DNA from: Clostridiaceae bacterium
Lineage (GTDB): Bacteria > Bacillota > Clostridia > Lachnospirales > Lachnospiraceae
Length of the DNA: 64,000 nt
Assembly: GCA_910574345.1 (NCBI GenBank)
Contig: CAJSZV010000013.1
Coordinates: 35,010-99,009 of the forward strand
Direction of reading: 5' to 3'
Each line of letters begins with the position of its first letter. Position 1 is the stretch's first letter. The translations under genes and the position numbers were made by a program. Below, one piece after another: positions 1 to 64,000 of the stretch. The notes beneath the pieces were generated by a model that ran no database searches, was not told the origin of the DNA, and saw only the letters and a program-made list of their open reading frames with translations.

Positions 1-91
1 CCTCCGCCCACAATACCCGGCCCTGCCATGTTGCATTCTGACGATATAATACATTGACAAGAAATGTCTGCCGTTTTTGCTTTTTTTCCAA
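1..91 (-). CDS. NATWQG-motif small protein, divergent partial copy running off the window
   Basis: This is the mirror image of the gene starting at 325, because it lies in the left inverted-repeat arm. The TTG start codon reads on the minus strand at 91-89, and the same AGAGG-type ribosome site precedes it. Only 30 codons are inside the window, identical to the first 30 of the right-hand copy and including the YRQNATWQG core. What follows beyond base 1 cannot be seen. Function unknown; see the full-length relative at 53147. Confidence 0.5.
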   Translation of the reverse strand, partial: MEKKQKRQTFLVNVLYRQNATWQGRVLWAE

Positions 92-415
92 ACTCCCCTA
101 CCTCTTTCCCTTACGGCTCTCCGGCCTTACCAAAAAGTTTACTTTTTGGCACATTGTTCAAAGCTCAAGAAACAATTTTATCTTACTATAATATCACCCA
201 AAAATCAAGAAAATTAACCGGCTTTTCAAGGGATTTGGAAAGAGTTTTTCAAAAATGTGCCCTGCACCAAAAAGTAAACTTTTTGGTAAGGCCGGAGAGC
301 CGTAAGGGAAAGAGGTAGGGGAGTTTGGAAAAAAAGCAAAAACGGCAGACATTTCTTGTCAATGTATTATATCGTCAGAATGCAACATGGCAGGGCCGGG
401 TATTGTGGGCGGAGG
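1..415. repeat. 149-bp perfect inverted repeat (1-149 / 267-415) with 117-bp loop
   Basis: Bases 1-149 are the exact reverse complement of 267-415; the left arm touches the window edge and may extend further. The inner end of each arm is itself a short palindrome, CCAAAAAGT and ACTTTTTGG around two bases. The loop (150-266) is AT-rich and holds a TATAAT at 187-192, but I see no good -35 on that strand. On the other strand TTGATT, 17 bases, TAAGAT can be read. The arms include the start and first codons of a small gene, so transcription from the loop could enter either divergent copy. It could be an invertible or duplicated segment, or a fold-back assembly artefact if position 1 is a contig end. 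Confidence 0.95.
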
Positions 416-573
416 AAGGAAAGACCTATTCATTCCGCAGTGCTTTGGAACTGATAAAACTCATAGATGGTGCATTGGAGGGAGCAGAAGCCGATGCATT
501 TGAAGAGGACACAGGGCATGTTGAGAAGGGAGGAAACCGTATGAGTCCAACGGACAATTTGTCCGCCACTTAA
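325..573 (+). CDS. NATWQG-motif small protein, N-terminally short copy
   Basis: Uncharacterised 82-residue protein. Residues 5-53 align well with the C-terminal half of the 160-residue protein at 53147, sharing YRQNATWQG, a following V-x-WAE, and FRSALEL-x-KLID. About 100 N-terminal residues of the longer relative are missing: the frame is closed by a TAG at 316, just upstream. A TTG start at 325 with AGAGG about ten bases before it could still allow expression. The first half of the coding region lies inside the inverted repeat, so the truncation may stem from the rearrangement that made the repeat. It sits upstream of the c-di-GMP riboswitches and the large surface protein, just as the long copy sits upstream of the fibro-slime protein. 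It may be a functional short form or a gene remnant. Confidence 0.5.
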   Translation: MEKKQKRQTFLVNVLYRQNATWQGRVLWAEEGKTYSFRSALELIKLIDGALEGAEADAFEEDTGHVEKGGNRMSPTDNLSAT

Positions 574-598
574 GTAAGCTGCATCAAAAAGTGGCGGA
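562..598 (+). terminator. Possible hairpin after the small gene
   Basis: TCCGCCACT (562-570) pairs with AGTGGCGGA (590-598), a nine-base stem with a 19-base loop that overlaps the stop codon at 571-573. There is no T-run, so intrinsic termination is doubtful. It could instead insulate the small gene from the promoter at 602-630. Confidence 0.35.
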
Positions 599-601
599 AG
601 G

Positions 602-630
602 GTACGGACTCTGTCTGTACAGAATATAAT
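602..630 (+). promoter_or_regulatory. Promoter with palindromic operator before the riboswitches
   Basis: A consensus TATAAT lies at 625-630, placing transcription start near 637, the 5' edge of the first aptamer. No recognisable -35 hexamer is present. Bases 602-620 instead form a near-perfect 19-bp palindrome, GTACGGAC-TCT-GTCTGTAC, with one mismatched pair. This suggests an activator-dependent promoter or a repressor site covering the -35 region. The promoter call is from sequence; the operator role is inference. Confidence 0.5.
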
Positions 631-632
631 GC

Positions 633-716
633 TCACAGAGGCAAACCATGGGAAACCATGGGACGCAAAGTCAGGGAGCTAAAGCATATGATATGCCATG
701 CCAGCCCGGCTGCTGA
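633..716 (+). promoter_or_regulatory. c-di-GMP-I riboswitch aptamer 1 (GEMM-I)
   Basis: Shows the class I order: GCAAACC, then a CCATG-GGAAAC-CATGG hairpin with a GNRA-type loop, then GGGACGCAAAG (GGGACGC at 660-666), CTAAA, a variable hairpin (GCATA-TGA-TATGC) and the closing GCCAGCC-x-GGCTGC strand. In this family the GAAA loop docks into the opposite stem and c-di-GMP binds at the three-way junction. It is the first of three copies spaced 83-84 bases apart ahead of the surface protein at 923. Confidence 0.88.
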
Positions 717-797
717 ACACAAGGGCAAACCATGGGAAACCATGGGACGCAAAACCAGGGAGCTAAAGCGTTTTTCGCTATGCCCGCCCGGTCGCTG
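717..797 (+). promoter_or_regulatory. c-di-GMP-I riboswitch aptamer 2 (GEMM-I)
   Basis: Second tandem copy, with GCAAACC, the CCATG-GGAAAC-CATGG hairpin, GGGACGC at 744-750, CTAAA and a short GCG-TTTTTC-GC hairpin. Two differences from copy 1 stand out. The receptor strand reads CGCAAAAC instead of CGCAAAGT. The closing strand reads GCCCGCCCGGTCGC, where copies 1 and 3 have GCCAGCCC. These changes may lower affinity, so this copy could be weaker or structural. Confidence 0.82.
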
Positions 798-898
798 ATT
801 CATATCAGCAAACCATGGGAAACTATGGGACGCAAAGCTATGGGGGCTAATGCGCTTTTGTGCGATGCCAGCCCAGCCGCCGGATACTTTGCATCCGA
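798..898 (+). promoter_or_regulatory. c-di-GMP-I riboswitch aptamer 3 and expression platform
   Basis: Third copy, with GCAAACC, a CCATG-GGAAAC-TATGG hairpin, GGGACGCAAAGC at 827-838, GGGGGCTAA, a GCGC-TTTT-GTGC hairpin and GCCAGCCCAGCCGCC. It is followed at once by a small stem, CGGAT/ATCCG (881-897), whose CTTTGC loop could pair with GCAAAG at 903-908, just ahead of the AAAGGAAG ribosome site. No T-run follows, so translational rather than termination control is more likely (inference). Confidence 0.85.
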
Positions 899-922
899 CT
901 TAGCAAAGAAAGGAAGAAAGTT

Positions 923-3900
923 ATGAGAAAGATAAAAAGGTATTGCAGACGAGGTTTTGCGATGCTGCTGGCATTTACTATGTGCATGGGACTGATGCAG
1001 AATGCGGCATTTGCTTCAACTGGAGAGAACAGCGTTGCTGAAGAGGTGGTTGAGGCGGAGAATATCGAAAGCAGCAGCGAAGAAACCATCGGAGAGGACA
1101 TTCAGGAAGACAGCGATCTGCAGGGAGGGACTGAGGAAGAGGGAAATTCTGTATCTGTGGAGATAATTAACATGGGAGAGGAAACAAACTCTCAGGATTC
1201 GTCAAACGGGGAAGAAGAATCACAGGCTCCAACAGAGGCAGAAGTGGATTCCCAGGCGCCGTCAGAGGAAGGAACAGATTCTCAGACACCGGCAGAAGGG
1301 AAAGAAGATTCACAGACATCGTCGGGAGAGGAAGCAGGCGTTCAGGAACCTTCCGAGAGCATGGATTCTCAAGAACCGACAGGAGCCGAAGAAGTACCTC
1401 AGGACCCAGCAGCAGGTGAAGAGGCTTCTCAGGAGACAGCCGCAGGGGAGACAGAAAGCGAAGATTCAACGGAAGACGTAACAGCTTCTGATGTTTTAGA
1501 GGAAGATGAGACACAGGCTCCCGAAGAGACCGAGACAGAAGAAGAGACAGCAGAAGAGACAGCAGCGGAAGCTTTGGAAGAGACCAAGGAAGACGAAACA
1601 GAGACAGTGGCAAAAATACAGGAGGAAACCTCTAAAACCGTCCTAACTTCTAAGGCCAGTGAGTGGAAGGATATCACCGACACCAAGCGTCCGGAAGCTA
1701 CAGAAGACGTGACTCATGATAAAGGCACATCCGATGATAAGCTGCATATCCAAGATAAAAACTGGGATATCTTCTATGATGCCGAAAAAGATGTATACAA
1801 AATCACATTCAATATTGGTAGTGATGCCGAGGCTTCGACTCAGGTTGTTGACTTGACAAAGGCTTTGGAACTGTTGGGACAGTATGCTGAGAGCGGCAAG
1901 CAGGAACTGCAGGATGCCATAGACGCCATTGAGAAGCCTGTGAAGGGTGATGCCGGCAAGGCGCCGGAAATGGGTGAGATCGACGTTGAGCAGCCTAAGG
2001 AACCTGAAAAGCCTGTGGCGCCGGATGCACCGGAGAAACCGCAGGAGCCGGAGAAGCCTGTGGAGCCAGGCAAGCCGGAGGGTATAGACGAGTCTTTGCA
2101 GAATGCGTGGGATACACTATTTGATAAGCTGAGTGGCAATGACAATCCTAATATCAACACCAAGGAAAATGTTTTGAAAGAAATGGAAGCCTTGGGGATT
2201 AATACTGGCGACAAATATGTCCAAGATTATGCTCAGTATATGGTGAGTAAGGCCGACAATGCTTTTCTGATTCATATTTTTGAAACGAAGGGTGAAGGCG
2301 GCAACGAGAGCATGTTTAAGTATTTCATGCAGTGGGAAAGTAGTTATAACGGGAAAGGTGAACCCACAGATGCTCAGATTGCCGAGGCGATCGCCAGTGT
2401 GCAGCGTCAGGATAATCGTCTGACTGTACCAGAATACACAGTTGACAAGAACTCAGAAGCATACAAGGAATACGAAGCCAGCATGGAAGAATACAGTTCT
2501 CAGTATGCTGAATACGAAACAAAGCTGAAAGAGTACGAAGCCGCCCAGGCAGAATGGCTTGAGAAGTATGGTGAGAATTCTCCCGAGTATCAGGCATATC
2601 TGGCCCAGATGGCCGAGTATCAGGTGAAACTGGACGCATACAATGCAGCGAAAGCAGAGGCAGAAGCAGAATATGCAGCGGCAGTGGCTGACTATGAGGC
2701 TAAGAAAGCCGAGATCGAGAAGAACTATGCAGATGACCAGGCCGCTTATGATGCAGCCATTGAGAAACTGAAAGCGGATTTTGACCGCCGGGTTGAAGCC
2801 GATGTTCTGCAGCCAGGCGATGTGAAGAAGTTTGAGCTCTATTTGACCAGCGATTCCAAGCACACCTACAAGTATCAGACAGGCAGTTTTACCCTGGCAA
2901 CTCCGGGCTGGAACAATCCCAACGGTACGGTGGCTGGTTTTGACGGCCAGATTCTTCCCGATGAGTATGTGGATCATGCAAAGTATCATGTGACGATGAC
3001 GGCAGATCCGATGCAGAACTTGTTTGATGCTATCGGAATGACAGACCCAAATCATCCGAACAACAAGAATAATATTCTTGGGGATGGACGCGTTGGTCTG
3101 GATTATGATGGTAACGGTTATGTGATCGGCTATCCCGGCTATTGGGAGAACGATATCAAGGAATTCTTAAGTAAATACGATGGGGAAACCCTGGGGGAAA
3201 AGCTGAACGCATACCTTTTGGATTACTATAATTCAAAAGACGGCACAAATTACACCACCATTAACGACCTGATTCAGAACAATCCCGAGGCACAGGTTGA
3301 ACTGACCAAGACTACTACCAGTGGCAATAAGTGGTTTAACCTTGATGGTGAGAAGTTCGTAGTGGATGCCCATCTGGAGACAGTCAAATACGATACATTC
3401 TATAAGCAGTTATTTAACTTCGCTTTCGGCGATGAAGAAGACATTAACAAGATCCTGGAAGGAGCCAAGTTTAATCCGGTGACCAACCGCTGGGAATATG
3501 AGAATGACTCCTGGACGGATAACGGCTATCAGAATGCATTGTACTACTACATGAACCATCAGGAGATCTGGCAGAAGACAGATGCTTACTTTAACTCTCT
3601 GCTGGACGGCGGTCTTTCCAAGGAACAGGCTACCTGGACCAGTCTGATGATGGCTCTGAATATCGATGGAGAACTGACCGGCAACGACTGGCAGGATACC
3701 AAGTGGCCCTGGTACAGTTCTATCGGTTTAGAACGGGTAGATATTGATTTTAACTTAAGCAAGAAAGACGGAGAGACCGGTGAGACCATCACCAAGAGCG
3801 AAACAGAGTTCCAGATTTACTACATTGATACGGTTAAGAATGAAGATGGTACAGAAACCAAAGTTAACATGTACTGCACTTACAATGAGGAAAGCAACTC

Positions 3901-4567
3901 CTACACATTCGTAACCACACCAAGCACCATCTGGACTAAAGATGGCCAGCTGAATATTGACTATGCCATGATGAAGGATATCGTTTATTATCTTCAGGAG
4001 ATGACAGCTCCTGAGGGTTATGAGCGGGATACCAATGTCTATATCGTTATGAATGAGGAAGACTACAACAAGCTGACAGAGGAAGACAGGGCCGCACTAG
4101 AAGGTACTTTCGACAAGTTCCTTGACATGGAAAAATCAAAAGATGGTCTGACCTTCGATACGGACTTTGTCAATGTAAAGATCGTACCGCCGACTCCGGA
4201 TCCAGAACCAACACCAGACCCAGATCCAGACCCGGACCCGGACCCAACGCCAGACCCCGATCCGGACCCCACACCAGATCCTGAGGACCCAGGCGATAGC
4301 GGAGACGAGCCCAATGAACCTGGAACAAGAATTCCTGATGTAGATGTACCATTGACCTTTATTCCGGACCCAGAAGTACCATTGGCCAATATTCCAAATG
4401 AAAATGTTCCTTTGGTTTCCATTATGGACTGGGATGTACCTTTAGCCAGTGTGCCGAGGACAGGAGATATTTCTACCGCATGGTATGCTATGACGATTCT
4501 GTCTGCATGCTGTCTGCTGGTAATGGGTATGCTGGATAAGAAAAAACGTGAGGAAGAAAACGGCTGA
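923..4567 (+). CDS. Large wall-anchored surface protein under c-di-GMP riboswitch control
   Basis: Secreted adhesin-like protein of 1,214 residues. The start at 923 follows AAAGGAAG and gives a clean signal peptide (residues 1-31, basic start, FAMLLAFTMCMGL core). Residues about 32-250 are a Glu/Ser/Thr/Gln-rich stalk with repeated SQ-x-P segments. Residues 505-625 are Tyr/Ala/Glu-rich, probably coiled coil, resembling streptococcal alanine-rich stalks. Residues 940-1085 include a CnaB/SpaA-like fold with a YYLQEMTAPEGY motif. A Pro-Asp repeat (1089-1126), four VPL-x-x-IP-type repeats, the sorting signal VPRTGD (from 1177), a membrane segment and a basic tail follow. The sortase at 4694 is the obvious anchoring enzyme. 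Expression is probably set by c-di-GMP through the three upstream aptamers. The ligand bound by the surface domain is unknown. Confidence 0.88.
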   Translation: MRKIKRYCRRGFAMLLAFTMCMGLMQNAAFASTGENSVAEEVVEAENIESSSEETIGEDIQEDSDLQGGTEEEGNSVSVEIINMGEETNSQDSSNGEEESQAPTEAEVDSQAPSEEGTDSQTPAEGKEDSQTSSGEEAGVQEPSESMDSQEPTGAEEVPQDPAAGEEASQETAAGETESEDSTEDVTASDVLEEDETQAPEETETEEETAEETAAEALEETKEDETETVAKIQEETSKTVLTSKASEWKDITDTKRPEATEDVTHDKGTSDDKLHIQDKNWDIFYDAEKDVYKITFNIGSDAEASTQVVDLTKALELLGQYAESGKQELQDAIDAIEKPVKGDAGKAPEMGEIDVEQPKEPEKPVAPDAPEKPQEPEKPVEPGKPEGIDESLQNAWDTLFDKLSGNDNPNINTKENVLKEMEALGINTGDKYVQDYAQYMVSKADNAFLIHIFETKGEGGNESMFKYFMQWESSYNGKGEPTDAQIAEAIASVQRQDNRLTVPEYTVDKNSEAYKEYEASMEEYSSQYAEYETKLKEYEAAQAEWLEKYGENSPEYQAYLAQMAEYQVKLDAYNAAKAEAEAEYAAAVADYEAKKAEIEKNYADDQAAYDAAIEKLKADFDRRVEADVLQPGDVKKFELYLTSDSKHTYKYQTGSFTLATPGWNNPNGTVAGFDGQILPDEYVDHAKYHVTMTADPMQNLFDAIGMTDPNHPNNKNNILGDGRVGLDYDGNGYVIGYPGYWENDIKEFLSKYDGETLGEKLNAYLLDYYNSKDGTNYTTINDLIQNNPEAQVELTKTTTSGNKWFNLDGEKFVVDAHLETVKYDTFYKQLFNFAFGDEEDINKILEGAKFNPVTNRWEYENDSWTDNGYQNALYYYMNHQEIWQKTDAYFNSLLDGGLSKEQATWTSLMMALNIDGELTGNDWQDTKWPWYSSIGLERVDIDFNLSKKDGETGETITKSETEFQIYYIDTVKNEDGTETKVNMYCTYNEESNSYTFVTTPSTIWTKDGQLNIDYAMMKDIVYYLQEMTAPEGYERDTNVYIVMNEEDYNKLTEEDRAALEGTFDKFLDMEKSKDGLTFDTDFVNVKIVPPTPDPEPTPDPDPDPDPDPTPDPDPDPTPDPEDPGDSGDEPNEPGTRIPDVDVPLTFIPDPEVPLANIPNENVPLVSIMDWDVPLASVPRTGDISTAWYAMTILSACCLLVMGMLDKKKREEENG

Positions 4568-4584
4568 TTGTCTTAGTGCAAGTG

Positions 4585-4618
4585 AACCGGAATCCACAAA
4601 AGCGGATTCCGGTTTTTT
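4585..4618 (+). terminator. Intrinsic terminator after the surface protein
   Basis: AACCGGAATCC pairs with GGATTCCGGTT across an eight-base loop and is followed by a T-run. It separates the surface-protein gene from the sortase, so sortase transcription may depend on readthrough or on its own promoter. Confidence 0.85.
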
Positions 4619-4693
4619 GCCCGAGCAGAGGGAGAAGCCTCCCCTGCTCCATTAAAAGTACAAAACAAGAAAGACTGAGACAAGGGAGGAATC

Positions 4694-5482
4694 ATGGAAG
4701 GGAAAAGGAAAAAATGGAAGAAAATGCTTATGGCTGTATCGGCCGTTATGCTGGCAGCAGGTCTTGCAGTGATTATACAAAAAAACCTGGATTATCAAAA
4801 AGGAGCGGATGATTATTCCGAGGCGGAACAAATAGCAGAAGCAGCAGAATGGAAGACGCCGGGAATCCGTGAATCCAAAGAAAAGGAAACCGTAGAGAAA
4901 GAATCAGACCCTTATATACAATCCCTTGCTCAGCTGAATATAGAGGCATTGAAAGAAATAAATGATGAAGTAATCGGATGGATTATGATACCGGACAGTG
5001 AAGTTTCCTACCCTCTTATACAGGGAGCGGACAACAGCTACTACCTGGAGAGAACATGGAAGAAAGAAAAAAGCGCCGTAGGTTCTATCTTTCTGGAATG
5101 TCAGGTGAGCAAAGACTTAAGTGATTTTAATACCATTATTTACGGACATAAGATGAGAAACGGTTCTATGTTCGGAAGTCTGGAACAATATAAAGAAGAA
5201 ACTTATTGGAGGGAGCATCCGAGGGTGTATATTGTCAGCGGGCAGGAAGTTCACCGCTATGAGATTTATGCTGTTTATGAAGCCGGGGTGCGCGACCTTA
5301 CCTACCATTTAAAGATAGAGGATCCGGAGAAAAAGGAAGAGTTTATACGATTTGGAAAAGAACACTCAGTGATTGATACAGGGATTGAGCCGACTGCGAG
5401 GGATCGGATCATAACCCTGTCAACCTGCACGGGAAGAGGCTACCGTACACGATGGGTGGTACAGGCGGCTGAATACAGATAA
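4694..5482 (+). CDS. Class B-type sortase
   Basis: Membrane-bound cysteine transpeptidase of 262 residues that cleaves a C-terminal sorting motif and joins the protein to the cell wall. An N-terminal anchor spans residues about 10-28. The catalytic set is visible: His in IIYGHKM, Cys in TLSTCTGRG, and the Arg of the YRTRWVV strand shortly after it. The long linker and the TLSTC-x-(10) arrangement fit the SrtB family better than SrtA. GGGAGGA precedes the ATG. It lies 126 bases after a surface protein ending in VPRTGD, its likely substrate. A second hairpin (GAGCAG/CTGCTC near 4623-4649) lies between the two genes. Confidence 0.88.
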   Translation: MEGKRKKWKKMLMAVSAVMLAAGLAVIIQKNLDYQKGADDYSEAEQIAEAAEWKTPGIRESKEKETVEKESDPYIQSLAQLNIEALKEINDEVIGWIMIPDSEVSYPLIQGADNSYYLERTWKKEKSAVGSIFLECQVSKDLSDFNTIIYGHKMRNGSMFGSLEQYKEETYWREHPRVYIVSGQEVHRYEIYAVYEAGVRDLTYHLKIEDPEKKEEFIRFGKEHSVIDTGIEPTARDRIITLSTCTGRGYRTRWVVQAAEYR

Positions 5483-5497
5483 ATTATAAAAATTTCC

Positions 5498-5525
5498 TTG
5501 ACAACTCATTATTATTTGTTATAAT
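5498..5525 (+). promoter_or_regulatory. Promoter of the str operon
   Basis: TTGACA at 5498-5503, 16 bases, TATAAT at 5520-5525. It directly precedes a 90-base leader and rpsL, as expected for a strong housekeeping promoter. The leader contains repeated GCGTGCAA words that may form a small hairpin. Confidence 0.85.
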
Positions 5526-5615
5526 GAGAAAGCGTGCAATTACACGTCATGTTTTTTGCGTGCAAAACAAGCTGACATACAGCAACCACAGACAATATCA
5601 CAGGAGGTGAAAAGA

Positions 5616-6035
5616 ATGCCAACATTTAACCAGTTAGTTAGAAAGGGAAGACAGACATCTGTTAAGAAATCTACTGCACCGGCTCTTCAGAGAGGCTACA
5701 ATTCTTTGCAGAAGCGTGCTACCAACACCTCTTCTCCTCAGAAGAGAGGCGTTTGCACCGCTGTTAAGACTGCCACTCCTAAGAAGCCCAACTCTGCTCT
5801 GAGAAAGATTGCCAGGGTACGTCTTTCCAACGGCATCGAAGTAACAAGCTATATTCCAGGCGAGGGACACAACCTTCAGGAGCATAGCGTTGTTCTGATC
5901 CGCGGAGGAAGAGTAAAAGACCTTCCAGGTACCAGATACCATATCGTAAGAGGTACATTGGATACGGCTGGCGTTGCCAACAGAAGGCAGGCCCGTTCCA
6001 AGTATGGCGCTAAGAGGCCGAAAGACAAGAAGTAA
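5616..6035 (+). CDS. rpsL: 30S ribosomal protein S12
   Basis: S12 sits at the decoding centre of the 30S subunit. The start at 5616 follows AGGAGGTG by the usual distance and begins [11 protein letters not shown], the conserved S12 N-terminus; an in-frame ATG at 5556 has no ribosome site. Length is 139 residues. Both lysines whose change gives streptomycin resistance are present, in [11 protein letters not shown] and in [11 protein letters not shown], so the sequence is the sensitive form at those sites. It is the first gene of the str operon. The usual upstream neighbours rpoB and rpoC are not here; a sortase gene precedes it instead. Confidence 0.98.
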
Positions 6036-6239
6036 TTGATTTAAAATTGGAATCACTAACAGCAGTAAAATGGACATGAGACCTTTTGTCTCATCGTAGT
6101 GCCGGATTTGTGATATTGAACCTGTCGGTTGCAGGAAATAGACATCTTACAGGGTAGACAATTTCGGGCACCAGCACATTTTATGGAAACATGTGAGTAC
6201 CGATGAGTTAACGCAGAGATAGTTAAGGAGGGAAGTAAC
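6036..6239 (+). promoter_or_regulatory. Long rpsL-rpsG intercistronic region
   Basis: These 204 bases separate two genes that are usually close. A hairpin, ATGAGAC-CTTT-TGTCTCAT, stands near 6075-6094, and further short pairings are possible. No clear promoter was found. In enteric bacteria S7 represses its own translation at this junction, so an S7-binding element is a reasonable guess, but nothing here proves it. Confidence 0.3.
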
Positions 6240-6710
6240 GTGCCACGTAAAGGACATACTCAGAAAAGAGACGTATTGGCGGACCCGATCTACAACAATA
6301 AAGTTGTGACTAAGCTGATCAACAACATCATGTTGGATGGTAAGAAGGGTGTTGCCCAGAAGATCGTTTACGGCGCATTTGAACGTGTCGCAGAGAAGAC
6401 CGGCAAAGACGCTGTGGAAGTATTTGAAGAAGCTATGAACAACATTATGCCTGTACTGGAAGTAAAGGCGAAACGTATCGGCGGAGCTACCTATCAGGTG
6501 CCCATCGAGGTAAAGCCGGAGAGAAGACAGGCATTGGCCCTTCGTTGGCTGACCATGTTTTCACGCAAGAGAGGCGAGAAGACGCAGAAAGACAGACTGG
6601 CCAACGAGATTATGGATGCAGCAAATAACACCGGAGCTTCTGTAAAGAGAAAAGAAGATATGCATAAGATGGCAGAGGCTAACAAGGCATTTGCTCATTA
6701 CAGATTCTAA
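6240..6710 (+). CDS. rpsG: 30S ribosomal protein S7
   Basis: S7 nucleates assembly of the 30S head and contacts the E-site tRNA. It has the standard length of 156 residues, a GTG start and AAGGAGGG upstream. The N-terminus [16 protein letters not shown] and the segment [16 protein letters not shown] (here PIEVKPERR) are typical. It lies 204 bases after rpsL and 15 bases before fusA in the str operon. Confidence 0.98.
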
Positions 6711-6725
6711 TAGGAGGAACCACAA

Positions 6726-8846
6726 TTGGCTGGAAGAGAATATCCGTTGGAGAGAACCAGGAATATCGGAATCATGGCCCATATCGATGCCGGCAAGACC
6801 ACATTGACAGAGCGTATTCTGTATTATACTGGTGTAAACTACAAAATCGGTGATACTCATGAAGGTACTGCTACCATGGACTGGATGGAGCAGGAGCAGG
6901 AAAGGGGCATCACCATCACTTCAGCTGCTACAACCTGCCACTGGACGCTGCAGGAGAACTGCAAACCGAAGCCAGGCGCTTTGGAGCATCGTATTAACAT
7001 TATCGATACTCCAGGCCACGTTGATTTTACAGTAGAGGTTGAGCGTTCCCTTCGTGTACTTGACGGCGCTGTTGGTGTCTTCTGTGCAAAGGGTGGTGTG
7101 GAACCGCAGTCTGAGAATGTATGGCGTCAGGCGGATACCTATAATGTTCCTCGTATGGCATTTATTAATAAGATGGATATTATGGGTGCTGACTTTTACG
7201 GCGCAGTTGAGCAGATCAAGACAAGACTTGGCAAGAATGCCATCTGCCTGCAGCTGCCCATCGGAAAAGAAGATGAGTTTAAAGGAATCATCGATCTCTT
7301 TGAGATGAAAGCCTACATCTATAATGATAACAAGGGCGAAGATGTTTCCATCACTGACGTTCCGGATGATATGAAAGATGATGCAGAACTTTACCGTACA
7401 GAGCTGGTGGAGAAGATCTGTGAGTTGGATGATGATCTGATGATGCAGTATCTGGAGGGGGAAGAACCTTCTGTAGAAGCGATGAAGGCCGCTTTGAGAA
7501 AGGCTACCTGCCAGTGCACTGCGATACCAGTATGCTGCGGTTCTGCATATAGAAACAAAGGTGTCCAGAAACTGTTGGACGCAGTTCTGGAATATATGCC
7601 GGCTCCTACCGACATTCCTTCTATTAAGGGTGTGGATATGGAAGGCAACGAGATTGAGAGACACTCTTCTGATGAGGAGCCCTTCTCAGCTCTGGCATTT
7701 AAGATTATGACAGATCCATTCGTTGGAAAGCTTGCCTTCTTCCGTGTGTACTCCGGTACTATGAACTCCGGTTCTTACGTACTGAATGCCACCAAAGGCA
7801 AGAAGGAGCGTGTGGGCCGTATCCTTCAGATGCATGCCAACAAGAGACAGGAACTGGATAAGGTTTACTCCGGTGATATCGCGGCTGCCGTAGGTTTTAA
7901 GATGACCACAACCGGTGATACTATCTGTGACGAACAGCATCCGGTTATTCTGGAGTCTATGGAGTTCCCAGAGCCCGTTATTGACATCGCTATTGAGCCT
8001 AAGACAAAAGCTGGTCAGGGCAAGATGGGCGAGGCTCTTGCAAAGCTGGCCGAGGAGGATCCTACCTTCCGTGCCAAGACCAATCAGGAGACAGGCCAGA
8101 CCATTATCTCCGGTATGGGCGAGCTTCATCTGGAGATCATCGTAGACCGTCTGCTGAGAGAGTTTAACGTAGAGGCTAACGTAGGCGCTCCTCAGGTTGC
8201 ATACAAGGAGACCATCACCAAGGCAGTTGACGTGGACAGCAAGTATGCCAAGCAGTCCGGAGGCCGCGGACAGTATGGTCACTGTAAGGTACACTTTGAG
8301 CCCATGGATGCCAATGCAGAGCAGACCTTTAAGTTTGAGTCCAGCGTAGTGGGCGGTGCTATTCCCAAGGAATATATTCCGGCTGTAGGCGCAGGAATCG
8401 AGGAAGCATCAAAATCCGGTATTCTGGGAGGATTCCCGGTACTGGGTATCAGTGCTAACGTTTACGACGGTTCCTACCATGAGGTTGACTCCAACGAGAT
8501 GGCATTTAAGATTGCCGGTTCTCTGGCATTTAAGGATGCTATGCAGAAAGCAGGGGCCATCCTTCTTGAGCCCATTATGAAGGTGGAAGTAACCATGCCT
8601 GAGGACTACATGGGAGATGTAATCGGTGATATCAACTCCCGCCGCGGCCGTATCGAGGGTATGGAGGATATCGGCGGCGGCAAGATGGTGAAAGCCTATG
8701 TTCCGCTGTCTGAGATGTTCGGATATTCAACAGACTTACGTTCCAAAACACAGGGACGCGGCAACTACTCCATGTTCTTTGACAGATATGAGCCTGTACC
8801 AAAGTCCGTTCAGGAAAAAGTTATTGCTGAAAGAAAAGGCAAATAA
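6726..8846 (+). CDS. fusA: Elongation factor G
   Basis: GTPase of 706 residues that drives ribosomal translocation and, with RRF, recycling. The G motifs are intact: AHIDAGKTT (P-loop), the RGITI switch region, DTPGHVDF and NKMD. The C-terminal domain IV segment GGRGQYGH is also present. The gene uses a TTG start, supported by AGGAGG eight bases upstream and by the conserved start [15 protein letters not shown]. It lies 15 bases after rpsG in the str operon. Confidence 0.98.
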
Positions 8847-8855
8847 ATTATATGC

Positions 8856-8884
8856 TTGAAAAAAAAGGATAAATAGCATATAAT
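8856..8884 (+). promoter_or_regulatory. Promoter for tuf
   Basis: TTGAAA at 8856-8861, 17 bases, TATAAT at 8879-8884, in the 134-base gap between fusA and tuf. An internal tuf promoter lets EF-Tu be made in excess over the rest of the operon. A GGCGCTATTGCGGCGCC hairpin follows near 8916-8933. Confidence 0.8.
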
Positions 8885-8980
8885 ATACACTAGCCTATTA
8901 TAAAATGAAAGGCCTGGCGCTATTGCGGCGCCAGCCGCAAATGAATAGCCGCAAGGGCTGATTAAGGAGGACGTTATAAA

Positions 8981-10174
8981 ATGGCAAAAGCAAAGTTTGA
9001 GAGAAACAAACCACATTGTAACATTGGTACCATTGGCCACGTTGACCATGGTAAAACTACTTTAACCGCTGCTATCACCAAGACCCTTCATGAGAGAAAA
9101 GGTACTGGTGAGGCTGTAGCTTTCGAGAACATTGATAAGGCTCCAGAAGAGAGAGAGCGTGGAATTACTATTTCTACCGCTCACGTTGAGTATGAGACTG
9201 ATAACAGACACTATGCACACGTTGACTGCCCAGGCCATGCTGACTATGTAAAGAACATGATCACCGGTGCTGCTCAGATGGACGGCGCTATCCTGGTTGT
9301 TGCTGCTACTGACGGTGTTATGGCTCAGACAAGAGAGCACATCCTTCTGTCCCGTCAGGTAGGCGTTCCCTATATCGTAGTATTCATGAACAAGTGCGAT
9401 ATGGTTGACGATCCCGAGCTTCTTGAGCTGGTAGACATGGAGATCCGTGAGCTGCTCAACGAGTACGAGTTCCCAGGCGATGACACTCCGATCATTCAGG
9501 GTTCCGCTCTGAAGGCTTTGGAAGATCCCTCCAGCGAGTGGGGCGACAAGATCATCGAGCTTATGGATGCTGTTGACAGCTGGGTTCCCGATCCGCAGCG
9601 TGAGACTGACAAGCCTTTCCTGATGCCTGTAGAGGATGTATTCACCATCACTGGCCGTGGTACTGTTGCTACCGGTAGAGTAGAGCGTGGTACTCTTCAT
9701 CTGAATGAGGAAGTTGAGATTGTAGGTATCTCCGAGGAGACCCGCAAGACAGTTGTTACCGGTATCGAGATGTTCCGTAAGATGCTTGACGAGGCTCAGG
9801 CTGGTGATAACATCGGTGCACTGCTTCGTGGTGTCCAGAGAACTGATATCGAGAGAGGTCAGTGTCTGTGCAAACCAGGTTCTGTAAAGTGCCATCACAA
9901 GTTCACTGCTCAGGTTTACGTTCTGACCAAGGACGAGGGTGGTCGTCATACACCTTTCTTTAACAACTATCGTCCTCAGTTCTACTTCAGAACAACTGAT
10001 GTTACCGGTGTCTGCGAACTGCCACAGGGCGTTGAGATGTGTATGCCTGGCGACAACGTAGAGATGAGCGTAGAGCTGATTCATCCCGTTGCTATGGAGC
10101 AGGGTCTTCGTTTCGCTATCCGTGAGGGTGGCAGAACCGTTGGTTCTGGCAGAGTTGTTTCTATCGTTGAGTAA
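8981..10174 (+). CDS. tuf: Elongation factor Tu
   Basis: EF-Tu delivers aminoacyl-tRNA to the ribosome. Length is 397 residues with all GTPase signatures: GHVDHGKTT, the RGITI switch, DCPGHADY and NKCD. AAGGAGG precedes the ATG. The codon use is strongly biased, as expected for one of the most expressed proteins, and the antisense strand is open for long stretches as a side effect. It is the last gene of the str block and is closed by a terminator. No second tuf copy is in this window. Confidence 0.99.
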
Positions 10175-10198
10175 TTTGTAAAAAAGTTTGATTTTTTA

Positions 10199-10229
10199 GG
10201 GCTTTCCGGGAATCGGGAAGCCCTTTTTT
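10199..10229 (+). terminator. Intrinsic terminator of the str operon
   Basis: GGGCTTTCC pairs with GGGAAGCCC (one G-U pair) around a seven-base loop, followed by six T. It stands 25 bases after tuf. Confidence 0.92.
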
Positions 10230-10235
10230 GAAACT

Positions 10236-10264
10236 TTGCAATGGATTGGATTGTGTGATATAAT
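10236..10264 (+). promoter_or_regulatory. Promoter of the restriction-modification genes
   Basis: TTGCAA at 10236-10241, 17 bases, TATAAT at 10259-10264, starting just after the tuf terminator. It points into the disrupted 5' part of the endonuclease gene and probably also serves the methyltransferase. Confidence 0.7.
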
Positions 10265-10279
10265 TTTAATTGGAAGTAA

Positions 10280-10467
10280 CGAAAAAAACGAGTTTGCCGA
10301 AGCAGGGAAAAAGATATGGATAGAGTGCAGGAGAGAAATAAAAGATTTAATTGTTTTATTACAGAAGCGAAAGACTTAGTCACAACATATGAATAGACGC
10401 CGATTTACTTAAAATTTCGTCTGTACGTCCCTTTTTACTTACGGCCTCCGGGCTGTCAGAAAAATCA
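10280..10467 (+). pseudogene. Frameshifted 5' part of the restriction endonuclease gene
   Basis: A 26-codon frame (10316-10396, AGGGA upstream) encodes a helix-like stretch, RNKRFNCFITEAKDL, that resembles the N-terminal region of BsoBI as I remember it. It stops at a TAG. The main frame is open from 10393 and encodes DADLLKISSVRPFLLTASG just before the first ATG at 10468, again BsoBI-like but with no start codon. One missing A near 10393 would join the two. A further two-base shift near 10312-10317 would add NEFAEAGKK upstream. The simplest reading is a once longer gene broken by small indels; a sequencing error is the alternative. Confidence 0.6.
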
Positions 10468-11181
10468 ATGCAGTATTTAAATACATATGATCAAACTGCA
10501 GCAATTAAGGAATTAATAGAGAAATTTCTTAAGCCTGCAGGTGAAAATTATATTGATGAAGTGATTTATAGATATTTATTGATAAAAGGCGATGCTGTTG
10601 GTGGTACAATGAGGAATCGTATTGGAACAATAGGACAGGAAAGGCTTATTCGTACTTTGCTTTCCTGCATGAATGTTCAGGGAATAGATTATCATTGGAT
10701 GACGAAAGAAAAAATATGGACACGTAAACAAGAGGGTGATATCGGCATTGAAAAAATTATAAAGGCTATTTATTGGAATTGCGGTCATGGAGATAGGATT
10801 CTGGCATTTAACCTTAATATTTCAACAGTAAAGAACAATGTGGATATTTGCTTATTTGAAGGAACAACAGAAAACTATAACAGAGGGGGAATAGTTAAAG
10901 AGGCAGGTGGAGTAATTATGCTTGGAGAGCTTAAAGGAGGAATTGATCCGGCTGGAGCTGATGAGCATTGGAAAACAGCAAACACTGCCCTTGGAAGGAT
11001 TAGAAAAAGTTTTGCCAATGCAGGCTATACGGTTCAGACATCATTCGTAGGGGCCGCCATAGCAAATGCTATGGCTTTAGAAATTTATGAACAGCTGGAA
11101 ACAGGGATAATGACAAATGCAGCTAATTTAACAAATAACAATCAACTTGTGGAATATTGTAATTGGCTGCTTAGAATTTGA
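10468..11181 (+). CDS. AvaI/BsoBI-family type II restriction endonuclease, 5'-truncated frame
   Basis: The intact frame gives 237 residues, against roughly 320 for family members, and lacks the N-terminal helical part found in the frameshifted DNA upstream. The catalytic segment GELKGGIDPAGADEHWKTA is complete (Glu-x-Lys pair plus nearby Asp), as are GGTMRN near the start and the C-terminal AANLTN region. Enzymes of this family cut CYCGRG sites; the site recognised here is inferred only. No ribosome site precedes the ATG at 10468, which fits a broken gene better than a natural short form. The sequence is richer in AT than its ribosomal neighbours, suggesting acquisition. The partner methyltransferase starts nine bases downstream. 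Confidence 0.75.
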   Translation: MQYLNTYDQTAAIKELIEKFLKPAGENYIDEVIYRYLLIKGDAVGGTMRNRIGTIGQERLIRTLLSCMNVQGIDYHWMTKEKIWTRKQEGDIGIEKIIKAIYWNCGHGDRILAFNLNISTVKNNVDICLFEGTTENYNRGGIVKEAGGVIMLGELKGGIDPAGADEHWKTANTALGRIRKSFANAGYTVQTSFVGAAIANAMALEIYEQLETGIMTNAANLTNNNQLVEYCNWLLRI

Positions 11182-11189
11182 GGTAAGGC

Positions 11190-12707
11190 ATGGAACATCA
11201 GGTATATGAACAGCTTTCGTTTATAAAAATACCTATTGATGAATTTTTAGTGGACAAGTTTTCTGCGGGTGGTTTTTGTCAGGATGAAGCGAGAAGAGAA
11301 ATTGAGAAAAGATATGCAGGCGTTCTTGAAATAACGGATAAGTTTAACAGGCAGAGTGTAAGCTACCAGTTGAATAAAAAAGAGGTTTTGCACAGTTGGC
11401 TGAAATATAAAGAAGGCTTTTCGGCTGATCTTGTGAATATGCTTCTTGATGAGATGGGGGCTAAGCCGGGAGATTGGGTAATGGATCCGTTTGTGGGATC
11501 AGGGACCACGGCGTTAGTTTGTCAAATGAGAGGAATCAATAGCATAGGTTATGATATTATGCCTGTTTCTGCTGTTTCTATAAAGACAAAAGCGGCTATA
11601 CATAGATATGATACAAACGAAATCAAAGCTCTTATTAGGGATGTGGAAGCCTTAAGTGTCCCTCTGAATTATAGCGGATGTACTCCTTACATTAGGATTA
11701 CACAGGACGCATACCCTGAAAAGAATGAAAAATTTCTTCATTACATTGCTGTATGGCGGGATGAATCTGAATATTCAGAGAATGCTAAAGATCTTTTGAC
11801 ACTTTGCATAATAAATTCACTGGAGAGATGTAGTTATACATCAAAGGTGGGACAATATCTTGGGTGGGACTGCAGATCTAAAAAGGTAATCAATGCAAAC
11901 AGACTCAGGGCTGAAAAGGGACAGAAACTTCTGCCCCCCAAATATGTCAGGGATGTGATTCTTGATTCTAAGGAAACGATTCTTGAAGAATTGCGCCATG
12001 TGCTTATGGATATTGAAATTATACAGAACAGCGGGAATGATAATCAAAATGCGGCCATAGAATTTATGCCGGCCAGTGTCTTATATAAACTGCCGGAATT
12101 AGAAGAAAACTTCCTGACAGGAGTAATAACATCCCCGCCCTATTGCAACCGATATGATTATACAAGGACATATGCTCTGGAATTGGTTTATCTTGGGCTT
12201 GGAGAGCAGGAAGTGAAAGACATGAGGCAAAGCCTGTTGTCATGTACCGTTGAGAGCCATTCTAAAATAAATGAGCTGAAAATATATTATGAAAACATTG
12301 GTCAGCGGGCCCGTTTTGACTATATTTATAGCAGGATAAAAGAAAATGCGGCTTTTAAGGAGATATTGTCTGCACTTGAAGAACGGAAGAAGAACGGAGA
12401 TCTTAATAACAATGGAATTATACGTATGGTTGAGGGGTATTTTACAGAGCTGGCTTTTATCTATGCTGAGATTTACAGAGTATGCAAGCCGGGGGCAATG
12501 GTAGCTTTTGTGAATGATAATGTTCGATATGGAGGAGAAGTAATTCCTGTGGATTTTTTGAGTTCATCATTCGCCGAACAATTTGGATTTAAAGTAAAAA
12601 AAATATATTCGCTTAAACAGAAGAAAGGGAACAGCAGTCAGCAGATGGCAAAGTTTGGGCGGGTTGCGCTCCGAAAAAGCATAACAATTTGGGTAAAAGA
12701 ATCGTAA
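11190..12707 (+). CDS. Type II DNA methyltransferase (probable N4-cytosine), partner of the endonuclease
   Basis: Protein of 505 residues. The S-adenosylmethionine motif DPFVGSGTTAL lies near residue 100, and the catalytic motif TSPPY-CNRYDY near residue 313. The (S/T)PPY form is typical of amino-methyltransferases acting on cytosine N4. The long segment between the two motifs probably includes target recognition. GAGGTAAGG precedes the ATG. The gene is intact although the endonuclease gene looks disrupted, a common outcome because losing the methylase first would be lethal. It should protect the same sites as the AvaI-like nuclease, giving a solitary methylation mark if the nuclease is dead. 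Confidence 0.85.
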   Translation: MEHQVYEQLSFIKIPIDEFLVDKFSAGGFCQDEARREIEKRYAGVLEITDKFNRQSVSYQLNKKEVLHSWLKYKEGFSADLVNMLLDEMGAKPGDWVMDPFVGSGTTALVCQMRGINSIGYDIMPVSAVSIKTKAAIHRYDTNEIKALIRDVEALSVPLNYSGCTPYIRITQDAYPEKNEKFLHYIAVWRDESEYSENAKDLLTLCIINSLERCSYTSKVGQYLGWDCRSKKVINANRLRAEKGQKLLPPKYVRDVILDSKETILEELRHVLMDIEIIQNSGNDNQNAAIEFMPASVLYKLPELEENFLTGVITSPPYCNRYDYTRTYALELVYLGLGEQEVKDMRQSLLSCTVESHSKINELKIYYENIGQRARFDYIYSRIKENAAFKEILSALEERKKNGDLNNNGIIRMVEGYFTELAFIYAEIYRVCKPGAMVAFVNDNVRYGGEVIPVDFLSSSFAEQFGFKVKKIYSLKQKKGNSSQQMAKFGRVALRKSITIWVKES

Positions 12708-12743
12708 TGGATTTTCATGACAACAGCGGAAAAAGGAGAGAAT

Positions 12744-13538
12744 ATGACCACACTTTGGACGAGAAGACAGCTGAAAGATCATGCGAAAGAAAAACTGAAG
12801 ACCTTCTATTGGCAGGCTTTTTTGGTATGTCTCATTGCTCTGTTGTTGGGAGCGGGTACAGAATCAGTTTTTCGGGTCAGGAGCAGGAGAAACAGAGAAA
12901 CCGGAGGAGGCACCCAGATATATATAGGAGGAAGATCTGACATTAGGTTTTCCTATGGACAAGATGAGCAGGTCAGAATCAATACTCCGGTATACAACGT
13001 GTCTGTGCCAGCGAGTTTTGGGGGCATAGTAATTTTGATGGCGTTGGTCATCGGCATTGCAGTCCTTGCCATATCCATACTTATCTCCAGTGCTGTGCAG
13101 GTGGGTAAAAAGAGATATTTTCTTAAGACCATCTGGGATCATGAGGCAGGTATAGGAGAGCTTTTTTCTGGTTTCGGAGAAGGATACGGCAATCTGGTAC
13201 TGGTAATGCTCAGGATGGACATCTCAATCTTACTGTGGAGTCTGCTTTTTTTGATTCCGGGAGTCATCAAATCTTATGAATATTACATGGTGCCCTATCT
13301 GCTGGCGGTGGATCCCCTCCTTTCGTGGGAGGAAGCCAGAAGACGGAGCAGTGATATGATGGAGGGCAATAAATTCAGTGTATTCATTTTGGAGCTTTCC
13401 TTTATTGGATGGGATATTGCGGGACTTCTGCTGTGCGGGGTTGGTCAGATCTTTGTGTATCCCTATAAAGAGATGGTTTATGCAGAGTTGTATTGTACAT
13501 TAACAGGTTCAGAAAGGATGAAGGAATATGGGGTATAG
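12744..13538 (+). CDS. DUF975-family integral membrane protein
   Basis: Membrane protein of 264 residues with several hydrophobic segments (near residues 26-38, 95-120, 150-175 and 215-235), a pattern found in the DUF975 family of Firmicutes. Conserved-looking features are the N-terminal WTRRQLKDHAKE and the segment GVIKSYEYYMVPYLLA. Function unknown. The start at 12744 was chosen because AAAGGAGAG precedes it; an upstream ATG at 12717 has no such site. It overlaps the next gene by 11 bases, so the two are co-translated. Confidence 0.8.
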   Translation: MTTLWTRRQLKDHAKEKLKTFYWQAFLVCLIALLLGAGTESVFRVRSRRNRETGGGTQIYIGGRSDIRFSYGQDEQVRINTPVYNVSVPASFGGIVILMALVIGIAVLAISILISSAVQVGKKRYFLKTIWDHEAGIGELFSGFGEGYGNLVLVMLRMDISILLWSLLFLIPGVIKSYEYYMVPYLLAVDPLLSWEEARRRSSDMMEGNKFSVFILELSFIGWDIAGLLLCGVGQIFVYPYKEMVYAELYCTLTGSERMKEYGV

Positions 13539-14241
13539 AATATTGCTGTTTGATGTAGATAATACGCTTCTGGACTTTGACGCCAACGAGGAAGCATCAT
13601 TCCGGTCCATGGTCCAGGTGATGGGGGAGAGCCTTACAGAAGAGATGTATGAAACTTATAAAAGATTAAACAGAGAACTGTGGAAAAGAATAGAGAAAAA
13701 TGAAATTACTGTGGAGGAAGGCGTCAACCGGCGATTTTCCGATCTTATGGCTCTATATGGAAAGACCGTAGATGGGCGGCAGTGGGAGAAGACTTACCGC
13801 TCCTTTTTAAATCAGGGTATTCAGGAGATACCCCAGGTACACCAGGTCCTTGGGCGCCTGAAAAAGGAGAAATATGAGCTTTACGTCATCACAAACGGAG
13901 TGACCGAGACTCAGGAATCCCGCATGTCCCGCTCCGGCCTTGACCAGTATTTTAAAGAGCTTTTTATTTCAGGCCGTATCGGGGCCGGGAAACCGTCAGG
14001 CCAATTCTTTGACTATGTGAAAAGCCATATACCAGGATTTGACGTGAAAGAAACATTGGTAATCGGAGATTCTCTCAGTTCTGATATCCGGGGAGGGAAG
14101 GACGCGGGAATTGATACTTGTTGGTTTACACGAGAGACAGACGAGGTTCTTCGGGAAAAACAGATCAGAGAAGGGGGAGTAAGGCCGGATTATGTAATTG
14201 GAACCTTAGATGAGATTTTTGAAATTTTGGAAGCAGAATAA
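13528..14241 (+). CDS. HAD-family nucleotidase, YjjG-like
   Basis: Haloacid-dehalogenase phosphatase of 237 residues. Motif I is FDVDNTLLDF (nucleophile Asp), motif II the ITNGVT segment, and motifs III/IV the KPS and GDSLSSDIRGG segments. The helical cap with AN-x-EASF fits the YjjG group, which dephosphorylates pyrimidine nucleotides including non-canonical ones; that substrate is known of the family, not shown here. It shares 11 bases with the DUF975 gene and is closed by a terminator. Confidence 0.82.
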   Translation: MGYRILLFDVDNTLLDFDANEEASFRSMVQVMGESLTEEMYETYKRLNRELWKRIEKNEITVEEGVNRRFSDLMALYGKTVDGRQWEKTYRSFLNQGIQEIPQVHQVLGRLKKEKYELYVITNGVTETQESRMSRSGLDQYFKELFISGRIGAGKPSGQFFDYVKSHIPGFDVKETLVIGDSLSSDIRGGKDAGIDTCWFTRETDEVLREKQIREGGVRPDYVIGTLDEIFEILEAE

Positions 14242-14244
14242 AGA

Positions 14245-14290
14245 GGAACAGGGCGGCTTTTAAGGAGGAGCCTGCCCTGTTCCCTTTTTT
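14245..14290 (+). terminator. Intrinsic terminator after the HAD gene
   Basis: GGAACAGGGC pairs with GCCCTGTTCC and is followed by seven T. It lies between the HAD gene and the minus-strand SGNH hydrolase, so it may help stop transcription from either side. Confidence 0.88.
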
Positions 14291-14362
14291 AAGAATTGGG
14301 ACGGTATGTTTTTTGAATAAGTTTTTATTCACGGAGGAGGTTCTGCCGGAAAAGGAAGTGTC

Positions 14363-15013
14363 TTACGACGGAAAAACTTTACCGAGTATATAACTGGCAA
14401 GCCCTGCCGCCAGTTGTCCGTGTCCTTCTTCCGTGAGATGCATAAAGTCTATATCATTGGGCCCGGCAGTCAAAAGGGCGTTGGCGTCAAGGTAATGACA
14501 TCCCATAGCTGCAGCTGTTATCTCATATTCCTTTCCGAGACCTTCTGATTTTTCGGCGCAGCCCCGTCCCATGGTGGAGGCGCAGGGAGTCGTGCAGTAT
14601 TCTCTGCCAATGTTCTGGGGAGTCACCACAAGGATATTGGGGATGCCGTCTTTCCAGCATTCCGTGGTTTTTGCCTTGGCAATCAGCCGCTTAAGGCCCA
14701 AAGCGATACAGGCCGGCGACACTCCGAATCTTTCTTTCGTATCATTGGTTCCCAGCATGATAATCAAAAGATCCACAGGTTCATGGGTCATAAGGCATGG
14801 GTAAAGGAAATCCAGGCCGGAGAGACCCTCGTGAACAGGATCATCAAAACAGGTGGTACGACCGGACAGTCCCTCTTCGTGAACCAGATAGCCATCTCCC
14901 AGATACTTCTGGAGAAGACAGGTCCAGCGTTCCTCTTCATCGAAACGTCCTCCCGTCACGGCACAGTAGCCGTGGGTATTGGAATCTCCATAACAAACAA
15001 TATGTCTTTTCAT
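14363..15013 (-). CDS. SGNH/GDSL-family hydrolase
   Basis: Esterase-type hydrolase of 216 residues. Block I is YGDSNTHG (nucleophile Ser), the Gly of block II lies in the segment after EEGLSG, block III is LGTNDTKER, and block V is DFMHLTEEGH with the Asp-His pair. There is no signal peptide, so it acts in the cytoplasm. It begins 29 bases after nanA on the same strand and is likely co-transcribed with it. Removal of O-acetyl groups from imported sialic acid would fit that setting, but this is inference; the family has many substrates. Confidence 0.82.
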   Translation of the reverse strand: MKRHIVCYGDSNTHGYCAVTGGRFDEEERWTCLLQKYLGDGYLVHEEGLSGRTTCFDDPVHEGLSGLDFLYPCLMTHEPVDLLIIMLGTNDTKERFGVSPACIALGLKRLIAKAKTTECWKDGIPNILVVTPQNIGREYCTTPCASTMGRGCAEKSEGLGKEYEITAAAMGCHYLDANALLTAGPNDIDFMHLTEEGHGQLAAGLASYILGKVFPS

Positions 15014-15042
15014 AAAATTCTTCCCGGTTCTCTAAAGATTAT

Positions 15043-15960
15043 TTACAGATCTTTGGTGTCATCAATAGCCTTCCTGATATCCCTGTACAGCTGAACTAAA
15101 TCGGGGTTATCCAGGGCTACGGGCAGAAACGGCAGTCTGGGATCTCCCATAGGACAGCCGTCTAAGGAGATAATGCCCTTCACAGCGCCGTGCATGGATG
15201 CAAAAGAGCAGAGGCGGTAAATAAGAGGAGTGGTGATTGCCTGAACCTGGGCCGCCTTTTCCCACTCGCCGCGGTTAATCAGCTCATCCATCTTCATATA
15301 CAATTCCGGCATGGCGCCGTAAGTTCCGCCGATTCCCGCATCGGCTCCCATAATCCTTCCGGCTACAAACTGCTCATCAGGACCATTGAATACAATAAAG
15401 TCTTTGCCGCCGGCATTCTTAAAGCGCAGAATATCCTGTGCCGGATCAGAAGAACACTTTACACCTGCCACCCGCTCATTTTCCAGCATGCGGCGGAAGA
15501 GATTCATGGAGAGGTTGAACCCGGTGAGCTGGGGAATGTTGTAGATGAAAAACGGCAGATCAGCTGCCTTGGTGATCTCGGTCCAGTGCTGATATACACT
15601 TTCCTCGCTGGGACGGTAGTAGACACAGGGAACTGCAGAAGTGGCGGCTGCACCGCACTTCTCGGCGTGAGCTGCAAGGAGGGCGGAATGTCTGGTGTCT
15701 GCACATCCGACATGAACGATGATGTTCATATCATCGCCCACTTCATTCACTACGGTTTCGGTTACCAGCATACGCTCTTCTGTATCAAGAAGAAAACCTT
15801 CTCCGGTACTGCCGCACACATACATCTGTTTTACACCCTTTTTGCGAAAATATCGGGATACGGCTTTTACGGCATCCACATCGACGGAACCATCTTTTTT
15901 GAAAGGTGTGTTGAGGGCGACTGTTATGTGACGAAATCTGTCTGTCTCATACTTTGACAT
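15043..15960 (-). CDS. nanA: N-acetylneuraminate lyase-type aldolase (DHDPS superfamily)
   Basis: Class I aldolase of 305 residues that splits N-acetylneuraminate into N-acetylmannosamine and pyruvate. It shows CGSTGEG near residue 47, the Tyr in YNIPQLTG and the Schiff-base Lys in GVKCSSDP. The start at 15960 gives MSKYETDRF and follows GGAAAGGACAGG; an upstream in-frame ATG adds 26 unlikely residues. It is read away from nanE, with promoters back to back. The sequence is divergent from E. coli NanA, and dihydrodipicolinate synthase is the alternative, but the nanE, kinase and transporter context favours sialic acid. Confidence 0.85.
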   Translation of the reverse strand: MSKYETDRFRHITVALNTPFKKDGSVDVDAVKAVSRYFRKKGVKQMYVCGSTGEGFLLDTEERMLVTETVVNEVGDDMNIIVHVGCADTRHSALLAAHAEKCGAAATSAVPCVYYRPSEESVYQHWTEITKAADLPFFIYNIPQLTGFNLSMNLFRRMLENERVAGVKCSSDPAQDILRFKNAGGKDFIVFNGPDEQFVAGRIMGADAGIGGTYGAMPELYMKMDELINRGEWEKAAQVQAITTPLIYRLCSFASMHGAVKGIISLDGCPMGDPRLPFLPVALDNPDLVQLYRDIRKAIDDTKDL

Positions 15961-16009
15961 AAATATACCTGTCCTTTCCATAAGAAAAAAAGTAGTTACT
16001 GATATGTGC

Positions 16010-16038
16010 ATCATATCATTATGCGAAGGAGAAATCAA
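16010..16038 (-). promoter_or_regulatory. Promoter for nanA and the SGNH hydrolase
   Basis: On the minus strand TTGATT (16038-16033), 17 bases, TATGAT (16015-16010). It faces away from the nanE promoter, which begins 37 bases farther along. Confidence 0.7.
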
Positions 16039-16074
16039 GAACTAATAAAAAGTTTTTTTATGTATTAAGAACTG

Positions 16075-16103
16075 TTGAAAAAAATTTTTAATCATGATAT
16101 AGT
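16075..16103 (+). promoter_or_regulatory. Promoter for nanE operon
   Basis: TTGAAA at 16075-16080, 17 bases, TATAGT at 16098-16103. The -35 and following bases form an AT palindrome, TTGAAAAAAATTTTTAA, a possible operator for the RpiR-family regulator encoded in the same operon. A similar GAAATTTTC sits inside the promoter at 18660-18688. The operator role is inference. Confidence 0.7.
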
Positions 16104-16136
16104 TTATCTATAAACCTAATTTAAGGAGGCTGCTTT

Positions 16137-16838
16137 ATGAATAAGATGAATCAGGCAATTTTGGAACAGGTAAAAGGCGGATTAATTGTATCATGCCAGG
16201 CACTGAAGACAGAGCCCCTCCACAGTTCTTACATTATGTCCAGAATGGCATATGCGGCGATGCTGGGAGGCGCGGTGGGAATCCGCGCCAATACGGTGGA
16301 AGACATTACAGAGATCAAAAAAACTGTGGATCTTCCCATAATCGGTATTATAAAACAGGATTATGAAGGATATGATGTGTACATAACCCCTACCATGAAA
16401 GAGATCGACGCTCTGGCTGAATGCGGAGTATCGGTTATCGCGCTGGACGCTACGGATTCGTCCAAAAGGTCCAGGCCGGACGGCAGGAGCCTGGATGATT
16501 CCTTTGGGGATATCAGAAAGAAATATCCGGATCAGCTGTTTATGGCGGATTGTTCTAATTATGAAGAAGCCATGCATGCAGCGGAGATCGGATTTGATCT
16601 CATCGGAACCACCATGCATGGATATACAGAATATACCAAAGGGGTTACACTGCCTGATATGGATCTTATAAAAAGTCTGGTGCGTGATTCGAAAAAACCT
16701 GTGGTGGCAGAAGGCGGAATATGGACTCCGGAGCAGCTGAAAGGGGTTCTGGATACAGGAGTGTGGACTGTGGTCATCGGCGGAGCCATTACCAGGCCTT
16801 TGGAAATTACCAAACGTTTTGTGGCGGCGATTCAGTGA
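16137..16838 (+). CDS. nanE: N-acetylmannosamine-6-phosphate 2-epimerase
   Basis: TIM-barrel enzyme of 233 residues that turns ManNAc-6-phosphate into GlcNAc-6-phosphate, the third step of sialic-acid breakdown. Typical segments are [10 protein letters not shown] at the start, [32 protein letters not shown], and [13 protein letters not shown] near the end, which holds the phosphate. AAGGAGG precedes the ATG. It is the first gene of the plus-strand nan operon, with the ROK kinase 15 bases after it. Confidence 0.93.
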
Positions 16839-16853
16839 TAAAGGAGGAGTTCC

Positions 16854-17741
16854 ATGAGAACAGCAGTGTTAGACATAGGAGGAACCTCTATAAAATCGGG
16901 GGTGTGGAACGGTCAGGGGCTTGAGGAAGCAAAAGAGTGGGATACCAACGCAAAGCTGGGAGGCTCCTATGTTGTGGACCGTGCCATAGAGATCCTGAAA
17001 AGCTATGGAACTTTTGAGGCAGTGGGCATCAGTACGGCGGGACAGGTGAATTCACAAGAGGGATATATTCGCTATGCCAATGACAATATTCCCGGCTATA
17101 CGGGGATGAGGCTGAAAGAGCGGATGGAAAAGGAATTCGGTGTCCCTGCGGCAGTGGAGAATGATGTCAATGCTGCGGCTTTGGGGGAGGCTCATTTCGG
17201 CGCAGGAAAAGATTGTGACGATTTCTTGTGCATGACCTACGGAACCGGAGTGGGAGGCGCCATTGTCATAGGCAAAAAGATCTATACAGGAAGTATGTTT
17301 TCAGCCGGAGAGTTCGGCGGAATTGTGGTACACCCGGAAGATTGCAGAGAGGGAGAACCATTTTCCGGCTGTTATGAAAAATATGCGTCTGCCGCAGCCC
17401 TTGTGGCCGATGCCTGCAGATATGATGAGAGTCTTAATAACGGACGAAAGATTTTTGCCAGATTGGATGAGGGAGAGATCAGACATATAGTAGACCGGTG
17501 GATTGATGAGATTGTTCATGGGTTGGTGACAGTGATCCATATTTTTAATCCTTCCTGTATTATTTTAGGCGGAGGCGTCATGGAGCAGCCCTACATCTTA
17601 AATCAATTGGAGGAAAAGACAAAGCATCGCATTATGAACAGTTTTCGTAATGTGGAGCTGAAAAAAGCGGTTCTGGGGAACGGGGCAGGACTTATGGGGG
17701 CGGCTTGGCTTGCAGCGCAGCGGTTAAAAGAGACACCATAG
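16854..17741 (+). CDS. nanK: ROK-family sugar kinase, probable N-acetylmannosamine kinase
   Basis: Protein of 295 residues. The phosphate-binding motif DIGGTSIK is at residue 6, the catalytic Asp lies in VENDVNAAALGE, and GTGVGGAI follows. The usual ROK zinc motif (CxCGxxGCxE) is only partly kept: the sequence reads C-REGEPFSG-C-YEKYAS, missing the CxCG part. In this operon the expected substrate is N-acetylmannosamine; the gene symbol rests on context because ROK kinases are hard to tell apart by sequence. GGAGG precedes the ATG. Confidence 0.82.
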   Translation: MRTAVLDIGGTSIKSGVWNGQGLEEAKEWDTNAKLGGSYVVDRAIEILKSYGTFEAVGISTAGQVNSQEGYIRYANDNIPGYTGMRLKERMEKEFGVPAAVENDVNAAALGEAHFGAGKDCDDFLCMTYGTGVGGAIVIGKKIYTGSMFSAGEFGGIVVHPEDCREGEPFSGCYEKYASAAALVADACRYDESLNNGRKIFARLDEGEIRHIVDRWIDEIVHGLVTVIHIFNPSCIILGGGVMEQPYILNQLEEKTKHRIMNSFRNVELKKAVLGNGAGLMGAAWLAAQRLKETP

Positions 17742-17774
17742 AGAAGAGAGAGAAAAGACCGGAGGTGGAAAGAC

Positions 17775-18629
17775 ATGCAAGGTGATTTTTTGGTAAAAAT
17801 GAGGACTGTGTATAATCAGTTTACAAGGGCGGAAAAGAAGGTGGCTGATTATATTCTGCAGAATCCGAAAGAAGTGCTGTTTATGTCGATTACGGATTTG
17901 GCGGAAGCCTGCCATGTGGGTGATACCAGCGTGTTCCGTTTCTGCAAATCCATGGAATTAAAGGGATATCAGGAATTCAAGATGGTTTTATCGCTGAGCC
18001 TTAATGAGAGCGATAAGGAGAACAGTCAGTTTTCCGGGAATATCAATCTGAATGATACCTTTGGAGAACTGACCAAGAAGGTCCTCAACACCAATATTCA
18101 GGCTTTGACAGAAACATATGCTCTGCTCAACGAGGCGGTATTCAGTGAAGCCATTGACTGTCTTCATGAAGCGGAAAGAATTGTCTTTTTCGGAGTAGGG
18201 GCAAGCGTTTTAACAGCATTAAAAGCAACCAACAAGTTTTTGCGTATCGAGCCAAAGGTTTATTGTATCCAGGATTCCCATATGCAGGCTATGACGGCTT
18301 CTACCATGAAGCCCGGAGAGACAGCAGTCATCTTTTCCTATTCCGGGGCGACGAAAGATACCATCCATGTGGCACAGCTGGCAAAAGAGGCCGGAGCCAA
18401 AGTGATCTGTGTGACCAGATTCAGCAAGTCGCCTTTGACTTCTTATGCAGATTTGACTTTGCTAAGCGGAGCAAACGAGGGTCCTCTTCAGGGCGGCTCC
18501 ACATCTGGGGAGATCAGTCAGCTGTTTCTCATTGATCTAATGTACACCGAGTATTATCGGAGATATTTTAACGTGTGCAGTAAGAATAACGAAAAAACAT
18601 CAAGGTCCGTTTTGGAAAAAATATTTTAA
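17775..18629 (+). CDS. RpiR-family transcriptional regulator
   Basis: Protein of 284 residues. Residues 1-77 form the RpiR helix-turn-helix domain (FTRAEKKVADYIL, then GDTSVFRFCKSMELKGYQEFK). Residues about 120-260 form a SIS sugar-phosphate domain with FFGVGASVLTA and IFSYSGATKDT. SIS regulators of this type sense sugar phosphates; here ManNAc-6-phosphate or GlcNAc-6-phosphate is the likely signal. It lies 33 bases after the kinase and ahead of the transporter genes, so it probably controls both nan promoters. An AT-only inverted repeat follows its stop (near 18630-18652) and may be a weak terminator. Confidence 0.85.
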   Translation: MQGDFLVKMRTVYNQFTRAEKKVADYILQNPKEVLFMSITDLAEACHVGDTSVFRFCKSMELKGYQEFKMVLSLSLNESDKENSQFSGNINLNDTFGELTKKVLNTNIQALTETYALLNEAVFSEAIDCLHEAERIVFFGVGASVLTALKATNKFLRIEPKVYCIQDSHMQAMTASTMKPGETAVIFSYSGATKDTIHVAQLAKEAGAKVICVTRFSKSPLTSYADLTLLSGANEGPLQGGSTSGEISQLFLIDLMYTEYYRRYFNVCSKNNEKTSRSVLEKIF

Positions 18630-18659
18630 AAAAGAAAAAATTTTCTTTTTAAACTTATA

Positions 18660-18688
18660 TTGACAAAAGAAATTTTCTATTATATAAT
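18660..18688 (+). promoter_or_regulatory. Promoter for the ABC transporter genes
   Basis: TTGACA at 18660-18665, 17 bases, TATAAT at 18683-18688, close to consensus. A small palindrome GAAATTTTC lies in the spacer and may bind the RpiR regulator (inference). Confidence 0.85.
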
Positions 18689-18756
18689 CCAATTATGACA
18701 ATACACTGTTTTAAAAACCCTGTATTATTAGTAAATATTCCCAAAGGAGGAAGAAC

Positions 18757-20157
18757 ATGAGAAAAATTTTATCACTTGGATTGGCTGCAGCGCTGTTGAC
18801 AACTACATTGGCTGGCTGCGGCGGCGGATCAGGCACTGCAGAGACGACGGCAGCTCCGGCAGCCACTACAGCGGCAGCGGAGACCAAGGCGGCAGCTCCG
18901 GCGGAGACCAAGGCTCCGGAAGCTTCAGGCGGTGCGGTGGAGATTACCTGGTGGGCATTCCCTACATTTGCCCAGGATTCCGCAGATACGCCGGCAGGAA
19001 CTTATGAGGCGGAGATTATTGCGGCATTTGAGGCCAAGAACCCGGATGTGAAGGTGAAGCTGGAGACGATTGACTTTACATCAGGACCGGAGAAGATTAC
19101 GGCGGCCATTGAGGCGGGAACCGTATGTGATGTACTGTTTGATGCACCGGGACGTATTATCTCTTACGCGCAGAACGGCAAGCTTGTGAACCTGAACGAC
19201 ATGTTTACTGATGAATATGTTAAGGATGTGGGCAATGATGCCCTTCTTAACTCCTGTAAATCCGATGACGGAAGTTACTATATGTATCCCATCAGTACAG
19301 CAGCTTTCTGTATGGCGGTCAGCAAGCAGGCTTTGGAGGATGCAGGCGCTATGGACTGCATCAATATGGAAGGCGACAGAGTATGGACCACAGAGAAGTT
19401 TGAAGAGATGTTAGGGAAGCTGAGCGCAGCAGGATATAACGGAGCTACCGTATACTGTTCAGGGCAGGGCGGAGATCAAGGAATCCGTGCGTTTGTAACC
19501 AATATCTATGACAGCCAGGTAACCAATGACGAAGTAACCGAGTACACTCTGAATGATGAAGGCGGAATTAAGGCTTTGACCAAGATCAAAGAGTGGGTGG
19601 ATGCAGGCTACATGCTTAATGGTTCCGCATACAACGGCGGCGAGGATGTAGATCAGTTTGTAGCGGGCAACACAGCGTTTACTACCCTTTGGTCTCCCGG
19701 ACTCGCTTCTCAGAGAGCAGATACATTAGCTGAGAACGGCATTGAAGCTATCGCTCTTCCCTTCCCCTCAGAAGACGGCGTGCCGGAGATGGAATATCTG
19801 GTGAACGGATTCTGTATATTTGATAACGGTGATGCCGCCAGAGCAGAAGTTTCCAAGAAATTCATCGACTTCATCTGTAATGATGAAGAGTGGGGCCCCA
19901 AGAACGTGGTTAGAACCAGCGTATTCCCGGTTCGCCAGTCTATGGGAGATCTGTATCCGGGAGAGGCCGAGATGCAGTTCTATGCCAGCCTGACAAAGTA
20001 CTATTCTCCTTATTATAATACCATCAAGGGATTTGCCGAGATGAGAACTTACTGGTTCCCCATGCTGCAGGCAGTATTAAACGGCGATTCCACACCGGAA
20101 GACGCGGTGAATGACTTTGTGACAAAAGCAAATCAGTCCATTGTCAACGCTCAGTAA
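18757..20157 (+). CDS. Sugar ABC transporter substrate-binding lipoprotein
   Basis: Lipoprotein of 466 residues. The signal peptide ends in the lipobox LAGC, with Cys-21 as the lipidated residue. An Ala/Thr-rich linker (to about residue 60) is followed by a family 1 solute-binding fold starting near EITWWAFPTF. It captures the sugar at the cell surface and passes it to the two permeases downstream. The sialic-acid genes next to it suggest N-acetylneuraminate or a sialylated glycan as substrate (inference). AAAGGAGG precedes the ATG. Confidence 0.88.
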   Translation: MRKILSLGLAAALLTTTLAGCGGGSGTAETTAAPAATTAAAETKAAAPAETKAPEASGGAVEITWWAFPTFAQDSADTPAGTYEAEIIAAFEAKNPDVKVKLETIDFTSGPEKITAAIEAGTVCDVLFDAPGRIISYAQNGKLVNLNDMFTDEYVKDVGNDALLNSCKSDDGSYYMYPISTAAFCMAVSKQALEDAGAMDCINMEGDRVWTTEKFEEMLGKLSAAGYNGATVYCSGQGGDQGIRAFVTNIYDSQVTNDEVTEYTLNDEGGIKALTKIKEWVDAGYMLNGSAYNGGEDVDQFVAGNTAFTTLWSPGLASQRADTLAENGIEAIALPFPSEDGVPEMEYLVNGFCIFDNGDAARAEVSKKFIDFICNDEEWGPKNVVRTSVFPVRQSMGDLYPGEAEMQFYASLTKYYSPYYNTIKGFAEMRTYWFPMLQAVLNGDSTPEDAVNDFVTKANQSIVNAQ

Positions 20158-20179
20158 CAGCAGTATGACGCATTTTCGT

Positions 20180-20215
20180 TTCTCCTCATACAATCTTGTA
20201 TGGGGAGAAGTTTTT
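20180..20215 (+). terminator. Attenuating terminator inside the transporter operon
   Basis: TTCTCCTCATAC pairs with GTATGGGGAGAA over 12 pairs around a six-base loop, followed by G and five T. It sits between the binding-protein gene and the permeases. Partial termination there would give many binding proteins per permease, a known pattern for such operons. Confidence 0.8.
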
Positions 20216-20279
20216 AAGGAAACTGTATTTAGAAGATCCCAAAGAGGCCGGTCTGTGTGCCGGCTGGATCGGAGGCGAG

Positions 20280-21176
20280 ATGAAGCAGTCTAAATTTAAT
20301 AAAATCCGTATGCGTGAAACGCTGGTTTCCTACGCGTTCCTGGCGCCGGCCTTATTCTTTTTCTGTACATTTGTATTAGTTCCCATGATTATGGGAGTGG
20401 TGACCAGTTTCTTTCGTTACAACATGAAGGGAATGACTTTTATCGGCTTTGACAATTATGTGAACATGTTCAAAGATCAAGTGTGGCAGAAGTCCCTGGT
20501 CAATACCGTGATTCTGGTGCTGGGTTCTGTGCCCATCACCGTGATGTTTGCTTTGTTTGTGGCGGCTCTTACCTATGAAAAGAACCCGATTACCCGTTCC
20601 TTTTTCCGCTGTGTATTTTTCCTTCCTGTAGTAACAGGCACCGTGGCGGTTACGGTTGTGTGGAAGTGGATCTATGATCCTTTAAACGGTATTCTCAACT
20701 GGCTGCTGAAAAGCATGAATATTATTCAAAAGAATATTATGTGGACCGGCGACAAAAAGTTTGCGCTGTGGGCAATCCTGATCATCCTTATCACCACCAG
20801 CGTGGGCCAGCCCATTATCCTTTACATTGCATCTCTTGGAAACGTACCGAAAGATTATGTGGAAGCGGCTGCCGTAGACGGCGCCAATGACCTTCAGATT
20901 TTCTGGAAGATCAAGTGGCCCAGCCTTCTTCCCACCACCCTCTACATTGTGGTAATTACCACCATCAATTCCTTCCAGTGTTTTTCACTGATCCAGCTGC
21001 TGACTTCCGGAGGCCCCAATTACCGGACTACCACCATCATGTACTATCTTTATGAGAATGCCTTTAAGCGGTTTGAATACGGATATGCCAATGCCATGGG
21101 TGTGGTGCTGGCGCTGATGATTGGTCTGATCAGCTTTATTCAGTTCAAGGCTCTGGGAAGCGATGTGGAATATTAG
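20280..21176 (+). CDS. Sugar ABC transporter permease (MalF-like)
   Basis: Inner-membrane subunit of 298 residues with about six transmembrane segments. The EAA loop that docks the ATPase reads YVEAAAVDGANDLQIFWKIKWP-like, conserved in CUT1 importers. The start at 20280 follows GGAGGCGAG and gives MKQSKFNK; a frame opening at 20196 would overlap the terminator. It pairs with the next gene. No ATP-binding gene is in the operon, so a shared MsmK-type ATPase encoded elsewhere is expected. Confidence 0.88.
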   Translation: MKQSKFNKIRMRETLVSYAFLAPALFFFCTFVLVPMIMGVVTSFFRYNMKGMTFIGFDNYVNMFKDQVWQKSLVNTVILVLGSVPITVMFALFVAALTYEKNPITRSFFRCVFFLPVVTGTVAVTVVWKWIYDPLNGILNWLLKSMNIIQKNIMWTGDKKFALWAILIILITTSVGQPIILYIASLGNVPKDYVEAAAVDGANDLQIFWKIKWPSLLPTTLYIVVITTINSFQCFSLIQLLTSGGPNYRTTTIMYYLYENAFKRFEYGYANAMGVVLALMIGLISFIQFKALGSDVEY

Positions 21177-21193
21177 GAAAGGGGGACAGGATA

Positions 21194-22018
21194 ATGAAAA
21201 AGAAAACAAGTATTTTGGATATGATTTCCATGGCTCTTTTGCTGGTTTTGAGCTTTATCTTTATTTTCCCCTTCTACTGGATTCTTACGGGAGCCTTTAA
21301 GTCTCAGAAAGTTACGGTAAAGCTTCCGCCGGAGTGGTTCCCCTTGAATCCTACTTTGGAGAATTTCCGCAAGCTTATGCAGAATCCGGCCCTCCAGTGG
21401 CTGTGGAACAGTGTGTTTATCTGTGCTGTTACCATGCTCATTGTCTGCGTTGTATCGTCTATGGCCGGGTATGTGCTGGCTAAGAAGCGCTTTTACGGCC
21501 AGGCCACTCTGTTCAGTATCTTTGTCTTTGCCATGGCACTTCCAAAGCAGGTTATTCTTGTGCCGCTTATGAAACTGGTAAGCTTTATGGGAATTCATGA
21601 TACCTCGTGGGCTATTATCCTGCCTCTCTGCGGCTGGCCTTTTGGAGTCTTTCTCATGAAGCAGTTTAGTGAGAATATTCCTACGGAGCTGTTGGAAGCC
21701 GCGAAGATCGACGGAAGCGGAGAGATTCTTACGTTCAGCAATATTGTTATGCCCATTGTAAAGCCGGGTTTCGGCGCATTGGCCATTTTTACTTTCATTA
21801 ATACCTGGAACGACTACTTTATGCAGTTGGTAATGCTGAATTCCAGAAGCAAGCTCACCATCTCCCTTGGCGTGGCCACTCTTCAGCAGGAGTTCTCCAC
21901 CAACTACGGTGTGATCATGGCAGGAGCCGCCATGGCGGCAGTGCCTATTGTGGCAGTATTCCTGATGTTCCAGAACTATTTTACACAGGGGATTACCATG
22001 GGAGCGGTAAAGGGTTAA
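21194..22018 (+). CDS. Sugar ABC transporter permease (MalG-like)
   Basis: Second membrane subunit of the importer, 274 residues, about six transmembrane segments. The EAA loop reads LLEAAKIDGSGEILTF. The C-terminal segment QGITMGAVKG is characteristic of MalG-type subunits of CUT1 systems. AAGGGGGACAGG precedes the ATG, 17 bases after the previous stop. A terminator follows, so this is the end of the transporter operon. Confidence 0.88.
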   Translation: MKKKTSILDMISMALLLVLSFIFIFPFYWILTGAFKSQKVTVKLPPEWFPLNPTLENFRKLMQNPALQWLWNSVFICAVTMLIVCVVSSMAGYVLAKKRFYGQATLFSIFVFAMALPKQVILVPLMKLVSFMGIHDTSWAIILPLCGWPFGVFLMKQFSENIPTELLEAAKIDGSGEILTFSNIVMPIVKPGFGALAIFTFINTWNDYFMQLVMLNSRSKLTISLGVATLQQEFSTNYGVIMAGAAMAAVPIVAVFLMFQNYFTQGITMGAVKG

Positions 22019-22028
22019 GATTTTATGA

Positions 22029-22058
22029 GGAAGCCGGATGTTTTAGGCTTCCTTTTTT
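22029..22058 (+). terminator. Intrinsic terminator of the nan transporter operon
   Basis: GGAAGCC pairs with GGCTTCC around a ten-base loop, followed by six T. Confidence 0.88.
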
Positions 22059-22066
22059 CTGCCCTT

Positions 22067-22133
22067 TGGAATCGGAACAGAAAACCATTGCCCTGGCTTT
22101 CCTCTCTATGCTAAAATGGAATCGGAACAGAAA
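22067..22133 (+). promoter_or_regulatory. Promoter flanked by 17-bp direct repeats
   Basis: TGGAATCGGAACAGAAA occurs twice, at 22067-22083 and 22117-22133. Between them lies a plausible promoter: TTGCCC at 22088-22093, 18 bases, TAAAAT at 22112-22117. The second copy begins at the last base of the -10, so a regulator binding both copies could bracket the promoter. The repeats may also be a small duplication. Confidence 0.45.
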
Positions 22134-22164
22134 TAACTTGGAATCAGCCTGGAGGGAATGCCTG

Positions 22165-23190
22165 TTGGAGAGAGAACACCAGTTTCGCAATAAAATAACA
22201 TGGTTTACTTTTCTGCTCAGTATTCTTGTGGTATGGGTTCATTCAGCTAACGGAGAATTATTTTTAGGGCAGTCGCCGGAAGCGGCAGGAGTGATTAGGT
22301 TTGAGCGCTTTCTGGGCGGCACCATGGGACAGATCGCAGTGCCTGGCTTTTTTATGATGTCAGGCTATTTGTTCTACAGGGACTTTTGCTGGGAAAAGCT
22401 GGGAAGGAAGTGGAACTCCAGAATACAAAGCGTGCTGGTTCCTTTTTTTCTGTGGAACGGGATTTACTATCTTGGATATGTCATTGGAAGCCGTCTGCCT
22501 GTCATAGCGGATATTGTGGAGAAGGGGAGAATTCCCTTTGACTGGTATACGGCAGTGGAGGCATTGATCCACTATACTTATAATTATGTATTTTGGTATT
22601 TATATCAACTGATTCTCCTTATTCTGCTTGCGCCTGTTCTTTATGGAATTTTAAAGAATGGGATTGGGGGCGCCCTGTGTCTGATCGTTCTTTTTTATCT
22701 GGTTCAAAAAGGAGTGATCATCCCCTGCCTGAATCTGGATGCACTGTTTTATTATTCGCTGGCAGCCTATGGGGGACTTCATAACAGAGACCTTGTGGAA
22801 GGGGAACGGACGGAAAGAGCCTGGAGAATCGGAATGGCAGCAGTAGTCACAGCCATTATTATTCTGAGTGTGAACTGGCCGGGGGGAATCAGGGAACGGG
22901 TGATTTTTCGAACGCTGATGCCTGTTGGCTTATGGTTTATAACAGAAAAAAGAAGGCTTCCGGAGGCGAGACAGTGGATGAAGGACAGCTTCTATTTATA
23001 TACCGTTCATTTTGCCCTGGTTCGCTTGATCAATAAAACAGCGGCCAGTCTTTTCCCCGGATATTGGCCGCTGCCTGTAGGGTTATTTATATTCATGCCG
23101 GTTATGATGGTGGTTATCAGCAGTGTCACCGGGGCATGGATAAAAAAACAGATGCCGAAACTTTGGTTTTTGTTAAACGGAGGCAGATAG
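22165..23190 (+). CDS. Acyltransferase-3 family membrane protein
   Basis: Integral membrane protein of about 341 residues with roughly ten hydrophobic segments. It resembles family 3 acyltransferases that O-acetylate surface glycans: FTFLLSILVVWVH near the start carries the family His, then a GFFMMSGYLFYR segment follows, and a final SFYLYTVHFALVR. I chose the TTG at 22165 because GGAGGG stands eight bases upstream. The frame is open further up, including an ATG at 22108 without a ribosome site. Substrate unknown. It converges on the methyltransferase gene 20 bases away. Confidence 0.75.
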   Translation: MEREHQFRNKITWFTFLLSILVVWVHSANGELFLGQSPEAAGVIRFERFLGGTMGQIAVPGFFMMSGYLFYRDFCWEKLGRKWNSRIQSVLVPFFLWNGIYYLGYVIGSRLPVIADIVEKGRIPFDWYTAVEALIHYTYNYVFWYLYQLILLILLAPVLYGILKNGIGGALCLIVLFYLVQKGVIIPCLNLDALFYYSLAAYGGLHNRDLVEGERTERAWRIGMAAVVTAIIILSVNWPGGIRERVIFRTLMPVGLWFITEKRRLPEARQWMKDSFYLYTVHFALVRLINKTAASLFPGYWPLPVGLFIFMPVMMVVISSVTGAWIKKQMPKLWFLLNGGR

Positions 23191-23210
23191 GGGAATATGC
23201 TGCAGCCCGT

Positions 23211-24071
23211 TTACAGATTCCAGCGTCCGGAAGAACCGCAGGGAAGAACCAGATGGGTTTGAGTAACCGGAAGACCGATCTCCCCGGCAGCCACACATCC
23301 TTTATGCCGGCTTGCCACTTCCACAGAAAGCATATAAGCCAAAACCGAGGGCGCAAGTCCGGTGGTGTAGGAGTTGATCAGGAAAAACAGCGGAGTGTCA
23401 GAAAGAAGACTGGCACATAATTTTACTAAGGGATGGATGGCATCCTCAATTTTCCAAATCTCCCCCTTGGGGCCGCGGCCATAGGAGGGAGGATCCATAA
23501 TAACCCCATCATAGCAGTTGCCGCGCCTGATTTCCCGCTCTGCAAATTTCACACAGTCATCTACTATCCAGCGAATAGGAGCCTGCTCCAAGCCGCTGGA
23601 TTTTGCATTTTCCTTAGCCCATGTTACCATACCCTTGGAGGCATCCACATGAGTGACCATTGCGCCGGCCTTTGCAGCTGCCAGAGTGGCGCCTCCGGTA
23701 TAGGCAAAGAGATTAAGGACCTTTACGGGACGTCCGGCACTGCGGATCAGATTCCCGAACCAGTCCCAATTGGCAGCCTGTTCCGGGAAAAGGCCTGTGT
23801 GTTTAAAGCTGAAGGGCTTCAGATTGAATGTAAGGTCATGATATGTAATGGACCACTGGTCGGGAAGATCGAAGAACTGCCACTGCCCGCCGCCTTTATC
23901 GCTGCGGTGGTAATGTCCGTTGGGGTGCTTCCAGCCTCTGTGGCTTTTGGGAGTATCCCAGATTACCTGGGGGTCCGGCCGTATCAGAAGAAAATCGCCC
24001 CAGCGTTCCAGTTTTTCCCCCTTTGAGCAGTCGATTACCTCATAGTCGTTCCAATGATCTGCGATCCACAT
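23211..24071 (-). CDS. Class I SAM-dependent rRNA methyltransferase-like protein
   Basis: Protein of 286 residues of the RlmI/RlmK-like group. The SAM-binding motif I is NLFAYTGGATLAAAKAG, the acidic residue of motif II lies in VTHVDASKGM, and the catalytic motif IV is DPPSYGRGPKG. These enzymes usually methylate 23S rRNA; the base is not predictable here. The start at 24071 follows GGAGAGGA; 23 upstream codons are rejected. No PUA domain is seen, so it is shorter than RlmI. Confidence 0.8.
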   Translation of the reverse strand: MWIADHWNDYEVIDCSKGEKLERWGDFLLIRPDPQVIWDTPKSHRGWKHPNGHYHRSDKGGGQWQFFDLPDQWSITYHDLTFNLKPFSFKHTGLFPEQAANWDWFGNLIRSAGRPVKVLNLFAYTGGATLAAAKAGAMVTHVDASKGMVTWAKENAKSSGLEQAPIRWIVDDCVKFAEREIRRGNCYDGVIMDPPSYGRGPKGEIWKIEDAIHPLVKLCASLLSDTPLFFLINSYTTGLAPSVLAYMLSVEVASRHKGCVAAGEIGLPVTQTHLVLPCGSSGRWNL

Positions 24072-24179
24072 AGTTTCCTCTCCAATTCCTTTTTTAAGTA
24101 AAATAACACAGGAATTGTTGTTTTGTAAAGGACAATTCAAACCTAAAGGAAAACGTAATAGAATTGAAAGATATGGAGG

Positions 24180-24208
24180 TTGAATAAATGCCTTCCCCTT
24201 GCTACAAT
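24180..24208 (+). promoter_or_regulatory. Promoter for wall-binding repeat protein
   Basis: TTGAAT at 24180-24185, 17 bases, TACAAT at 24203-24208, 38 bases before the start codon. Confidence 0.7.
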
Positions 24209-24246
24209 AGTAAAAGGAAAGTTATATACACAAAGGAGATACCTGA

Positions 24247-25605
24247 ATGAGAAAAAGTGGGTTTATAATATTAGGATTAACGGCCTTTCTGACATTGGGA
24301 ACCAGCAGGACAGCACTGGCAGCCGGCGGCTGGTCCATGGAGAATGGGAAGTGGATGTATTATGACAACAGCGGTTATATTGTGACGGATGAGTGGCAGA
24401 GAGGAGCAGATAATCTGTGGCGGTACTTAAACGGCCATGGAGAGATGGCGGTTAACAGCTGGGTGGATGACACCTACTATGTGGATGCCAACGGAATCAT
24501 GGTGTCAGGCAAGTGGATGAAACTAAACTATAGTTTTAACGGAGACACAAGTGAAGAGCACTGGTATTATTTCCTGGACAACGGAAAGGTAGTGAAGGAC
24601 ACCTGGAAGAAGATCGACAACAAGTGGTATCATTTCGATTTGGAAGGAGCCATGGAGACAGGCTGGATGGATAACGATATGAGCTATTCCGGTGATGACG
24701 GCGCGGCTTATATCGGCTGGCATAAGTTATATCCGCCGGAAGGACAGGAGAGGAGAGACGATCCTTATGACGATGATGGCAAGTATTGGTATTACTTTAC
24801 CAGCACAGGGAAAAAGTTCGTGCCGGAACTGTCTAATGGTGCAGATTATGGTGAGAAGAGAATCGACGGCACCTACTATTGCTTTGACCGCAGCGGAGCC
24901 ATGCAGACAGGCTGGGTGTATGTGGGAGAGGGCGAGGCCGACGACAGTTCTATAAAGGATTACCGTTTTTATAACAGCAGCGGAAAAGGGGTGACAGGCT
25001 GGTATTCCGCAGAGCCGCCTGTAACTGTCAGAGGTTATGAGAACGAGGTGGAATGGTTCTATTTTTCAAAGAGCGGCGTGCCGAAGTATGGCCCGGAGGA
25101 AGGAACGGCTTCCACCAAGGATTTTGTCAGAATCGGCGATAAGACCTATCTGTTTAACCAGCGCGGAACTCCGGTGACAGGTCTTCAGAAAGTATATGTC
25201 AACGGTTCGGATTACAGTGCTTATTATTTTGACCCGATTTCGTGTACAGTGCAGACGGGCAAGATGACCGTGGACGAGGGTGATGGAAACAAGACTCAGT
25301 ATTATTTTTCCACTGGCGGGAAAGGATATACAGGCGTTCAAAGCGGAATCCTCTACTATAAGGGCAAGATTCAGAAGGCCGAGAGCGGAAGCAAGTATGA
25401 GGTGATTTCCATCCCGGCCAGCAGCGGGAAGTATACGAATTACCTGATTAACAACTCCGGCAAAATGATCAAGAGCACATCTGGGGTCAAAGACAACGGA
25501 GTGAAATACATAACGAACAGCAGCGGAGTAGTCACAAAGATCGGTGAAGAGGTAATTGATTCCAGTTCTATGTTCAGGGAGCCGGAAGAGCCGGCATGGG
25601 ATTAA
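24247..25605 (+). CDS. Secreted cell-wall-binding repeat protein
   Basis: Exported protein of 452 residues. A signal peptide (residues 1-25, ending TALAAGG) is followed almost directly by choline-binding-like repeats of the W-x-x-x-x-G-x-W-Y-Y type through most of the chain, for example DNKWYHFDLEGAMETGW and GTYYCFDRSGAMQTGW. Such repeats bind cell-wall teichoic acid or glycan. No separate enzyme domain is visible, so it may be a structural wall protein or an adhesin. AAAGGAGAT precedes the ATG. It is a single-gene unit between its own promoter and a strong hairpin. Confidence 0.85.
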   Translation: MRKSGFIILGLTAFLTLGTSRTALAAGGWSMENGKWMYYDNSGYIVTDEWQRGADNLWRYLNGHGEMAVNSWVDDTYYVDANGIMVSGKWMKLNYSFNGDTSEEHWYYFLDNGKVVKDTWKKIDNKWYHFDLEGAMETGWMDNDMSYSGDDGAAYIGWHKLYPPEGQERRDDPYDDDGKYWYYFTSTGKKFVPELSNGADYGEKRIDGTYYCFDRSGAMQTGWVYVGEGEADDSSIKDYRFYNSSGKGVTGWYSAEPPVTVRGYENEVEWFYFSKSGVPKYGPEEGTASTKDFVRIGDKTYLFNQRGTPVTGLQKVYVNGSDYSAYYFDPISCTVQTGKMTVDEGDGNKTQYYFSTGGKGYTGVQSGILYYKGKIQKAESGSKYEVISIPASSGKYTNYLINNSGKMIKSTSGVKDNGVKYITNSSGVVTKIGEEVIDSSSMFREPEEPAWD

Positions 25606-25624
25606 TATTATTTATATGATGCTA

Positions 25625-25679
25625 GGGTCAAAAGGTCATGTATGACATGCTTGCATGTCGATACATGACCTTTTGACCC
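25625..25679 (+). terminator. Very long hairpin after the wall-binding protein
   Basis: GGGTCAAAAGGTCATGTAT pairs with ATACATGACCTTTTGACCC, with an inner GACATGC/GCATGTC stem, about 26 pairs in all and almost no loop. An A-run follows and no T-run, so on the plus strand it is not a classic terminator. It may act as a bidirectional barrier ahead of the S10 promoter. Confidence 0.7.
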
Positions 25680-25737
25680 GAAAAAACATGAAAAAGTAGC
25701 CCGATAGGGCGGATTTTGAATGTTTCTAGAAAAGTGC

Positions 25738-25766
25738 TTGCAATTATCTGGAAAATGTGCTAAGCT
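25738..25766 (+). promoter_or_regulatory. Promoter of the S10-spc superoperon
   Basis: TTGCAA at 25738-25743, 17 bases, TAAGCT at 25761-25766. The -10 is weak, but position and spacing suit the main promoter for rpsJ and everything downstream. Confidence 0.6.
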
Positions 25767-25771
25767 AACAA

Positions 25772-25985
25772 AGCTGTGGCATGATAGCGATGAAACGAGA
25801 GGTTGCTGCCTGAAAGAAGGCAGGTTTTCCGTGGAGCGAATGTCAAGTTAGGAAACTGGCGACAAGTCACTGTACAAACAGATATTCTGCAAGGCAAGAT
25901 GTAGAAATTGGTGTGCCGGAAGGTTATGACACACCCGGAAACGTGTACAGTCACCGCTTGTCGTACTTCATGAAAAGTGCGAAAA
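25772..25985 (+). promoter_or_regulatory. Structured leader of the S10 operon
   Basis: A leader of over 200 bases with strong folding potential. CGACAAG (25860-25866) pairs with CTTGTCG (25957-25963), CTGTACA (25870-25876) with TGTACAG (25944-25950), and GTGTG (25911-25915) with CACAC (25930-25934). An earlier TGCCT/AGGCA hairpin stands near 25807. Nested pairing over this distance looks like a protein-binding mRNA element. S10 leaders in other bacteria are controlled by L4, encoded by the third gene here; that role is inference. Confidence 0.65.
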
Positions 25986-26001
25986 GGAGGCGACTTTTTT
26001 T

Positions 26002-26319
26002 ATGGCAAGTCAAGTAATGAGAATCACATTGAAAGCTTACGATCATCAGTTAGTGGATCAGTCAGCCGGGAAGATCGTTGAGACTGCAAAAAAAGCAGGA
26101 TCACAGGTGAGCGGACCGGTGCCCTTACCAACTAAGAGAGAAGTGGTAACCATCTTAAGGGCTGTTCACAAGTACAAAGATTCCAGAGAGCAGTTCGAGC
26201 AGAGAACTCATAAGAGACTCATCGATATCGCTTCTCCCAATCAGAAACTGGTTGAGACTCTGTCCAGACTGGAGATGCCGGCTGGTGTGTACATCGACAT
26301 TAAGATGAAGACGAAGTAA
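26002..26319 (+). CDS. rpsJ: 30S ribosomal protein S10
   Basis: S10 belongs to the 30S head and doubles as the antitermination factor NusE. Length is 105 residues, close to the family's 102-103. The start [20 protein letters not shown]-like and the segment [25 protein letters not shown] are typical. AAAGGAGG precedes the ATG. It is the first gene of the S10 block, behind a long structured leader and followed by a 198-base gap. Confidence 0.98.
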
Positions 26320-26517
26320 GCAGAACAGAGCTTGAAGATGCTGTAAGAACAGCAAAAGTAAAAGAATCCAGAAGGGTTGATATAGAAGTAACACTTTTTC
26401 CTGATAAGGAATCAACATCTCCGGCAAGCCGGAGTCATAGTGTTCCACGTATATGACCTGTTTCTAGGATGAACGCGAGAGCGTTCCGCTGTAGATAATG
26501 AACAGGAGGTAAAAGTA

Positions 26518-27153
26518 ATGAAGAAAGGCATTTTAGCGATTAAAGTCGGTATGACTCAGATCTTCAACGATGAAGGAGTGTTGACTCCCGTAACCGTTCT
26601 TCAGGCCGGACCTTGTGTAGTTACACAGGTTAAGACGGAAGAGAACGACGGCTACAAAGCTGTACAGGTTGGTTTCGTTGACAAGAGAGAGAAACTTGTG
26701 AACAAGCCTTTGCGCGGTCATTTTGACAAGGCGGGCGTGGCGTACAAGAGATACGTGAGAGAATTCAGGTTTGACAATGCAGAAGAGTATTCTGTAAAAG
26801 ATGAGATCAAAGCGGATATCTTTGCTGCCGGCGACAAGATTGACGCCACAGCAATTTCCAAAGGTAAAGGCTTCCAGGGCGCCATCAAGAGACACGGACA
26901 GTCCAGAGGACCTATGGCCCATGGTTCCAAGTTCCATCGTCATGCAGGTTCCAACGGTGCATGTTCCGATCCCAGCAAGGTATTTAAGGGCAAGAAGATG
27001 CCTGGTCAGATGGGCAACAAGAGGGTGACCATCCAGAACCTTGAGATTGTTCAGGTAGATGCCGAGAAGAATCTGATTCTGGTTAAAGGTGCAGTTCCGG
27101 GACCGAGGAAATCCTTAGTAACGCTGAGAGAGACAGTAAAAGCGGCTGTATAA
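26518..27153 (+). CDS. rplC: 50S ribosomal protein L3
   Basis: L3 is an early assembly protein that reaches the peptidyl-transferase centre. Length is 211 residues. The central loop [17 protein letters not shown] and the segment [11 protein letters not shown], whose Gln is methylated in some bacteria, are present. ACAGGAGG precedes the ATG. Second gene of the S10 block, 30 bases before rplD. Confidence 0.98.
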
Positions 27154-27183
27154 TCGCTTTTATAGGAAAGGAGGAATACACAA

Positions 27184-27804
27184 ATGGCACAGGTAACTGT
27201 TTACAATAAAGAAGGTAATGAAGTTGGTACTTTAGAGCTCAATGATGCCGTATTTGGTGTGGATGTGAACGAGCATCTGGTACACATGGCAGTTGTTGCC
27301 CAGCTGGCCAACAAGCGTCAGGGCACACAGAAAGCAAAGACCCGTTCCGAAGTATCCGGCGGCGGAAGAAAACCATGGAGGCAGAAGGGAACCGGTCACG
27401 CGAGACAGGGTTCAACAAGAGCTCCCCAGTGGAAGGGCGGCGGCATGGTATTCGCACCGACTCCAAGAGATTACACCATCAGACTCAATAAGAAGGAGAA
27501 GAGGGCTGCACTGAAGTCCGCTTTGACAAGCAGAGTAAATGACAACAAGTTCATCGTAGTTGACGATATGAGCTTTGACGAGATCAAGACCAAGAACTTC
27601 AAGGCAGTGATGGACAACTTGAAAGTGGCTAAGGCTTTGGTGGTTCTGGATGACGGAAGCAACAACGCAGCGCTGTCTGCAAGAAATCTTCCTGCTGTTA
27701 AGACAGCATATGTCAATACAATCAATGTATATGACATCTTAAAATATAACACAGTTGTAGCAACTAAGGCGGCTGTTGCCAATATCGAGGAGGTGTACGC
27801 ATAA
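27184..27804 (+). CDS. rplD: 50S ribosomal protein L4
   Basis: L4 lines the peptide exit tunnel and in many bacteria represses its own S10 operon. Length is 206 residues. The extended loop, [20 protein letters not shown] followed by [12 protein letters not shown], is the tunnel segment where macrolide-resistance changes occur; it looks wild type. The last base of its stop codon is the first base of the rplW start, so the two are translationally coupled. Confidence 0.98.
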
Positions 27805-28103
27805 TGGCTAACATTCAGTATTATGATGTGATTCTCAAACCGGTAATCACCGAGAAGAGTATGAACGCGATGTCTGAAAAGAAATATACGTTCCTGGTAC
27901 ACCCTGAGGCTAATAAGAGCCAGGTGAAAGAGGCTGTTGAGAAGATGTTCCCGGGAACGAAGGTGGAGAAAGTCAACACCATGAACATCCAGGGCAAGAC
28001 CAAGAGAAGAGGAATGACTTTTGGCAAGACAGCAAAGACCAAGAAAGCTATTGTCAAACTGACCGAGGACAGCAAAGAGATCGAGGTATTCTCAGGACTG
28101 TAA
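27804..28103 (+). CDS. rplW: 50S ribosomal protein L23
   Basis: L23 sits at the tunnel exit and docks trigger factor and SRP. Length is 99 residues, with the usual start ([14 protein letters not shown]) and the basic hairpin [18 protein letters not shown]. The start overlaps the rplD stop by one base. A 91-base gap with a small ACGGG/CCCGT hairpin follows before rplB. Confidence 0.98.
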
Positions 28104-28194
28104 TCAGGACAGAATAACTATACGGGGAATTCGGACCCGTGATAAAGAAACACGCGGAAGCGTTGAAATGACATGAGTGAAAGGAGTTCACAAC

Positions 28195-29040
28195 ATGGGA
28201 ATTAAAGCATATAACCCATATACACCTTCCAGAAGAAACATGACCGGTTCTGATTTCAGTGAGATTACGAAATCTGCACCGGAGAAGTCCCTGGTAGTAT
28301 CTTTGAAAAAGAATGCCGGACGTAATAATCAGGGTAAGATTACCGTGAGACATCGCGGCGGCGGCAACAGAAGAAAATACAGAGTTATTGATTTCAAGAG
28401 AAATAAAAAAGACGGAATTCCGGCTAAGGTAATCGGAATTGAGTACGATCCCAACAGAAGCGCTAATATTGCTCTGATCTGCTACGAAGACGGAGAGAAG
28501 GCTTATATTCTTGCTCCGGCAGGTCTTGCTGACGGCATGAAAGTTATGAGCGGCCCCCACGCAGAGGCGAAGCTTGGCAACTGTCTTCCATTAAGCGAGA
28601 TTCCTGTTGGTGCACAGATCCACAACATCGAATTATATCCGGGCAAAGGCGGCCAGCTGGCTCGTTCCGCAGGCAACTCTGCTCAGTTAATGGCAAAAGA
28701 GGGCAAATACGCAACCTTAAGACTTCCTTCAGGCGAGATGAGAATGGTTCCTATCGTGTGCCGCGCTACCATCGGTATTGTAGGCAACGGGGAGCACAAC
28801 CTGATTAACGTTGGCAAGGCAGGAAGAAAGCGTCACATGGGTATCAGACCTACGGTTCGCGGTTCTGTTATGAACCCCAATGACCATCCACACGGCGGCG
28901 GCGAGGGCAAGACCGGTATCGGCCGTCCGGGTCCAAGCACTCCTTGGGGCAAGCCTGCTCTGGGTCTTAAGACCAGAAAGAAAAACAAACAGTCCAACAA
29001 GTTAATCGTAAGAAGACGTGATGGTAAGACCATTAAATAG
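28195..29040 (+). CDS. rplB: 50S ribosomal protein L2
   Basis: L2 helps join the subunits and is needed for peptidyl-transferase activity. Length is 281 residues. The conserved C-terminal loop [19 protein letters not shown] includes the functionally important His. I start it at 28195 ([14 protein letters not shown]), which matches the family and follows AAAGGAG; an ATG six codons earlier is less likely. Confidence 0.98.
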
Positions 29041-29060
29041 TTGAAGGAGGAAGAAACCCT

Positions 29061-29339
29061 ATGGCACGTTCACTTAAAAAAGGACCATTTGCAGACGCGC
29101 ATTTGCTGAAAAAAGTAGATGCCTTGAACGCATCCGGACAGCATCAGGTAATCAAGACCTGGTCCCGCCGTTCTACAATCTTCCCGCAGATGGTTGGACA
29201 TACAATCGCAGTTCATGACGGCAGAAAGCATGTTCCGGTATATGTTACCGAGGATATGGTTGGACACAAGCTGGGTGAATTCGTAGCGACCAGAACCTAC
29301 AGAGGTCATGGAAAAGACGAAAAGAAATCCAAACGGTAA
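29061..29339 (+). CDS. rpsS: 30S ribosomal protein S19
   Basis: S19 lies in the 30S head and contacts the A-site region and the 50S bridge. Length is 92 residues, with the typical start [12 protein letters not shown] and segment [27 protein letters not shown] precedes the ATG, 20 bases after rplB. Confidence 0.98.
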
Positions 29340-29368
29340 TCGTCAGAATTTGAAAGGAGGTTATAACA

Positions 29369-29755
29369 ATGGCTAAAGGACATAGAAGTCAGATAAAGAG
29401 AGAAAGAAATGCTCAGAAAGATACCAGACCGTCTGCAAAGTTATCTTATGCCAGAGTGTCTGTTCAGAAAGCATGTTTCGTATTAGATGCCATCAGAGGC
29501 AAAGATGTGCAGACTGCACTTGGTATCGTAACCTACAGTCCCAGATATGCTTCTACATTGATCAAGAAATTGCTGGAATCCGCCATTGCAAACGCAGAGA
29601 ACAATAATAATATGGACAGAGACAATCTGTATGTTCAGGAGTGTTATGCAAACAAGGGACCCACAATGAAGAGAGTAAAACCGAGAGCACAGGGCCGGGC
29701 TTACAGAATCGAGAAGAGAACCAGCCACATCACAATTGTGCTGAATGAAAGATAG
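29369..29755 (+). CDS. rplV: 50S ribosomal protein L22
   Basis: L22 spans the 50S subunit and its beta-hairpin lines the exit tunnel. Length is 128 residues. The hairpin segment GPTMKRVKPRAQGRAYRIEKRTSH, where macrolide-resistance changes arise, is intact. AAAGGAGG precedes the ATG; nine bases separate it from rpsC. Confidence 0.98.
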   Translation: MAKGHRSQIKRERNAQKDTRPSAKLSYARVSVQKACFVLDAIRGKDVQTALGIVTYSPRYASTLIKKLLESAIANAENNNNMDRDNLYVQECYANKGPTMKRVKPRAQGRAYRIEKRTSHITIVLNER

Positions 29756-29764
29756 GAGGCAAGT

Positions 29765-30445
29765 ATGGGACAGAAAGTTAATCCACACGGCTTAAGAGTC
29801 GGTGTTATTAAAGACTGGGATTCCAAATGGTATGCTGAGGCAGATTTCGCTGATAACCTGGTGGAAGATTATCAGATCAGAAAGTTCTTAAAGAAGAGAC
29901 TTTACAGCGCAGGCGTTTCCAAGATTGAGGTGGAGAGAGCCGCTGACAGAGTGAAAATCGTGATTTATACAGCAAAGCCAGGCGTGGTTATCGGCAAGGG
30001 CGGCGCTGAGATCGAGAAGTTAAAAGCTGAAGTTCAGAAGCAGCTTGGCAAGGACAAAGCAAGCGGCAGGGATAAAAAGCTTTTCATTGATATCAAAGAG
30101 ATCAAGAGAGCGGAGAAAGACGCACAGCTGGTAGCAGAGAGCATTGCACAGCAGCTGGAGAACCGTGTGTCTTTCAGACGTGCTATGAAGTCCACTATGG
30201 GACGTTCCATGAAGGCAGGAGTTAAGGGAATCAAGACCGCTGTTGCCGGACGTCTTGGCGGGGCTGATATGGCTCGTACCGAGTTCTACAGTGAGGGAAC
30301 TATCCCGTTACAGACATTAAGAGCAGATATTGACTATGGATTCGCAGAAGCAGATACCACTTACGGAAAATTAGGCGTTAAAGTGTGGATCTACAAGGGC
30401 GAAGTACTTCCTACTAAGGGAAATAAGGAAGGGAGCGATAAATAA
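29765..30445 (+). CDS. rpsC: 30S ribosomal protein S3
   Basis: S3 surrounds the mRNA entry tunnel and has helicase activity on the ribosome. Length is 226 residues. The KH-domain loop [13 protein letters not shown] is present, and the N-terminus [13 protein letters not shown] is invariant in the family. Its stop codon shares a base with the rplP start. Confidence 0.98.
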
Positions 30446-30870
30446 TGTTAATGCCTAAGAGAGTAAAACGTCGTAAACAGTTCCGCGGAAGCATGGCAGG
30501 AAAGGCCTTAAGAGGCAACACCATCTCCAACGGCGAGTACGGCTTAGTAGCGGTAGAGCCATGTTGGATCAAGTCCAACCAGATTGAGGCAGCCCGTGTT
30601 GCCATGACCCGTTATATCAAGCGTGGCGGTAAAGTTTGGATCAAGATTTTCCCCGATAAGCCTGTTACTGCAAAGCCGGCGGAGACTCGTATGGGTTCCG
30701 GTAAGGGAGCTCTGGAGTACTGGGTAGCCGTTGTGAAACCAGGCCGTGTTATGTTCGAGATTGCCGGTGTGCCGGAAGAGACAGCCAGAGAAGCTCTGCG
30801 TCTTGCTATGCATAAGTTACCTTGTAAATGTAAGATTGCTGCTAAGGCAGATTTAGAAGGCGGTGAATAA
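30445..30870 (+). CDS. rplP: 50S ribosomal protein L16
   Basis: L16 shapes the A-site tRNA binding pocket of the 50S subunit. Length is 141 residues, starting [15 protein letters not shown], the common form in Firmicutes. The start overlaps the rpsC stop by one base, a sign of coupled translation. The conserved segment [17 protein letters not shown] is complete. An evernimicin/avilamycin site region is present without obvious change. Confidence 0.98.
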
Positions 30871-30872
30871 CA

Positions 30873-31079
30873 GTGAAAACGAATAAGTATGTAGAAGAGC
30901 TGAAGGCAAAGACTGCAGCTGAGTTGAACACTGAACTGGTAGCTGCAAAGAAAGAACTGTTCAACTTAAGATTCCAGAATGCGACAAACCAGCTGGACAA
31001 TACCAGCAGAATCAAAGAAGTTCGTAAGAACATTGCCAGGATTCAGACTGTTATTACAGAGAAATCTAAATTGGCTTAG
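30873..31079 (+). CDS. rpmC: 50S ribosomal protein L29
   Basis: Small helical protein of 68 residues at the tunnel exit beside L23. It starts with GTG two bases after rplP and relies on the ribosome site AAGGCGGTGA inside rplP, so it is coupled. The LFNLRFQ[24 protein letters not shown] pattern is diagnostic. Confidence 0.97.
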
Positions 31080-31099
31080 AATGAGAGGAGAATAAAGTC

Positions 31100-31354
31100 G
31101 TGGAAAGAAATTTGAGAAAAACACGTACCGGTAAAGTCGTAAGCGACAAGATGGATAAGACCATTGTTGTTGCCATCGAAGACCACGTAAAACATCCTTT
31201 ATATGGCAAGATCGTAAAGAAGACTTACAAACTGAAAGCCCATGACGAGAAGAATGAGTGTGGAATCGGCGATACCGTGAAGGTTATGGAGACAAGACCA
31301 TTATCCAAAGATAAGAGATGGAGACTTGTAGAGATCGTTGAGAAAGCGAAATAA
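31100..31354 (+). CDS. rpsQ: 30S ribosomal protein S17
   Basis: S17 is a primary 16S rRNA-binding OB-fold protein. Length is 84 residues, GTG start, with GAGAGGAG upstream. The start [21 protein letters not shown]-like and the segment [15 protein letters not shown]-x-V are typical. Located 20 bases after rpmC. Confidence 0.98.
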
Positions 31355-31374
31355 ACAGGAAGGAGTATTCAGGC

Positions 31375-31743
31375 ATGATTCAGCAGGAAACCAGACTGAG
31401 GGTTGCCGATAATACCGGAGCAAAAGAACTGCTTTGCATCCGTGTTATGGGCGGTTCCACCAGAAGATATGCGAATATAGGCGATATTATTGTTGCCAGT
31501 GTTAAAGATGCAACGCCAGGCGGTGTTGTAAAGAAGGGTGATGTTGTTAAGGCTGTTGTGGTGCGTACCGTTAAGGGTGTGCGCCGGAAAGACGGTTCAT
31601 ATATCAGATTCGATGAGAACGCAGCTGTTATTATCAAGGATGACAAGACTCCGAGAGGAACCCGTATCTTTGGACCAGTTGCAAGAGAGTTAAGAGAGAA
31701 GCAGTTTATGAAGATTGTTTCCCTGGCTCCGGAAGTACTGTAA
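31375..31743 (+). CDS. rplN: 50S ribosomal protein L14
   Basis: L14 forms part of the subunit interface and is the docking site of the silencing factor RsfS. Standard length of 122 residues, starting [24 protein letters not shown] precedes the ATG. First gene of the classic spc portion of the operon. Confidence 0.98.
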
Positions 31744-31756
31744 GGAGGTGTGAACT

Positions 31757-32056
31757 GTGCATAAAATTAAAAAAGATGATCTGGTAAAGATCATTACAGG
31801 AAAAGATAAAGACAAGACAGGAAAAGTCCTTCAGGTAAAGAATGGCAAAGTGCTGGTTGAGGGCTGCAATATGGTAACAAAGCATGCCAAACCAAACGCT
31901 GCCAATCCAAGCGGCGGAATCGTGAATCACGAGGCTCCAATGGACATCTCCAATGTAATGCTTATGGTTGACGGCAAGGCAACCAGAGTCGGCTTCCAGA
32001 TGAAGGACGGCAAAAAGGTACGCGTTGCAAAGAAAACCGGCAAGGTAATTGACTAA
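31757..32056 (+). CDS. rplX: 50S ribosomal protein L24
   Basis: Early 50S assembly protein of 99 residues with a KOW motif ([21 protein letters not shown]). The GTG start follows AAGGAGGTG. It begins 13 bases after rplN. Confidence 0.98.
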
Positions 32057-32079
32057 TTCAGGAGAGGAGGAACAAAAAC

Positions 32080-32619
32080 ATGGCCAGATTAAAAGAAACC
32101 TATAAGAACGAGATCGTTGATGCAATGATCAAAAAGTTCGGTTATAAGAATATTATGGAAGTGCCGAAGCTGGAAAAAGTAGTCATCAATATGCGTGTCG
32201 GCGAGGCAAAGGACAATGCCAAGATTCTGGATTCCGCAGTAAGAGATCTGGAGATCATCAGCGGCCAGAAGGCTGTGACTACCAAGGCAAAGAAGTCTGT
32301 GGCAAACTTCAAGATCAGAGAAGGTATGGCTATCGGATGCAAAGTAACTCTCCGCGGTGAGAAAATGTATGAGTTTGTAGACCGTCTCATCAACCTGGCT
32401 CTTCCCCGTGTGCGTGACTTCAGAGGCGTCAATGCCAATGCTTTTGACGGCAGAGGAAACTACACTCTGGGTATTAAGGAGCAGCTGATCTTCCCTGAGA
32501 TCGAATATGATAAGGTAGACAAAGTAAGAGGTATGGATATCTGCTTTGTAACCACTGCAAAGACAGACGAAGAAGCCCGTGAGTTGTTAAGATTATTTAA
32601 CATGCCGTTTCAGAGATAA
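32080..32619 (+). CDS. rplE: 50S ribosomal protein L5
   Basis: L5 binds 5S rRNA and contacts the P-site tRNA. Length is 179 residues. Diagnostic segments are [38 protein letters not shown] and [20 protein letters not shown] precedes the ATG. Confidence 0.98.
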
Positions 32620-32644
32620 TGGATAATGATTAGGAGGAGAATCC

Positions 32645-32830
32645 ATGGCTAAGACTTCAATGAAGATTAAGCAGCAGCGTCCGGCAAAATTCTCTACCAG
32701 AGAATATACCCGCTGCAGAATCTGTGGCCGTCCACATGCATATTTAAGAAAATACGGAATCTGCCGTATCTGTTTCCGTGAATTAGCATATAAGGGCCAA
32801 ATCCCAGGTGTTAAAAAGGCAAGCTGGTGA
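32645..32830 (+). CDS. rpsZ: 30S ribosomal protein S14, zinc type
   Basis: Short S14 of 61 residues with two CxxC pairs ([20 protein letters not shown]) that bind zinc. This is the C+ form used by Gram-positive bacteria when zinc is available. AGGAGAA precedes the ATG. A 150-base gap with repeats follows before rpsH. Confidence 0.98.
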
Positions 32831-32980
32831 CATGCTTTACTTAGCGAATCCGAGCCAAAGGCGAGAGATGAGCTTAGGAAAGCAGTCGTTCTTCGACCGC
32901 CGGGAGAAGAACTTCCTTAAAAATGACAGGAAGTAACCTGGGGAGAAGAACTTCCATAGAAAAACTAGGAGGAATAGATC
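32831..32980 (+). promoter_or_regulatory. rpsZ-rpsH intercistronic region with repeats
   Basis: This 150-base gap contains GGGAGAAGAACTTCC twice (near 32902-32916 and 32941-32955). The first copy can fold with GTTCTTC just upstream into a seven-pair stem, GTTCTTC/GAAGAAC. No promoter hexamers are evident. S8, encoded next, represses spc genes by binding mRNA in enteric bacteria, so an S8 element is possible but not shown. Confidence 0.35.
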
Positions 32981-33382
32981 ATGACAATGAGCGATCCCAT
33001 TGCAGATATGCTTACAAGAATCCGTAATGCAAACACTGCTAAACATGATACCGTAGATATCCCTTCATCCAAGATGAAATTGGCGATTGCTGATATCCTT
33101 GTAAAAGAGGGCTACGTTAAAAAATATGATATTATTGAGGAAGGTTCTTTCCGGACCATCCGCATCGCATTAAAGTACAATGCCGACAAGAGCGAGAGAA
33201 TCATCTCCGGTCTTAAGAGAATCTCCAAGCCCGGTCTGCGCGTATACGCAGGCAAAGAGGATCTGCCGAAAGTTCTCGGAGGACTTGGCACGGCAATCAT
33301 TTCCACTAACCAGGGAGTGATCACTGACAAGCAGGCTCGCGAGTTAGGCGTAGGCGGAGAGGTATTAGCATTTATTTGGTAG
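32981..33382 (+). CDS. rpsH: 30S ribosomal protein S8
   Basis: S8 binds the central domain of 16S rRNA early in assembly. Length is 133 residues, start [17 protein letters not shown], with a second in-frame ATG two codons later. The first is preferred because AGGAGG stands eight bases before it. The C-terminal [18 protein letters not shown] is typical. Confidence 0.98.
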
Positions 33383-33450
33383 GCATTGCAAATGTCTGAA
33401 AACAGAGATGGCGCAGATGTCATTTCCGAAAATTTAAGGAGGAAAACAGC

Positions 33451-33993
33451 ATGTCACGTATAGGAAGAATGCCTATCGCGATTCCGGAAGGCGTAACGGT
33501 AACAATCGCAGAGAATAACAAAGTGACTGTAAAAGGTCCCAAGGGAACTTTAGAGAGAGAGCTTCCCGTTGAGATGGACATCAAAGAAGAAGATGGACAT
33601 ATTATCGTAACCAGACCCAATGATTTGAAAAAGATGAAATCCTTACATGGCCTGACCAGAACACTGATCAACAACATGGTAGTAGGTGTGACTAAGGGAT
33701 ATGAGAAAGTTCTGGAAGTGAACGGTGTTGGTTACAGAGCGCAGAAACAGGGGAATAAACTGATCCTGAGTTTGGGATATTCCCACCCGGTTGAGATGAC
33801 CGATCCGGAAGGCATTGAGGCTGTACTGGAAGGTCAGAACAAGATTACAGTTAAAGGTATTGATAAAGAAAAAGTTGGCCAATATGCTGCTGAGATCAGA
33901 GATAAGAGAAGACCTGAGCCGTACAAGGGTAAAGGTATTAAGTATGCTGACGAAGTAATCAGACGTAAAGTTGGTAAGACTGGTAAGAAATAA
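33451..33993 (+). CDS. rplF: 50S ribosomal protein L6
   Basis: L6 lies near the factor-binding site and the sarcin-ricin loop. Length is 180 residues, start [10 protein letters not shown]-terminal signature [26 protein letters not shown] precedes the ATG; 68 bases separate it from rpsH. Confidence 0.98.
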
Positions 33994-34010
33994 TTAAGGA
34001 GAGTGTAAAG

Positions 34011-34379
34011 ATGGTTAGCAAAAAATCAAGAAGCGAAGTTCGCGCAAAAAAGCACGCCAGAATTCGTAATCGTTTTTCCGGTACGACCGAGAGACCGCGT
34101 CTGGCAGTGTTCAGAAGTAATAATCATATGTATGCTCAAATTATTGACGATACAGTTGGCAATACTTTAGTTGCAGCTTCTACCGTGGAGAAAACTGCGA
34201 GAGAAGAGCTGGAACATACCAACACCGTTGATGCTGCCGCATACGTTGGTACACTGATCGCCAAGAGAGCCTTGGAAAAAGGTATTGACACTGTTGTCTT
34301 TGATAGAGGCGGATTCATATATCAGGGTAAGATTCAGGCACTGGCAGACGCAGCCCGCGAAGCCGGTCTGAAATTCTAG
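34011..34379 (+). CDS. rplR: 50S ribosomal protein L18
   Basis: L18 carries 5S rRNA into the 50S subunit together with L5. Length is 122 residues, with a basic N-terminus and the segments [20 protein letters not shown] and [27 protein letters not shown] precedes the ATG. Confidence 0.98.
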
Positions 34380-34397
34380 TAGGGAGGAGAATGCAGC

Positions 34398-34907
34398 ATG
34401 AAGCGTACAATCATTGATCCAAGTCAATTGGAGTTAAATGACAAGGTAGTGGCCATCAAGCGTGTGTCTAAGACTGTAAAAGGCGGACGTACCATGAGAT
34501 TCTCTGCCTTAGTAGTAGTAGGTGACGGCAATGGCCATGTGGGAGCCGGCCTTGGCAAAGCAGGGGAGGTTCCGGAAGCCATCCGCAAAGGCAAAGAGGC
34601 TGCTATGAAGAATCTGGTAGAGATTCCCGTAGATGAGAGCAAGAGCATTCCTCACGATTTTCTTGGCAAGTACGGAAGTTCAACCGTTCTTCTCAAGAGA
34701 GCGCCGGAAGGTACTGGCGTTATCGCCGGAGGTCCTGCACGTTCTGTATTGGAGCTGGCCGGAATCAAAAACATCCGTACAAAGTCCTTAGGATCCAACA
34801 ACAAGACCAACGTTGTTCTGGCTACCTTAAACGGTCTGTGTGCACTTAAGACTCCGGAGCAGGTTGCAAAACTTCGCGGTAAATCTGTGGAAGAGATTTT
34901 AGGCTAA
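34398..34907 (+). CDS. rpsE: 30S ribosomal protein S5
   Basis: S5 supports decoding accuracy at the 30S shoulder. Length is 169 residues. The loop [20 protein letters not shown], where spectinomycin-resistance changes occur, looks wild type. GGGAGGAG precedes the ATG, 18 bases after rplR. Confidence 0.98.
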
Positions 34908-34920
34908 GGAGGATAGAAAG

Positions 34921-35103
34921 ATGGCTGAAAAATTAAAAATCACATTAGTCAAATCTCCAATCGGCGCAATTCCGAAGCAGAGAGCTACTGTAGAGGCTTT
35001 AGGATTAAGAAAGCTGAATAAGACCGTTGAAATGCCGGACAATGACGCCGTGAGAGGCATGATCTGGCATGTAAGACATTTAGTAAAAGTAGAAGAAATC
35101 TAA
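34921..35103 (+). CDS. rpmD: 50S ribosomal protein L30
   Basis: Short L30 of 60 residues, the bacterial form, with [29 protein letters not shown]-type sequence (KSPIG and LGLRK visible). AAGGAGG precedes the ATG, 13 bases after rpsE. Confidence 0.97.
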
Positions 35104-35125
35104 TTGACAGATAGGAGGTGCGAAG

Positions 35126-35566
35126 ATGGAATTATCAAACTTAAGACCTGCGGAAGGTTCCAAACACAGCGCTAATTTCAGGAGAGGCCGCGGACATGGC
35201 TCAGGCAACGGCAAGACAGCCGGTAAGGGCCACAAAGGTCAGAAGGCACGTTCCGGAGCAACAAGGCCAGGATTTGAAGGCGGTCAGATGCCCTTATACA
35301 GACGCCTTCCAAAGAGAGGTTTCACAAACAGAAATACAAAAGAAATCGTTGCAATTAACGTAAGTGCACTGGAGAGATTCGAGAATGACGCGGTAGTTAC
35401 CGTTGAGTCCTTAATGGAGATCGGAATCGTTAAGAATCCAAGAGACGGCGTAAAAATCCTTGGGGATGGAGAATTAACCAAAAAGCTTACAGTTAAGGTT
35501 GACGCTTTCAGTGAAGGAGCAAAAGCCAAGATTGAAGCCGCTGGTGGAACCTGCGAGGTGATCTAA
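35126..35566 (+). CDS. rplO: 50S ribosomal protein L15
   Basis: Late 50S assembly protein of 146 residues. The Gly/Lys/Arg-rich N-terminal part ([19 protein letters not shown], then [14 protein letters not shown]) is characteristic. TAGGAGGTG precedes the ATG. Only one base lies between its stop and the secY start. Confidence 0.98.
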
Positions 35567-35567
35567 T

Positions 35568-36884
35568 ATGTTTAAAACACTCCGAGATGCGTTTCGTATA
35601 AAAGACATCCGGAAAAAGTTACTATATACATTCATGATGCTTATAGTAATCCGTTTCGGTTCCGAATTACCGATTCCAGGAGTTAACACAAGCTATTTTG
35701 CAGATTTTTTTGCCAGACAGAGCGGGGATGCATTCAATTTTTTTGATGCCATGACTGGCGGTTCCTTTACCAGCATGTCAGTTTTTGCTCTTAGTATTAC
35801 ACCGTATATTACTTCTTCCATTATTATGCAGCTTATGACCATCGCCATTCCAAAGCTGGAAGAGATGCAGAGGGAAGGCGAGGATGGAAGAAAAAAGATT
35901 GCGGAGTATACTCGTTATGTCACTGTTGGCCTTGCACTGATTGAGTCCACGGCCATGGCCATCAGATTTGGCGGCCAGGGCCTGCTCTTTGACTACAATG
36001 CAGGCAGCATTATTGTGGCAGTATCCACTATGACTGCAGGCAGCGCCCTGCTTATGTGGATCGGCGAGAGGATCACGGAGAACGGCGTAGGCAACGGCAT
36101 TTCCATTGTCCTGCTGTTTAACATCGTGTCCAGTCTGCCCAATGATGTGAATACCCTTTATACCAGGTTTATGGCAGGCAGGAATATTCCTGTTGCCGTA
36201 GTTTCGGCAATAATCATTGCCGCAGTAATCATTGCCATGGTGGTGTTTGTCATCATCCTGCAGGATGGTGAGCGGAGAATCCCGGTTCAGTATTCCCAGA
36301 AGATGCAGGGAAGGAGAATGGTAGGCGGTCAGTCTTCCGTTATACCCTTAAAGATTAATACGGCAGGAGTTATTCCGGTAATTTTCGCATCCTCCATCAT
36401 GTCTTTTCCCGTGGTGATTTCACAGTTTTTTCATGTGAACTATGCCAGCGCAGGGGGATGGATACTGACTATGTTAAGCTCCAACTCCTGGTTCAGACCT
36501 GAGCAGCCGGCATATTCCATAGGTCTTGTGATCTATCTGGTACTGATCGTGGTATTTGCATATTTTTACACATCTATCACGTTCAATCCGCTGGAAGTTG
36601 CCAACAATATTAAGAAGCAGGGCGGCTTTATTCCGGGTATCCGTCCGGGCAAGCCAACCTCCGATTATCTGAACAATATTTTAAATTATATTGTATTTGT
36701 CGGAGCGTGTGGTTTGATTGTGGTAAGCCTGGTTCCCATTATTGTATCCGGCTTGTTCACGATTACCCACCTTTCGTTTGCAGGAACATCCCTGATCATT
36801 ATCGTAGGTGTTATTCTGGAGACGATTAAGGCAATTGAATCACAGATGCTTGTGCGTAATTATAAAGGATTCTTAAACGATTAA
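35568..36884 (+). CDS. secY: Protein translocase subunit SecY
   Basis: Channel-forming subunit of the Sec translocon, 438 residues with ten expected transmembrane segments. Family signatures are RFGSELPIPGVN near the start, SPYITSSIIMQ (here TPYITSSIIMQL) and the cytoplasmic GGFIPGIRPG-x-PT loop. It follows rplO by one base. This channel should export the surface proteins encoded elsewhere in the window. A GAAGGGC/GCCCTTT hairpin with four T follows at 36901-36925. Confidence 0.98.
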   Translation: MFKTLRDAFRIKDIRKKLLYTFMMLIVIRFGSELPIPGVNTSYFADFFARQSGDAFNFFDAMTGGSFTSMSVFALSITPYITSSIIMQLMTIAIPKLEEMQREGEDGRKKIAEYTRYVTVGLALIESTAMAIRFGGQGLLFDYNAGSIIVAVSTMTAGSALLMWIGERITENGVGNGISIVLLFNIVSSLPNDVNTLYTRFMAGRNIPVAVVSAIIIAAVIIAMVVFVIILQDGERRIPVQYSQKMQGRRMVGGQSSVIPLKINTAGVIPVIFASSIMSFPVVISQFFHVNYASAGGWILTMLSSNSWFRPEQPAYSIGLVIYLVLIVVFAYFYTSITFNPLEVANNIKKQGGFIPGIRPGKPTSDYLNNILNYIVFVGACGLIVVSLVPIIVSGLFTITHLSFAGTSLIIIVGVILETIKAIESQMLVRNYKGFLND

Positions 36885-36900
36885 TGCACTTGATAAAAAG

Positions 36901-36925
36901 GAAGGGCATTTTCGCCCTTTCTTTT
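36901..36925 (+). terminator. Weak terminator or attenuator after secY
   Basis: AAGGGC pairs with GCCCTT around ATTTTC-type loop bases, followed by TCTTTT. The stem is short and the T-run is interrupted, so partial readthrough into adk is expected. Confidence 0.5.
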
Positions 36926-36975
36926 CGTAGTTAGTTACTATGATGTAATCAATAAAAATGGGGAGGGATTACTAT

Positions 36976-37620
36976 ATGAAGATAATTATGTTAGGTGCTC
37001 CGGGAGCAGGCAAAGGGACCCAGGCCAAGAAGATCGCTGCCAGATATGAGATTCCGCATGTATCTACAGGAGACATCTTCCGCGCCAATATTAAGGGCGG
37101 AACAGAGCTTGGAATGAAGGCCAAGACTTTCATGGATCAGGGAATGCTGGTGCCTGACGAGATCACCATCGGTATGCTGATGGACCGCATCCATGAGGCT
37201 GACTGTGCAAAAGGTTATGTACTGGACGGATTTCCAAGAACTATCCCTCAGGCGGAGAGCCTGACAAAAGCCCTGAAAGACGCAGGCGAGGCCATTGACT
37301 ATGCTGTCAACGTAGATGTGCCCGATGAGAATATTGTGAGCCGTATGGGCGGCCGCAGGGCATGCGTATCATGCGGGGCTACTTATCATGTAGAATTCAA
37401 CGCTCCTAAGACGGAGGGGATCTGTGACTCCTGCGGGGAGAAACTGATTCTGAGGGATGACGACAAGCCTGAGACCGTTCAGAAGCGTTTGGATGTTTAT
37501 CATGAGCAGACCCAGCCATTGATTGATTATTATAAGAAGGCAGGAGTTCTGAAAGAAGTCGACGGAACCAAGAATATGGAAGAAGTATTTAAAGATATTG
37601 TGAATATCCTGGGAGATTAA
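36976..37620 (+). CDS. adk: Adenylate kinase, zinc type
   Basis: Converts ATP and AMP into two ADP. Length is 214 residues. The P-loop [10 protein letters not shown] is at residue 7, followed by the AMP-site STGD, and the DGFPRT segment. The LID has two CxxC pairs (CVSC-GATYH and CDSC-GEK) that bind zinc in Gram-positive enzymes. The start at 36976 follows GGGAGGG; six upstream codons are rejected. The map gene follows five bases later. Confidence 0.98.
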
Positions 37621-37625
37621 GCGTC

Positions 37626-38378
37626 ATGGCAGTTACCATAAAATCGCAACGGGAGATTAATCTTATGAGGGAGGCGGGAAAAATTCTCGCCATCACTCAT
37701 GAGGCACTCGCAAAAGCGCTGAAACCGGGGATCTCCACATGGGAGATTGATCGGTTAGGCGAGGAGATTATCCGCAGTTACGGATGCGTTCCTTCCTTTA
37801 AGAATTACCAAGGTTATCCTGCTTCTATCTGTATATCAGTGAATGATGAGGTGGTTCATGGAATCCCCAGCAAAAAGAGGATTTTAAAAGAAGGCGATAT
37901 TGTCAGTCTTGATGCCGGCGTCATCTATAAAGGGTATCATTCTGACGCGGCCAGAACCCATGGAGTCGGTGAGATCAGTCCGGAAGCCACACAATTGATC
38001 GAAGTAACAAAGCAGTGTTTTTTTGAAGGAATAAAATATGCAAAAAGCGGCAATCATCTCAATGACGTTTCCTCCGCCATTCAGGCATACGCAGAGAGCT
38101 TTGGATATGGGGTGGTCAGAGACCTGGTAGGCCATGGAATCGGCAATCATCTCCATGAAGATCCGGAAGTGCCTAATTTTGCACGAAGAAAAAAGGGTAT
38201 CAGGCTGCAGCCGGGGATGACCCTGGCCATTGAACCCATGATCAATGCCGGAAAGCTTGATGTCCGGTGGCTTGATGATGACTGGACTGTTATTACAAAA
38301 GACGGCTCCCTGTCCGCACACTATGAAAATACCATTCTTATAACTGAGGAAGAACCGGAGATTCTCTCACAGGCATAA
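37626..38378 (+). CDS. map: Type I methionine aminopeptidase
   Basis: Removes the initiator methionine from new proteins. Length is 250 residues. The five metal ligands of the family are visible: Asp in SLDAGV, Asp in SDAARTHGVG, His in GHGIGNHLHE, Glu in AIEPMI and Glu in YENTILIT. VVHGIP carries the substrate His. It lies five bases after adk, in the order secY-adk-map-infA usual for Firmicutes. Confidence 0.98.
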   Translation: MAVTIKSQREINLMREAGKILAITHEALAKALKPGISTWEIDRLGEEIIRSYGCVPSFKNYQGYPASICISVNDEVVHGIPSKKRILKEGDIVSLDAGVIYKGYHSDAARTHGVGEISPEATQLIEVTKQCFFEGIKYAKSGNHLNDVSSAIQAYAESFGYGVVRDLVGHGIGNHLHEDPEVPNFARRKKGIRLQPGMTLAIEPMINAGKLDVRWLDDDWTVITKDGSLSAHYENTILITEEEPEILSQA

Positions 38379-38479
38379 GAACCGGCCCTTTTATCATAAT
38401 CGGGACAGCGGAAGAATAGATTAACTATGAAAGTTTACAATTTACAAGAGAAGAGGTAAGTTTGCAGGAGGTAGACCGT

Positions 38480-38698
38480 ATGTCAAAAGCGGATGTGATT
38501 GAAATTGAAGGCGTTGTTGTTGAGAAGCTCCCCAATGCCATGTTCCAGGTTGAGTTGGAGAACGGACACCAGGTTTTGGCTCATATCAGCGGCAAGCTGC
38601 GTATGAATTATATTAAGATTCTGCCTGGTGATAAAGTGACCATTGAGCTGTCACCTTATGATTTGTCCAAGGGAAGAATCATCTGGAGAGATAAATAG
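38480..38698 (+). CDS. infA: Translation initiation factor IF-1
   Basis: S1-domain factor of 72 residues that blocks the ribosomal A site during initiation. The sequence [19 protein letters not shown] and the end [11 protein letters not shown] are typical. The start at 38480 follows GGAGG; an earlier in-frame codon at 38462 is rejected. A promoter follows directly after the stop. Confidence 0.98.
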
Positions 38699-38709
38699 GA
38701 AAAAATTGC

Positions 38710-38738
38710 TTGATTTTCAGGGGGAAAGGTGTTATAAT
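38710..38738 (+). promoter_or_regulatory. Internal promoter before rpmJ and the alpha operon
   Basis: TTGATT at 38710-38715, 17 bases, TATAAT at 38733-38738. It should give rpmJ, rpsM, rpsK, rpsD, rpoA and rplQ their own supply of transcript. Confidence 0.78.
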
Positions 38739-38744
38739 GCTCTA

Positions 38745-38890
38745 GCGACTTTGTTGAAGTACTGGGTGAACTTTGCCCAAAAGTAATCCCGGTTGATCTA
38801 TATATCTAAAGTTGACTTAGGTATATACATGGATACACCCGGCTGGGTGTGCCTGGATGTCCCCTATGAGGACGTGCAAGAGAAAGGAGA
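38745..38890 (+). promoter_or_regulatory. Structured leader of the alpha operon
   Basis: About 150 bases between the internal promoter and rpmJ, with hairpins ACACCC-GGCT-GGGTGT and GTCC-CCTATGA-GGAC just before the AAAGGAG ribosome site and further pairing around GGG/CCC near 38764-38780. In enteric bacteria S4, encoded three genes downstream, controls this operon through a pseudoknot; similar control here is inference. Confidence 0.45.
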
Positions 38891-38896
38891 ATTGCT

Positions 38897-39010
38897 GTGA
38901 AGGTTAGATCATCAGTAAAACCGATTTGCGAAAAATGCAAAATCATTAAGCGCAAGGGCAGTATCAGAGTAATCTGTGAAAATCCCAAGCACAAACAGAG
39001 ACAAGGTTAA
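38897..39010 (+). CDS. rpmJ: 50S ribosomal protein L36, zinc type
   Basis: Tiny 37-residue protein with a GTG start after AAAGGAG. It has the zinc set CEKC and C-ENPKH, and the family core [14 protein letters not shown]. It sits 31 bases before rpsM. Confidence 0.95.
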
Positions 39011-39041
39011 GAATTAAATTTACAGGAGGTGTACTACACAC

Positions 39042-39410
39042 ATGGCTCGTATTTCAGGTGTTGATTTACCAAGGGAAAAACGTGTTGAGATTGGTTTGAC
39101 TTACATCTACGGCATTGGCCGCGCAAGTTCCAATCGTATTCTTGCAGATGCCGGCGTGAATCCTGACACTCGCGTGAAGGATCTGACCGATGATGAAGTG
39201 AAGAAGATTTCTGCAGTTATTGCAGATACGCAGATGGTGGAAGGTGATCTTCGCAGAGAGATCGCTATGAACATCAAGAGACTTCAGGAGATCGGCTGCT
39301 ATCGCGGAATCCGTCACAGAAAGAGTCTGCCCGTCCGCGGTCAGAAGACCAAGACCAATGCAAGAACACGTAAGGGTCCCCGCAAGACTGTAGCAAACAA
39401 GAAGAAATAA
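39042..39410 (+). CDS. rpsM: 30S ribosomal protein S13
   Basis: S13 contacts the P-site tRNA and the 50S bridge from the 30S head. Length is 122 residues. The family start [24 protein letters not shown]-type sequence (ISGVDLP and YIYGIG visible) and the C-terminal [15 protein letters not shown] are present. ACAGGAGGTG precedes the ATG. A 104-base gap follows. Confidence 0.98.
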
Positions 39411-39514
39411 GCTTAAATCAGCGACTTATTAACACGAGAACGGAATCAGGTTGCATGTTTTAAAAACAGGAGACAATGATTCAAGCAATTTGGAAGAAAG
39501 TAGGTTAGTTTAAA

Positions 39515-39916
39515 ATGGCTAAAAAAGTGTCCACTGCAAAAAAAGTGACAAAAAAGCGCGTAAAGAAAAACGTTGAACGCGGACAGGCACATATCCAGTC
39601 CTCCTTTAACAACACCATCGTGACGTTAACGGATACACAGGGTAATGCATTATCATGGGCAAGTGCCGGTGGTCTGGGATTTAGAGGTTCAAGGAAATCT
39701 ACTCCATATGCAGCACAGATGGCTGCAGAGACTGCTGCTAAGGCGGCTATCGTACATGGTTTAAAATCTGTAGACGTTATGGTAAAGGGACCTGGCTCAG
39801 GACGTGAGGCAGCAATCCGTGCACTTTCTGCATGCGGTATTGAAGTAACTAGTATTAAGGACGTAACTCCGGTTCCACACAACGGATGTCGCCCGCCAAA
39901 GCGTAGAAGAGTTTAA
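39515..39916 (+). CDS. rpsK: 30S ribosomal protein S11
   Basis: S11 lies on the 30S platform near the E site. Length is 133 residues. The segment [15 protein letters not shown] and the C-terminal [11 protein letters not shown] are diagnostic. The ribosome site before the ATG is weak (GAAAGTAGG about 12 bases upstream). Confidence 0.98.
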
Positions 39917-39933
39917 TTTAGGAGGTACGAAAA

Positions 39934-40527
39934 GTGGCAGTTAACAGAGTTCCTGTTCTTAAAAGATGCAGATCTCTTGGTTTAGATCCGATCTATTTAG
40001 GAATAGATAAAAAATCCAACAGAGAATTAAAGAGAGCAAACAGAAAAGTAAGCGAGTACGGCCTTCAGATGAGAGAGAAGCAGAAAGCAAAGTTCATCTA
40101 CGGCGTTCTGGAGAAACCGTTCAGAAACTACTATGCAAAGGCTTCCAAGATGGAAGGTATGGTAGGTCAGAACCTGATGATCCTTCTGGAGAGAAGACTG
40201 GACAACGTGGTATTCCGTATGGGATTCGGACGTACCAGAAGAGAAACCAGACAGATTGTAGACCATAAGCATATTCTGGTAAACGGCAAGTGTGTAAATA
40301 TTCCGTCTTACCTGGTAAAAGCTGGCGATGTAATCGAAGTAAAGGAGAAGGTTAAATCTTCTCAGAGATACAAAGATGTATTGGAAGTAACTGGCGGCAG
40401 AATGGTGCCTGCATGGCTGGACGTTGACCAGGAGAACCTGCGCGGCACGGTAAAGGAACTGCCCACCAGAGATGAGATTGATGTTCCAGTTAACGAAATG
40501 CTTATCGTCGAGTTGTACTCCAAGTAA
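39934..40527 (+). CDS. rpsD: 30S ribosomal protein S4
   Basis: Primary 16S rRNA-binding protein of 197 residues, GTG start after AGGAGG. It lacks the N-terminal zinc cysteines of some S4 proteins. The S4 RNA-binding domain reads LERRLDNVVFRMGFGRTRRE, followed by QIVDHKHILVNGK. S4 often represses the operon that encodes it. Confidence 0.98.
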   Translation: MAVNRVPVLKRCRSLGLDPIYLGIDKKSNRELKRANRKVSEYGLQMREKQKAKFIYGVLEKPFRNYYAKASKMEGMVGQNLMILLERRLDNVVFRMGFGRTRRETRQIVDHKHILVNGKCVNIPSYLVKAGDVIEVKEKVKSSQRYKDVLEVTGGRMVPAWLDVDQENLRGTVKELPTRDEIDVPVNEMLIVELYSK

Positions 40528-40576
40528 TAGAGTAGAAAAGCCTCGACATATAGAATAAAAAGGAGGGGCTATATTA

Positions 40577-41536
40577 GTGTTCGATTTCGAAAAACCAAAC
40601 ATTGAAATTGCAGAAATCTCCGAAGATAAAAAATACGGCAAGTTTGTAGTAGAACCACTTGAGAGAGGCTATGGCACGACTCTGGGCAATTCTCTGAGAA
40701 GAATTATGCTTTCTTCTCTGCCGGGGGCGGCAGTGAGCCAGGTAAAGATCGACGGCGTTTTGCATGAGTTTAGTTCCATCGCCGGTGTGAAGGAAGATGT
40801 AACTGAGATTATCATGAACATCAAGAGTTTAGCAATAAAGAACAACAGCGACAGCAACGAAGTGAAGACGGCCTATATTGAGTTTGAAGGAGAAGGCATT
40901 ATCACGGCTGCTGATATTCAGGTTGATCCGGATATCGAGATTCTCAATCCGGATCAGGTGATCGCTACCTTAAGCGGAGGCGCTGACAGCAAGTTCTATA
41001 TGGAACTGACCATTACCAAAGGCCGTGGTTATGTAAGCGCCGACAAGAACAAAAAAGAGGATCTTCCCATTAGCGTGATCGCTATAGACTCTATCTACAC
41101 TCCTGTGGAGCGTGTGAATATGTCAGTAGAGAACACTCGTGTGGGACAGGTTACGGATTATGACAAACTGACTTTGGATGTGTATACCAACGGCACCTTA
41201 GCCCCTGACGAGGCGGTCAGCCTTGCGGCAAAGGTTCTCAGTGAGCACTTAAATCTTTTTATCGACCTTTCCGAGAACGCCAGAACTGCAGAGATTATGG
41301 TGGAGAAAGAGGACAACGAGAAGGAAAAAGTTCTTGAGATGAACATTGATGAACTGGAGTTATCGGTTCGTTCTTACAATTGCCTGAAACGGGCAGGTAT
41401 CAATACCGTAGAAGAACTGTGCAACAGAACTTCCGAAGATATGATGAAAGTTCGTAATCTTGGCCGGAAATCTCTGGAAGAAGTTTTGGCGAAGCTGAAA
41501 GAATTAGGTTTGCAGTTAAACCCAAGCGATGAGTAA
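40577..41536 (+). CDS. rpoA: DNA-directed RNA polymerase alpha subunit
   Basis: Polymerase assembly platform of 319 residues. The N-terminal dimerisation domain includes [17 protein letters not shown]. The C-terminal domain (from about residue 250) ends with the helix-hairpin-helix [19 protein letters not shown], which contacts upstream DNA and activators. GTG start after AAGGAGG. Two look-alike hairpins follow before rplQ. Confidence 0.98.
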
Positions 41537-41569
41537 TCGTCTCTTGAAAGACAAAAAGAAGTGAAATGT

Positions 41570-41670
41570 GCTGTGCCTGTCTTCATAAGTCCGACGGAGC
41601 AGAAGACAGGTATTATAAAAATAAGGATGCGCTTTTCGGTAAGTCCGACGAAGCACGAGGCGCACTCCAC
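41570..41670 (+). promoter_or_regulatory. Twin hairpins with matching loops between rpoA and rplQ
   Basis: Hairpin 1 has the stem CCTGTCTTC/GAAGACAGG with a loop containing TAAGTCCGACGGAGCA (41586-41601). Hairpin 2 has a TGCGCTTT/GAGGCGCA-type stem with TAAGTCCGACGAAGCA (41640-41655). The stems differ in sequence while the loops match at 15 of 16 bases, the pattern expected when a loop is bound by a protein or RNA. An L17 or other ribosomal-protein mRNA site is a possibility only. Confidence 0.6.
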
Positions 41671-41690
41671 ATATTATGGAGGAATGAATT

Positions 41691-42227
41691 ATGGCAGGAT
41701 ATAGAAAACTGGGAAAGACTTCCAGTCAGAGAAAAGCATTGCTGAGAAATCAGGTTACCGCTCTTTTATATAACGGAAAGATCGTTACCACAGAGGCCAG
41801 GGCAAAGGAAGTACGCAAGATTGCGGAAGGTCTCATTGCTCTGGGTGTGAAAGAGAGAGACAATTACGAGACCGTTAAGGTTACTGCTAAGGTTGCCCGC
41901 AAGGACAAAGACGGCAAGAGAGTAAAAGAAGTGGTTAACGGCAAGAAAGTAACGGTTTATGATGAGGTGGAGAAGGAGATCAAGAAGGATCTGCCCTCCA
42001 GACTTCATGCGAGAAGACAGATGCTGAAAGTTCTTTACCCTGTAAAAGAAGTTCCGGCGGCAGCAGCAGGGCGCAAGAAGAATACAAAGATGGCGGATAT
42101 TCCGGCTAAGCTTTTTGACGAGTTAGGACCTAAGTACGCAAGCCGTAACGGCGGATATACCAGAATCGTGAAGATCGGTATGCGTAAAGGCGACGGAGCA
42201 ATGGAAGTTCTGCTGGAATTAGTTTAA
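41691..42227 (+). CDS. rplQ: 50S ribosomal protein L17 with internal insertion
   Basis: L17 sits near the exit tunnel. This copy has 178 residues, against about 120 in Bacillus. Its ends match the family (GYRKLGKTSSQRKALLRN; then ASRNGGYTRI and LLELV). Between the segment ending IALGVKERD and LHARRQ an extra stretch of about 45 charged residues, rich in Lys and Val, is inserted. TGGAGGAATG precedes the ATG. Last gene of the alpha operon. Confidence 0.97.
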   Translation: MAGYRKLGKTSSQRKALLRNQVTALLYNGKIVTTEARAKEVRKIAEGLIALGVKERDNYETVKVTAKVARKDKDGKRVKEVVNGKKVTVYDEVEKEIKKDLPSRLHARRQMLKVLYPVKEVPAAAAGRKKNTKMADIPAKLFDELGPKYASRNGGYTRIVKIGMRKGDGAMEVLLELV

Positions 42228-42239
42228 TAAGATTAAGAA

Positions 42240-42271
42240 GGGTTCAGGATAAGACTCCTGGACTCTTTTTT
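42240..42271 (+). terminator. Intrinsic terminator of the ribosomal superoperon
   Basis: GGTTCAGGA pairs with TCCTGGACT (with a G-U pair) around TAAGAC, followed by six T. Just after it, ATGGGT...ACCCAT (42276-42325 region) can form a second structure. Confidence 0.8.
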
Positions 42272-42364
42272 GTTTATGGGTATCCATGTCCTGTCGGGAC
42301 GTACCCTTTGCCAACCCATGAAACGAATAAGCAAACCTTAAAAAGAAAGAAAGGATATCGTAAG

Positions 42365-42393
42365 TTGACGATGGATAGGTGATTGTATATAAT
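42365..42393 (+). promoter_or_regulatory. Promoter for the paired wall-binding proteins
   Basis: TTGACG at 42365-42370, 17 bases, TATAAT at 42388-42393, 47 bases before the start codon at 42441. Confidence 0.85.
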
Positions 42394-42440
42394 ATAATCA
42401 TAAAAGAAGAGTTGTTGGCACAAATATTGGGAGGGATAAG

Positions 42441-43697
42441 ATGAGATTTCAGAAAAACAGAATTTTGGCACTGCTTCTTGCAGTATGTTTCGTGACAGGG
42501 ATTACGCCTTCCATGGCTTACGGTGCGGTAAAGACAGTCAGTTCCGTGGTTGTTCGGGTAGGAACCGATACACAGGCAGGTCAGTATCTGAATCCGACAT
42601 TTAACTTTTACAGAGAGAGCCTTGAGATTCAGAGCGGGACCTATGTCGGTACGAATTCCCCCAGATATTCGGTGAGAGATGCGGAATGGGTCACATCTGA
42701 GAATAAGAGGATGGATGTGGCTGAAGAGCCCAGTATGAGAGTTTATCTGGAGATTGATGATGGAGATTACGCGTTCAGAGGAACCTATTCCTCCAGTAAT
42801 GTAACCGTGAAAGGCGGAACCTTCGTATCCGCCAGAAGAAGATCCGCAGATGTTCTTGAAGTGGTGGTAAAACTGAACGGAATTAAAGGAACGTACTCTG
42901 CACCGACGGATGTAACCTGGAGTGACGGCAATTATGGAAGGGCAAGATGGAGCTCAGATTATTACGACGATGACGGTTCCACATCCGGGTACTATGACGT
43001 ATATCTCTATCGCGGCGGTACGACGGTAAAGAAGGTGGAGGCATATAGGGGAACATCTTATAATTTTTACCCTTACATGACAAAGAAAGGAACTTATCAC
43101 TACAAAGTCCGTACCGTACCCTATACGGATCAGCAGAAGAAGTACGGCACTAAGAGTGAGTGGATCGAGTCCGACGAAGTATATATTGATGAGCAGCATG
43201 TGTCCGACGGAAGCGGCCAGGTAGACGGTAATGGTCAGTCAACTTCAAGTACAGCCCAGGTAGGCTGGATTCAGTCAGGGGGCACATGGTACTATCGCTA
43301 TCCCGACGGTTCCTATCAGAGGGATTCCTGGCTTCTGGTGAACAGCAAGTGGTATCTCTTTGACTCAGAAGGAAGGATGCTGACAGGCTGGCAGACAAAA
43401 GGCGGACTTACTTATTACCTCCAGGATGATGGAGCTATGCTGACAGGCTGGGTGCGGGCAGGCAATACATGGTACTATCTGAACAATCAGGCAGACGGCG
43501 TGGAGGGCGCTATGCATACGGGCTGGCTTCAGAATAACGGAAAGACCTACTGTATGGGACAGAACGGGGCCATGCTGGAGGGATGGAACCAGGTGGGAGG
43601 CAACTGGTATTACTTCTATCCGGGTTCCGGCAATATGGCGGTCAATACTACTATAGAGACTTTCTACGTAGACGCCAATGGCGTGTGGAGAAAGTAG
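42441..43697 (+). CDS. Secreted protein with N-terminal beta domain and wall-binding repeats
   Basis: Exported protein of 418 residues. A signal peptide (residues 1-29, ending SMAYGA) is followed by an unrecognised region to about residue 155. A fibronectin-III-like module comes next, with WSSDYYDDDGSTSGYYDVYLYRGG-type sequence, to about 250. After a Ser/Gly/Gln linker, about five choline-binding-like repeats such as GWIQSGGTWYY and SKWYLFDSEGRMLTGW run to the end. No catalytic domain is evident. GGGAGGG precedes the ATG. It is in one transcript with the smaller relative at 43744. Confidence 0.85.
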   Translation: MRFQKNRILALLLAVCFVTGITPSMAYGAVKTVSSVVVRVGTDTQAGQYLNPTFNFYRESLEIQSGTYVGTNSPRYSVRDAEWVTSENKRMDVAEEPSMRVYLEIDDGDYAFRGTYSSSNVTVKGGTFVSARRRSADVLEVVVKLNGIKGTYSAPTDVTWSDGNYGRARWSSDYYDDDGSTSGYYDVYLYRGGTTVKKVEAYRGTSYNFYPYMTKKGTYHYKVRTVPYTDQQKKYGTKSEWIESDEVYIDEQHVSDGSGQVDGNGQSTSSTAQVGWIQSGGTWYYRYPDGSYQRDSWLLVNSKWYLFDSEGRMLTGWQTKGGLTYYLQDDGAMLTGWVRAGNTWYYLNNQADGVEGAMHTGWLQNNGKTYCMGQNGAMLEGWNQVGGNWYYFYPGSGNMAVNTTIETFYVDANGVWRK

Positions 43698-43743
43698 GGC
43701 GTGAAGGTTTGGCAGTACGGCCGGCCTGACAGAGAGGAGCAGG

Positions 43744-44493
43744 ATGGGAAGCAGTAAGAAAGGGAGATTTTTTGCAGGGATCTTTCTGGCAGCGTTCCTT
43801 GCTATGATCGTATGTATTCCTGTCATGGCAGTTACGAGACTGGGAGAGACAGAGAAGGCATACTGGGATAAGAGTGAGCTTGGGCTGGCCCGCTGGAAAA
43901 AAGTGGAGCATGCCAGGGAATACCAGGTTCGGCTGTATATAGGCGGAGGAGAATATGTAAAGTCCCTTACGGTGAATACCACGAAAGCGGATTTCAGCAG
44001 CTACATGGAGAATGACAATCTGTACTATTATACCGTACGTGCGGTGGCCCAGTCGAATCAGAAAGATTATGTATCCGGCGAGTGGGTCATGTCGGAAGAG
44101 CTTGAAGTGCATGACTTAGGGGATACCCAGGGAAAGTGGAGAACCTATAGTCAGGGAAAGAAGTATCGAAAGGATGACGGAAGTTTTGTGACGGGCCAGT
44201 GGTATCAGATTATAGGCGACTGGTATTACTTCAATCAGGACGGATATGTCCAGACCGGCTGGCAGCAGATGGATTCCAAGTGGTACTATCTGGGCGAGAA
44301 TGGCGTTATGCAGACTGGCTGGCAGAAACTTAACGGGAATTGGTATTACCTGAATAGTGACGGCGCTATGGCAGTGGGCTGGACACAGGTAAAGCCAGGT
44401 GAGTGGTATTATCTGGACGGGGAAGGAAAGATGCTTGCCAATACGGAGGTAGACGGATACAGATTGGATGAATCCGGCTTATGGGTTCCATAA
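43744..44493 (+). CDS. Secreted wall-binding repeat protein, shorter relative
   Basis: Exported protein of 249 residues. A signal peptide or anchor (residues 1-29) is followed by a fibronectin-III-like module (EYQVRLYIGGGEYVKSL, then YYTVRAVAQ) like that of the preceding gene, and about four wall-binding repeats (GDWYYFNQDGYVQTGW and similar). It starts 46 bases after the previous stop behind GAGGAGCAGG. The pair looks like a duplication in which this copy lost the first domain. Confidence 0.85.
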   Translation: MGSSKKGRFFAGIFLAAFLAMIVCIPVMAVTRLGETEKAYWDKSELGLARWKKVEHAREYQVRLYIGGGEYVKSLTVNTTKADFSSYMENDNLYYYTVRAVAQSNQKDYVSGEWVMSEELEVHDLGDTQGKWRTYSQGKKYRKDDGSFVTGQWYQIIGDWYYFNQDGYVQTGWQQMDSKWYYLGENGVMQTGWQKLNGNWYYLNSDGAMAVGWTQVKPGEWYYLDGEGKMLANTEVDGYRLDESGLWVP

Positions 44494-44502
44494 AGACAGA
44501 AA

Positions 44503-44529
44503 GAGGGTAGATTTGATACCCTCTTTTTT
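44503..44529 (+). terminator. Intrinsic terminator after the wall-binding pair
   Basis: GAGGGTA pairs with TACCCTC around ATTTGA-type loop bases, followed by six T. The ECF promoter begins three bases later. Confidence 0.9.
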
Positions 44530-44531
44530 GC

Positions 44532-44560
44532 TTGACTATTGCGGCAAATTCTACTAAAAT
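44532..44560 (+). promoter_or_regulatory. Promoter for the ECF transporter module
   Basis: TTGACT at 44532-44537, 17 bases, TAAAAT at 44555-44560. Confidence 0.78.
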
Positions 44561-44598
44561 TGAAAAGCATATGAGAAGGGTATACAGAAAGGATGTCA

Positions 44599-45480
44599 AT
44601 GGGAATCATAAAAGCAAGCAAGCTGATATTCGATTATATAAGAAGAGATGAAGAGGAAAACATCGAAGAGATCAATCGTGCTATCGATAACCTGAGTGTG
44701 GATATTGAGAAGGGCAGCTTCGTGGCCATACTGGGGCATAACGGTTCGGGTAAGTCTACCTTTGCAAAACATATTAACGGAATCCTGGCTCCCACAGAGG
44801 GAACAGTCTGGGTAGCTGACATGAATACGGCGGATGAAGAATCTATCTGGGAGATACGGAAGAAAGCGGGAATGGTCTTTCAGAATCCCGACAATCAGAT
44901 CATCGGCAATGTGGTAGAAGAGGATGTAGGCTTTGGGCCGGAGAATATAGGAGTTCCTACAGAAGATATCTGGCGGCGCGTGGACGAAAGCCTGGCGGCG
45001 GTAGGGATGACAGCCTATCGCTATAAGTCGCCGAACAAGCTGTCCGGCGGACAGAAGCAGAGAGTAGCCATTGCAGGAGTTATGGCCATGAGACCGGAGT
45101 GCATTATCTTAGATGAGCCTACAGCCATGCTGGACCCCAATGGACGTAAGGAAGTCATAAAAACCGTTCGTGAATTGAACCGGAGGGAAGGCATCACAGT
45201 TTTGTTAATCACTCACTATATGGAAGAAGTGATCCATGCGGACCGGGTAATCGTCATGGATGACGGAAAGCTGGTTATGGACGGGACGCCCAGGGAGGTC
45301 TTCTCAAAAGTTGATAAGCTGAAATCTTACCGCCTTGATGTGCCTCAGGTGACGGAACTGGCTTACGAGCTGAAACAGGCTGGCGTGGATATTCCCGATG
45401 GTATTTTGTCAAATGATGAGCTGATGAAATCTCTGCTTCCGTTTTTTGAAAAGAAGTTTCCGGAACAGATCACCATATAA
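44599..45480 (+). CDS. ecfA1: ECF transporter ATPase A1
   Basis: ATPase of about 293 residues that powers vitamin and cofactor uptake with EcfA2, EcfT and exchangeable S-proteins. Walker A is GHNGSGKST, the signature motif [13 protein letters not shown], and Walker [15 protein letters not shown] prefer the ATG at 44599 because AAAGGATG lies at a normal distance; an in-frame ATG at 44593 is too close to it. Twelve bases separate it from ecfA2. Confidence 0.93.
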
Positions 45481-45492
45481 CAGGAGAACGTT

Positions 45493-46353
45493 ATGTCAAT
45501 CAAAGCAGAAAATTTGACTTATATATACAGCGAGGGAACTGCCCTGGAGCAGTATGCTTTAAAAAATGTTAATTTTGAAATCCCGGACGGGCAGTTTGTG
45601 GGCCTGATCGGCCATACCGGTTCCGGAAAATCTACACTGATCCAGCATTTGAATGGTCTGATCAAACCTACGAAAGGAACCGTATATTACGATGATGTGG
45701 ATATACACAGTGAGGGATACAATTTAAGGGAACTGCGTTCCAGGGTAGGATTGGTGTTTCAGTACCCGGAACATCAGCTGTTTGAAGTAGATGTATTTTC
45801 TGATGTATGTTACGGGCCAAAGAATCTGGGACTGAGCAGAGAGGAAGCAGGAGAATGCGCCAGGGAAGCTCTGGAACTGGTGGGCCTGGATAAACGGTAC
45901 TGGGAGCAGTCTCCTTTTGAATTGTCCGGAGGCCAGAAACGGAGGGCAGCCATAGCTGGCGTCCTGGCTATGAACCCCAAAGTGCTGATCTTAGATGAAC
46001 CTACGGCAGGGCTGGACCCTAAGGGGCGGGATGAGATACTGGATGAGATCAGCCAGCTTCATAAGGAGCGCGGGATGAGTATTATTCTGGTGTCTCACAG
46101 CATGGAGGACATTGCCAGATATGCGGATCGCCTTATGGTGATGAACCATGGTGAAAAGGTATTCGACGGATCGCCTAAGGAGATATTCGAGCATTATAAA
46201 GAGTTGGAGACTATGGGGCTGGCAGCTCCCCAGGTGACTTATATTATTCATGGGCTGAGAGATCACGGTGTGCCTGTGGACAGCGGGATCACCACGGTGG
46301 AAGAAGCCAGAGACGCGATTCTGGAGCTGCTGGGCGGAGGAAGACATGATTAG
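45493..46353 (+). CDS. ecfA2: ECF transporter ATPase A2
   Basis: Second ATPase of the energy-coupling module, 286 residues. Walker A is GHTGSGKST, the signature LSGGQKRRAAIAG, and Walker B VLILDEPTAGLD. CAGGAG precedes the ATG. The stop overlaps the ecfT start by eight bases, so the two are coupled. Confidence 0.95.
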   Translation: MSIKAENLTYIYSEGTALEQYALKNVNFEIPDGQFVGLIGHTGSGKSTLIQHLNGLIKPTKGTVYYDDVDIHSEGYNLRELRSRVGLVFQYPEHQLFEVDVFSDVCYGPKNLGLSREEAGECAREALELVGLDKRYWEQSPFELSGGQKRRAAIAGVLAMNPKVLILDEPTAGLDPKGRDEILDEISQLHKERGMSIILVSHSMEDIARYADRLMVMNHGEKVFDGSPKEIFEHYKELETMGLAAPQVTYIIHGLRDHGVPVDSGITTVEEARDAILELLGGGRHD

Positions 46354-47140
46354 AGATATTACATTAGGACAATATTATCCTGTAGATTCCGTGCTCCATC
46401 GCATGGATCCACGCACGAAACTGTTTGGCACTATGATATTCATCATCTCACTGTTTTTGGCCAACAGTGTTGTGACCTATATCATAGCAACCCTTTTTCT
46501 GGCATCAGCCATCCGAATCTCCAAGGTTCCCTTTAAATTTATGGTGCGGGGACTGAAGGCAATCCTGTTCCTTCTGCTGATCAGTGTGAGTTTCAATCTG
46601 TTTCTTACGGACGGGCAGGTATTGATAAAGCTGGGATTTTTGAAAATCACCAGGGAGGGAATCAGAGTATCCTGCTTTATGGGGTTAAGACTGATCTATC
46701 TGGTGGTGGGCTCTTCTATTATGACCCTTACCACGACTCCCAACGCATTGACTGACGGCCTGGAGAAAAGCCTTGGTTTTTTGAAGACAGTGAAAGTGCC
46801 GGTTCATGAGATATCTATGATGATGTCCATTGCACTTCGATTTATTCCTATACTGGTAGAAGAGACGGACAAGATCATGAAGGCTCAGATGGCAAGAGGA
46901 GCTGACTTTGAGAGCGGCAATCTGATCCAGAAGGCCAAAAGCATGGTTCCCCTTCTGGTCCCCCTGTTTATCTCCGCTTTTCGGCGGGCTACAGACCTGG
47001 CCATGGCCATGGAGGCCAGGTGTTATCGGGGCGGTGAAGGGCGGACGAAGATGAAACCCCTGCGTTATCATAAGCAGGATTACAGGGCCTATGCGGTTTA
47101 TGGGATATATCTGGCAGCCATAATCGGGGTGAGAATGTAG
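46346..47140 (+). CDS. ecfT: ECF transporter transmembrane protein T
   Basis: Membrane scaffold of 264 residues that joins the two ATPases to substrate-binding S-proteins. It starts MIRDITLGQYYPVDSVLHRMDPRTK, the family N-terminus. The two ATPase-contacting Ala-Arg-Gly motifs are partly seen as AQMARGADF and the later MEARCYRGGEGRT segment. The start at 46346 lies inside the end of ecfA2 after GGAGGAAG. No S-protein gene is adjacent, as is usual for this shared (group II) type. Confidence 0.93.
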   Translation: MIRDITLGQYYPVDSVLHRMDPRTKLFGTMIFIISLFLANSVVTYIIATLFLASAIRISKVPFKFMVRGLKAILFLLLISVSFNLFLTDGQVLIKLGFLKITREGIRVSCFMGLRLIYLVVGSSIMTLTTTPNALTDGLEKSLGFLKTVKVPVHEISMMMSIALRFIPILVEETDKIMKAQMARGADFESGNLIQKAKSMVPLLVPLFISAFRRATDLAMAMEARCYRGGEGRTKMKPLRYHKQDYRAYAVYGIYLAAIIGVRM

Positions 47141-47158
47141 GGGCTGGAAGGGGGATTT

Positions 47159-48643
47159 ATGAAACGTGTTAAAATGGTTCTGGCTTATGACGGGACGAAT
47201 TACTGCGGATGGCAGCTCCAATCCAATGGTATTACCATAGAAGCGGTGTTGGGCAGCGCTCTCTCGGAACTTCTGAGAGAGCCGATTGTGGTTATCGGAG
47301 CCAGCAGGACGGACTCAGGGGTTCATGCAGAAGGCAATGTGGCAGTGTTTGACACGGAGAACAGGATGCCGGCGGACAAGATCTGCTTTGCACTGAATCA
47401 GAGGCTTCCTGAAGATATCCGGGTATTATCCTCAGAAGAGGTGTCTTCCTGCTGGCATCCCAGAAAGCAGAACTGTGTCAAAACTTATGAATATCGGATT
47501 CTGAACCGAAAGATCGCTATGCCTACGCTGCGTCTCTATTCCCATTTCTGTTATTTTCCGCTGGATGTGAATAAGATGCGCAGAGCAGCTTCGTACCTTT
47601 TAGGAGAGCATGATTTTAAAAGTTTCTGTACGGTACGGGGCCAGGCGGAGGACACGGTGCGGACGATCTACCGAATGGATGTGGTGGAAGAGAGAGGAAT
47701 GATTACCATTCGGGTCAGCGGAAGCGGCTTTTTGTATAATATGGTGCGGATTATTGCCGGAACGCTGATGAAAGTGGGAATGGGGGTGTACCCGCCGGAA
47801 CATGTAAAGGAGATTCTCAGGGCCAGAAACCGGCAGGCGGCGGGGCCCACGGCTCCGGCAAGAGGGCTGACACTGATGGGATTGGAATATGAGGCGGAAT
47901 TGAAGAAGCGCATTAGCGGAAAGAATGAGGACTGGGATTATCAGTTGATTCAGACGGAAATTCCCATGAAACAGAAGGCCTATCTCATTATCAACCGATG
48001 CAGGGAAGAGGACTTTGACCGGCTTCTGACTCGGGTTACCCATCAGGCAGTCCGCAACGGGGCCAGGCAGGTATATGTGTGCGACAGGGAGAAAGACCAC
48101 CGTATCGTTCCGGGGAAAGCTTACGGATATTATCTCTTCAGCCACAGCCATGATATGATGGAACTTAAGAAAGAGGTTTCGGGAAATCAGGCAGAAAACC
48201 AGCAGGTGGAATGGGAACATGTAAAACCTCAGCAGGTGTCGTCTCTGTGCGCATTATACAACGAGATTTTTTATGCGGTGCCCAATTCCGCCGCATTGAC
48301 AGAAGATGAGATCAGGCAGTGGATGTCAGACAGCAGATGGAATTTGTTCTTTGTAAAAGATCAGGGAGAGACAGCAGGATTTCTCATGCTTGTTGATAAG
48401 GGGACGGAAGCGGAGATAGACAGCCTGGGCCTTCTCAAAGAGTTCAGAGGCAGAGGGCTTGCAAAAAGAATGCTGGCCCAGGCAGAGCTGGAAGCAGCGA
48501 AAAAGGGAATCAGGACACTTTCTCTGGGTGTATCCAGTATCAACACTGCAGCTTATGCTCTGTATAAAAGCATGGGATATGACAGTGAGACCATAACTTC
48601 CAGATGGTATATGGCAGAGGGGAAGCTGCCGGAAGGAGTGTAG
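47159..48643 (+). CDS. truA: tRNA pseudouridine synthase A fused to a GNAT acetyltransferase domain
   Basis: Residues 1-about 248 are TruA, which makes pseudouridine at tRNA positions 38-40. The catalytic Asp lies in GASRTDSGVHAEGNV, and the GSGFLYNMVRIIAGTL segment is typical. TruA normally ends near residue 245-265. This protein continues to 494 with an unrecognised middle part (about 260-345) and a GNAT fold whose acetyl-CoA motif is EFRGRGLAKRM, followed by NTAAYALYKSMGY. GGGGGA precedes the ATG. It follows ecfT by 18 bases, the usual Firmicutes order. The acetyl acceptor is unknown. Confidence 0.9.
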   Translation: MKRVKMVLAYDGTNYCGWQLQSNGITIEAVLGSALSELLREPIVVIGASRTDSGVHAEGNVAVFDTENRMPADKICFALNQRLPEDIRVLSSEEVSSCWHPRKQNCVKTYEYRILNRKIAMPTLRLYSHFCYFPLDVNKMRRAASYLLGEHDFKSFCTVRGQAEDTVRTIYRMDVVEERGMITIRVSGSGFLYNMVRIIAGTLMKVGMGVYPPEHVKEILRARNRQAAGPTAPARGLTLMGLEYEAELKKRISGKNEDWDYQLIQTEIPMKQKAYLIINRCREEDFDRLLTRVTHQAVRNGARQVYVCDREKDHRIVPGKAYGYYLFSHSHDMMELKKEVSGNQAENQQVEWEHVKPQQVSSLCALYNEIFYAVPNSAALTEDEIRQWMSDSRWNLFFVKDQGETAGFLMLVDKGTEAEIDSLGLLKEFRGRGLAKRMLAQAELEAAKKGIRTLSLGVSSINTAAYALYKSMGYDSETITSRWYMAEGKLPEGV

Positions 48644-48646
48644 CAT

Positions 48647-51517
48647 ATGGATTGTTGGGAGATTTTGGGAATCAAAGAGACGCAGGATGAAGACAGGATC
48701 CGGAAGGCTTATCTGAAGATGCTTCCGCAGTTTCATCCGGAAGAGAATCCGGAAGGCTTCAAAGCGCTGAGAGAGGCTTTGGAGGAAGCCATGAAAGCGG
48801 CATCAGGTTCCGGGGCAAAGCAGGAGGCAGTGCTCACGGACAGCCGGGAGATCAGAAATCTTCTTAAGGAAGCCCGGAATATCTATGAGGACTTTGGCAG
48901 GCGGATAAAACCTCAGGAGTGGAAGACACTGGCGGCTCAGTCCGTGTGTGAGGATTTAGAGACACAGAAGGAAGCCGGATGGGCATTGCTGGGATTTCTG
49001 ATGGATCACATTCATCTGCCCCATGACTGTTACAAGGCTTTGGATGAGATATTCGGATGGACAGAGACGGGAGAGGAACTATACGCCCATTTTCCGGAAG
49101 GGTTTGTAAGGTATCTTATGGACAGGATCGAGGAGGAGGATTCTTTCCGCTATGATAAAACTCCTGTTAGGGAAGACTTTGATTATGACGCTTTTTTCGA
49201 GGGATTCTTTGAACTGAGGACGGCTGTGGGTGAGAAAGACCGGGACAAAGTGGAAAAAGGGATGGAAGAACTGGATGCTATGGAGATGGAACATCCGGAT
49301 CTTTCCATCTTAAAGATTCGTCATCTTTCCATGATTCGAGGAATGGAGCAGGAGACCTGGGATATGGCGAGAGAGCTCTACAAAAAAGATGGAGCCAATG
49401 GCCCTACAAGATACTGGTATGTCAGGTCTGCCATAGAGGCCAATGACTCAGGCGCGGATCCGGAAGAACTGGAGCAGATCGTCACAAGCCTTGTGGAGGA
49501 AGATCCGGACAGTCCCGGTTACTGGCAGCTGTGCGGAGAATTTTTGAAAAATCAGAATCGTCTGGAACAGGCTCTTAGGGCTTTTGGACGGGCGAGAGAC
49601 TGCAGCCAGGAGGAATGGGGATATCTGGAGGAACAGATCGCGGAGACGGCCCATGACTTGTCCGTTCAGATGGAAGAGGAGGGCTGTGAGGATTCCTGGG
49701 CTTTGGCCCATATCTGCTGGAGCGGCCGCCGCTACGACAAAGTCCGGGAACTGCTGACAGCAGTGCAGCCCCAGGAGGGGCGGGAGATGACCTGGCTTAT
49801 CCTTATGGCGGGAAGCTGTCATGAGCTGGAAGACTATAAAGAGGCTTTAAGGTACAGGGAGAAGATCTGGGATACCTATGATGGGGATCAAAAGCCCCTG
49901 GAACTCTATATGGATCTGGCGGAGGAATATGATCTCACCGGGAATCATGAAAAAGCTTTGGAGATCTATGGACAGGCTTGCGAAATGTTTAAGGGAGAAC
50001 CGGAGATCTATTACAGGCAGGCAAAGATTCTGGAAGAGCAGGAGAAGCCGGAGGAAGCCATAGCCATGTGCGACAGAGCATTGGAGATCGGTTTTTATCA
50101 GGATGCATTTAACCTTCGTCTGGAAATCCTTCTGGATATAGAAGAGTATGAGCAGGTGAAAGAAGCGGCTGAGAAGGTGATGGAACAGGGATACCGTTCT
50201 GCGCAGGTACTTTTTGACTATGCCAGAGCCCTTCATGAGCTGGAAGATTACGCCGAAGCAGAGAAGGTCCTGGATGAATTATACCGACGGACAGACGGGG
50301 CGGATGTGGTCTGCGAGGAATATGCTTCCCTGTGCTATGACTCTGACCGCTCGGAGGAGGCTCTGAAGTGGATTGAGGAAGCTATTGGCAAGCGGGATAC
50401 CCTGAAACGTCAGTACAGGAAGGGAGATTATCTCCGTGACCTGGACCGGTATGAGGAAGAGCTGGCGGTTTATGAAGCTCTCTGGCAGCAGGGAATTCAG
50501 GACTGGTATACGAGATACCGCATGGGACGTGCACTGGAGCATATGGATCATTATGAGAGGGCGGAGGAGTACTACCGGAAGTCCATAGAAGAACACGGGG
50601 ACTACAGCCCCTTGTGGGACAGTCTGGGGGATGTGCTGCAGCAGCAGGGAAGATGGAAGGAAGCAGTGACTGCCTACGAGGTAGGAACAGAACTGAACCA
50701 TCTCCAGTCCACCAGAGATCTGTGCAGGCTGTTAAAGCGTCTTCATGAGGATGACAAAGCTCAGGAAGCCATAGAGAAAGGGTTGGAAAAATGGCCTCAG
50801 GACGGAAGCCTCCTTCTCCTTTATTCCGATATTCTGCTGAGGAAAAAGGAGTACGACAGGGCGGTTAAATGCCTGAACCGATACATAGAAGTAAAGCCGG
50901 CCCAGACAGAACGGGGATATCGGGAGATTGCTCAATGCTACGAACGTGAGGAGAAACTGGATAAGGCCCAGGAATATTATCAGAAAGCTATCGATTTATC
51001 TCCCGGCAGTGCCAGATGCTGGCGTCTTATGGGAAAGTTCCTGGCTAACGTGAGAAAAGATCAGGATAAAGCCCTTCCTTTCCTTAAGAAGTCTGTGGAG
51101 CTGATGCCTGACAGCACCTATGGGTTTATGAAATTAGGGGAAGTGTATGAGGCCCTTGGTCAGAAAGAAGAGGCTGTGGTGTGCTATGAGAAAGCGCTGG
51201 AGAACTACAGGGCGGATATAGAGAAGGATCCAGGGGACTGCTGTAATTACGAGGGAACAGCCGATGTCCTGATTCACTTAGGGCGTTTTGATGAGGCGGA
51301 AGAGATGATTCATAAGGCCATGTCCCTGGAGAAGAAAGTATTCACCTGCAGCTGCCCCTTCTGCTATGAAGCTCTGGAGGACATGGCAAAGATTGAGGAG
51401 CGGAAAGGGAATCTTGAGAAAGCTCTGGAGTGGATGGAACAGGCAGGGCGCCTTGCATCTACAGACTATTATCCAAAGGAGATCGCCAGGTTAAAGGCGG
51501 CTATAGGAGATCAATAA
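48647..51517 (+). CDS. J-domain-like protein with a long TPR array
   Basis: Cytoplasmic protein of 956 residues. Residues 1-50 resemble a DnaJ J-domain (WEILGIKETQDEDRIRKAYLK), but the HPD motif that stimulates DnaK reads HPE. Residues about 200-950 hold many tetratricopeptide-type helix pairs, for example EEALKWIEEAI and DKAQEYYQKAIDLSPGSARCW. The architecture suggests a scaffold or co-chaperone that gathers partners; the altered HPD questions DnaK stimulation. It begins three bases after truA, so it is likely co-expressed. A terminator follows. Confidence 0.78.
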   Translation: MDCWEILGIKETQDEDRIRKAYLKMLPQFHPEENPEGFKALREALEEAMKAASGSGAKQEAVLTDSREIRNLLKEARNIYEDFGRRIKPQEWKTLAAQSVCEDLETQKEAGWALLGFLMDHIHLPHDCYKALDEIFGWTETGEELYAHFPEGFVRYLMDRIEEEDSFRYDKTPVREDFDYDAFFEGFFELRTAVGEKDRDKVEKGMEELDAMEMEHPDLSILKIRHLSMIRGMEQETWDMARELYKKDGANGPTRYWYVRSAIEANDSGADPEELEQIVTSLVEEDPDSPGYWQLCGEFLKNQNRLEQALRAFGRARDCSQEEWGYLEEQIAETAHDLSVQMEEEGCEDSWALAHICWSGRRYDKVRELLTAVQPQEGREMTWLILMAGSCHELEDYKEALRYREKIWDTYDGDQKPLELYMDLAEEYDLTGNHEKALEIYGQACEMFKGEPEIYYRQAKILEEQEKPEEAIAMCDRALEIGFYQDAFNLRLEILLDIEEYEQVKEAAEKVMEQGYRSAQVLFDYARALHELEDYAEAEKVLDELYRRTDGADVVCEEYASLCYDSDRSEEALKWIEEAIGKRDTLKRQYRKGDYLRDLDRYEEELAVYEALWQQGIQDWYTRYRMGRALEHMDHYERAEEYYRKSIEEHGDYSPLWDSLGDVLQQQGRWKEAVTAYEVGTELNHLQSTRDLCRLLKRLHEDDKAQEAIEKGLEKWPQDGSLLLLYSDILLRKKEYDRAVKCLNRYIEVKPAQTERGYREIAQCYEREEKLDKAQEYYQKAIDLSPGSARCWRLMGKFLANVRKDQDKALPFLKKSVELMPDSTYGFMKLGEVYEALGQKEEAVVCYEKALENYRADIEKDPGDCCNYEGTADVLIHLGRFDEAEEMIHKAMSLEKKVFTCSCPFCYEALEDMAKIEERKGNLEKALEWMEQAGRLASTDYYPKEIARLKAAIGDQ

Positions 51518-51522
51518 TGCGG

Positions 51523-51567
51523 AAACGCTGCAATTCTTTGTTTTTACAGGGATTGCAGCGTTTTTTA
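51523..51567 (+). terminator. Intrinsic terminator after the TPR gene
   Basis: AAACGCTGCAAT pairs with ATTGCAGCGTTT around an AT-rich loop and is followed by further T. Confidence 0.9.
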
Positions 51568-51849
51568 TTTCATCAGAAATTGCGTCCCATAAGGCAAAAC
51601 CCCTCCAGGTGGATGTACAGTCGAATGCGGCTTTCATGAAGCCATTTTTAAGCAAATTGTATAAATTTCAGTGCAGATGCTGGAAAATTATACATATTAA
51701 CAGTTGATAATGTTGACACATAAGAAATATGCGAATATAATTATTGAAACATCACAACGGATACAGTAGATGCAGAAGAAATAATTCTCCATTTTAGAGT
51801 AAAACGGTCAGTACTTGTTTTTCGGCGGACAAAGGGGGGCGATGGGGCT
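51568..51849 (+). other. Intergenic region before the fibre locus
   Basis: Together with the terminator this makes a 332-base gap. It includes a small GGCTT-TCATG-AAGCC hairpin followed by five T (near 51632-51653), AT-rich DNA, and the promoter at 51713-51741. No gene was found. Confidence 0.6.
51713..51741 (+). promoter_or_regulatory. Promoter of the SARP/BTAD regulator
   Basis: TTGACA at 51713-51718, 17 bases, TATAAT at 51736-51741: both hexamers are consensus. The untranslated leader is about 100 bases. Confidence 0.88.
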
Positions 51850-53037
51850 ATGGAAAGCGGAAAGGCGAGATTGGAAGTTTGTATGCTGGGCGGATTTACC
51901 ATCCGCTGCGACGGTCGTCCTGTATCCTTCAACAAGGGCGGCAGGTTTAAGTCCATCAGCCTTCTCCAGCTTCTTTTTATCCACAAGGACAAAGGGATAT
52001 CCAAGGAAGAACTGCTCCAGTGCCTTTATGACTGGGAGGCCATCAATGACAGGAATAACAGCCTGAACAGTCTGATCTATCGGTTAAAGAAACAGCTGAT
52101 CGCAGCAGGGCTTCCCCAAGATGAATATATCTCTCTGAAAAATGGAATTTGTCGGTGGAGCGCTGATATTGAGACAAAGATAGATTTTATAACCATGGAG
52201 GAATTGATTGCAAAGGCGGAGGGTAAGGGGGATGCGGAAAGCGAGGCGCTTCTTGAGGAGGCCTGCGCCCTCTATCAGGGAGAATTCCTGCCCGAGTCAT
52301 CCAATGAGATATGGGTGGCTGTAGAGAGTGTACGGCTGAAAGGCCTGTATGAGGAAGCGGTTCTCAGACTGTGCAGTATCTGGGAAAAGCAGGGTGAGTA
52401 CCAGAAGATGCTTGATCTCTACACCAAGACAGCGGAGATTTATCCTTATGAGGAATGGCAGGTATATCAGATCGACTGCCTTCTTGATCTGTGTCAATAT
52501 GAGAAAGCCTATGAACTGTACCGCCGGACCGTAAAGAATTACGCGGATGAGTTGGGTATCCCTCCGTCCGACCGGCTGCTTGAGAGACTTCAGAGGATGA
52601 ACGGCAAGCTGATTACGGAGGAGAACAGCTTGTCAAAGGTGAGAGAACAGCTGAGGGAGAATGAAGCAAAGGGGGCATATTATTGTCCATATCCCAGTTT
52701 CATTGATACTTACCGATACGTGTGCCGCATCGTAGAGCGCAGCGGACAGTCATTGTTCCTGATGTTATGTACTCTTCGATATACGGATCTGTCCTCAGAG
52801 AAGGACAGTGATGCACAGGCCCATCTTCAGTATGCCATAGAGCGATCCCTGAGGCGGGGAGATGTGTATACAAAGTACAGCAGCAATCAGTGTCTGATCC
52901 TTTTGTCGGAGATACAGAGAGAGGGCTGCGATGTGGTCTTTCATCGAATCAATACAAACTTCAGAAAGATAAACAGGGATCATAACTGCAGGATTGAGTA
53001 CGAAGCGGCGGAAATTATGGATTTTGAGGAAAGTTAG
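51850..53037 (+). CDS. SARP/BTAD-type transcriptional regulator with GGDEF-like C-terminus
   Basis: Protein of 395 residues. Residues 1-95 match the OmpR-like winged helix of SARP regulators (LEVCMLGGFTIRCDGRPVSF). Residues about 100-250 match the bacterial transcriptional activation domain (EACALYQGEFLPES, then YEEWQVYQIDCLLDLCQYEKAYELYR). Residues 275-395 resemble a degenerate GGDEF domain: the segment RRGDVYTKYSSNQCLILLSE has the usual RxxD and Y-x-x-x-x-x-LL spacing, with SSNQC in place of GGDEF. It would lack cyclase activity but might bind a nucleotide (inference). It lies directly upstream of the fibre locus and is its probable regulator. GGGGGG precedes the ATG. Confidence 0.78.
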   Translation: MESGKARLEVCMLGGFTIRCDGRPVSFNKGGRFKSISLLQLLFIHKDKGISKEELLQCLYDWEAINDRNNSLNSLIYRLKKQLIAAGLPQDEYISLKNGICRWSADIETKIDFITMEELIAKAEGKGDAESEALLEEACALYQGEFLPESSNEIWVAVESVRLKGLYEEAVLRLCSIWEKQGEYQKMLDLYTKTAEIYPYEEWQVYQIDCLLDLCQYEKAYELYRRTVKNYADELGIPPSDRLLERLQRMNGKLITEENSLSKVREQLRENEAKGAYYCPYPSFIDTYRYVCRIVERSGQSLFLMLCTLRYTDLSSEKDSDAQAHLQYAIERSLRRGDVYTKYSSNQCLILLSEIQREGCDVVFHRINTNFRKINRDHNCRIEYEAAEIMDFEES

Positions 53038-53086
53038 GGATCCGTTGCAGGAAATGCTGTTTTTCGAAAAAACCTGGAAAAAAAAG

Positions 53087-53119
53087 GGTTGGCGTGCCAG
53101 TTAGCGTGCCAGCCTTTTT
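53087..53119 (+). terminator. Intrinsic terminator after the regulator
   Basis: GGTTGGCGTGC pairs with GCGTGCCAGCC (with G-U pairs) around CAGTTA, followed by five T. The next gene starts 28 bases later, and I see no strong promoter in between, so readthrough may feed the fibre genes. Confidence 0.82.
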
Positions 53120-53146
53120 GTTATCTTAGAATAGATAGAAAGGGTG

Positions 53147-53629
53147 ATGAGCATTTTGGGTAATGTAGGTACAGTATACAGTGCAGCACCGAATTTGATG
53201 AACGTCTGCATTGACAGGAATTTTGGAAATGAGATAACAGGCAGATGCTATAACAGATATTCCCCGTATCCGGTACAATTTGACGGCATGAACCATCTGT
53301 TCATACGGATGGATCAGCTTATGGACACCATTGATTTCCCGCAGTCATCGACTAAGAACCGGGAATTTTTTAAACGGCAGCGCTGCAAGACTGATGGAGG
53401 CACGGTAAAAGTGAAGACAGCAGAAGAGATATTAAAAGAATCAGGAAAGAAAGCCACTTTTGTGGTGAATGTGGCATACCGCCAGAATGCCACTTGGCAG
53501 GGAAAAGTGCTGTGGGCGGAGACAGGGCAGAGCTGTTATTTTCGCAGCGCGCTGGAACTGATGAAGTTGATCGACAACGCATTGGATGAAGGAGAAGAAG
53601 CAGCAGATAACCAGCAGGAACAGAGTTGA
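53147..53629 (+). CDS. NATWQG-motif small protein, full-length copy
   Basis: Uncharacterised 160-residue protein with no signal peptide or membrane segment. The N-terminal half is unrecognised, with a segment DGMNHLFIRMDQLMDTIDFPQ and a Lys/Arg-rich stretch. The C-terminal half carries ATFVVNVAYRQNATWQG, then KVLWAE and FRSALELMKLIDNALDEG, shared with the short copy at 325. It ends 19 bases before the giant fibro-slime protein and is likely translated from the same mRNA. Such placement suggests a role in making or controlling the surface protein (inference). GAAAGGG stands before adjacent GTG and ATG codons; I use the ATG. Confidence 0.75.
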   Translation: MSILGNVGTVYSAAPNLMNVCIDRNFGNEITGRCYNRYSPYPVQFDGMNHLFIRMDQLMDTIDFPQSSTKNREFFKRQRCKTDGGTVKVKTAEEILKESGKKATFVVNVAYRQNATWQGKVLWAETGQSCYFRSALELMKLIDNALDEGEEAADNQQEQS

Positions 53630-53648
53630 GGGAGAGAGGACGATATTC

Positions 53649-56600
53649 ATGTGGCGAGACAGAGAGTACTTCAGAAAAAGAATTATAAGTAGTCTTCTTG
53701 CAGCCTTGCTTGTACTGACACCGGCATTCAGCTCCATGGGGAGCATCACGGTGTTTGCGGCGGAACATGAAGAGGAGAACATCAGCAAGGCAGGGATGGC
53801 CTACAAGTATGCGGGAAAAGAGGATGTCCAGATCAGTGTTCTTGCGGAGAATGAGAGTTTTGCAGCGGGGGAGGAAGTACATCTGAGGGTTTTCATTCTG
53901 AATAACACCCAGGAGACACTAAGAGGGGGAAACTTAAAATTTACTGCGTCGGGAATTGAGAACGGAAGATTTACAGATCAGATAACTGACGAGACACAAG
54001 AACTCCTTCCCGATGAAAATGAGACGGTAGAGACAGCGGAATCAGATGAGGACGCAAAGCTGGATGGGATAGAAGAGGGGACAGCAGAGAACCAGAATTC
54101 GGAAGGACTGCAGGAAGATTCCACAGGGGACGTAAAGCCAGAGGGGATAGAAGGACTTAGTTTGACGGGGGAGGCGGAACCGGAAGAGAGCATAGAAGAA
54201 TTGACGGAAGAAAGTCTGGAAGATACAGATGATGAGGATGACGATGTGGAGATCACATCAGACGGAAGACGCATTCGCAATATAGTGTTGGAACCGGGTG
54301 AGATTTTTGAAGCGGAATTCTTTGGTATGATAGACCCGGATCTGGAGAAGACAGTGAACAGAACGATTCGCTTTTCTTTCCAGGGGGAAAATGACAGAGG
54401 CTCTGTATCGGGAAGGACGGAATTTGCATACAACACAGGCGTAGCAACCATGCTCCCTGTGGAGTTTGACAACGACGGCGAACTGTTAACCAATGAAGAG
54501 AATACCATGTATCTGCGCACAGTACTTAATGATGATGAACTGGCCGGCCTGTTCAGCGGTCCTTCTTTTGGAGACGGTGATGATCTGATCGTGATTCCGG
54601 GTACTGAGGAGCCAACGGCTACTTCATCCAATGCGTCCAAAGCCACGGATTCTAACGCTTCTAAGGCTACAAGCTCCAATGCGGAGAAGGCGGACCAATC
54701 CAACGACAAGAAGGAGGAAGAGAGCAGCAAAGCGGAAACAGCGGAATCCACAGACGCCGATATGTGGGTGACAGCGGGACAGGAATCGGAAGAAACTACA
54801 GAGAGCGGAGTTTCCGCTGCTGAAGACACACAGACCACAGAGGCGGAGGAATCAGCTGCAGAGACAGGAGCGGAAACCGCTGAAGAAGAAACGTCTCCAA
54901 TAGAAGAAGCCGTGTACAGTGTAATGATGCTGGAAAGCGGTGCAGATGAAACCGTAGATTATATTTTTGAGACAGAGGCTGCGGAATCCGAGCAGGAAAC
55001 ATCGGATTTCGAAAGCAGCGGGACAGCCGAACAGACCGAGGAGGAAACAGAGGATACAAGTGCCGGTGAAACCGAAGAGGCCGGCGACAGTACAAAAACA
55101 GATGCAGGCATTGAAGAATCCTTGGAATCCACCAGCGGGGAAACCATGGAGACCACAGAGGCCGGCAGTGCAGAAGCAGTGGAGACGACGGCATCTGATC
55201 CGGCACAGGTTACAGATCCTGCTGAGACCGAGACTGAGGAGGAAGAGGAAATCCCCGAAGATGAAGAATTTGACATAAGGAATATCCGTTATGAGATCAC
55301 TACATATGGCGTGCGGTTAAGAGGCGCATCCGTAGATACCCATATGGTGAGAAGCAGTAATGCAGAGCTGGTGACAGCAGTGGGTTTCCGGGTGGCAGAT
55401 AAGACGGCGCCAGGGCTTTATTTCGGTACGGCAGCAACTTTGATCGAATATAAAAAGAAGACCTATAAGACTTCTACAGGATTCTGGTTCTATGTGACAG
55501 GTGAGGGAGAAGTCATCCTGACAGGCAGCGTGGACGGAGCCAAGATTGAGGTAAGAGGTCCGGCGGAATCTTTTCCTGACAGTGAAGAGCTGGAACTTTT
55601 AGTAAGCGAGGTTCCGGAAGATAAAGCGGAGATGGTGGCTGCGGCGTTGCAGAAGAAGGCAGCGGCAGAGGGCATCACTGTCGATAAGATGAAAGCCGTA
55701 GATATTAAGATCGTGGCGGACGGAGAGGAAAAGGAACTGGAAGGCGAGGTAACCGTCACATTTCAGCAGGTGAAGCTGGAGAGACTGGATGGATTGGAGG
55801 ATGAGGAAGAAACCCACGATGTGGGGGAGAGTGCCATAGAAAAGAATCCTGATGAGACAGAGGCGGCAGAGGGTACATGGCAGGAACAGACAGGGGAAGG
55901 AGAGGCGATTCCCGGAAAAGCAAGGCGGGCAGCAGCCAGGGGAGCGGCACATGCAGATGATGAAAGGATAGCTGCAGCCAGTGAAGAGGTGCTGGAGGAT
56001 GCTGACGCTGAGGCCGGGGAAAATATATGGGCGGAAGAGAATAAAGAGAGCAGCGAAGGCACTGTGGATGGCAAAAAAGAGCGGAATCTGGCTGTATGGC
56101 ATCTGGATGAAGAAGCCGGGGAACTGAGCGATATGGGCGGCGATATGGATGAGAATGGTGATGTAGTGATGACTACCAATCATTTTTCTATCTTTATCGT
56201 GGTGGATATGGGGCAGTTGGGCGGAAATATTACGCTTACCGTAGAACACTGGGGCACTGTGAAAACAATAGACGGAAATAGTACGGATGCCACACAGCTG
56301 ATATATGACGGAAGAACAAATGATAGTGGGGAGACGATAGGATATTATACAAAAGATGAAGTATTTGACCGAAAAGAGATTGAGATTAGAAAGATTGAGG
56401 TGGAAGGTAAAATATATGAAACTGATCGGATAATCGTTCCTAATAAAATGGAATATGATCCAATTGAAGAATTGAGCAAAATTTGTCGGGTTATGCCAGA
56501 TGAACGAAAAAATTATGCTATAACGAAGATTTTGGTATCTTCTAAAGTAGAAGAGAACGTTGATAAAGAGACAAAAGACTGGACAGACGCAGATGAATAT

Positions 56601-59507
56601 GTTGTTGAAACAGATGCTGGTGGTAATATCACAAAGGTTACAAAGGGCGGAGAAGAGGTAGAAAGCATTAAATTACAAACAGATTCTGTCATTCGATTTG
56701 TCTATGAAGAAAGGGTAATAAGTGCTTTGCAGTATCGTCCGGTAACTTTCTATGACTATAACATAAGTGCTGATGAAGGAAAGGGAGGGACAAATGCTAA
56801 CTCGAACTTTAGCAATTATGATCCGATTTCCAGGCCAAACAAAATAGGAGCAGGGCAGACCTCGTCAGGCAATAAAAATGAATGGGCAGAGAGCGATTCA
56901 GCAGGGAGTGCAAAGACAGAAGATGGATTATATTTGAATCAAGGCAATTACTATAAAAAAGGCGAATCTTTCCAGTATTTGGACAGTGAAGGTCAGTATG
57001 GTTCTGTAGACAGTCTTAAATTGGATCTTTCATTGCCTCGGATTATACCTAATATAGTCCAAGAGACATTGGATGATAATTATAATTTAAGGTATGGAAG
57101 CGGAATTGCGGATCCGGATTTCTTTTTACAAACAGGTGATAATAAAGAAGGTACAGTTCAATATAACAATTATAAGTTGGGATTTGAGCAAAACGGGGAT
57201 ACATATAGATTATCAGCTGTGAAAAGAGATGAAACAATTGTCCTGACTGGCCTTACAAACATTATATGTACCGGCAACAACTGGAGAAAAAATTCAGCTA
57301 TCTATTCTAACAATTTTTGGCCCTTGGATAATGAGGACGGAATAGATGAAAAAGGCAAATCCGATGAGGCTGATGGAGGAGGAATGCATAATTTTCACTT
57401 TGGAATGAGATTTGATTTTAATTTCAGGGTAGGAGATTATGTGGGCCCCATGAATTTCTATTTCCGTGGGGACGATGATTTCTGGATGTTTGTAGACGGA
57501 AAACGGGTAATTGATTTGGGAGGAATTCATTCGGCGCAGGGCCGGGCTGTTGATTTAAAACAGTGGTTAAAAGATGACGGAGACGGTCAATTAGATAAGG
57601 ACAAAGTACATCGAGTATCTATTTTTTATATGGAGAGAGGTGGTTTTGGCTCCTGCTGCTATATGCAGTTTACCTTACCTAATTGTGAACCAATCAAGAG
57701 CCCTTCAAACCCTCAGACTACGGTGACAGTTAAAAAAGAGTGGGATGATTACAATAACCCTGAACGTCCCAAAAGCATTGATGTTACTCTTTATCAAAAA
57801 CTGGATGATGTTGAAATAGATTACGAGACAAAGACATTGAGTGACGCAAATAATTGGCAGTATACATGGACGGAACTTCCGACAACATGGCCTAATAATT
57901 CGTCGAAACAGTGTACCTACATTGTAAAGGAGGAATCTCTTGAGGGATACAATGGCCGGATTGTTAAGGCAGATGGTAATAACAAAAACGGATGGGTTAT
58001 TACTGTGAAAAATACGCTGTCTCCAGAAGTAAAGGTAAAAGTTACGAAGGAATGGGTGGATCACAATAATGCCTGCGGTAATCGGCGTCAAAAGCTAAAA
58101 TTTCAGCTCTACGCAGATGGAGAGATTTATCCAAGTAAAGAAGGCGTTTTGGAAATAGACGGTTCGGATCAGGCAGGTAATACCTGGGTTGGAACCTTTG
58201 AACATCTTCCTAAATATCGCTATGTAATTGAAGACGGTAAAAGAGTAGCTAAAGAAATTCAATATACAGTGAGAGAAACCGACAACGAATCTGTGATTGA
58301 GGCGAATGAAGACGGAAGCGGAAAGAGTATGTTGTCAGGGAATCATATAGGTGAAAATTATAAAGTTTTTTATGAAGATAACCAACCTCTGACTGACGAT
58401 GAGATGGAAGATAATTATGTCGCCCATACAAAAGTAACAAATATTCACAAACATAGGCTGGAAGCTGAAAAGATCTGGGATGATCAGACCAATGCCTTAC
58501 CATATATATCTCTTTATGAAGTAAATCAAGATGAAACGATAGTTCGTATAGAAAATACGGTTCGCCTGATGGAAAAGAAAGATAATAAGATTATTGCAGT
58601 ATTTGAGGAATTGGATCCGGCGAAAACCTATACAGTTCGAGAACTGCAAGAAATTCTTTCCAAAGACGGTCAGCCCCCGGCTGATACAGAATATGATTTC
58701 GCAGAAGGAGGCAAATACTTTAGGGCAGTTGACGAAGGCGGACTTTATCAAAATACTTATGAGGTAAGCTACAATGGCCCCCACAATAAAGGTAATAATA
58801 CATTTCCATGTATCCAGGTTGTAACAATACAAAATAGTTTGAGGAGAGCCCGACTCCGGGTCGCCAAATGGATTACCAACTGGAATGATGAGTCCTTAGA
58901 TTACAATGATCTGCTGGAAGATGAGTTTATCGTTAAAGTAAACAGACAGATTCCGGAAGATGAGAATGTACCGGAGGTGTTAAAAAAGCCATTTGAGACA
59001 GGAGTGGTTCTGAATCATGCCGGGACAAAAGAAGGGGCAGCGGATCCTGCGAAGTTCAGCGGATATATAGAAGTTCTGGTAAGGGAAGAGGGAGACACAT
59101 TTAATGTGAGCGAGATCATCCCGAAAGAGTATGGAAAGGTGGGTATTCGCTATATATCAAATTATACAGGCGGACCCATATCTGCAGGTGATGATATGAT
59201 CTCACAATCTGATACGATTACCGTGCATCCCGGAGATGACGGGCTGATTATTGTCTATAATCAGTTTGACCATCAGGATTATTTCCATCATGATGCCAGT
59301 GCTGATAATGACTTTGCTCAGGGATTAAGGGCTGAATCAATAAAATCATCAAGTCAGCAGACGGGCAGATCGACAAGCAGGTCAAGAGGCGGAACGTTGC
59401 CTTTAGAGCCGGAACCTGTGAATATGCTCAGTTTATTGCCAGGAGAACTTCTGATCGTGGAGCGGGAAGAGGAAGAAGAACTGGACGAAGATGACAGACT
59501 GGTGTAA
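53649..59507 (+). CDS. Giant secreted fibro-slime/CnaB surface protein
   Basis: Protein of 1,952 residues. Signal peptide about 1-37 (basic start, LLAALLVLTPAFSS). A beta-rich region (about 50-290) is interrupted by an acidic segment, and a Glu/Thr/Ser-rich stalk with SNASKAT-type repeats runs to about 545. A fibro-slime/PA14-like domain occupies about 1200-1350 (NFYFRGDDDFWMFVDGKRV). At least three CnaB-type domains follow, with TVKKEWDD (1360), VTKEWVDH (1460) and AEKIWDDQ (1605). A further beta domain spans about 1735-1880. The C-terminus is acidic, with no LPxTG-like motif and no membrane segment. It probably forms isopeptide-bonded extracellular fibres with the TasA-like proteins downstream. 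GAGAGAGG precedes the ATG. Confidence 0.85.
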   Translation: MWRDREYFRKRIISSLLAALLVLTPAFSSMGSITVFAAEHEEENISKAGMAYKYAGKEDVQISVLAENESFAAGEEVHLRVFILNNTQETLRGGNLKFTASGIENGRFTDQITDETQELLPDENETVETAESDEDAKLDGIEEGTAENQNSEGLQEDSTGDVKPEGIEGLSLTGEAEPEESIEELTEESLEDTDDEDDDVEITSDGRRIRNIVLEPGEIFEAEFFGMIDPDLEKTVNRTIRFSFQGENDRGSVSGRTEFAYNTGVATMLPVEFDNDGELLTNEENTMYLRTVLNDDELAGLFSGPSFGDGDDLIVIPGTEEPTATSSNASKATDSNASKATSSNAEKADQSNDKKEEESSKAETAESTDADMWVTAGQESEETTESGVSAAEDTQTTEAEESAAETGAETAEEETSPIEEAVYSVMMLESGADETVDYIFETEAAESEQETSDFESSGTAEQTEEETEDTSAGETEEAGDSTKTDAGIEESLESTSGETMETTEAGSAEAVETTASDPAQVTDPAETETEEEEEIPEDEEFDIRNIRYEITTYGVRLRGASVDTHMVRSSNAELVTAVGFRVADKTAPGLYFGTAATLIEYKKKTYKTSTGFWFYVTGEGEVILTGSVDGAKIEVRGPAESFPDSEELELLVSEVPEDKAEMVAAALQKKAAAEGITVDKMKAVDIKIVADGEEKELEGEVTVTFQQVKLERLDGLEDEEETHDVGESAIEKNPDETEAAEGTWQEQTGEGEAIPGKARRAAARGAAHADDERIAAASEEVLEDADAEAGENIWAEENKESSEGTVDGKKERNLAVWHLDEEAGELSDMGGDMDENGDVVMTTNHFSIFIVVDMGQLGGNITLTVEHWGTVKTIDGNSTDATQLIYDGRTNDSGETIGYYTKDEVFDRKEIEIRKIEVEGKIYETDRIIVPNKMEYDPIEELSKICRVMPDERKNYAITKILVSSKVEENVDKETKDWTDADEYVVETDAGGNITKVTKGGEEVESIKLQTDSVIRFVYEERVISALQYRPVTFYDYNISADEGKGGTNANSNFSNYDPISRPNKIGAGQTSSGNKNEWAESDSAGSAKTEDGLYLNQGNYYKKGESFQYLDSEGQYGSVDSLKLDLSLPRIIPNIVQETLDDNYNLRYGSGIADPDFFLQTGDNKEGTVQYNNYKLGFEQNGDTYRLSAVKRDETIVLTGLTNIICTGNNWRKNSAIYSNNFWPLDNEDGIDEKGKSDEADGGGMHNFHFGMRFDFNFRVGDYVGPMNFYFRGDDDFWMFVDGKRVIDLGGIHSAQGRAVDLKQWLKDDGDGQLDKDKVHRVSIFYMERGGFGSCCYMQFTLPNCEPIKSPSNPQTTVTVKKEWDDYNNPERPKSIDVTLYQKLDDVEIDYETKTLSDANNWQYTWTELPTTWPNNSSKQCTYIVKEESLEGYNGRIVKADGNNKNGWVITVKNTLSPEVKVKVTKEWVDHNNACGNRRQKLKFQLYADGEIYPSKEGVLEIDGSDQAGNTWVGTFEHLPKYRYVIEDGKRVAKEIQYTVRETDNESVIEANEDGSGKSMLSGNHIGENYKVFYEDNQPLTDDEMEDNYVAHTKVTNIHKHRLEAEKIWDDQTNALPYISLYEVNQDETIVRIENTVRLMEKKDNKIIAVFEELDPAKTYTVRELQEILSKDGQPPADTEYDFAEGGKYFRAVDEGGLYQNTYEVSYNGPHNKGNNTFPCIQVVTIQNSLRRARLRVAKWITNWNDESLDYNDLLEDEFIVKVNRQIPEDENVPEVLKKPFETGVVLNHAGTKEGAADPAKFSGYIEVLVREEGDTFNVSEIIPKEYGKVGIRYISNYTGGPISAGDDMISQSDTITVHPGDDGLIIVYNQFDHQDYFHHDASADNDFAQGLRAESIKSSSQQTGRSTSRSRGGTLPLEPEPVNMLSLLPGELLIVEREEEEELDEDDRLV

Positions 59508-59520
59508 AGGAGGAACTGCT

Positions 59521-60141
59521 ATGGTTGATATATTAAAGAAAATAAAGATCAGGGCAATTCTTCCGGCCGCCGCCCTTTTAGCGGCGGCGGCTATAGGAAC
59601 CACTTATGCATGGCAGACATGGGATCTGGATATAAAAAATGAATTGAAATCCCATGAAACCATAGTTGAGGTAGTCGAGAACTTTGACAAAGAGAATCCC
59701 TTTGATCATAAAGAAGTCGCCTTCAGAAATAATGGTTCCTCTTCTGTATTTCTCAGATACAGCTATACCGAATATTGGGAAAAAGACGGGTATATTCTTT
59801 CCAACCGGCTCAGTGACGGCACGGAGATAGCTGTGAAGGCATGGGTGAACAGTGATCAGTGGGAGAAGATAGATGACGGGTGGTTTTACTATAACAAGAT
59901 ACTGAAACAAGGTGATTCCACGGATAAGATCCTTGAGAAAGTTACTCTCCCCACTGATTTCGATACTGCACATCCAGAATATATAGGTGCTTCCTATCAC
60001 TTGTATTTTAAAGTGGAAGCGGTTCAATGCAGCGACGGTAACAATACATTGAACAGCGAAGCGGTTAATGCGGATGCTACAGAGAAATTGTTTGGGCGAA
60101 AGGCAGTTGTTGATCATAAGGGCAGAGTGACATGGGATTAA
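59521..60141 (+). CDS. TasA/BsaA-like secreted protein 1
   Basis: Protein of 206 residues with a SipW-type signal region (ILPAAALLAAAAIGTTYAWQTW, residues about 13-34). It is the most diverged of the set. The usual W-x-PG-x-x-x-x-K motif is replaced by NPFDHKEVAFRNNGSSSVFLRYSYTEYW, but the second family block, DGWFYYNKILKQGDSTDKILEKV, is clear. In Bacillus and Clostridium perfringens such proteins polymerise into biofilm fibres after cleavage by SipW. It follows the giant protein by 13 bases behind AAAGGAGG. Confidence 0.8.
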   Translation: MVDILKKIKIRAILPAAALLAAAAIGTTYAWQTWDLDIKNELKSHETIVEVVENFDKENPFDHKEVAFRNNGSSSVFLRYSYTEYWEKDGYILSNRLSDGTEIAVKAWVNSDQWEKIDDGWFYYNKILKQGDSTDKILEKVTLPTDFDTAHPEYIGASYHLYFKVEAVQCSDGNNTLNSEAVNADATEKLFGRKAVVDHKGRVTWD

Positions 60142-60155
60142 AAGGAGGAAGAGGA

Positions 60156-60914
60156 GTGGTGCAGATAAGCAAAAAAGCTAAAAAAATCCTGATTGTCCTC
60201 GGACTCCTGACAATCGCTGTCATTGGTTTGACTTTAGCTTATTACAGCGGTCAAGAGGAATTTGAAAATGAATTTCATGTAAAAGAGCCAGGAGTGGCAA
60301 TCTACGAAAAATTTAATCCCACAGATTGGTGGGTACCGGGTGAGGAGAAATCCAAGCAGGCATGGTTTACCAATACCGGTGAGATGGATATGCTGCTCAG
60401 ATTCAAGATAACACCGGAATGGGTAGAGAAACCAAAAGATAAAAATGGCATTGTCCTGCCGGATGAAAAAATTAAGCCGATTGATGAGGTAATAACTCTT
60501 TATTGGAAGGACAGCACAGGAGGGACTCCAATCGCACTGCCGAAAGCTTCCGAGGATAATCCGGTTATTATGCCTGAGGAGGGCTCAGCATTTGACTTCA
60601 TAGCAATTTATGACAGGACTGAAAAGACTACCTATTATTATTACAAAAAGGTATTGAAAGCAAAGGGCTCCAATCAAAGTTCTACTCAGCATGTACTGGA
60701 ATCCGTAAAGTTTTCAGAGAACCTGTCCAATGACGGCCACAAGAATTCCGACTACTCCAATGTCCAGATTGATTTGACCATAGCCGGAGAGACGGTTCTG
60801 GTGGATGAGAGAGCAGTGGAGGAGCAGTGGCCGGGAGTTACGGTGTCATTTACAAAGAATTCTGAGGGTGCCGTTTCAGAAGTGAATTGGAGCAGGGCTG
60901 GTGACGGAGAATAA
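60156..60914 (+). CDS. TasA/BsaA-like secreted protein 2
   Basis: Protein of about 252 residues with an N-terminal hydrophobic signal (ILIVLGLLTIAVIGLTLAYY). The family block reads YEKFNPTDWWVPGEEKSKQAWFTNTG, and the second block TYYYYKKVLKAKG. I use the GTG at 60156 because AAAGGAGG stands seven bases before it; an ATG at 60132 overlaps the previous gene. It is probably processed by the SipW-type peptidase at 63064 and built into fibres or anchoring subunits. Confidence 0.82.
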   Translation: MVQISKKAKKILIVLGLLTIAVIGLTLAYYSGQEEFENEFHVKEPGVAIYEKFNPTDWWVPGEEKSKQAWFTNTGEMDMLLRFKITPEWVEKPKDKNGIVLPDEKIKPIDEVITLYWKDSTGGTPIALPKASEDNPVIMPEEGSAFDFIAIYDRTEKTTYYYYKKVLKAKGSNQSSTQHVLESVKFSENLSNDGHKNSDYSNVQIDLTIAGETVLVDERAVEEQWPGVTVSFTKNSEGAVSEVNWSRAGDGE

Positions 60915-61033
60915 GCATCTTTTGCTCAGGATGGAAAACATGAGCTGACAATAAAGCAAGGGACTCAAAACTGCTGCGGATAATAGGTAAAACCCTTTGA
61001 AGCAGCAAGAATGCAAAAAGGAAGGATGGTAGT

Positions 61034-62017
61034 ATGAACAAAAAGATTGTCGGAGTGGTAGGCTTGGCCTCTGTAGCGTTGGTAGGAGGAACATTTGCCT
61101 ATTTCACACAGTCAACAACGATTGACAACCCATTTGACACTGCAAATTATCAGACTGTGGTGACGGAGGATTTCGTACCGGAAGACGGTGAGGACTGGCA
61201 GCCGGGCGCGGAGGTTAACAAGGATCTGTATGTACAGAATACAGGCGACAGAGAAGTGGTTGTCCGGGTGAAGCTGGAGGATTACTGGTATAGAGGAGAC
61301 AGTCTGATCACAAAAGCTCAGGGAGACGGGGCGAATACCTTTGTTGAACTGTTCGGAGAACCGGTTATAAGGCATCCGGGTGCAACAGAAAACGGAACAG
61401 AAACATTCCAGCTGAATCCAGATGACGGTGAGACCGAAGGGGACGCAACCGTAGTGTTTAAAACCTTTGAAAATACGGACAAGTGGGCGTTTAATGAGGA
61501 AGACGGTTATTTCTATTACAAGACAACTCTGGCGGCAGGAGCTTCTACAGAAAAGTTCCTGGATAAGGTTCAGTTGGATCCTCAGCTTGACTTAGGTCTT
61601 TTCAACACGATGATTTATTCAAAGGTTGCTGAAAAGGGAACGAATCAGGAGATTAATGTTCCGGAAGATGTAACCGATATAGACCAATTTATGAACGATA
61701 ATGGATGGACATGGATAAAAAAAGAAGAAGGTAAGGATGTCAGCGTTATCCCCACAAGTATTGAATTATTCAACCAAATGGCAGGGACAGATCATACAAA
61801 AGAGAGCCTGTTAGCAAACAATCAGGGCATTTATACGACTGCTGTGACAAGAGCAGAATCTGACAAACAGGGATACGGCGATGCAAAGTACATATTGCGC
61901 ATTAAAGTTGAGACTGTGCAGGCTACGGATAAGGCAGTTCAGGCAACTTTTGAAAAGGTAGGAGCTGTTATGGATGAGCTGAACTGGAATCTCTTCGCAG
62001 AAAATTTGGAGAATTAG
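61034..62017 (+). CDS. TasA/BsaA-like secreted protein 3
   Basis: Protein of 327 residues. The signal segment VGVVGLASVALVGGTFAYFTQS is followed by the BsaA-type block TEDFVPEDGEDWQPGAEVNK-like sequence, NTGDREVVVRVKLEDYW, and later DGYFYYKTTLAAGASTEKFLD. Along with the next gene it is closest to typical biofilm-fibre subunits such as BsaA. It lies 119 bases after the previous gene, a gap with no recognisable promoter. AAAGGAAGG precedes the ATG. Confidence 0.88.
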   Translation: MNKKIVGVVGLASVALVGGTFAYFTQSTTIDNPFDTANYQTVVTEDFVPEDGEDWQPGAEVNKDLYVQNTGDREVVVRVKLEDYWYRGDSLITKAQGDGANTFVELFGEPVIRHPGATENGTETFQLNPDDGETEGDATVVFKTFENTDKWAFNEEDGYFYYKTTLAAGASTEKFLDKVQLDPQLDLGLFNTMIYSKVAEKGTNQEINVPEDVTDIDQFMNDNGWTWIKKEEGKDVSVIPTSIELFNQMAGTDHTKESLLANNQGIYTTAVTRAESDKQGYGDAKYILRIKVETVQATDKAVQATFEKVGAVMDELNWNLFAENLEN

Positions 62018-62077
62018 CCGACAACAATGTTTCCATAAAAATAAGTGAAATATTATAGTAAGAGGAGAATAAATATT

Positions 62078-63040
62078 ATGAAGAGCAAGAAAATTTATGG
62101 TTTGGCAGGCATAGCAGGATTGGTAGCCATAGGTGGAACATTTGCATATTACAGTGCAGAACAGACCTTTAACAACCCATTTAATACCACAAACTACAGT
62201 ACGTCCGCAACAGAGAAGTTCAATCCAAATGGAGACAACAATAATTGGGAGCCAGGCTCAACGGTTGATAAGGAAGTCTTTGCGACCAATACAGGCGATG
62301 GCGATGTATGGGTTCGCGTAAAGTTTGATGAGGCATGGATGCGTGAAGGGAGCCTGATACCGGTATTCGGTCTTGACCCAAAAGCGACTCATCAGTTTGG
62401 CTCAATAGACGGTCTTGGCAAATTTGGCGTAGCAGGTGCACAAGATGGAATTACGGCATCTAATTCAAGTAGTCATCAGGGAGTGGGAGATGAGTACGAA
62501 ACAGACGGCGTGACCGAGAGAGATATCGGCTCTGTTGTAATGAAAAATTTCGCTGATGGCTGGGATAACAATTGGACCTTTAATCCCAAAGACGGGTATT
62601 TTTATTATAAGACAGTACTGAAAAAAAATGATAGCACACAGCTGCTTCTTGATTCTGTAACCCTTTGCAGCGACACGGATATGGGGCATTTTCTGGAACC
62701 CGTATACTATATTGCCGTTGAGGAAGGAGCGGCCCAACCGAAGTTTGATGTAGAGGAGTGGGTAAAGAATGGGGATGTGAACAAAGAATTTGGTAGCTGG
62801 AAACTAGGGGTACCAAGCAAAGACGATCCTTCTCTTAAAGGTAAAGACGTATATACATACAAGGGGCATATTTTAGATAAGGAGGCTCTTGGATATGCAA
62901 AAGCGGATTATCAGCTGGATATTACGGTAGAGTTCCTTCAGACAACTGAGGAGGGCGAAATTATTACTAATTCAGGGTGGGATCAGGACTTCCTGCCAAC
63001 AAGTTCCTCAACTGAATCAACTACCCAAAACGGAAATTAA
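62078..63040 (+). CDS. TasA/BsaA-like secreted protein 4
   Basis: Protein of 320 residues, clearly related to the preceding one. Signal segment LAGIAGLVAIGGTFAYYSAEQ, block TEKFNPNGDNNNWEPGSTVDK, NTGDGDVWVRVKFDEAW, and DGYFYYKTVLKKNDSTQLLLD. A Ser/Thr-rich tail follows. The start at 62078 follows AGAGGAG; eleven earlier codons are rejected. Probably a duplicate that has diverged to a different role in the fibre. Confidence 0.88.
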   Translation: MKSKKIYGLAGIAGLVAIGGTFAYYSAEQTFNNPFNTTNYSTSATEKFNPNGDNNNWEPGSTVDKEVFATNTGDGDVWVRVKFDEAWMREGSLIPVFGLDPKATHQFGSIDGLGKFGVAGAQDGITASNSSSHQGVGDEYETDGVTERDIGSVVMKNFADGWDNNWTFNPKDGYFYYKTVLKKNDSTQLLLDSVTLCSDTDMGHFLEPVYYIAVEEGAAQPKFDVEEWVKNGDVNKEFGSWKLGVPSKDDPSLKGKDVYTYKGHILDKEALGYAKADYQLDITVEFLQTTEEGEIITNSGWDQDFLPTSSSTESTTQNGN

Positions 63041-63063
63041 AATCACAACAGGACATCTAATCG

Positions 63064-63585
63064 ATGAAGACACTCAAACACATAACAAACTTTTTATGCA
63101 TAATCGTATATGTCTGCATCATAGGGTTTCTGGCCATAGCTGCCCCATTGGCATTGGGTTACCATCCTGTCGTTGTTCTCAGCGGCAGTATGGAGCCCAC
63201 ATACCATGTGGGCAGTGTCATATACTATAAGGCCGCCCCGTTTGAGCAGATTAATGTTGGCGATCCCATTACCTTTGTAGGTGCAGAGGGAGGGGCTATG
63301 GTCACTCACCGGGTGGTGGAGAAAGACGAAGCTGCCAGAGCTTTCGGAACAGAAGGCGATGCCAACGACGGAAGAGATCCAGGTATGGTGCCCTATTCCA
63401 ATGTAGTGGGAAAAGCCGGTAAGATCAGTATCCCATATGGGGGATATTTTGTAAATTATGGAAAACAGCCTTTTGTCATAGCGATCATGGTAATCATTCT
63501 TCTGGCGGGAACCGTGGTAGATCATTTGGCAAAAGAAGAGAAAAAGGACAGTAAGGGTCAGAAAGAACAGGGAACGCAGCAGTAG
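63064..63585 (+). CDS. sipW: SipW-type signal peptidase I
   Basis: Membrane peptidase of 173 residues with transmembrane segments near residues 10-32 and 133-153. The catalytic Ser lies in VVLSGSMEPTY. The usual general-base Lys is replaced by His in GAMVTHRVVE, the Ser-His arrangement of SipW and eukaryotic signal peptidases. GDANDGRDP forms the later conserved block. It should cut the special signal regions of the neighbouring TasA/BsaA-like proteins. The ribosome site is weak (AGGA about 12 bases upstream). Confidence 0.92.
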   Translation: MKTLKHITNFLCIIVYVCIIGFLAIAAPLALGYHPVVVLSGSMEPTYHVGSVIYYKAAPFEQINVGDPITFVGAEGGAMVTHRVVEKDEAARAFGTEGDANDGRDPGMVPYSNVVGKAGKISIPYGGYFVNYGKQPFVIAIMVIILLAGTVVDHLAKEEKKDSKGQKEQGTQQ

Positions 63586-63617
63586 AAGGCCAGCGGGCCA
63601 TACTGACAGGAGATTGT

Positions 63618-64000
63618 ATGAAAATAAACAGAAACGTTATAGCGGGCTTTGCGGCGATTGCGGCGGCTGCAATAATTGGGGACACCTGGGCAGTATGGAC
63701 GCAGGAGAAGCAGGCCGGCAATGAATATATGACCGCCAAATACAGCACGTTCCTGCGGGAGGATTTTGATCAGGAAAAGGCGAAAACCTGGCAGTGGCTG
63801 CCGGGGGAGGAGGTCAATAAGCAGGTATGGGTTGAGAATAAGAGTACTATCCCGGTGGTGGTCAAGGTGACCATGGATCAGACCTGGACCCGCAACGGCC
63901 CTGTGATGGCATACATTCAGCCGGAAGATGGCAAGGAACCGGTGCTGACAGAGGTTATCAGCAAAGACCAGGTGCCTCCCATGATATTTGTCAATGATCA
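63618..64000 (+). CDS. TasA/BsaA-like secreted protein 5 (cut by the window end)
   Basis: Frame open from the ATG at 63618 to the window edge, 127 codons seen. It begins MKINRNVIAGFAAIAAAAI, a SipW-type signal region, followed by LREDFDQEKAKTWQWLPGEE, VNKQVWVENKSTIPVVVKV and MDQTW, the BsaA-family block. AGGAGA precedes the start. It lies 32 bases after sipW, so the locus continues beyond this window. Confidence 0.85.
   Translation, partial: MKINRNVIAGFAAIAAAAIIGDTWAVWTQEKQAGNEYMTAKYSTFLREDFDQEKAKTWQWLPGEEVNKQVWVENKSTIPVVVKVTMDQTWTRNGPVMAYIQPEDGKEPVLTEVISKDQVPPMIFVND

Follow-up and report, generated by a model that had tools for sequence, protein, structure and literature searches.

Three adjacent c-di-GMP-I aptamers with a putative shared translational platform ahead of an LPXTG-type surface-protein gene

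Introduction

Riboswitches for c-di-GMP are enriched as tandem complete switches, according to PMC12452182, and a survey excerpt counts 347 doublets and 12 triplets in the c-di-GMP-I class, filed under multiple expression platforms (PMC9481103). The accessible passages of both surveys concern the same aptamer class as the one treated here and mention neither four or five copies nor a shared translational platform. The closest described triple is the Bc3-5 RNA of Bacillus thuringiensis, in which, in the portion of the paper at hand, each of the three class I aptamers has a terminator, and four Bc3-5 gene products carry predicted wall-anchoring motifs (PMC4759541). Homologous adjacent aptamers with a single platform are known from the glycine riboswitch, which has another aptamer and ligand and for which cooperativity has been shown, as summarized in an excerpt of PMC9481103. 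Selectivity within the class follows position 20 in the excerpts available: G is associated with c-di-GMP and A with cGAMP, A20 being the GEMM-Ib change (PMC9481103, PMC9262584, PMC6274999), as in the GEMM-Ib riboswitches of Geobacter (PMC6456294, PMC8835794, PMC6274999).

Here we describe the leader of a surface-protein gene within a 64,000-nucleotide stretch (the window) of a Clostridiaceae genome. Like Bc3-5 it holds three class I aptamers in series, and like the glycine riboswitch it appears to place adjacent homologous aptamers ahead of a single platform.

Results

Three c-di-GMP-I aptamers in series

Three plus-strand matches to the Rfam c-di-GMP-I model (RF01051, gathering score 35 bits) run end to end ahead of the gene: copy 1 at 630..717 (75.6 bits), copy 2 at 714..799 (72.3 bits) and copy 3 at 797..884 (68.5 bits), copy 2 overlapping copy 1 by 4 bases and copy 3 by 3. 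An earlier note, made from the letters alone, had recognized three class I cores and proposed a covariance-model search, in which all three copies thus exceed the gathering score. A string search finds GGGACGC at 660, 744 and 827, exactly at the 83-84-base spacing given in that note, and GCAAACC at 641, 725 and 808. Chance is excluded because the E-values of the three copies are 1.0e-14 to 5.5e-13 in the search of this one genome, and none of the 14 control genomes contains a match.

A cmscan of the window does not report copy 2 as c-di-GMP-I and covers it with a c-di-GMP-I-GGC match of 45.4 bits (that family's cut-off is 59), whereas the search of the whole genome reports all three copies; the omission is probably due to overlap removal against the adjacent matches. 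A flank-trimmed model built partly from these three copies (R2; an untrimmed first model missed copy 2) places their cores at 639-714 (87.4 bits), 723-796 (84.4 bits) and 806-881 (82.5 bits), separated by linkers of 8 nt (715..722) and 9 nt (797..805).

In the alignments, the GAAA loop in P2, the conserved GACGCAAA core and the receptor side of P3 are present in all three copies, with copy 2 departing in part. The departures that the earlier note had seen in copy 2 are real when set against both relatives that carry the triple: on the closing strand an A50-U89 pair plus an A49/C90 mismatch is common to copy 2 here and in both relatives, and on the receptor side C replaces A just before the conserved G, among the three triples of the genus in this genome only. 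At the ligand-contacting base, however, the copy that departs is copy 3, not copy 2. Copies 1 and 2 keep G20, A47 and C92; in copy 3, A47 and C92 are retained while base 807, at the G20 position, is A. The numbering follows the Vc2 aptamer and agrees with literature passages. The closing helix P1 is weak in arrays, but its loss was rejected as their hallmark, since 31 single aptamers, of which 29 come from the family and 2 from the genus, score no better in the same test and are worse in energy. The mean pair run was 2.2 for these, 2.1 for first, 2.5 for middle and 3.0 for last copies, and the median energies were 0.4, -0.7, -1.45 and -2.0, respectively.

A single platform after the last copy

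Immediately 3' of copy 3 the sequence reads CGGATACTTTGCATCCG-N5-GCAAAG, followed by the Shine-Dalgarno sequence and the ATG. Predicted platform stem 1 (881..897, plus strand) pairs CGGAT 881-885 with ATCCG 893-897 and starts at C93 of copy 3. Stem 2 (887..908, plus strand) pairs CTTTGC 887-892 with GCAAAG 903-908, and we infer that the two stems fold into an H-type pseudoknot. One base separates the end of stem 2 from the Shine-Dalgarno AAGGA (910..914, plus strand), which lies 8 bases before the ATG at 923; in another array of the same genome, C1 (L276), stem 2 overlaps the Shine-Dalgarno itself (GCAAAGGAG).

A single conserved platform follows the last copy both in the window and across the 59 arrays collected below. 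Stem 1 occurs as GGAT/ATCC (30 arrays), GGAT/GTCC (18), GGAC/GTCC (6), GGAA/TTCC (3) and other forms (2), and it covaries, with compensatory changes at the fourth pair. CTTTGC and GCAAAG occur together in 57 of the 59, and no covariation was found for stem 2 in these arrays, so its support is complementarity plus invariance. Since the pattern used to find the genomes fixes CTTTGC, part of its invariance may be by construction, although within these genomes the arrays were gathered by the aptamer model alone. Base 93 is C in 59/59 last copies and in 1/81 others.

The aptamer cores of the same leader are complementary to segment 887-896 as well, with duplexes of -10.4, -8.2 and -10.2 kcal/mol. 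Across the arrays the common aptamer core GGACGCAAAG, found exactly in 64 of 140 copies, is the complement of CTTTGCRTCC. The best core duplex is more stable than stems 1 and 2 together in 58/59 arrays (mean -12.4 versus -9.1 kcal/mol, as plain nearest-neighbour sums that leave out aptamer opening, loop entropy and pseudoknot terms, and with five cores missed by the string search left unscored). The exception is the C8 array of the same genome (L275). Taken over all 14-nt windows in the arrays, with those of the cores counted, the best 5% already have a mean of -10.2, and no covariation was found that supports a duplex between core and platform. The 5' strand of aptamer stem P2 takes 52 distinct hexamers among the 140 copies, versus the near-invariant CTTTGC/GCAAAG. 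Such constancy would follow if one of the strands were also constrained to match the conserved core of the aptamer.

Arrays with the same platform across genomes

The genome holds seven RF01051 matches, comprising the triple and two abutting doubles. RF01051 matches occur in 6 of 26 genomes of the genus and, under stricter filters, in 80 of 200 sampled genomes of the family. A triple at the same spacing is present in 3 of the 26, this genome included, and the copies in the two relatives score 65-78 bits. One relative has the same gene order, rpoC - small ORF - array - surface protein - srtB - rpsL - rpsG - fusA (ribosomal and polymerase genes named by eye), and its surface protein is 76% identical over 1119 aligned positions.

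A pattern for the first part of the platform, scanned over genome contigs, returned at least 119 stretches. R2 was run on 24 of these with right-looking downstream bases and on the three loci of the own genome. At 23 of the 24 it gave at least two aptamer matches (E 0.0041 or better), and the only failure was L095, with zero matches; the other 95 yielded one R2 match in all (E 0.34). As this pattern prescribes much of the platform, the 20 platform-holding genomes were searched again with the aptamer model alone. This search tallied 169 matches. Rescoring 80 stretches, taken around the places of the matches listed and from the own genome and G004, G025 and G107, gave 180 matches. Of these, 179 fall into 86 groups (47 of two, 14 of three, 6 of four and 19 single), and the 180th, in L257 at 57.9 bits, makes the array there a double instead of a single.

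Among the 67 groups with at least two copies, 59 fit the platform pattern, namely 41 doubles, 14 triples and 4 quadruples from 20 genomes including this one. Outside the 59, the platform is also borne by L246 (a GGGT variant), by L257, and by L215 and L216, which have five copies each, the fifth unreported by the model. L210 and L224 extend past the fetched stretch and were excluded from the platform count, and in L242, L243 and L256 the platform is absent 3' of the last match. Six further platform-bearing groups have one scored copy each: in L237, L255, L263 and L270 the 3' end of a further copy is visible by eye immediately upstream, L226 has merely a core-like fragment there, and L278 looks single. 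Platform-bearing groups thus have two or more scored copies in 63 of 69 cases. Junctions measure 0-9 nt in 76 of 81 cases in the 59 arrays. All array counts are uncorrected for kinship, and eight array pairs are more than 90% alike. The earlier note had called a natural triple rare, which depends on context, given that this platform goes with two to five abutting copies in the Clostridia examined.

Position 20 of the last copy

The A20 of copy 3 is common to all three triples of the genus. In the 59 arrays, G occupies position 20 in 57/59 first, 18/22 middle and 25/59 last copies (first versus last, Fisher P 4e-11, kinship uncorrected), and the last copies divide into 27 with A, 25 with G, 5 with C and 2 with T.

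No cGAMP-making enzyme was found in this genome by a search for SMODS cyclases and for the Hypr serine in GGDEF proteins; the assembly is 97% complete and a gene could be missing. The partial literature account has Hypr enzymes, which make cGAMP, carry serine in place of the aspartate of GxxxGD. Among the six GGDEF matches here, five keep that aspartate and the sixth lacks a GGDEF motif. We assume that the serine position corresponds to the aspartate of GxxxGD in these proteins. As a ligand of copy 3, cGAMP was set aside because an enzyme that makes it was not found in the genome. The occurrence of C and T at position 20 looks more like relaxed constraint on last copies, which is the simpler reading of A20 than cGAMP sensing.

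Junctions and the 5' end of the leader

The linker 797..805 and its flanks can form the hairpin GCTGAT-TCAT-ATCAGC. Seven last junctions of triples had the length needed for tabulation, and six of them have at least 3 inner pairs. Over all 30 long junctions, 12 have this many, compared with 10.5 when partners are swapped, and the observed mean is reached in 3.8% of 1000 swaps. Junction hairpins as a feature of arrays are kept as a remark, the statistical support over the 30 long junctions being weak.

A hairpin (CCGCCACTT/AAGTGGCGG) read directly at 563..597, plus strand, is a candidate 5' cap; the GCAT of its loop may pair with the ATGC adjoining copy 1, here over just 4 bp. In L275, L276 and other arrays, a GC-rich hairpin lies 30-90 nt upstream of the first copy, and its loop is complementary to the bases that immediately precede that copy. 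Pairing of at least 6 bases between such a loop and the bases before copy 1 occurs in 33 of 58 arrays, the triple of the window not among them, versus a mean of 21 and a maximum of 29 in 500 swaps of partners. The mean run is 5.47 versus 4.89 for swapped partners (sd 0.13), and the two doubles of this genome reach 8 and 7 pairs. A second pseudoknot at the 5' end is thus possible in part of the arrays, including these two doubles. The motif before copy 1 was also tried by eye as a partner of the platform, which failed in about half of the arrays inspected; the upstream hairpin loop is its better partner, though not in the window array.

A TATAAT at 625..630 (plus strand, read directly) ends 10 bases before G20 (base 640) of copy 1 and may be a -10 box. 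The promoter scan of the window does not report it, and the assignment is tentative.

The downstream gene and its surroundings

The gene after the platform (923..4567, plus strand) encodes a secreted surface protein of 1214 aa with a C-terminal sorting signal of VPRTGD type. It matches the NCBIfam family LPXTG_double (NF033073) at 61.9 bits (cut-off 48) and has zero Pfam matches above the curated cut-off. An intrinsic terminator-like hairpin with a T-run, read directly at 4587..4618 (plus strand) and absent from the terminator scan, follows the gene, and next comes a class B sortase gene (4694..5482, plus strand; TIGR03064, 179.2 bits, cut-off 153.75). The wall-anchored protein that the earlier note had placed downstream is thereby borne out. 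Its view that the gene fits c-di-GMP control of attachment takes for granted a direction of regulation on which the sequence is silent.

Elsewhere the arrays also stand before surface proteins. By eye, the downstream proteins start with a signal-peptide-like sequence at all 26 array loci examined (L097 has only 47 aa). S-layer homology domains score above cut-off in 5 of 11 downstream proteins run against Pfam; several others end, by eye, in LPXTG-like signals, and an NCBIfam LPXTG cut-off is exceeded by the window protein and that of L009, with L010 just below. The proteins downstream of the arrays are surface proteins; that they are adhesins would be a further step. The downstream proteins of L036, L084 and L092 have similar C-terminal ends (..D.VLAEFF..), and L036 has a weak S-layer homology match.

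The surface-protein and sortase genes (923-5482) sit between rpoC and rpsL, within the familiar rpoBC-rpsL-rpsG-fusA-tuf stretch (names by eye), and relative G003 shows the same placement as far as its stretch was examined. A TTGACA-16-TATAAT promoter match (12/12) at 5498-5525, ahead of rpsL, perhaps serves the genes past the inserted pair. Upstream, L008:7629-8415 (window -371 to 415) contains nested perfect inverted repeats with 100% complementary arms of 287 nt (7629-7915 / 8001-8287) and 149 nt (8001-8149 / 8267-8415), and 21-nt near-palindromes of ACCAAAAAGTAAACTTTTTGG type. G003 has only a 37-nt imperfect pair at this site. The repeats are either invertible DNA or an assembly fold-back. 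Farther downstream, a Clostridiales-1 RNA lies immediately upstream of the S10 ribosomal leader (25617-25865).

Discussion

Our best reading of the leader, from sequence, is that what is new is the combination of adjacent c-di-GMP-I aptamers with one translational platform that they share. On balance it is probable that the three aptamers share this platform and control the LPXTG-type surface protein; linkers of 8-9 nt leave no room for separate platforms or terminators. The earlier note had cited the triple of B. thuringiensis as a precedent, which holds insofar as a triple exists there; by the published excerpt its aptamers have a terminator each, whereas the window aptamers are adjacent, with short linkers and one platform (PMC4759541).

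How such a leader could work is suggested by its complementarities. The segment CTTTGCATCC could, as a weaker inference, pair alternatively with the GGACGCAAAG core of any unliganded copy. Since any unliganded copy could capture the complement, the pseudoknot would need all copies occupied and would form only once all of them are folded on ligand, and this requirement would make the response to c-di-GMP steep. Ligand would then favour the pseudoknot and lower translation. A broader proposal can be offered only tentatively and is rather doubtful as it stands. Two to five adjacent aptamers may act as one receptor whose single translational platform is a split core copy (GGAY ... GCAAAG) around the complement CTTTGCRTCC; the platform would read whether all copies are occupied, copy number would set steepness, the selectivity base of the last copy would be free to change, and the arrays would be a distinct class in gut Clostridia.

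The sign of regulation is close to a coin toss, leaning slightly to OFF. The same array and platform with the opposite sign, such that c-di-GMP raises surface-protein output, has somewhat less than an even chance: Bc3-5 is described as ON in the text available (PMC4759541), and high c-di-GMP raises sortase-anchored proteins in Clostridioides difficile via class II switches, yet in the same partial source class I switches of that species act as OFF, including one before a putative adhesin gene (PMC6200980), and stem 2 encroaches on the Shine-Dalgarno. A different possibility is that the leader integrates two signals, with copies 1 and 2 sensing c-di-GMP and copy 3 either permissive or sensing 3',3'-cGAMP. 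The GEMM-Ib change itself (PMC9481103, PMC9262584 and PMC6274999, in excerpt), its presence in copy 3 of all three triples of the genus and the fall of G from 57/59 first to 25/59 last copies (P 4e-11) all speak for such mixed specificity. We nevertheless consider it unlikely, given that a SMODS cyclase match was not found in the genome, that the five GGDEF proteins with a recognizable motif keep the aspartate, and that C and T occur at position 20 as well; with copies 1 and 2 at G20, the leader also differs in this from the Geobacter GEMM-Ib switches.

It is quite unlikely that the leader comprises three independent riboswitches, each with an off/on decision of its own as in the Bc3-5 RNA, which is how the published triples and doublets are described in the passages available (PMC4759541, PMC9481103, PMC12452182). 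The linkers are too short for this, at 8-9 nt here and 0-9 nt in 76/81 junctions, and the scan reports no terminator-like site on the plus strand from 400 to 923, a scan that also misses the 4587-4618 hairpin. Very unlikely, finally, is the notion that only one copy senses and the others are functionless remnants of duplication. Tandem repeats arise easily, and a few copies elsewhere score low (24.4 bits in L061 and L097), but the three window copies score 68-76 bits, those of the two relatives at the same spacing 65-78 bits, and 63/69 platform-bearing groups have two or more scored copies.

The titles and abstract openings listed in our literature search include none on c-di-GMP-I arrays that share a platform or on arrays of four or five. 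The 347 doublets and 12 triplets counted in the survey excerpt may include some of the arrays described here, unremarked.

If the platform is shared, the arrays would be natural c-di-GMP receptors built of several aptamers and offering two to five sites. Removal of single copies could then directly address why this class is so often tandem, be it for steepness, threshold or mixed ligands. The arrays also point to sets of surface proteins that may be under c-di-GMP control in Clostridia.
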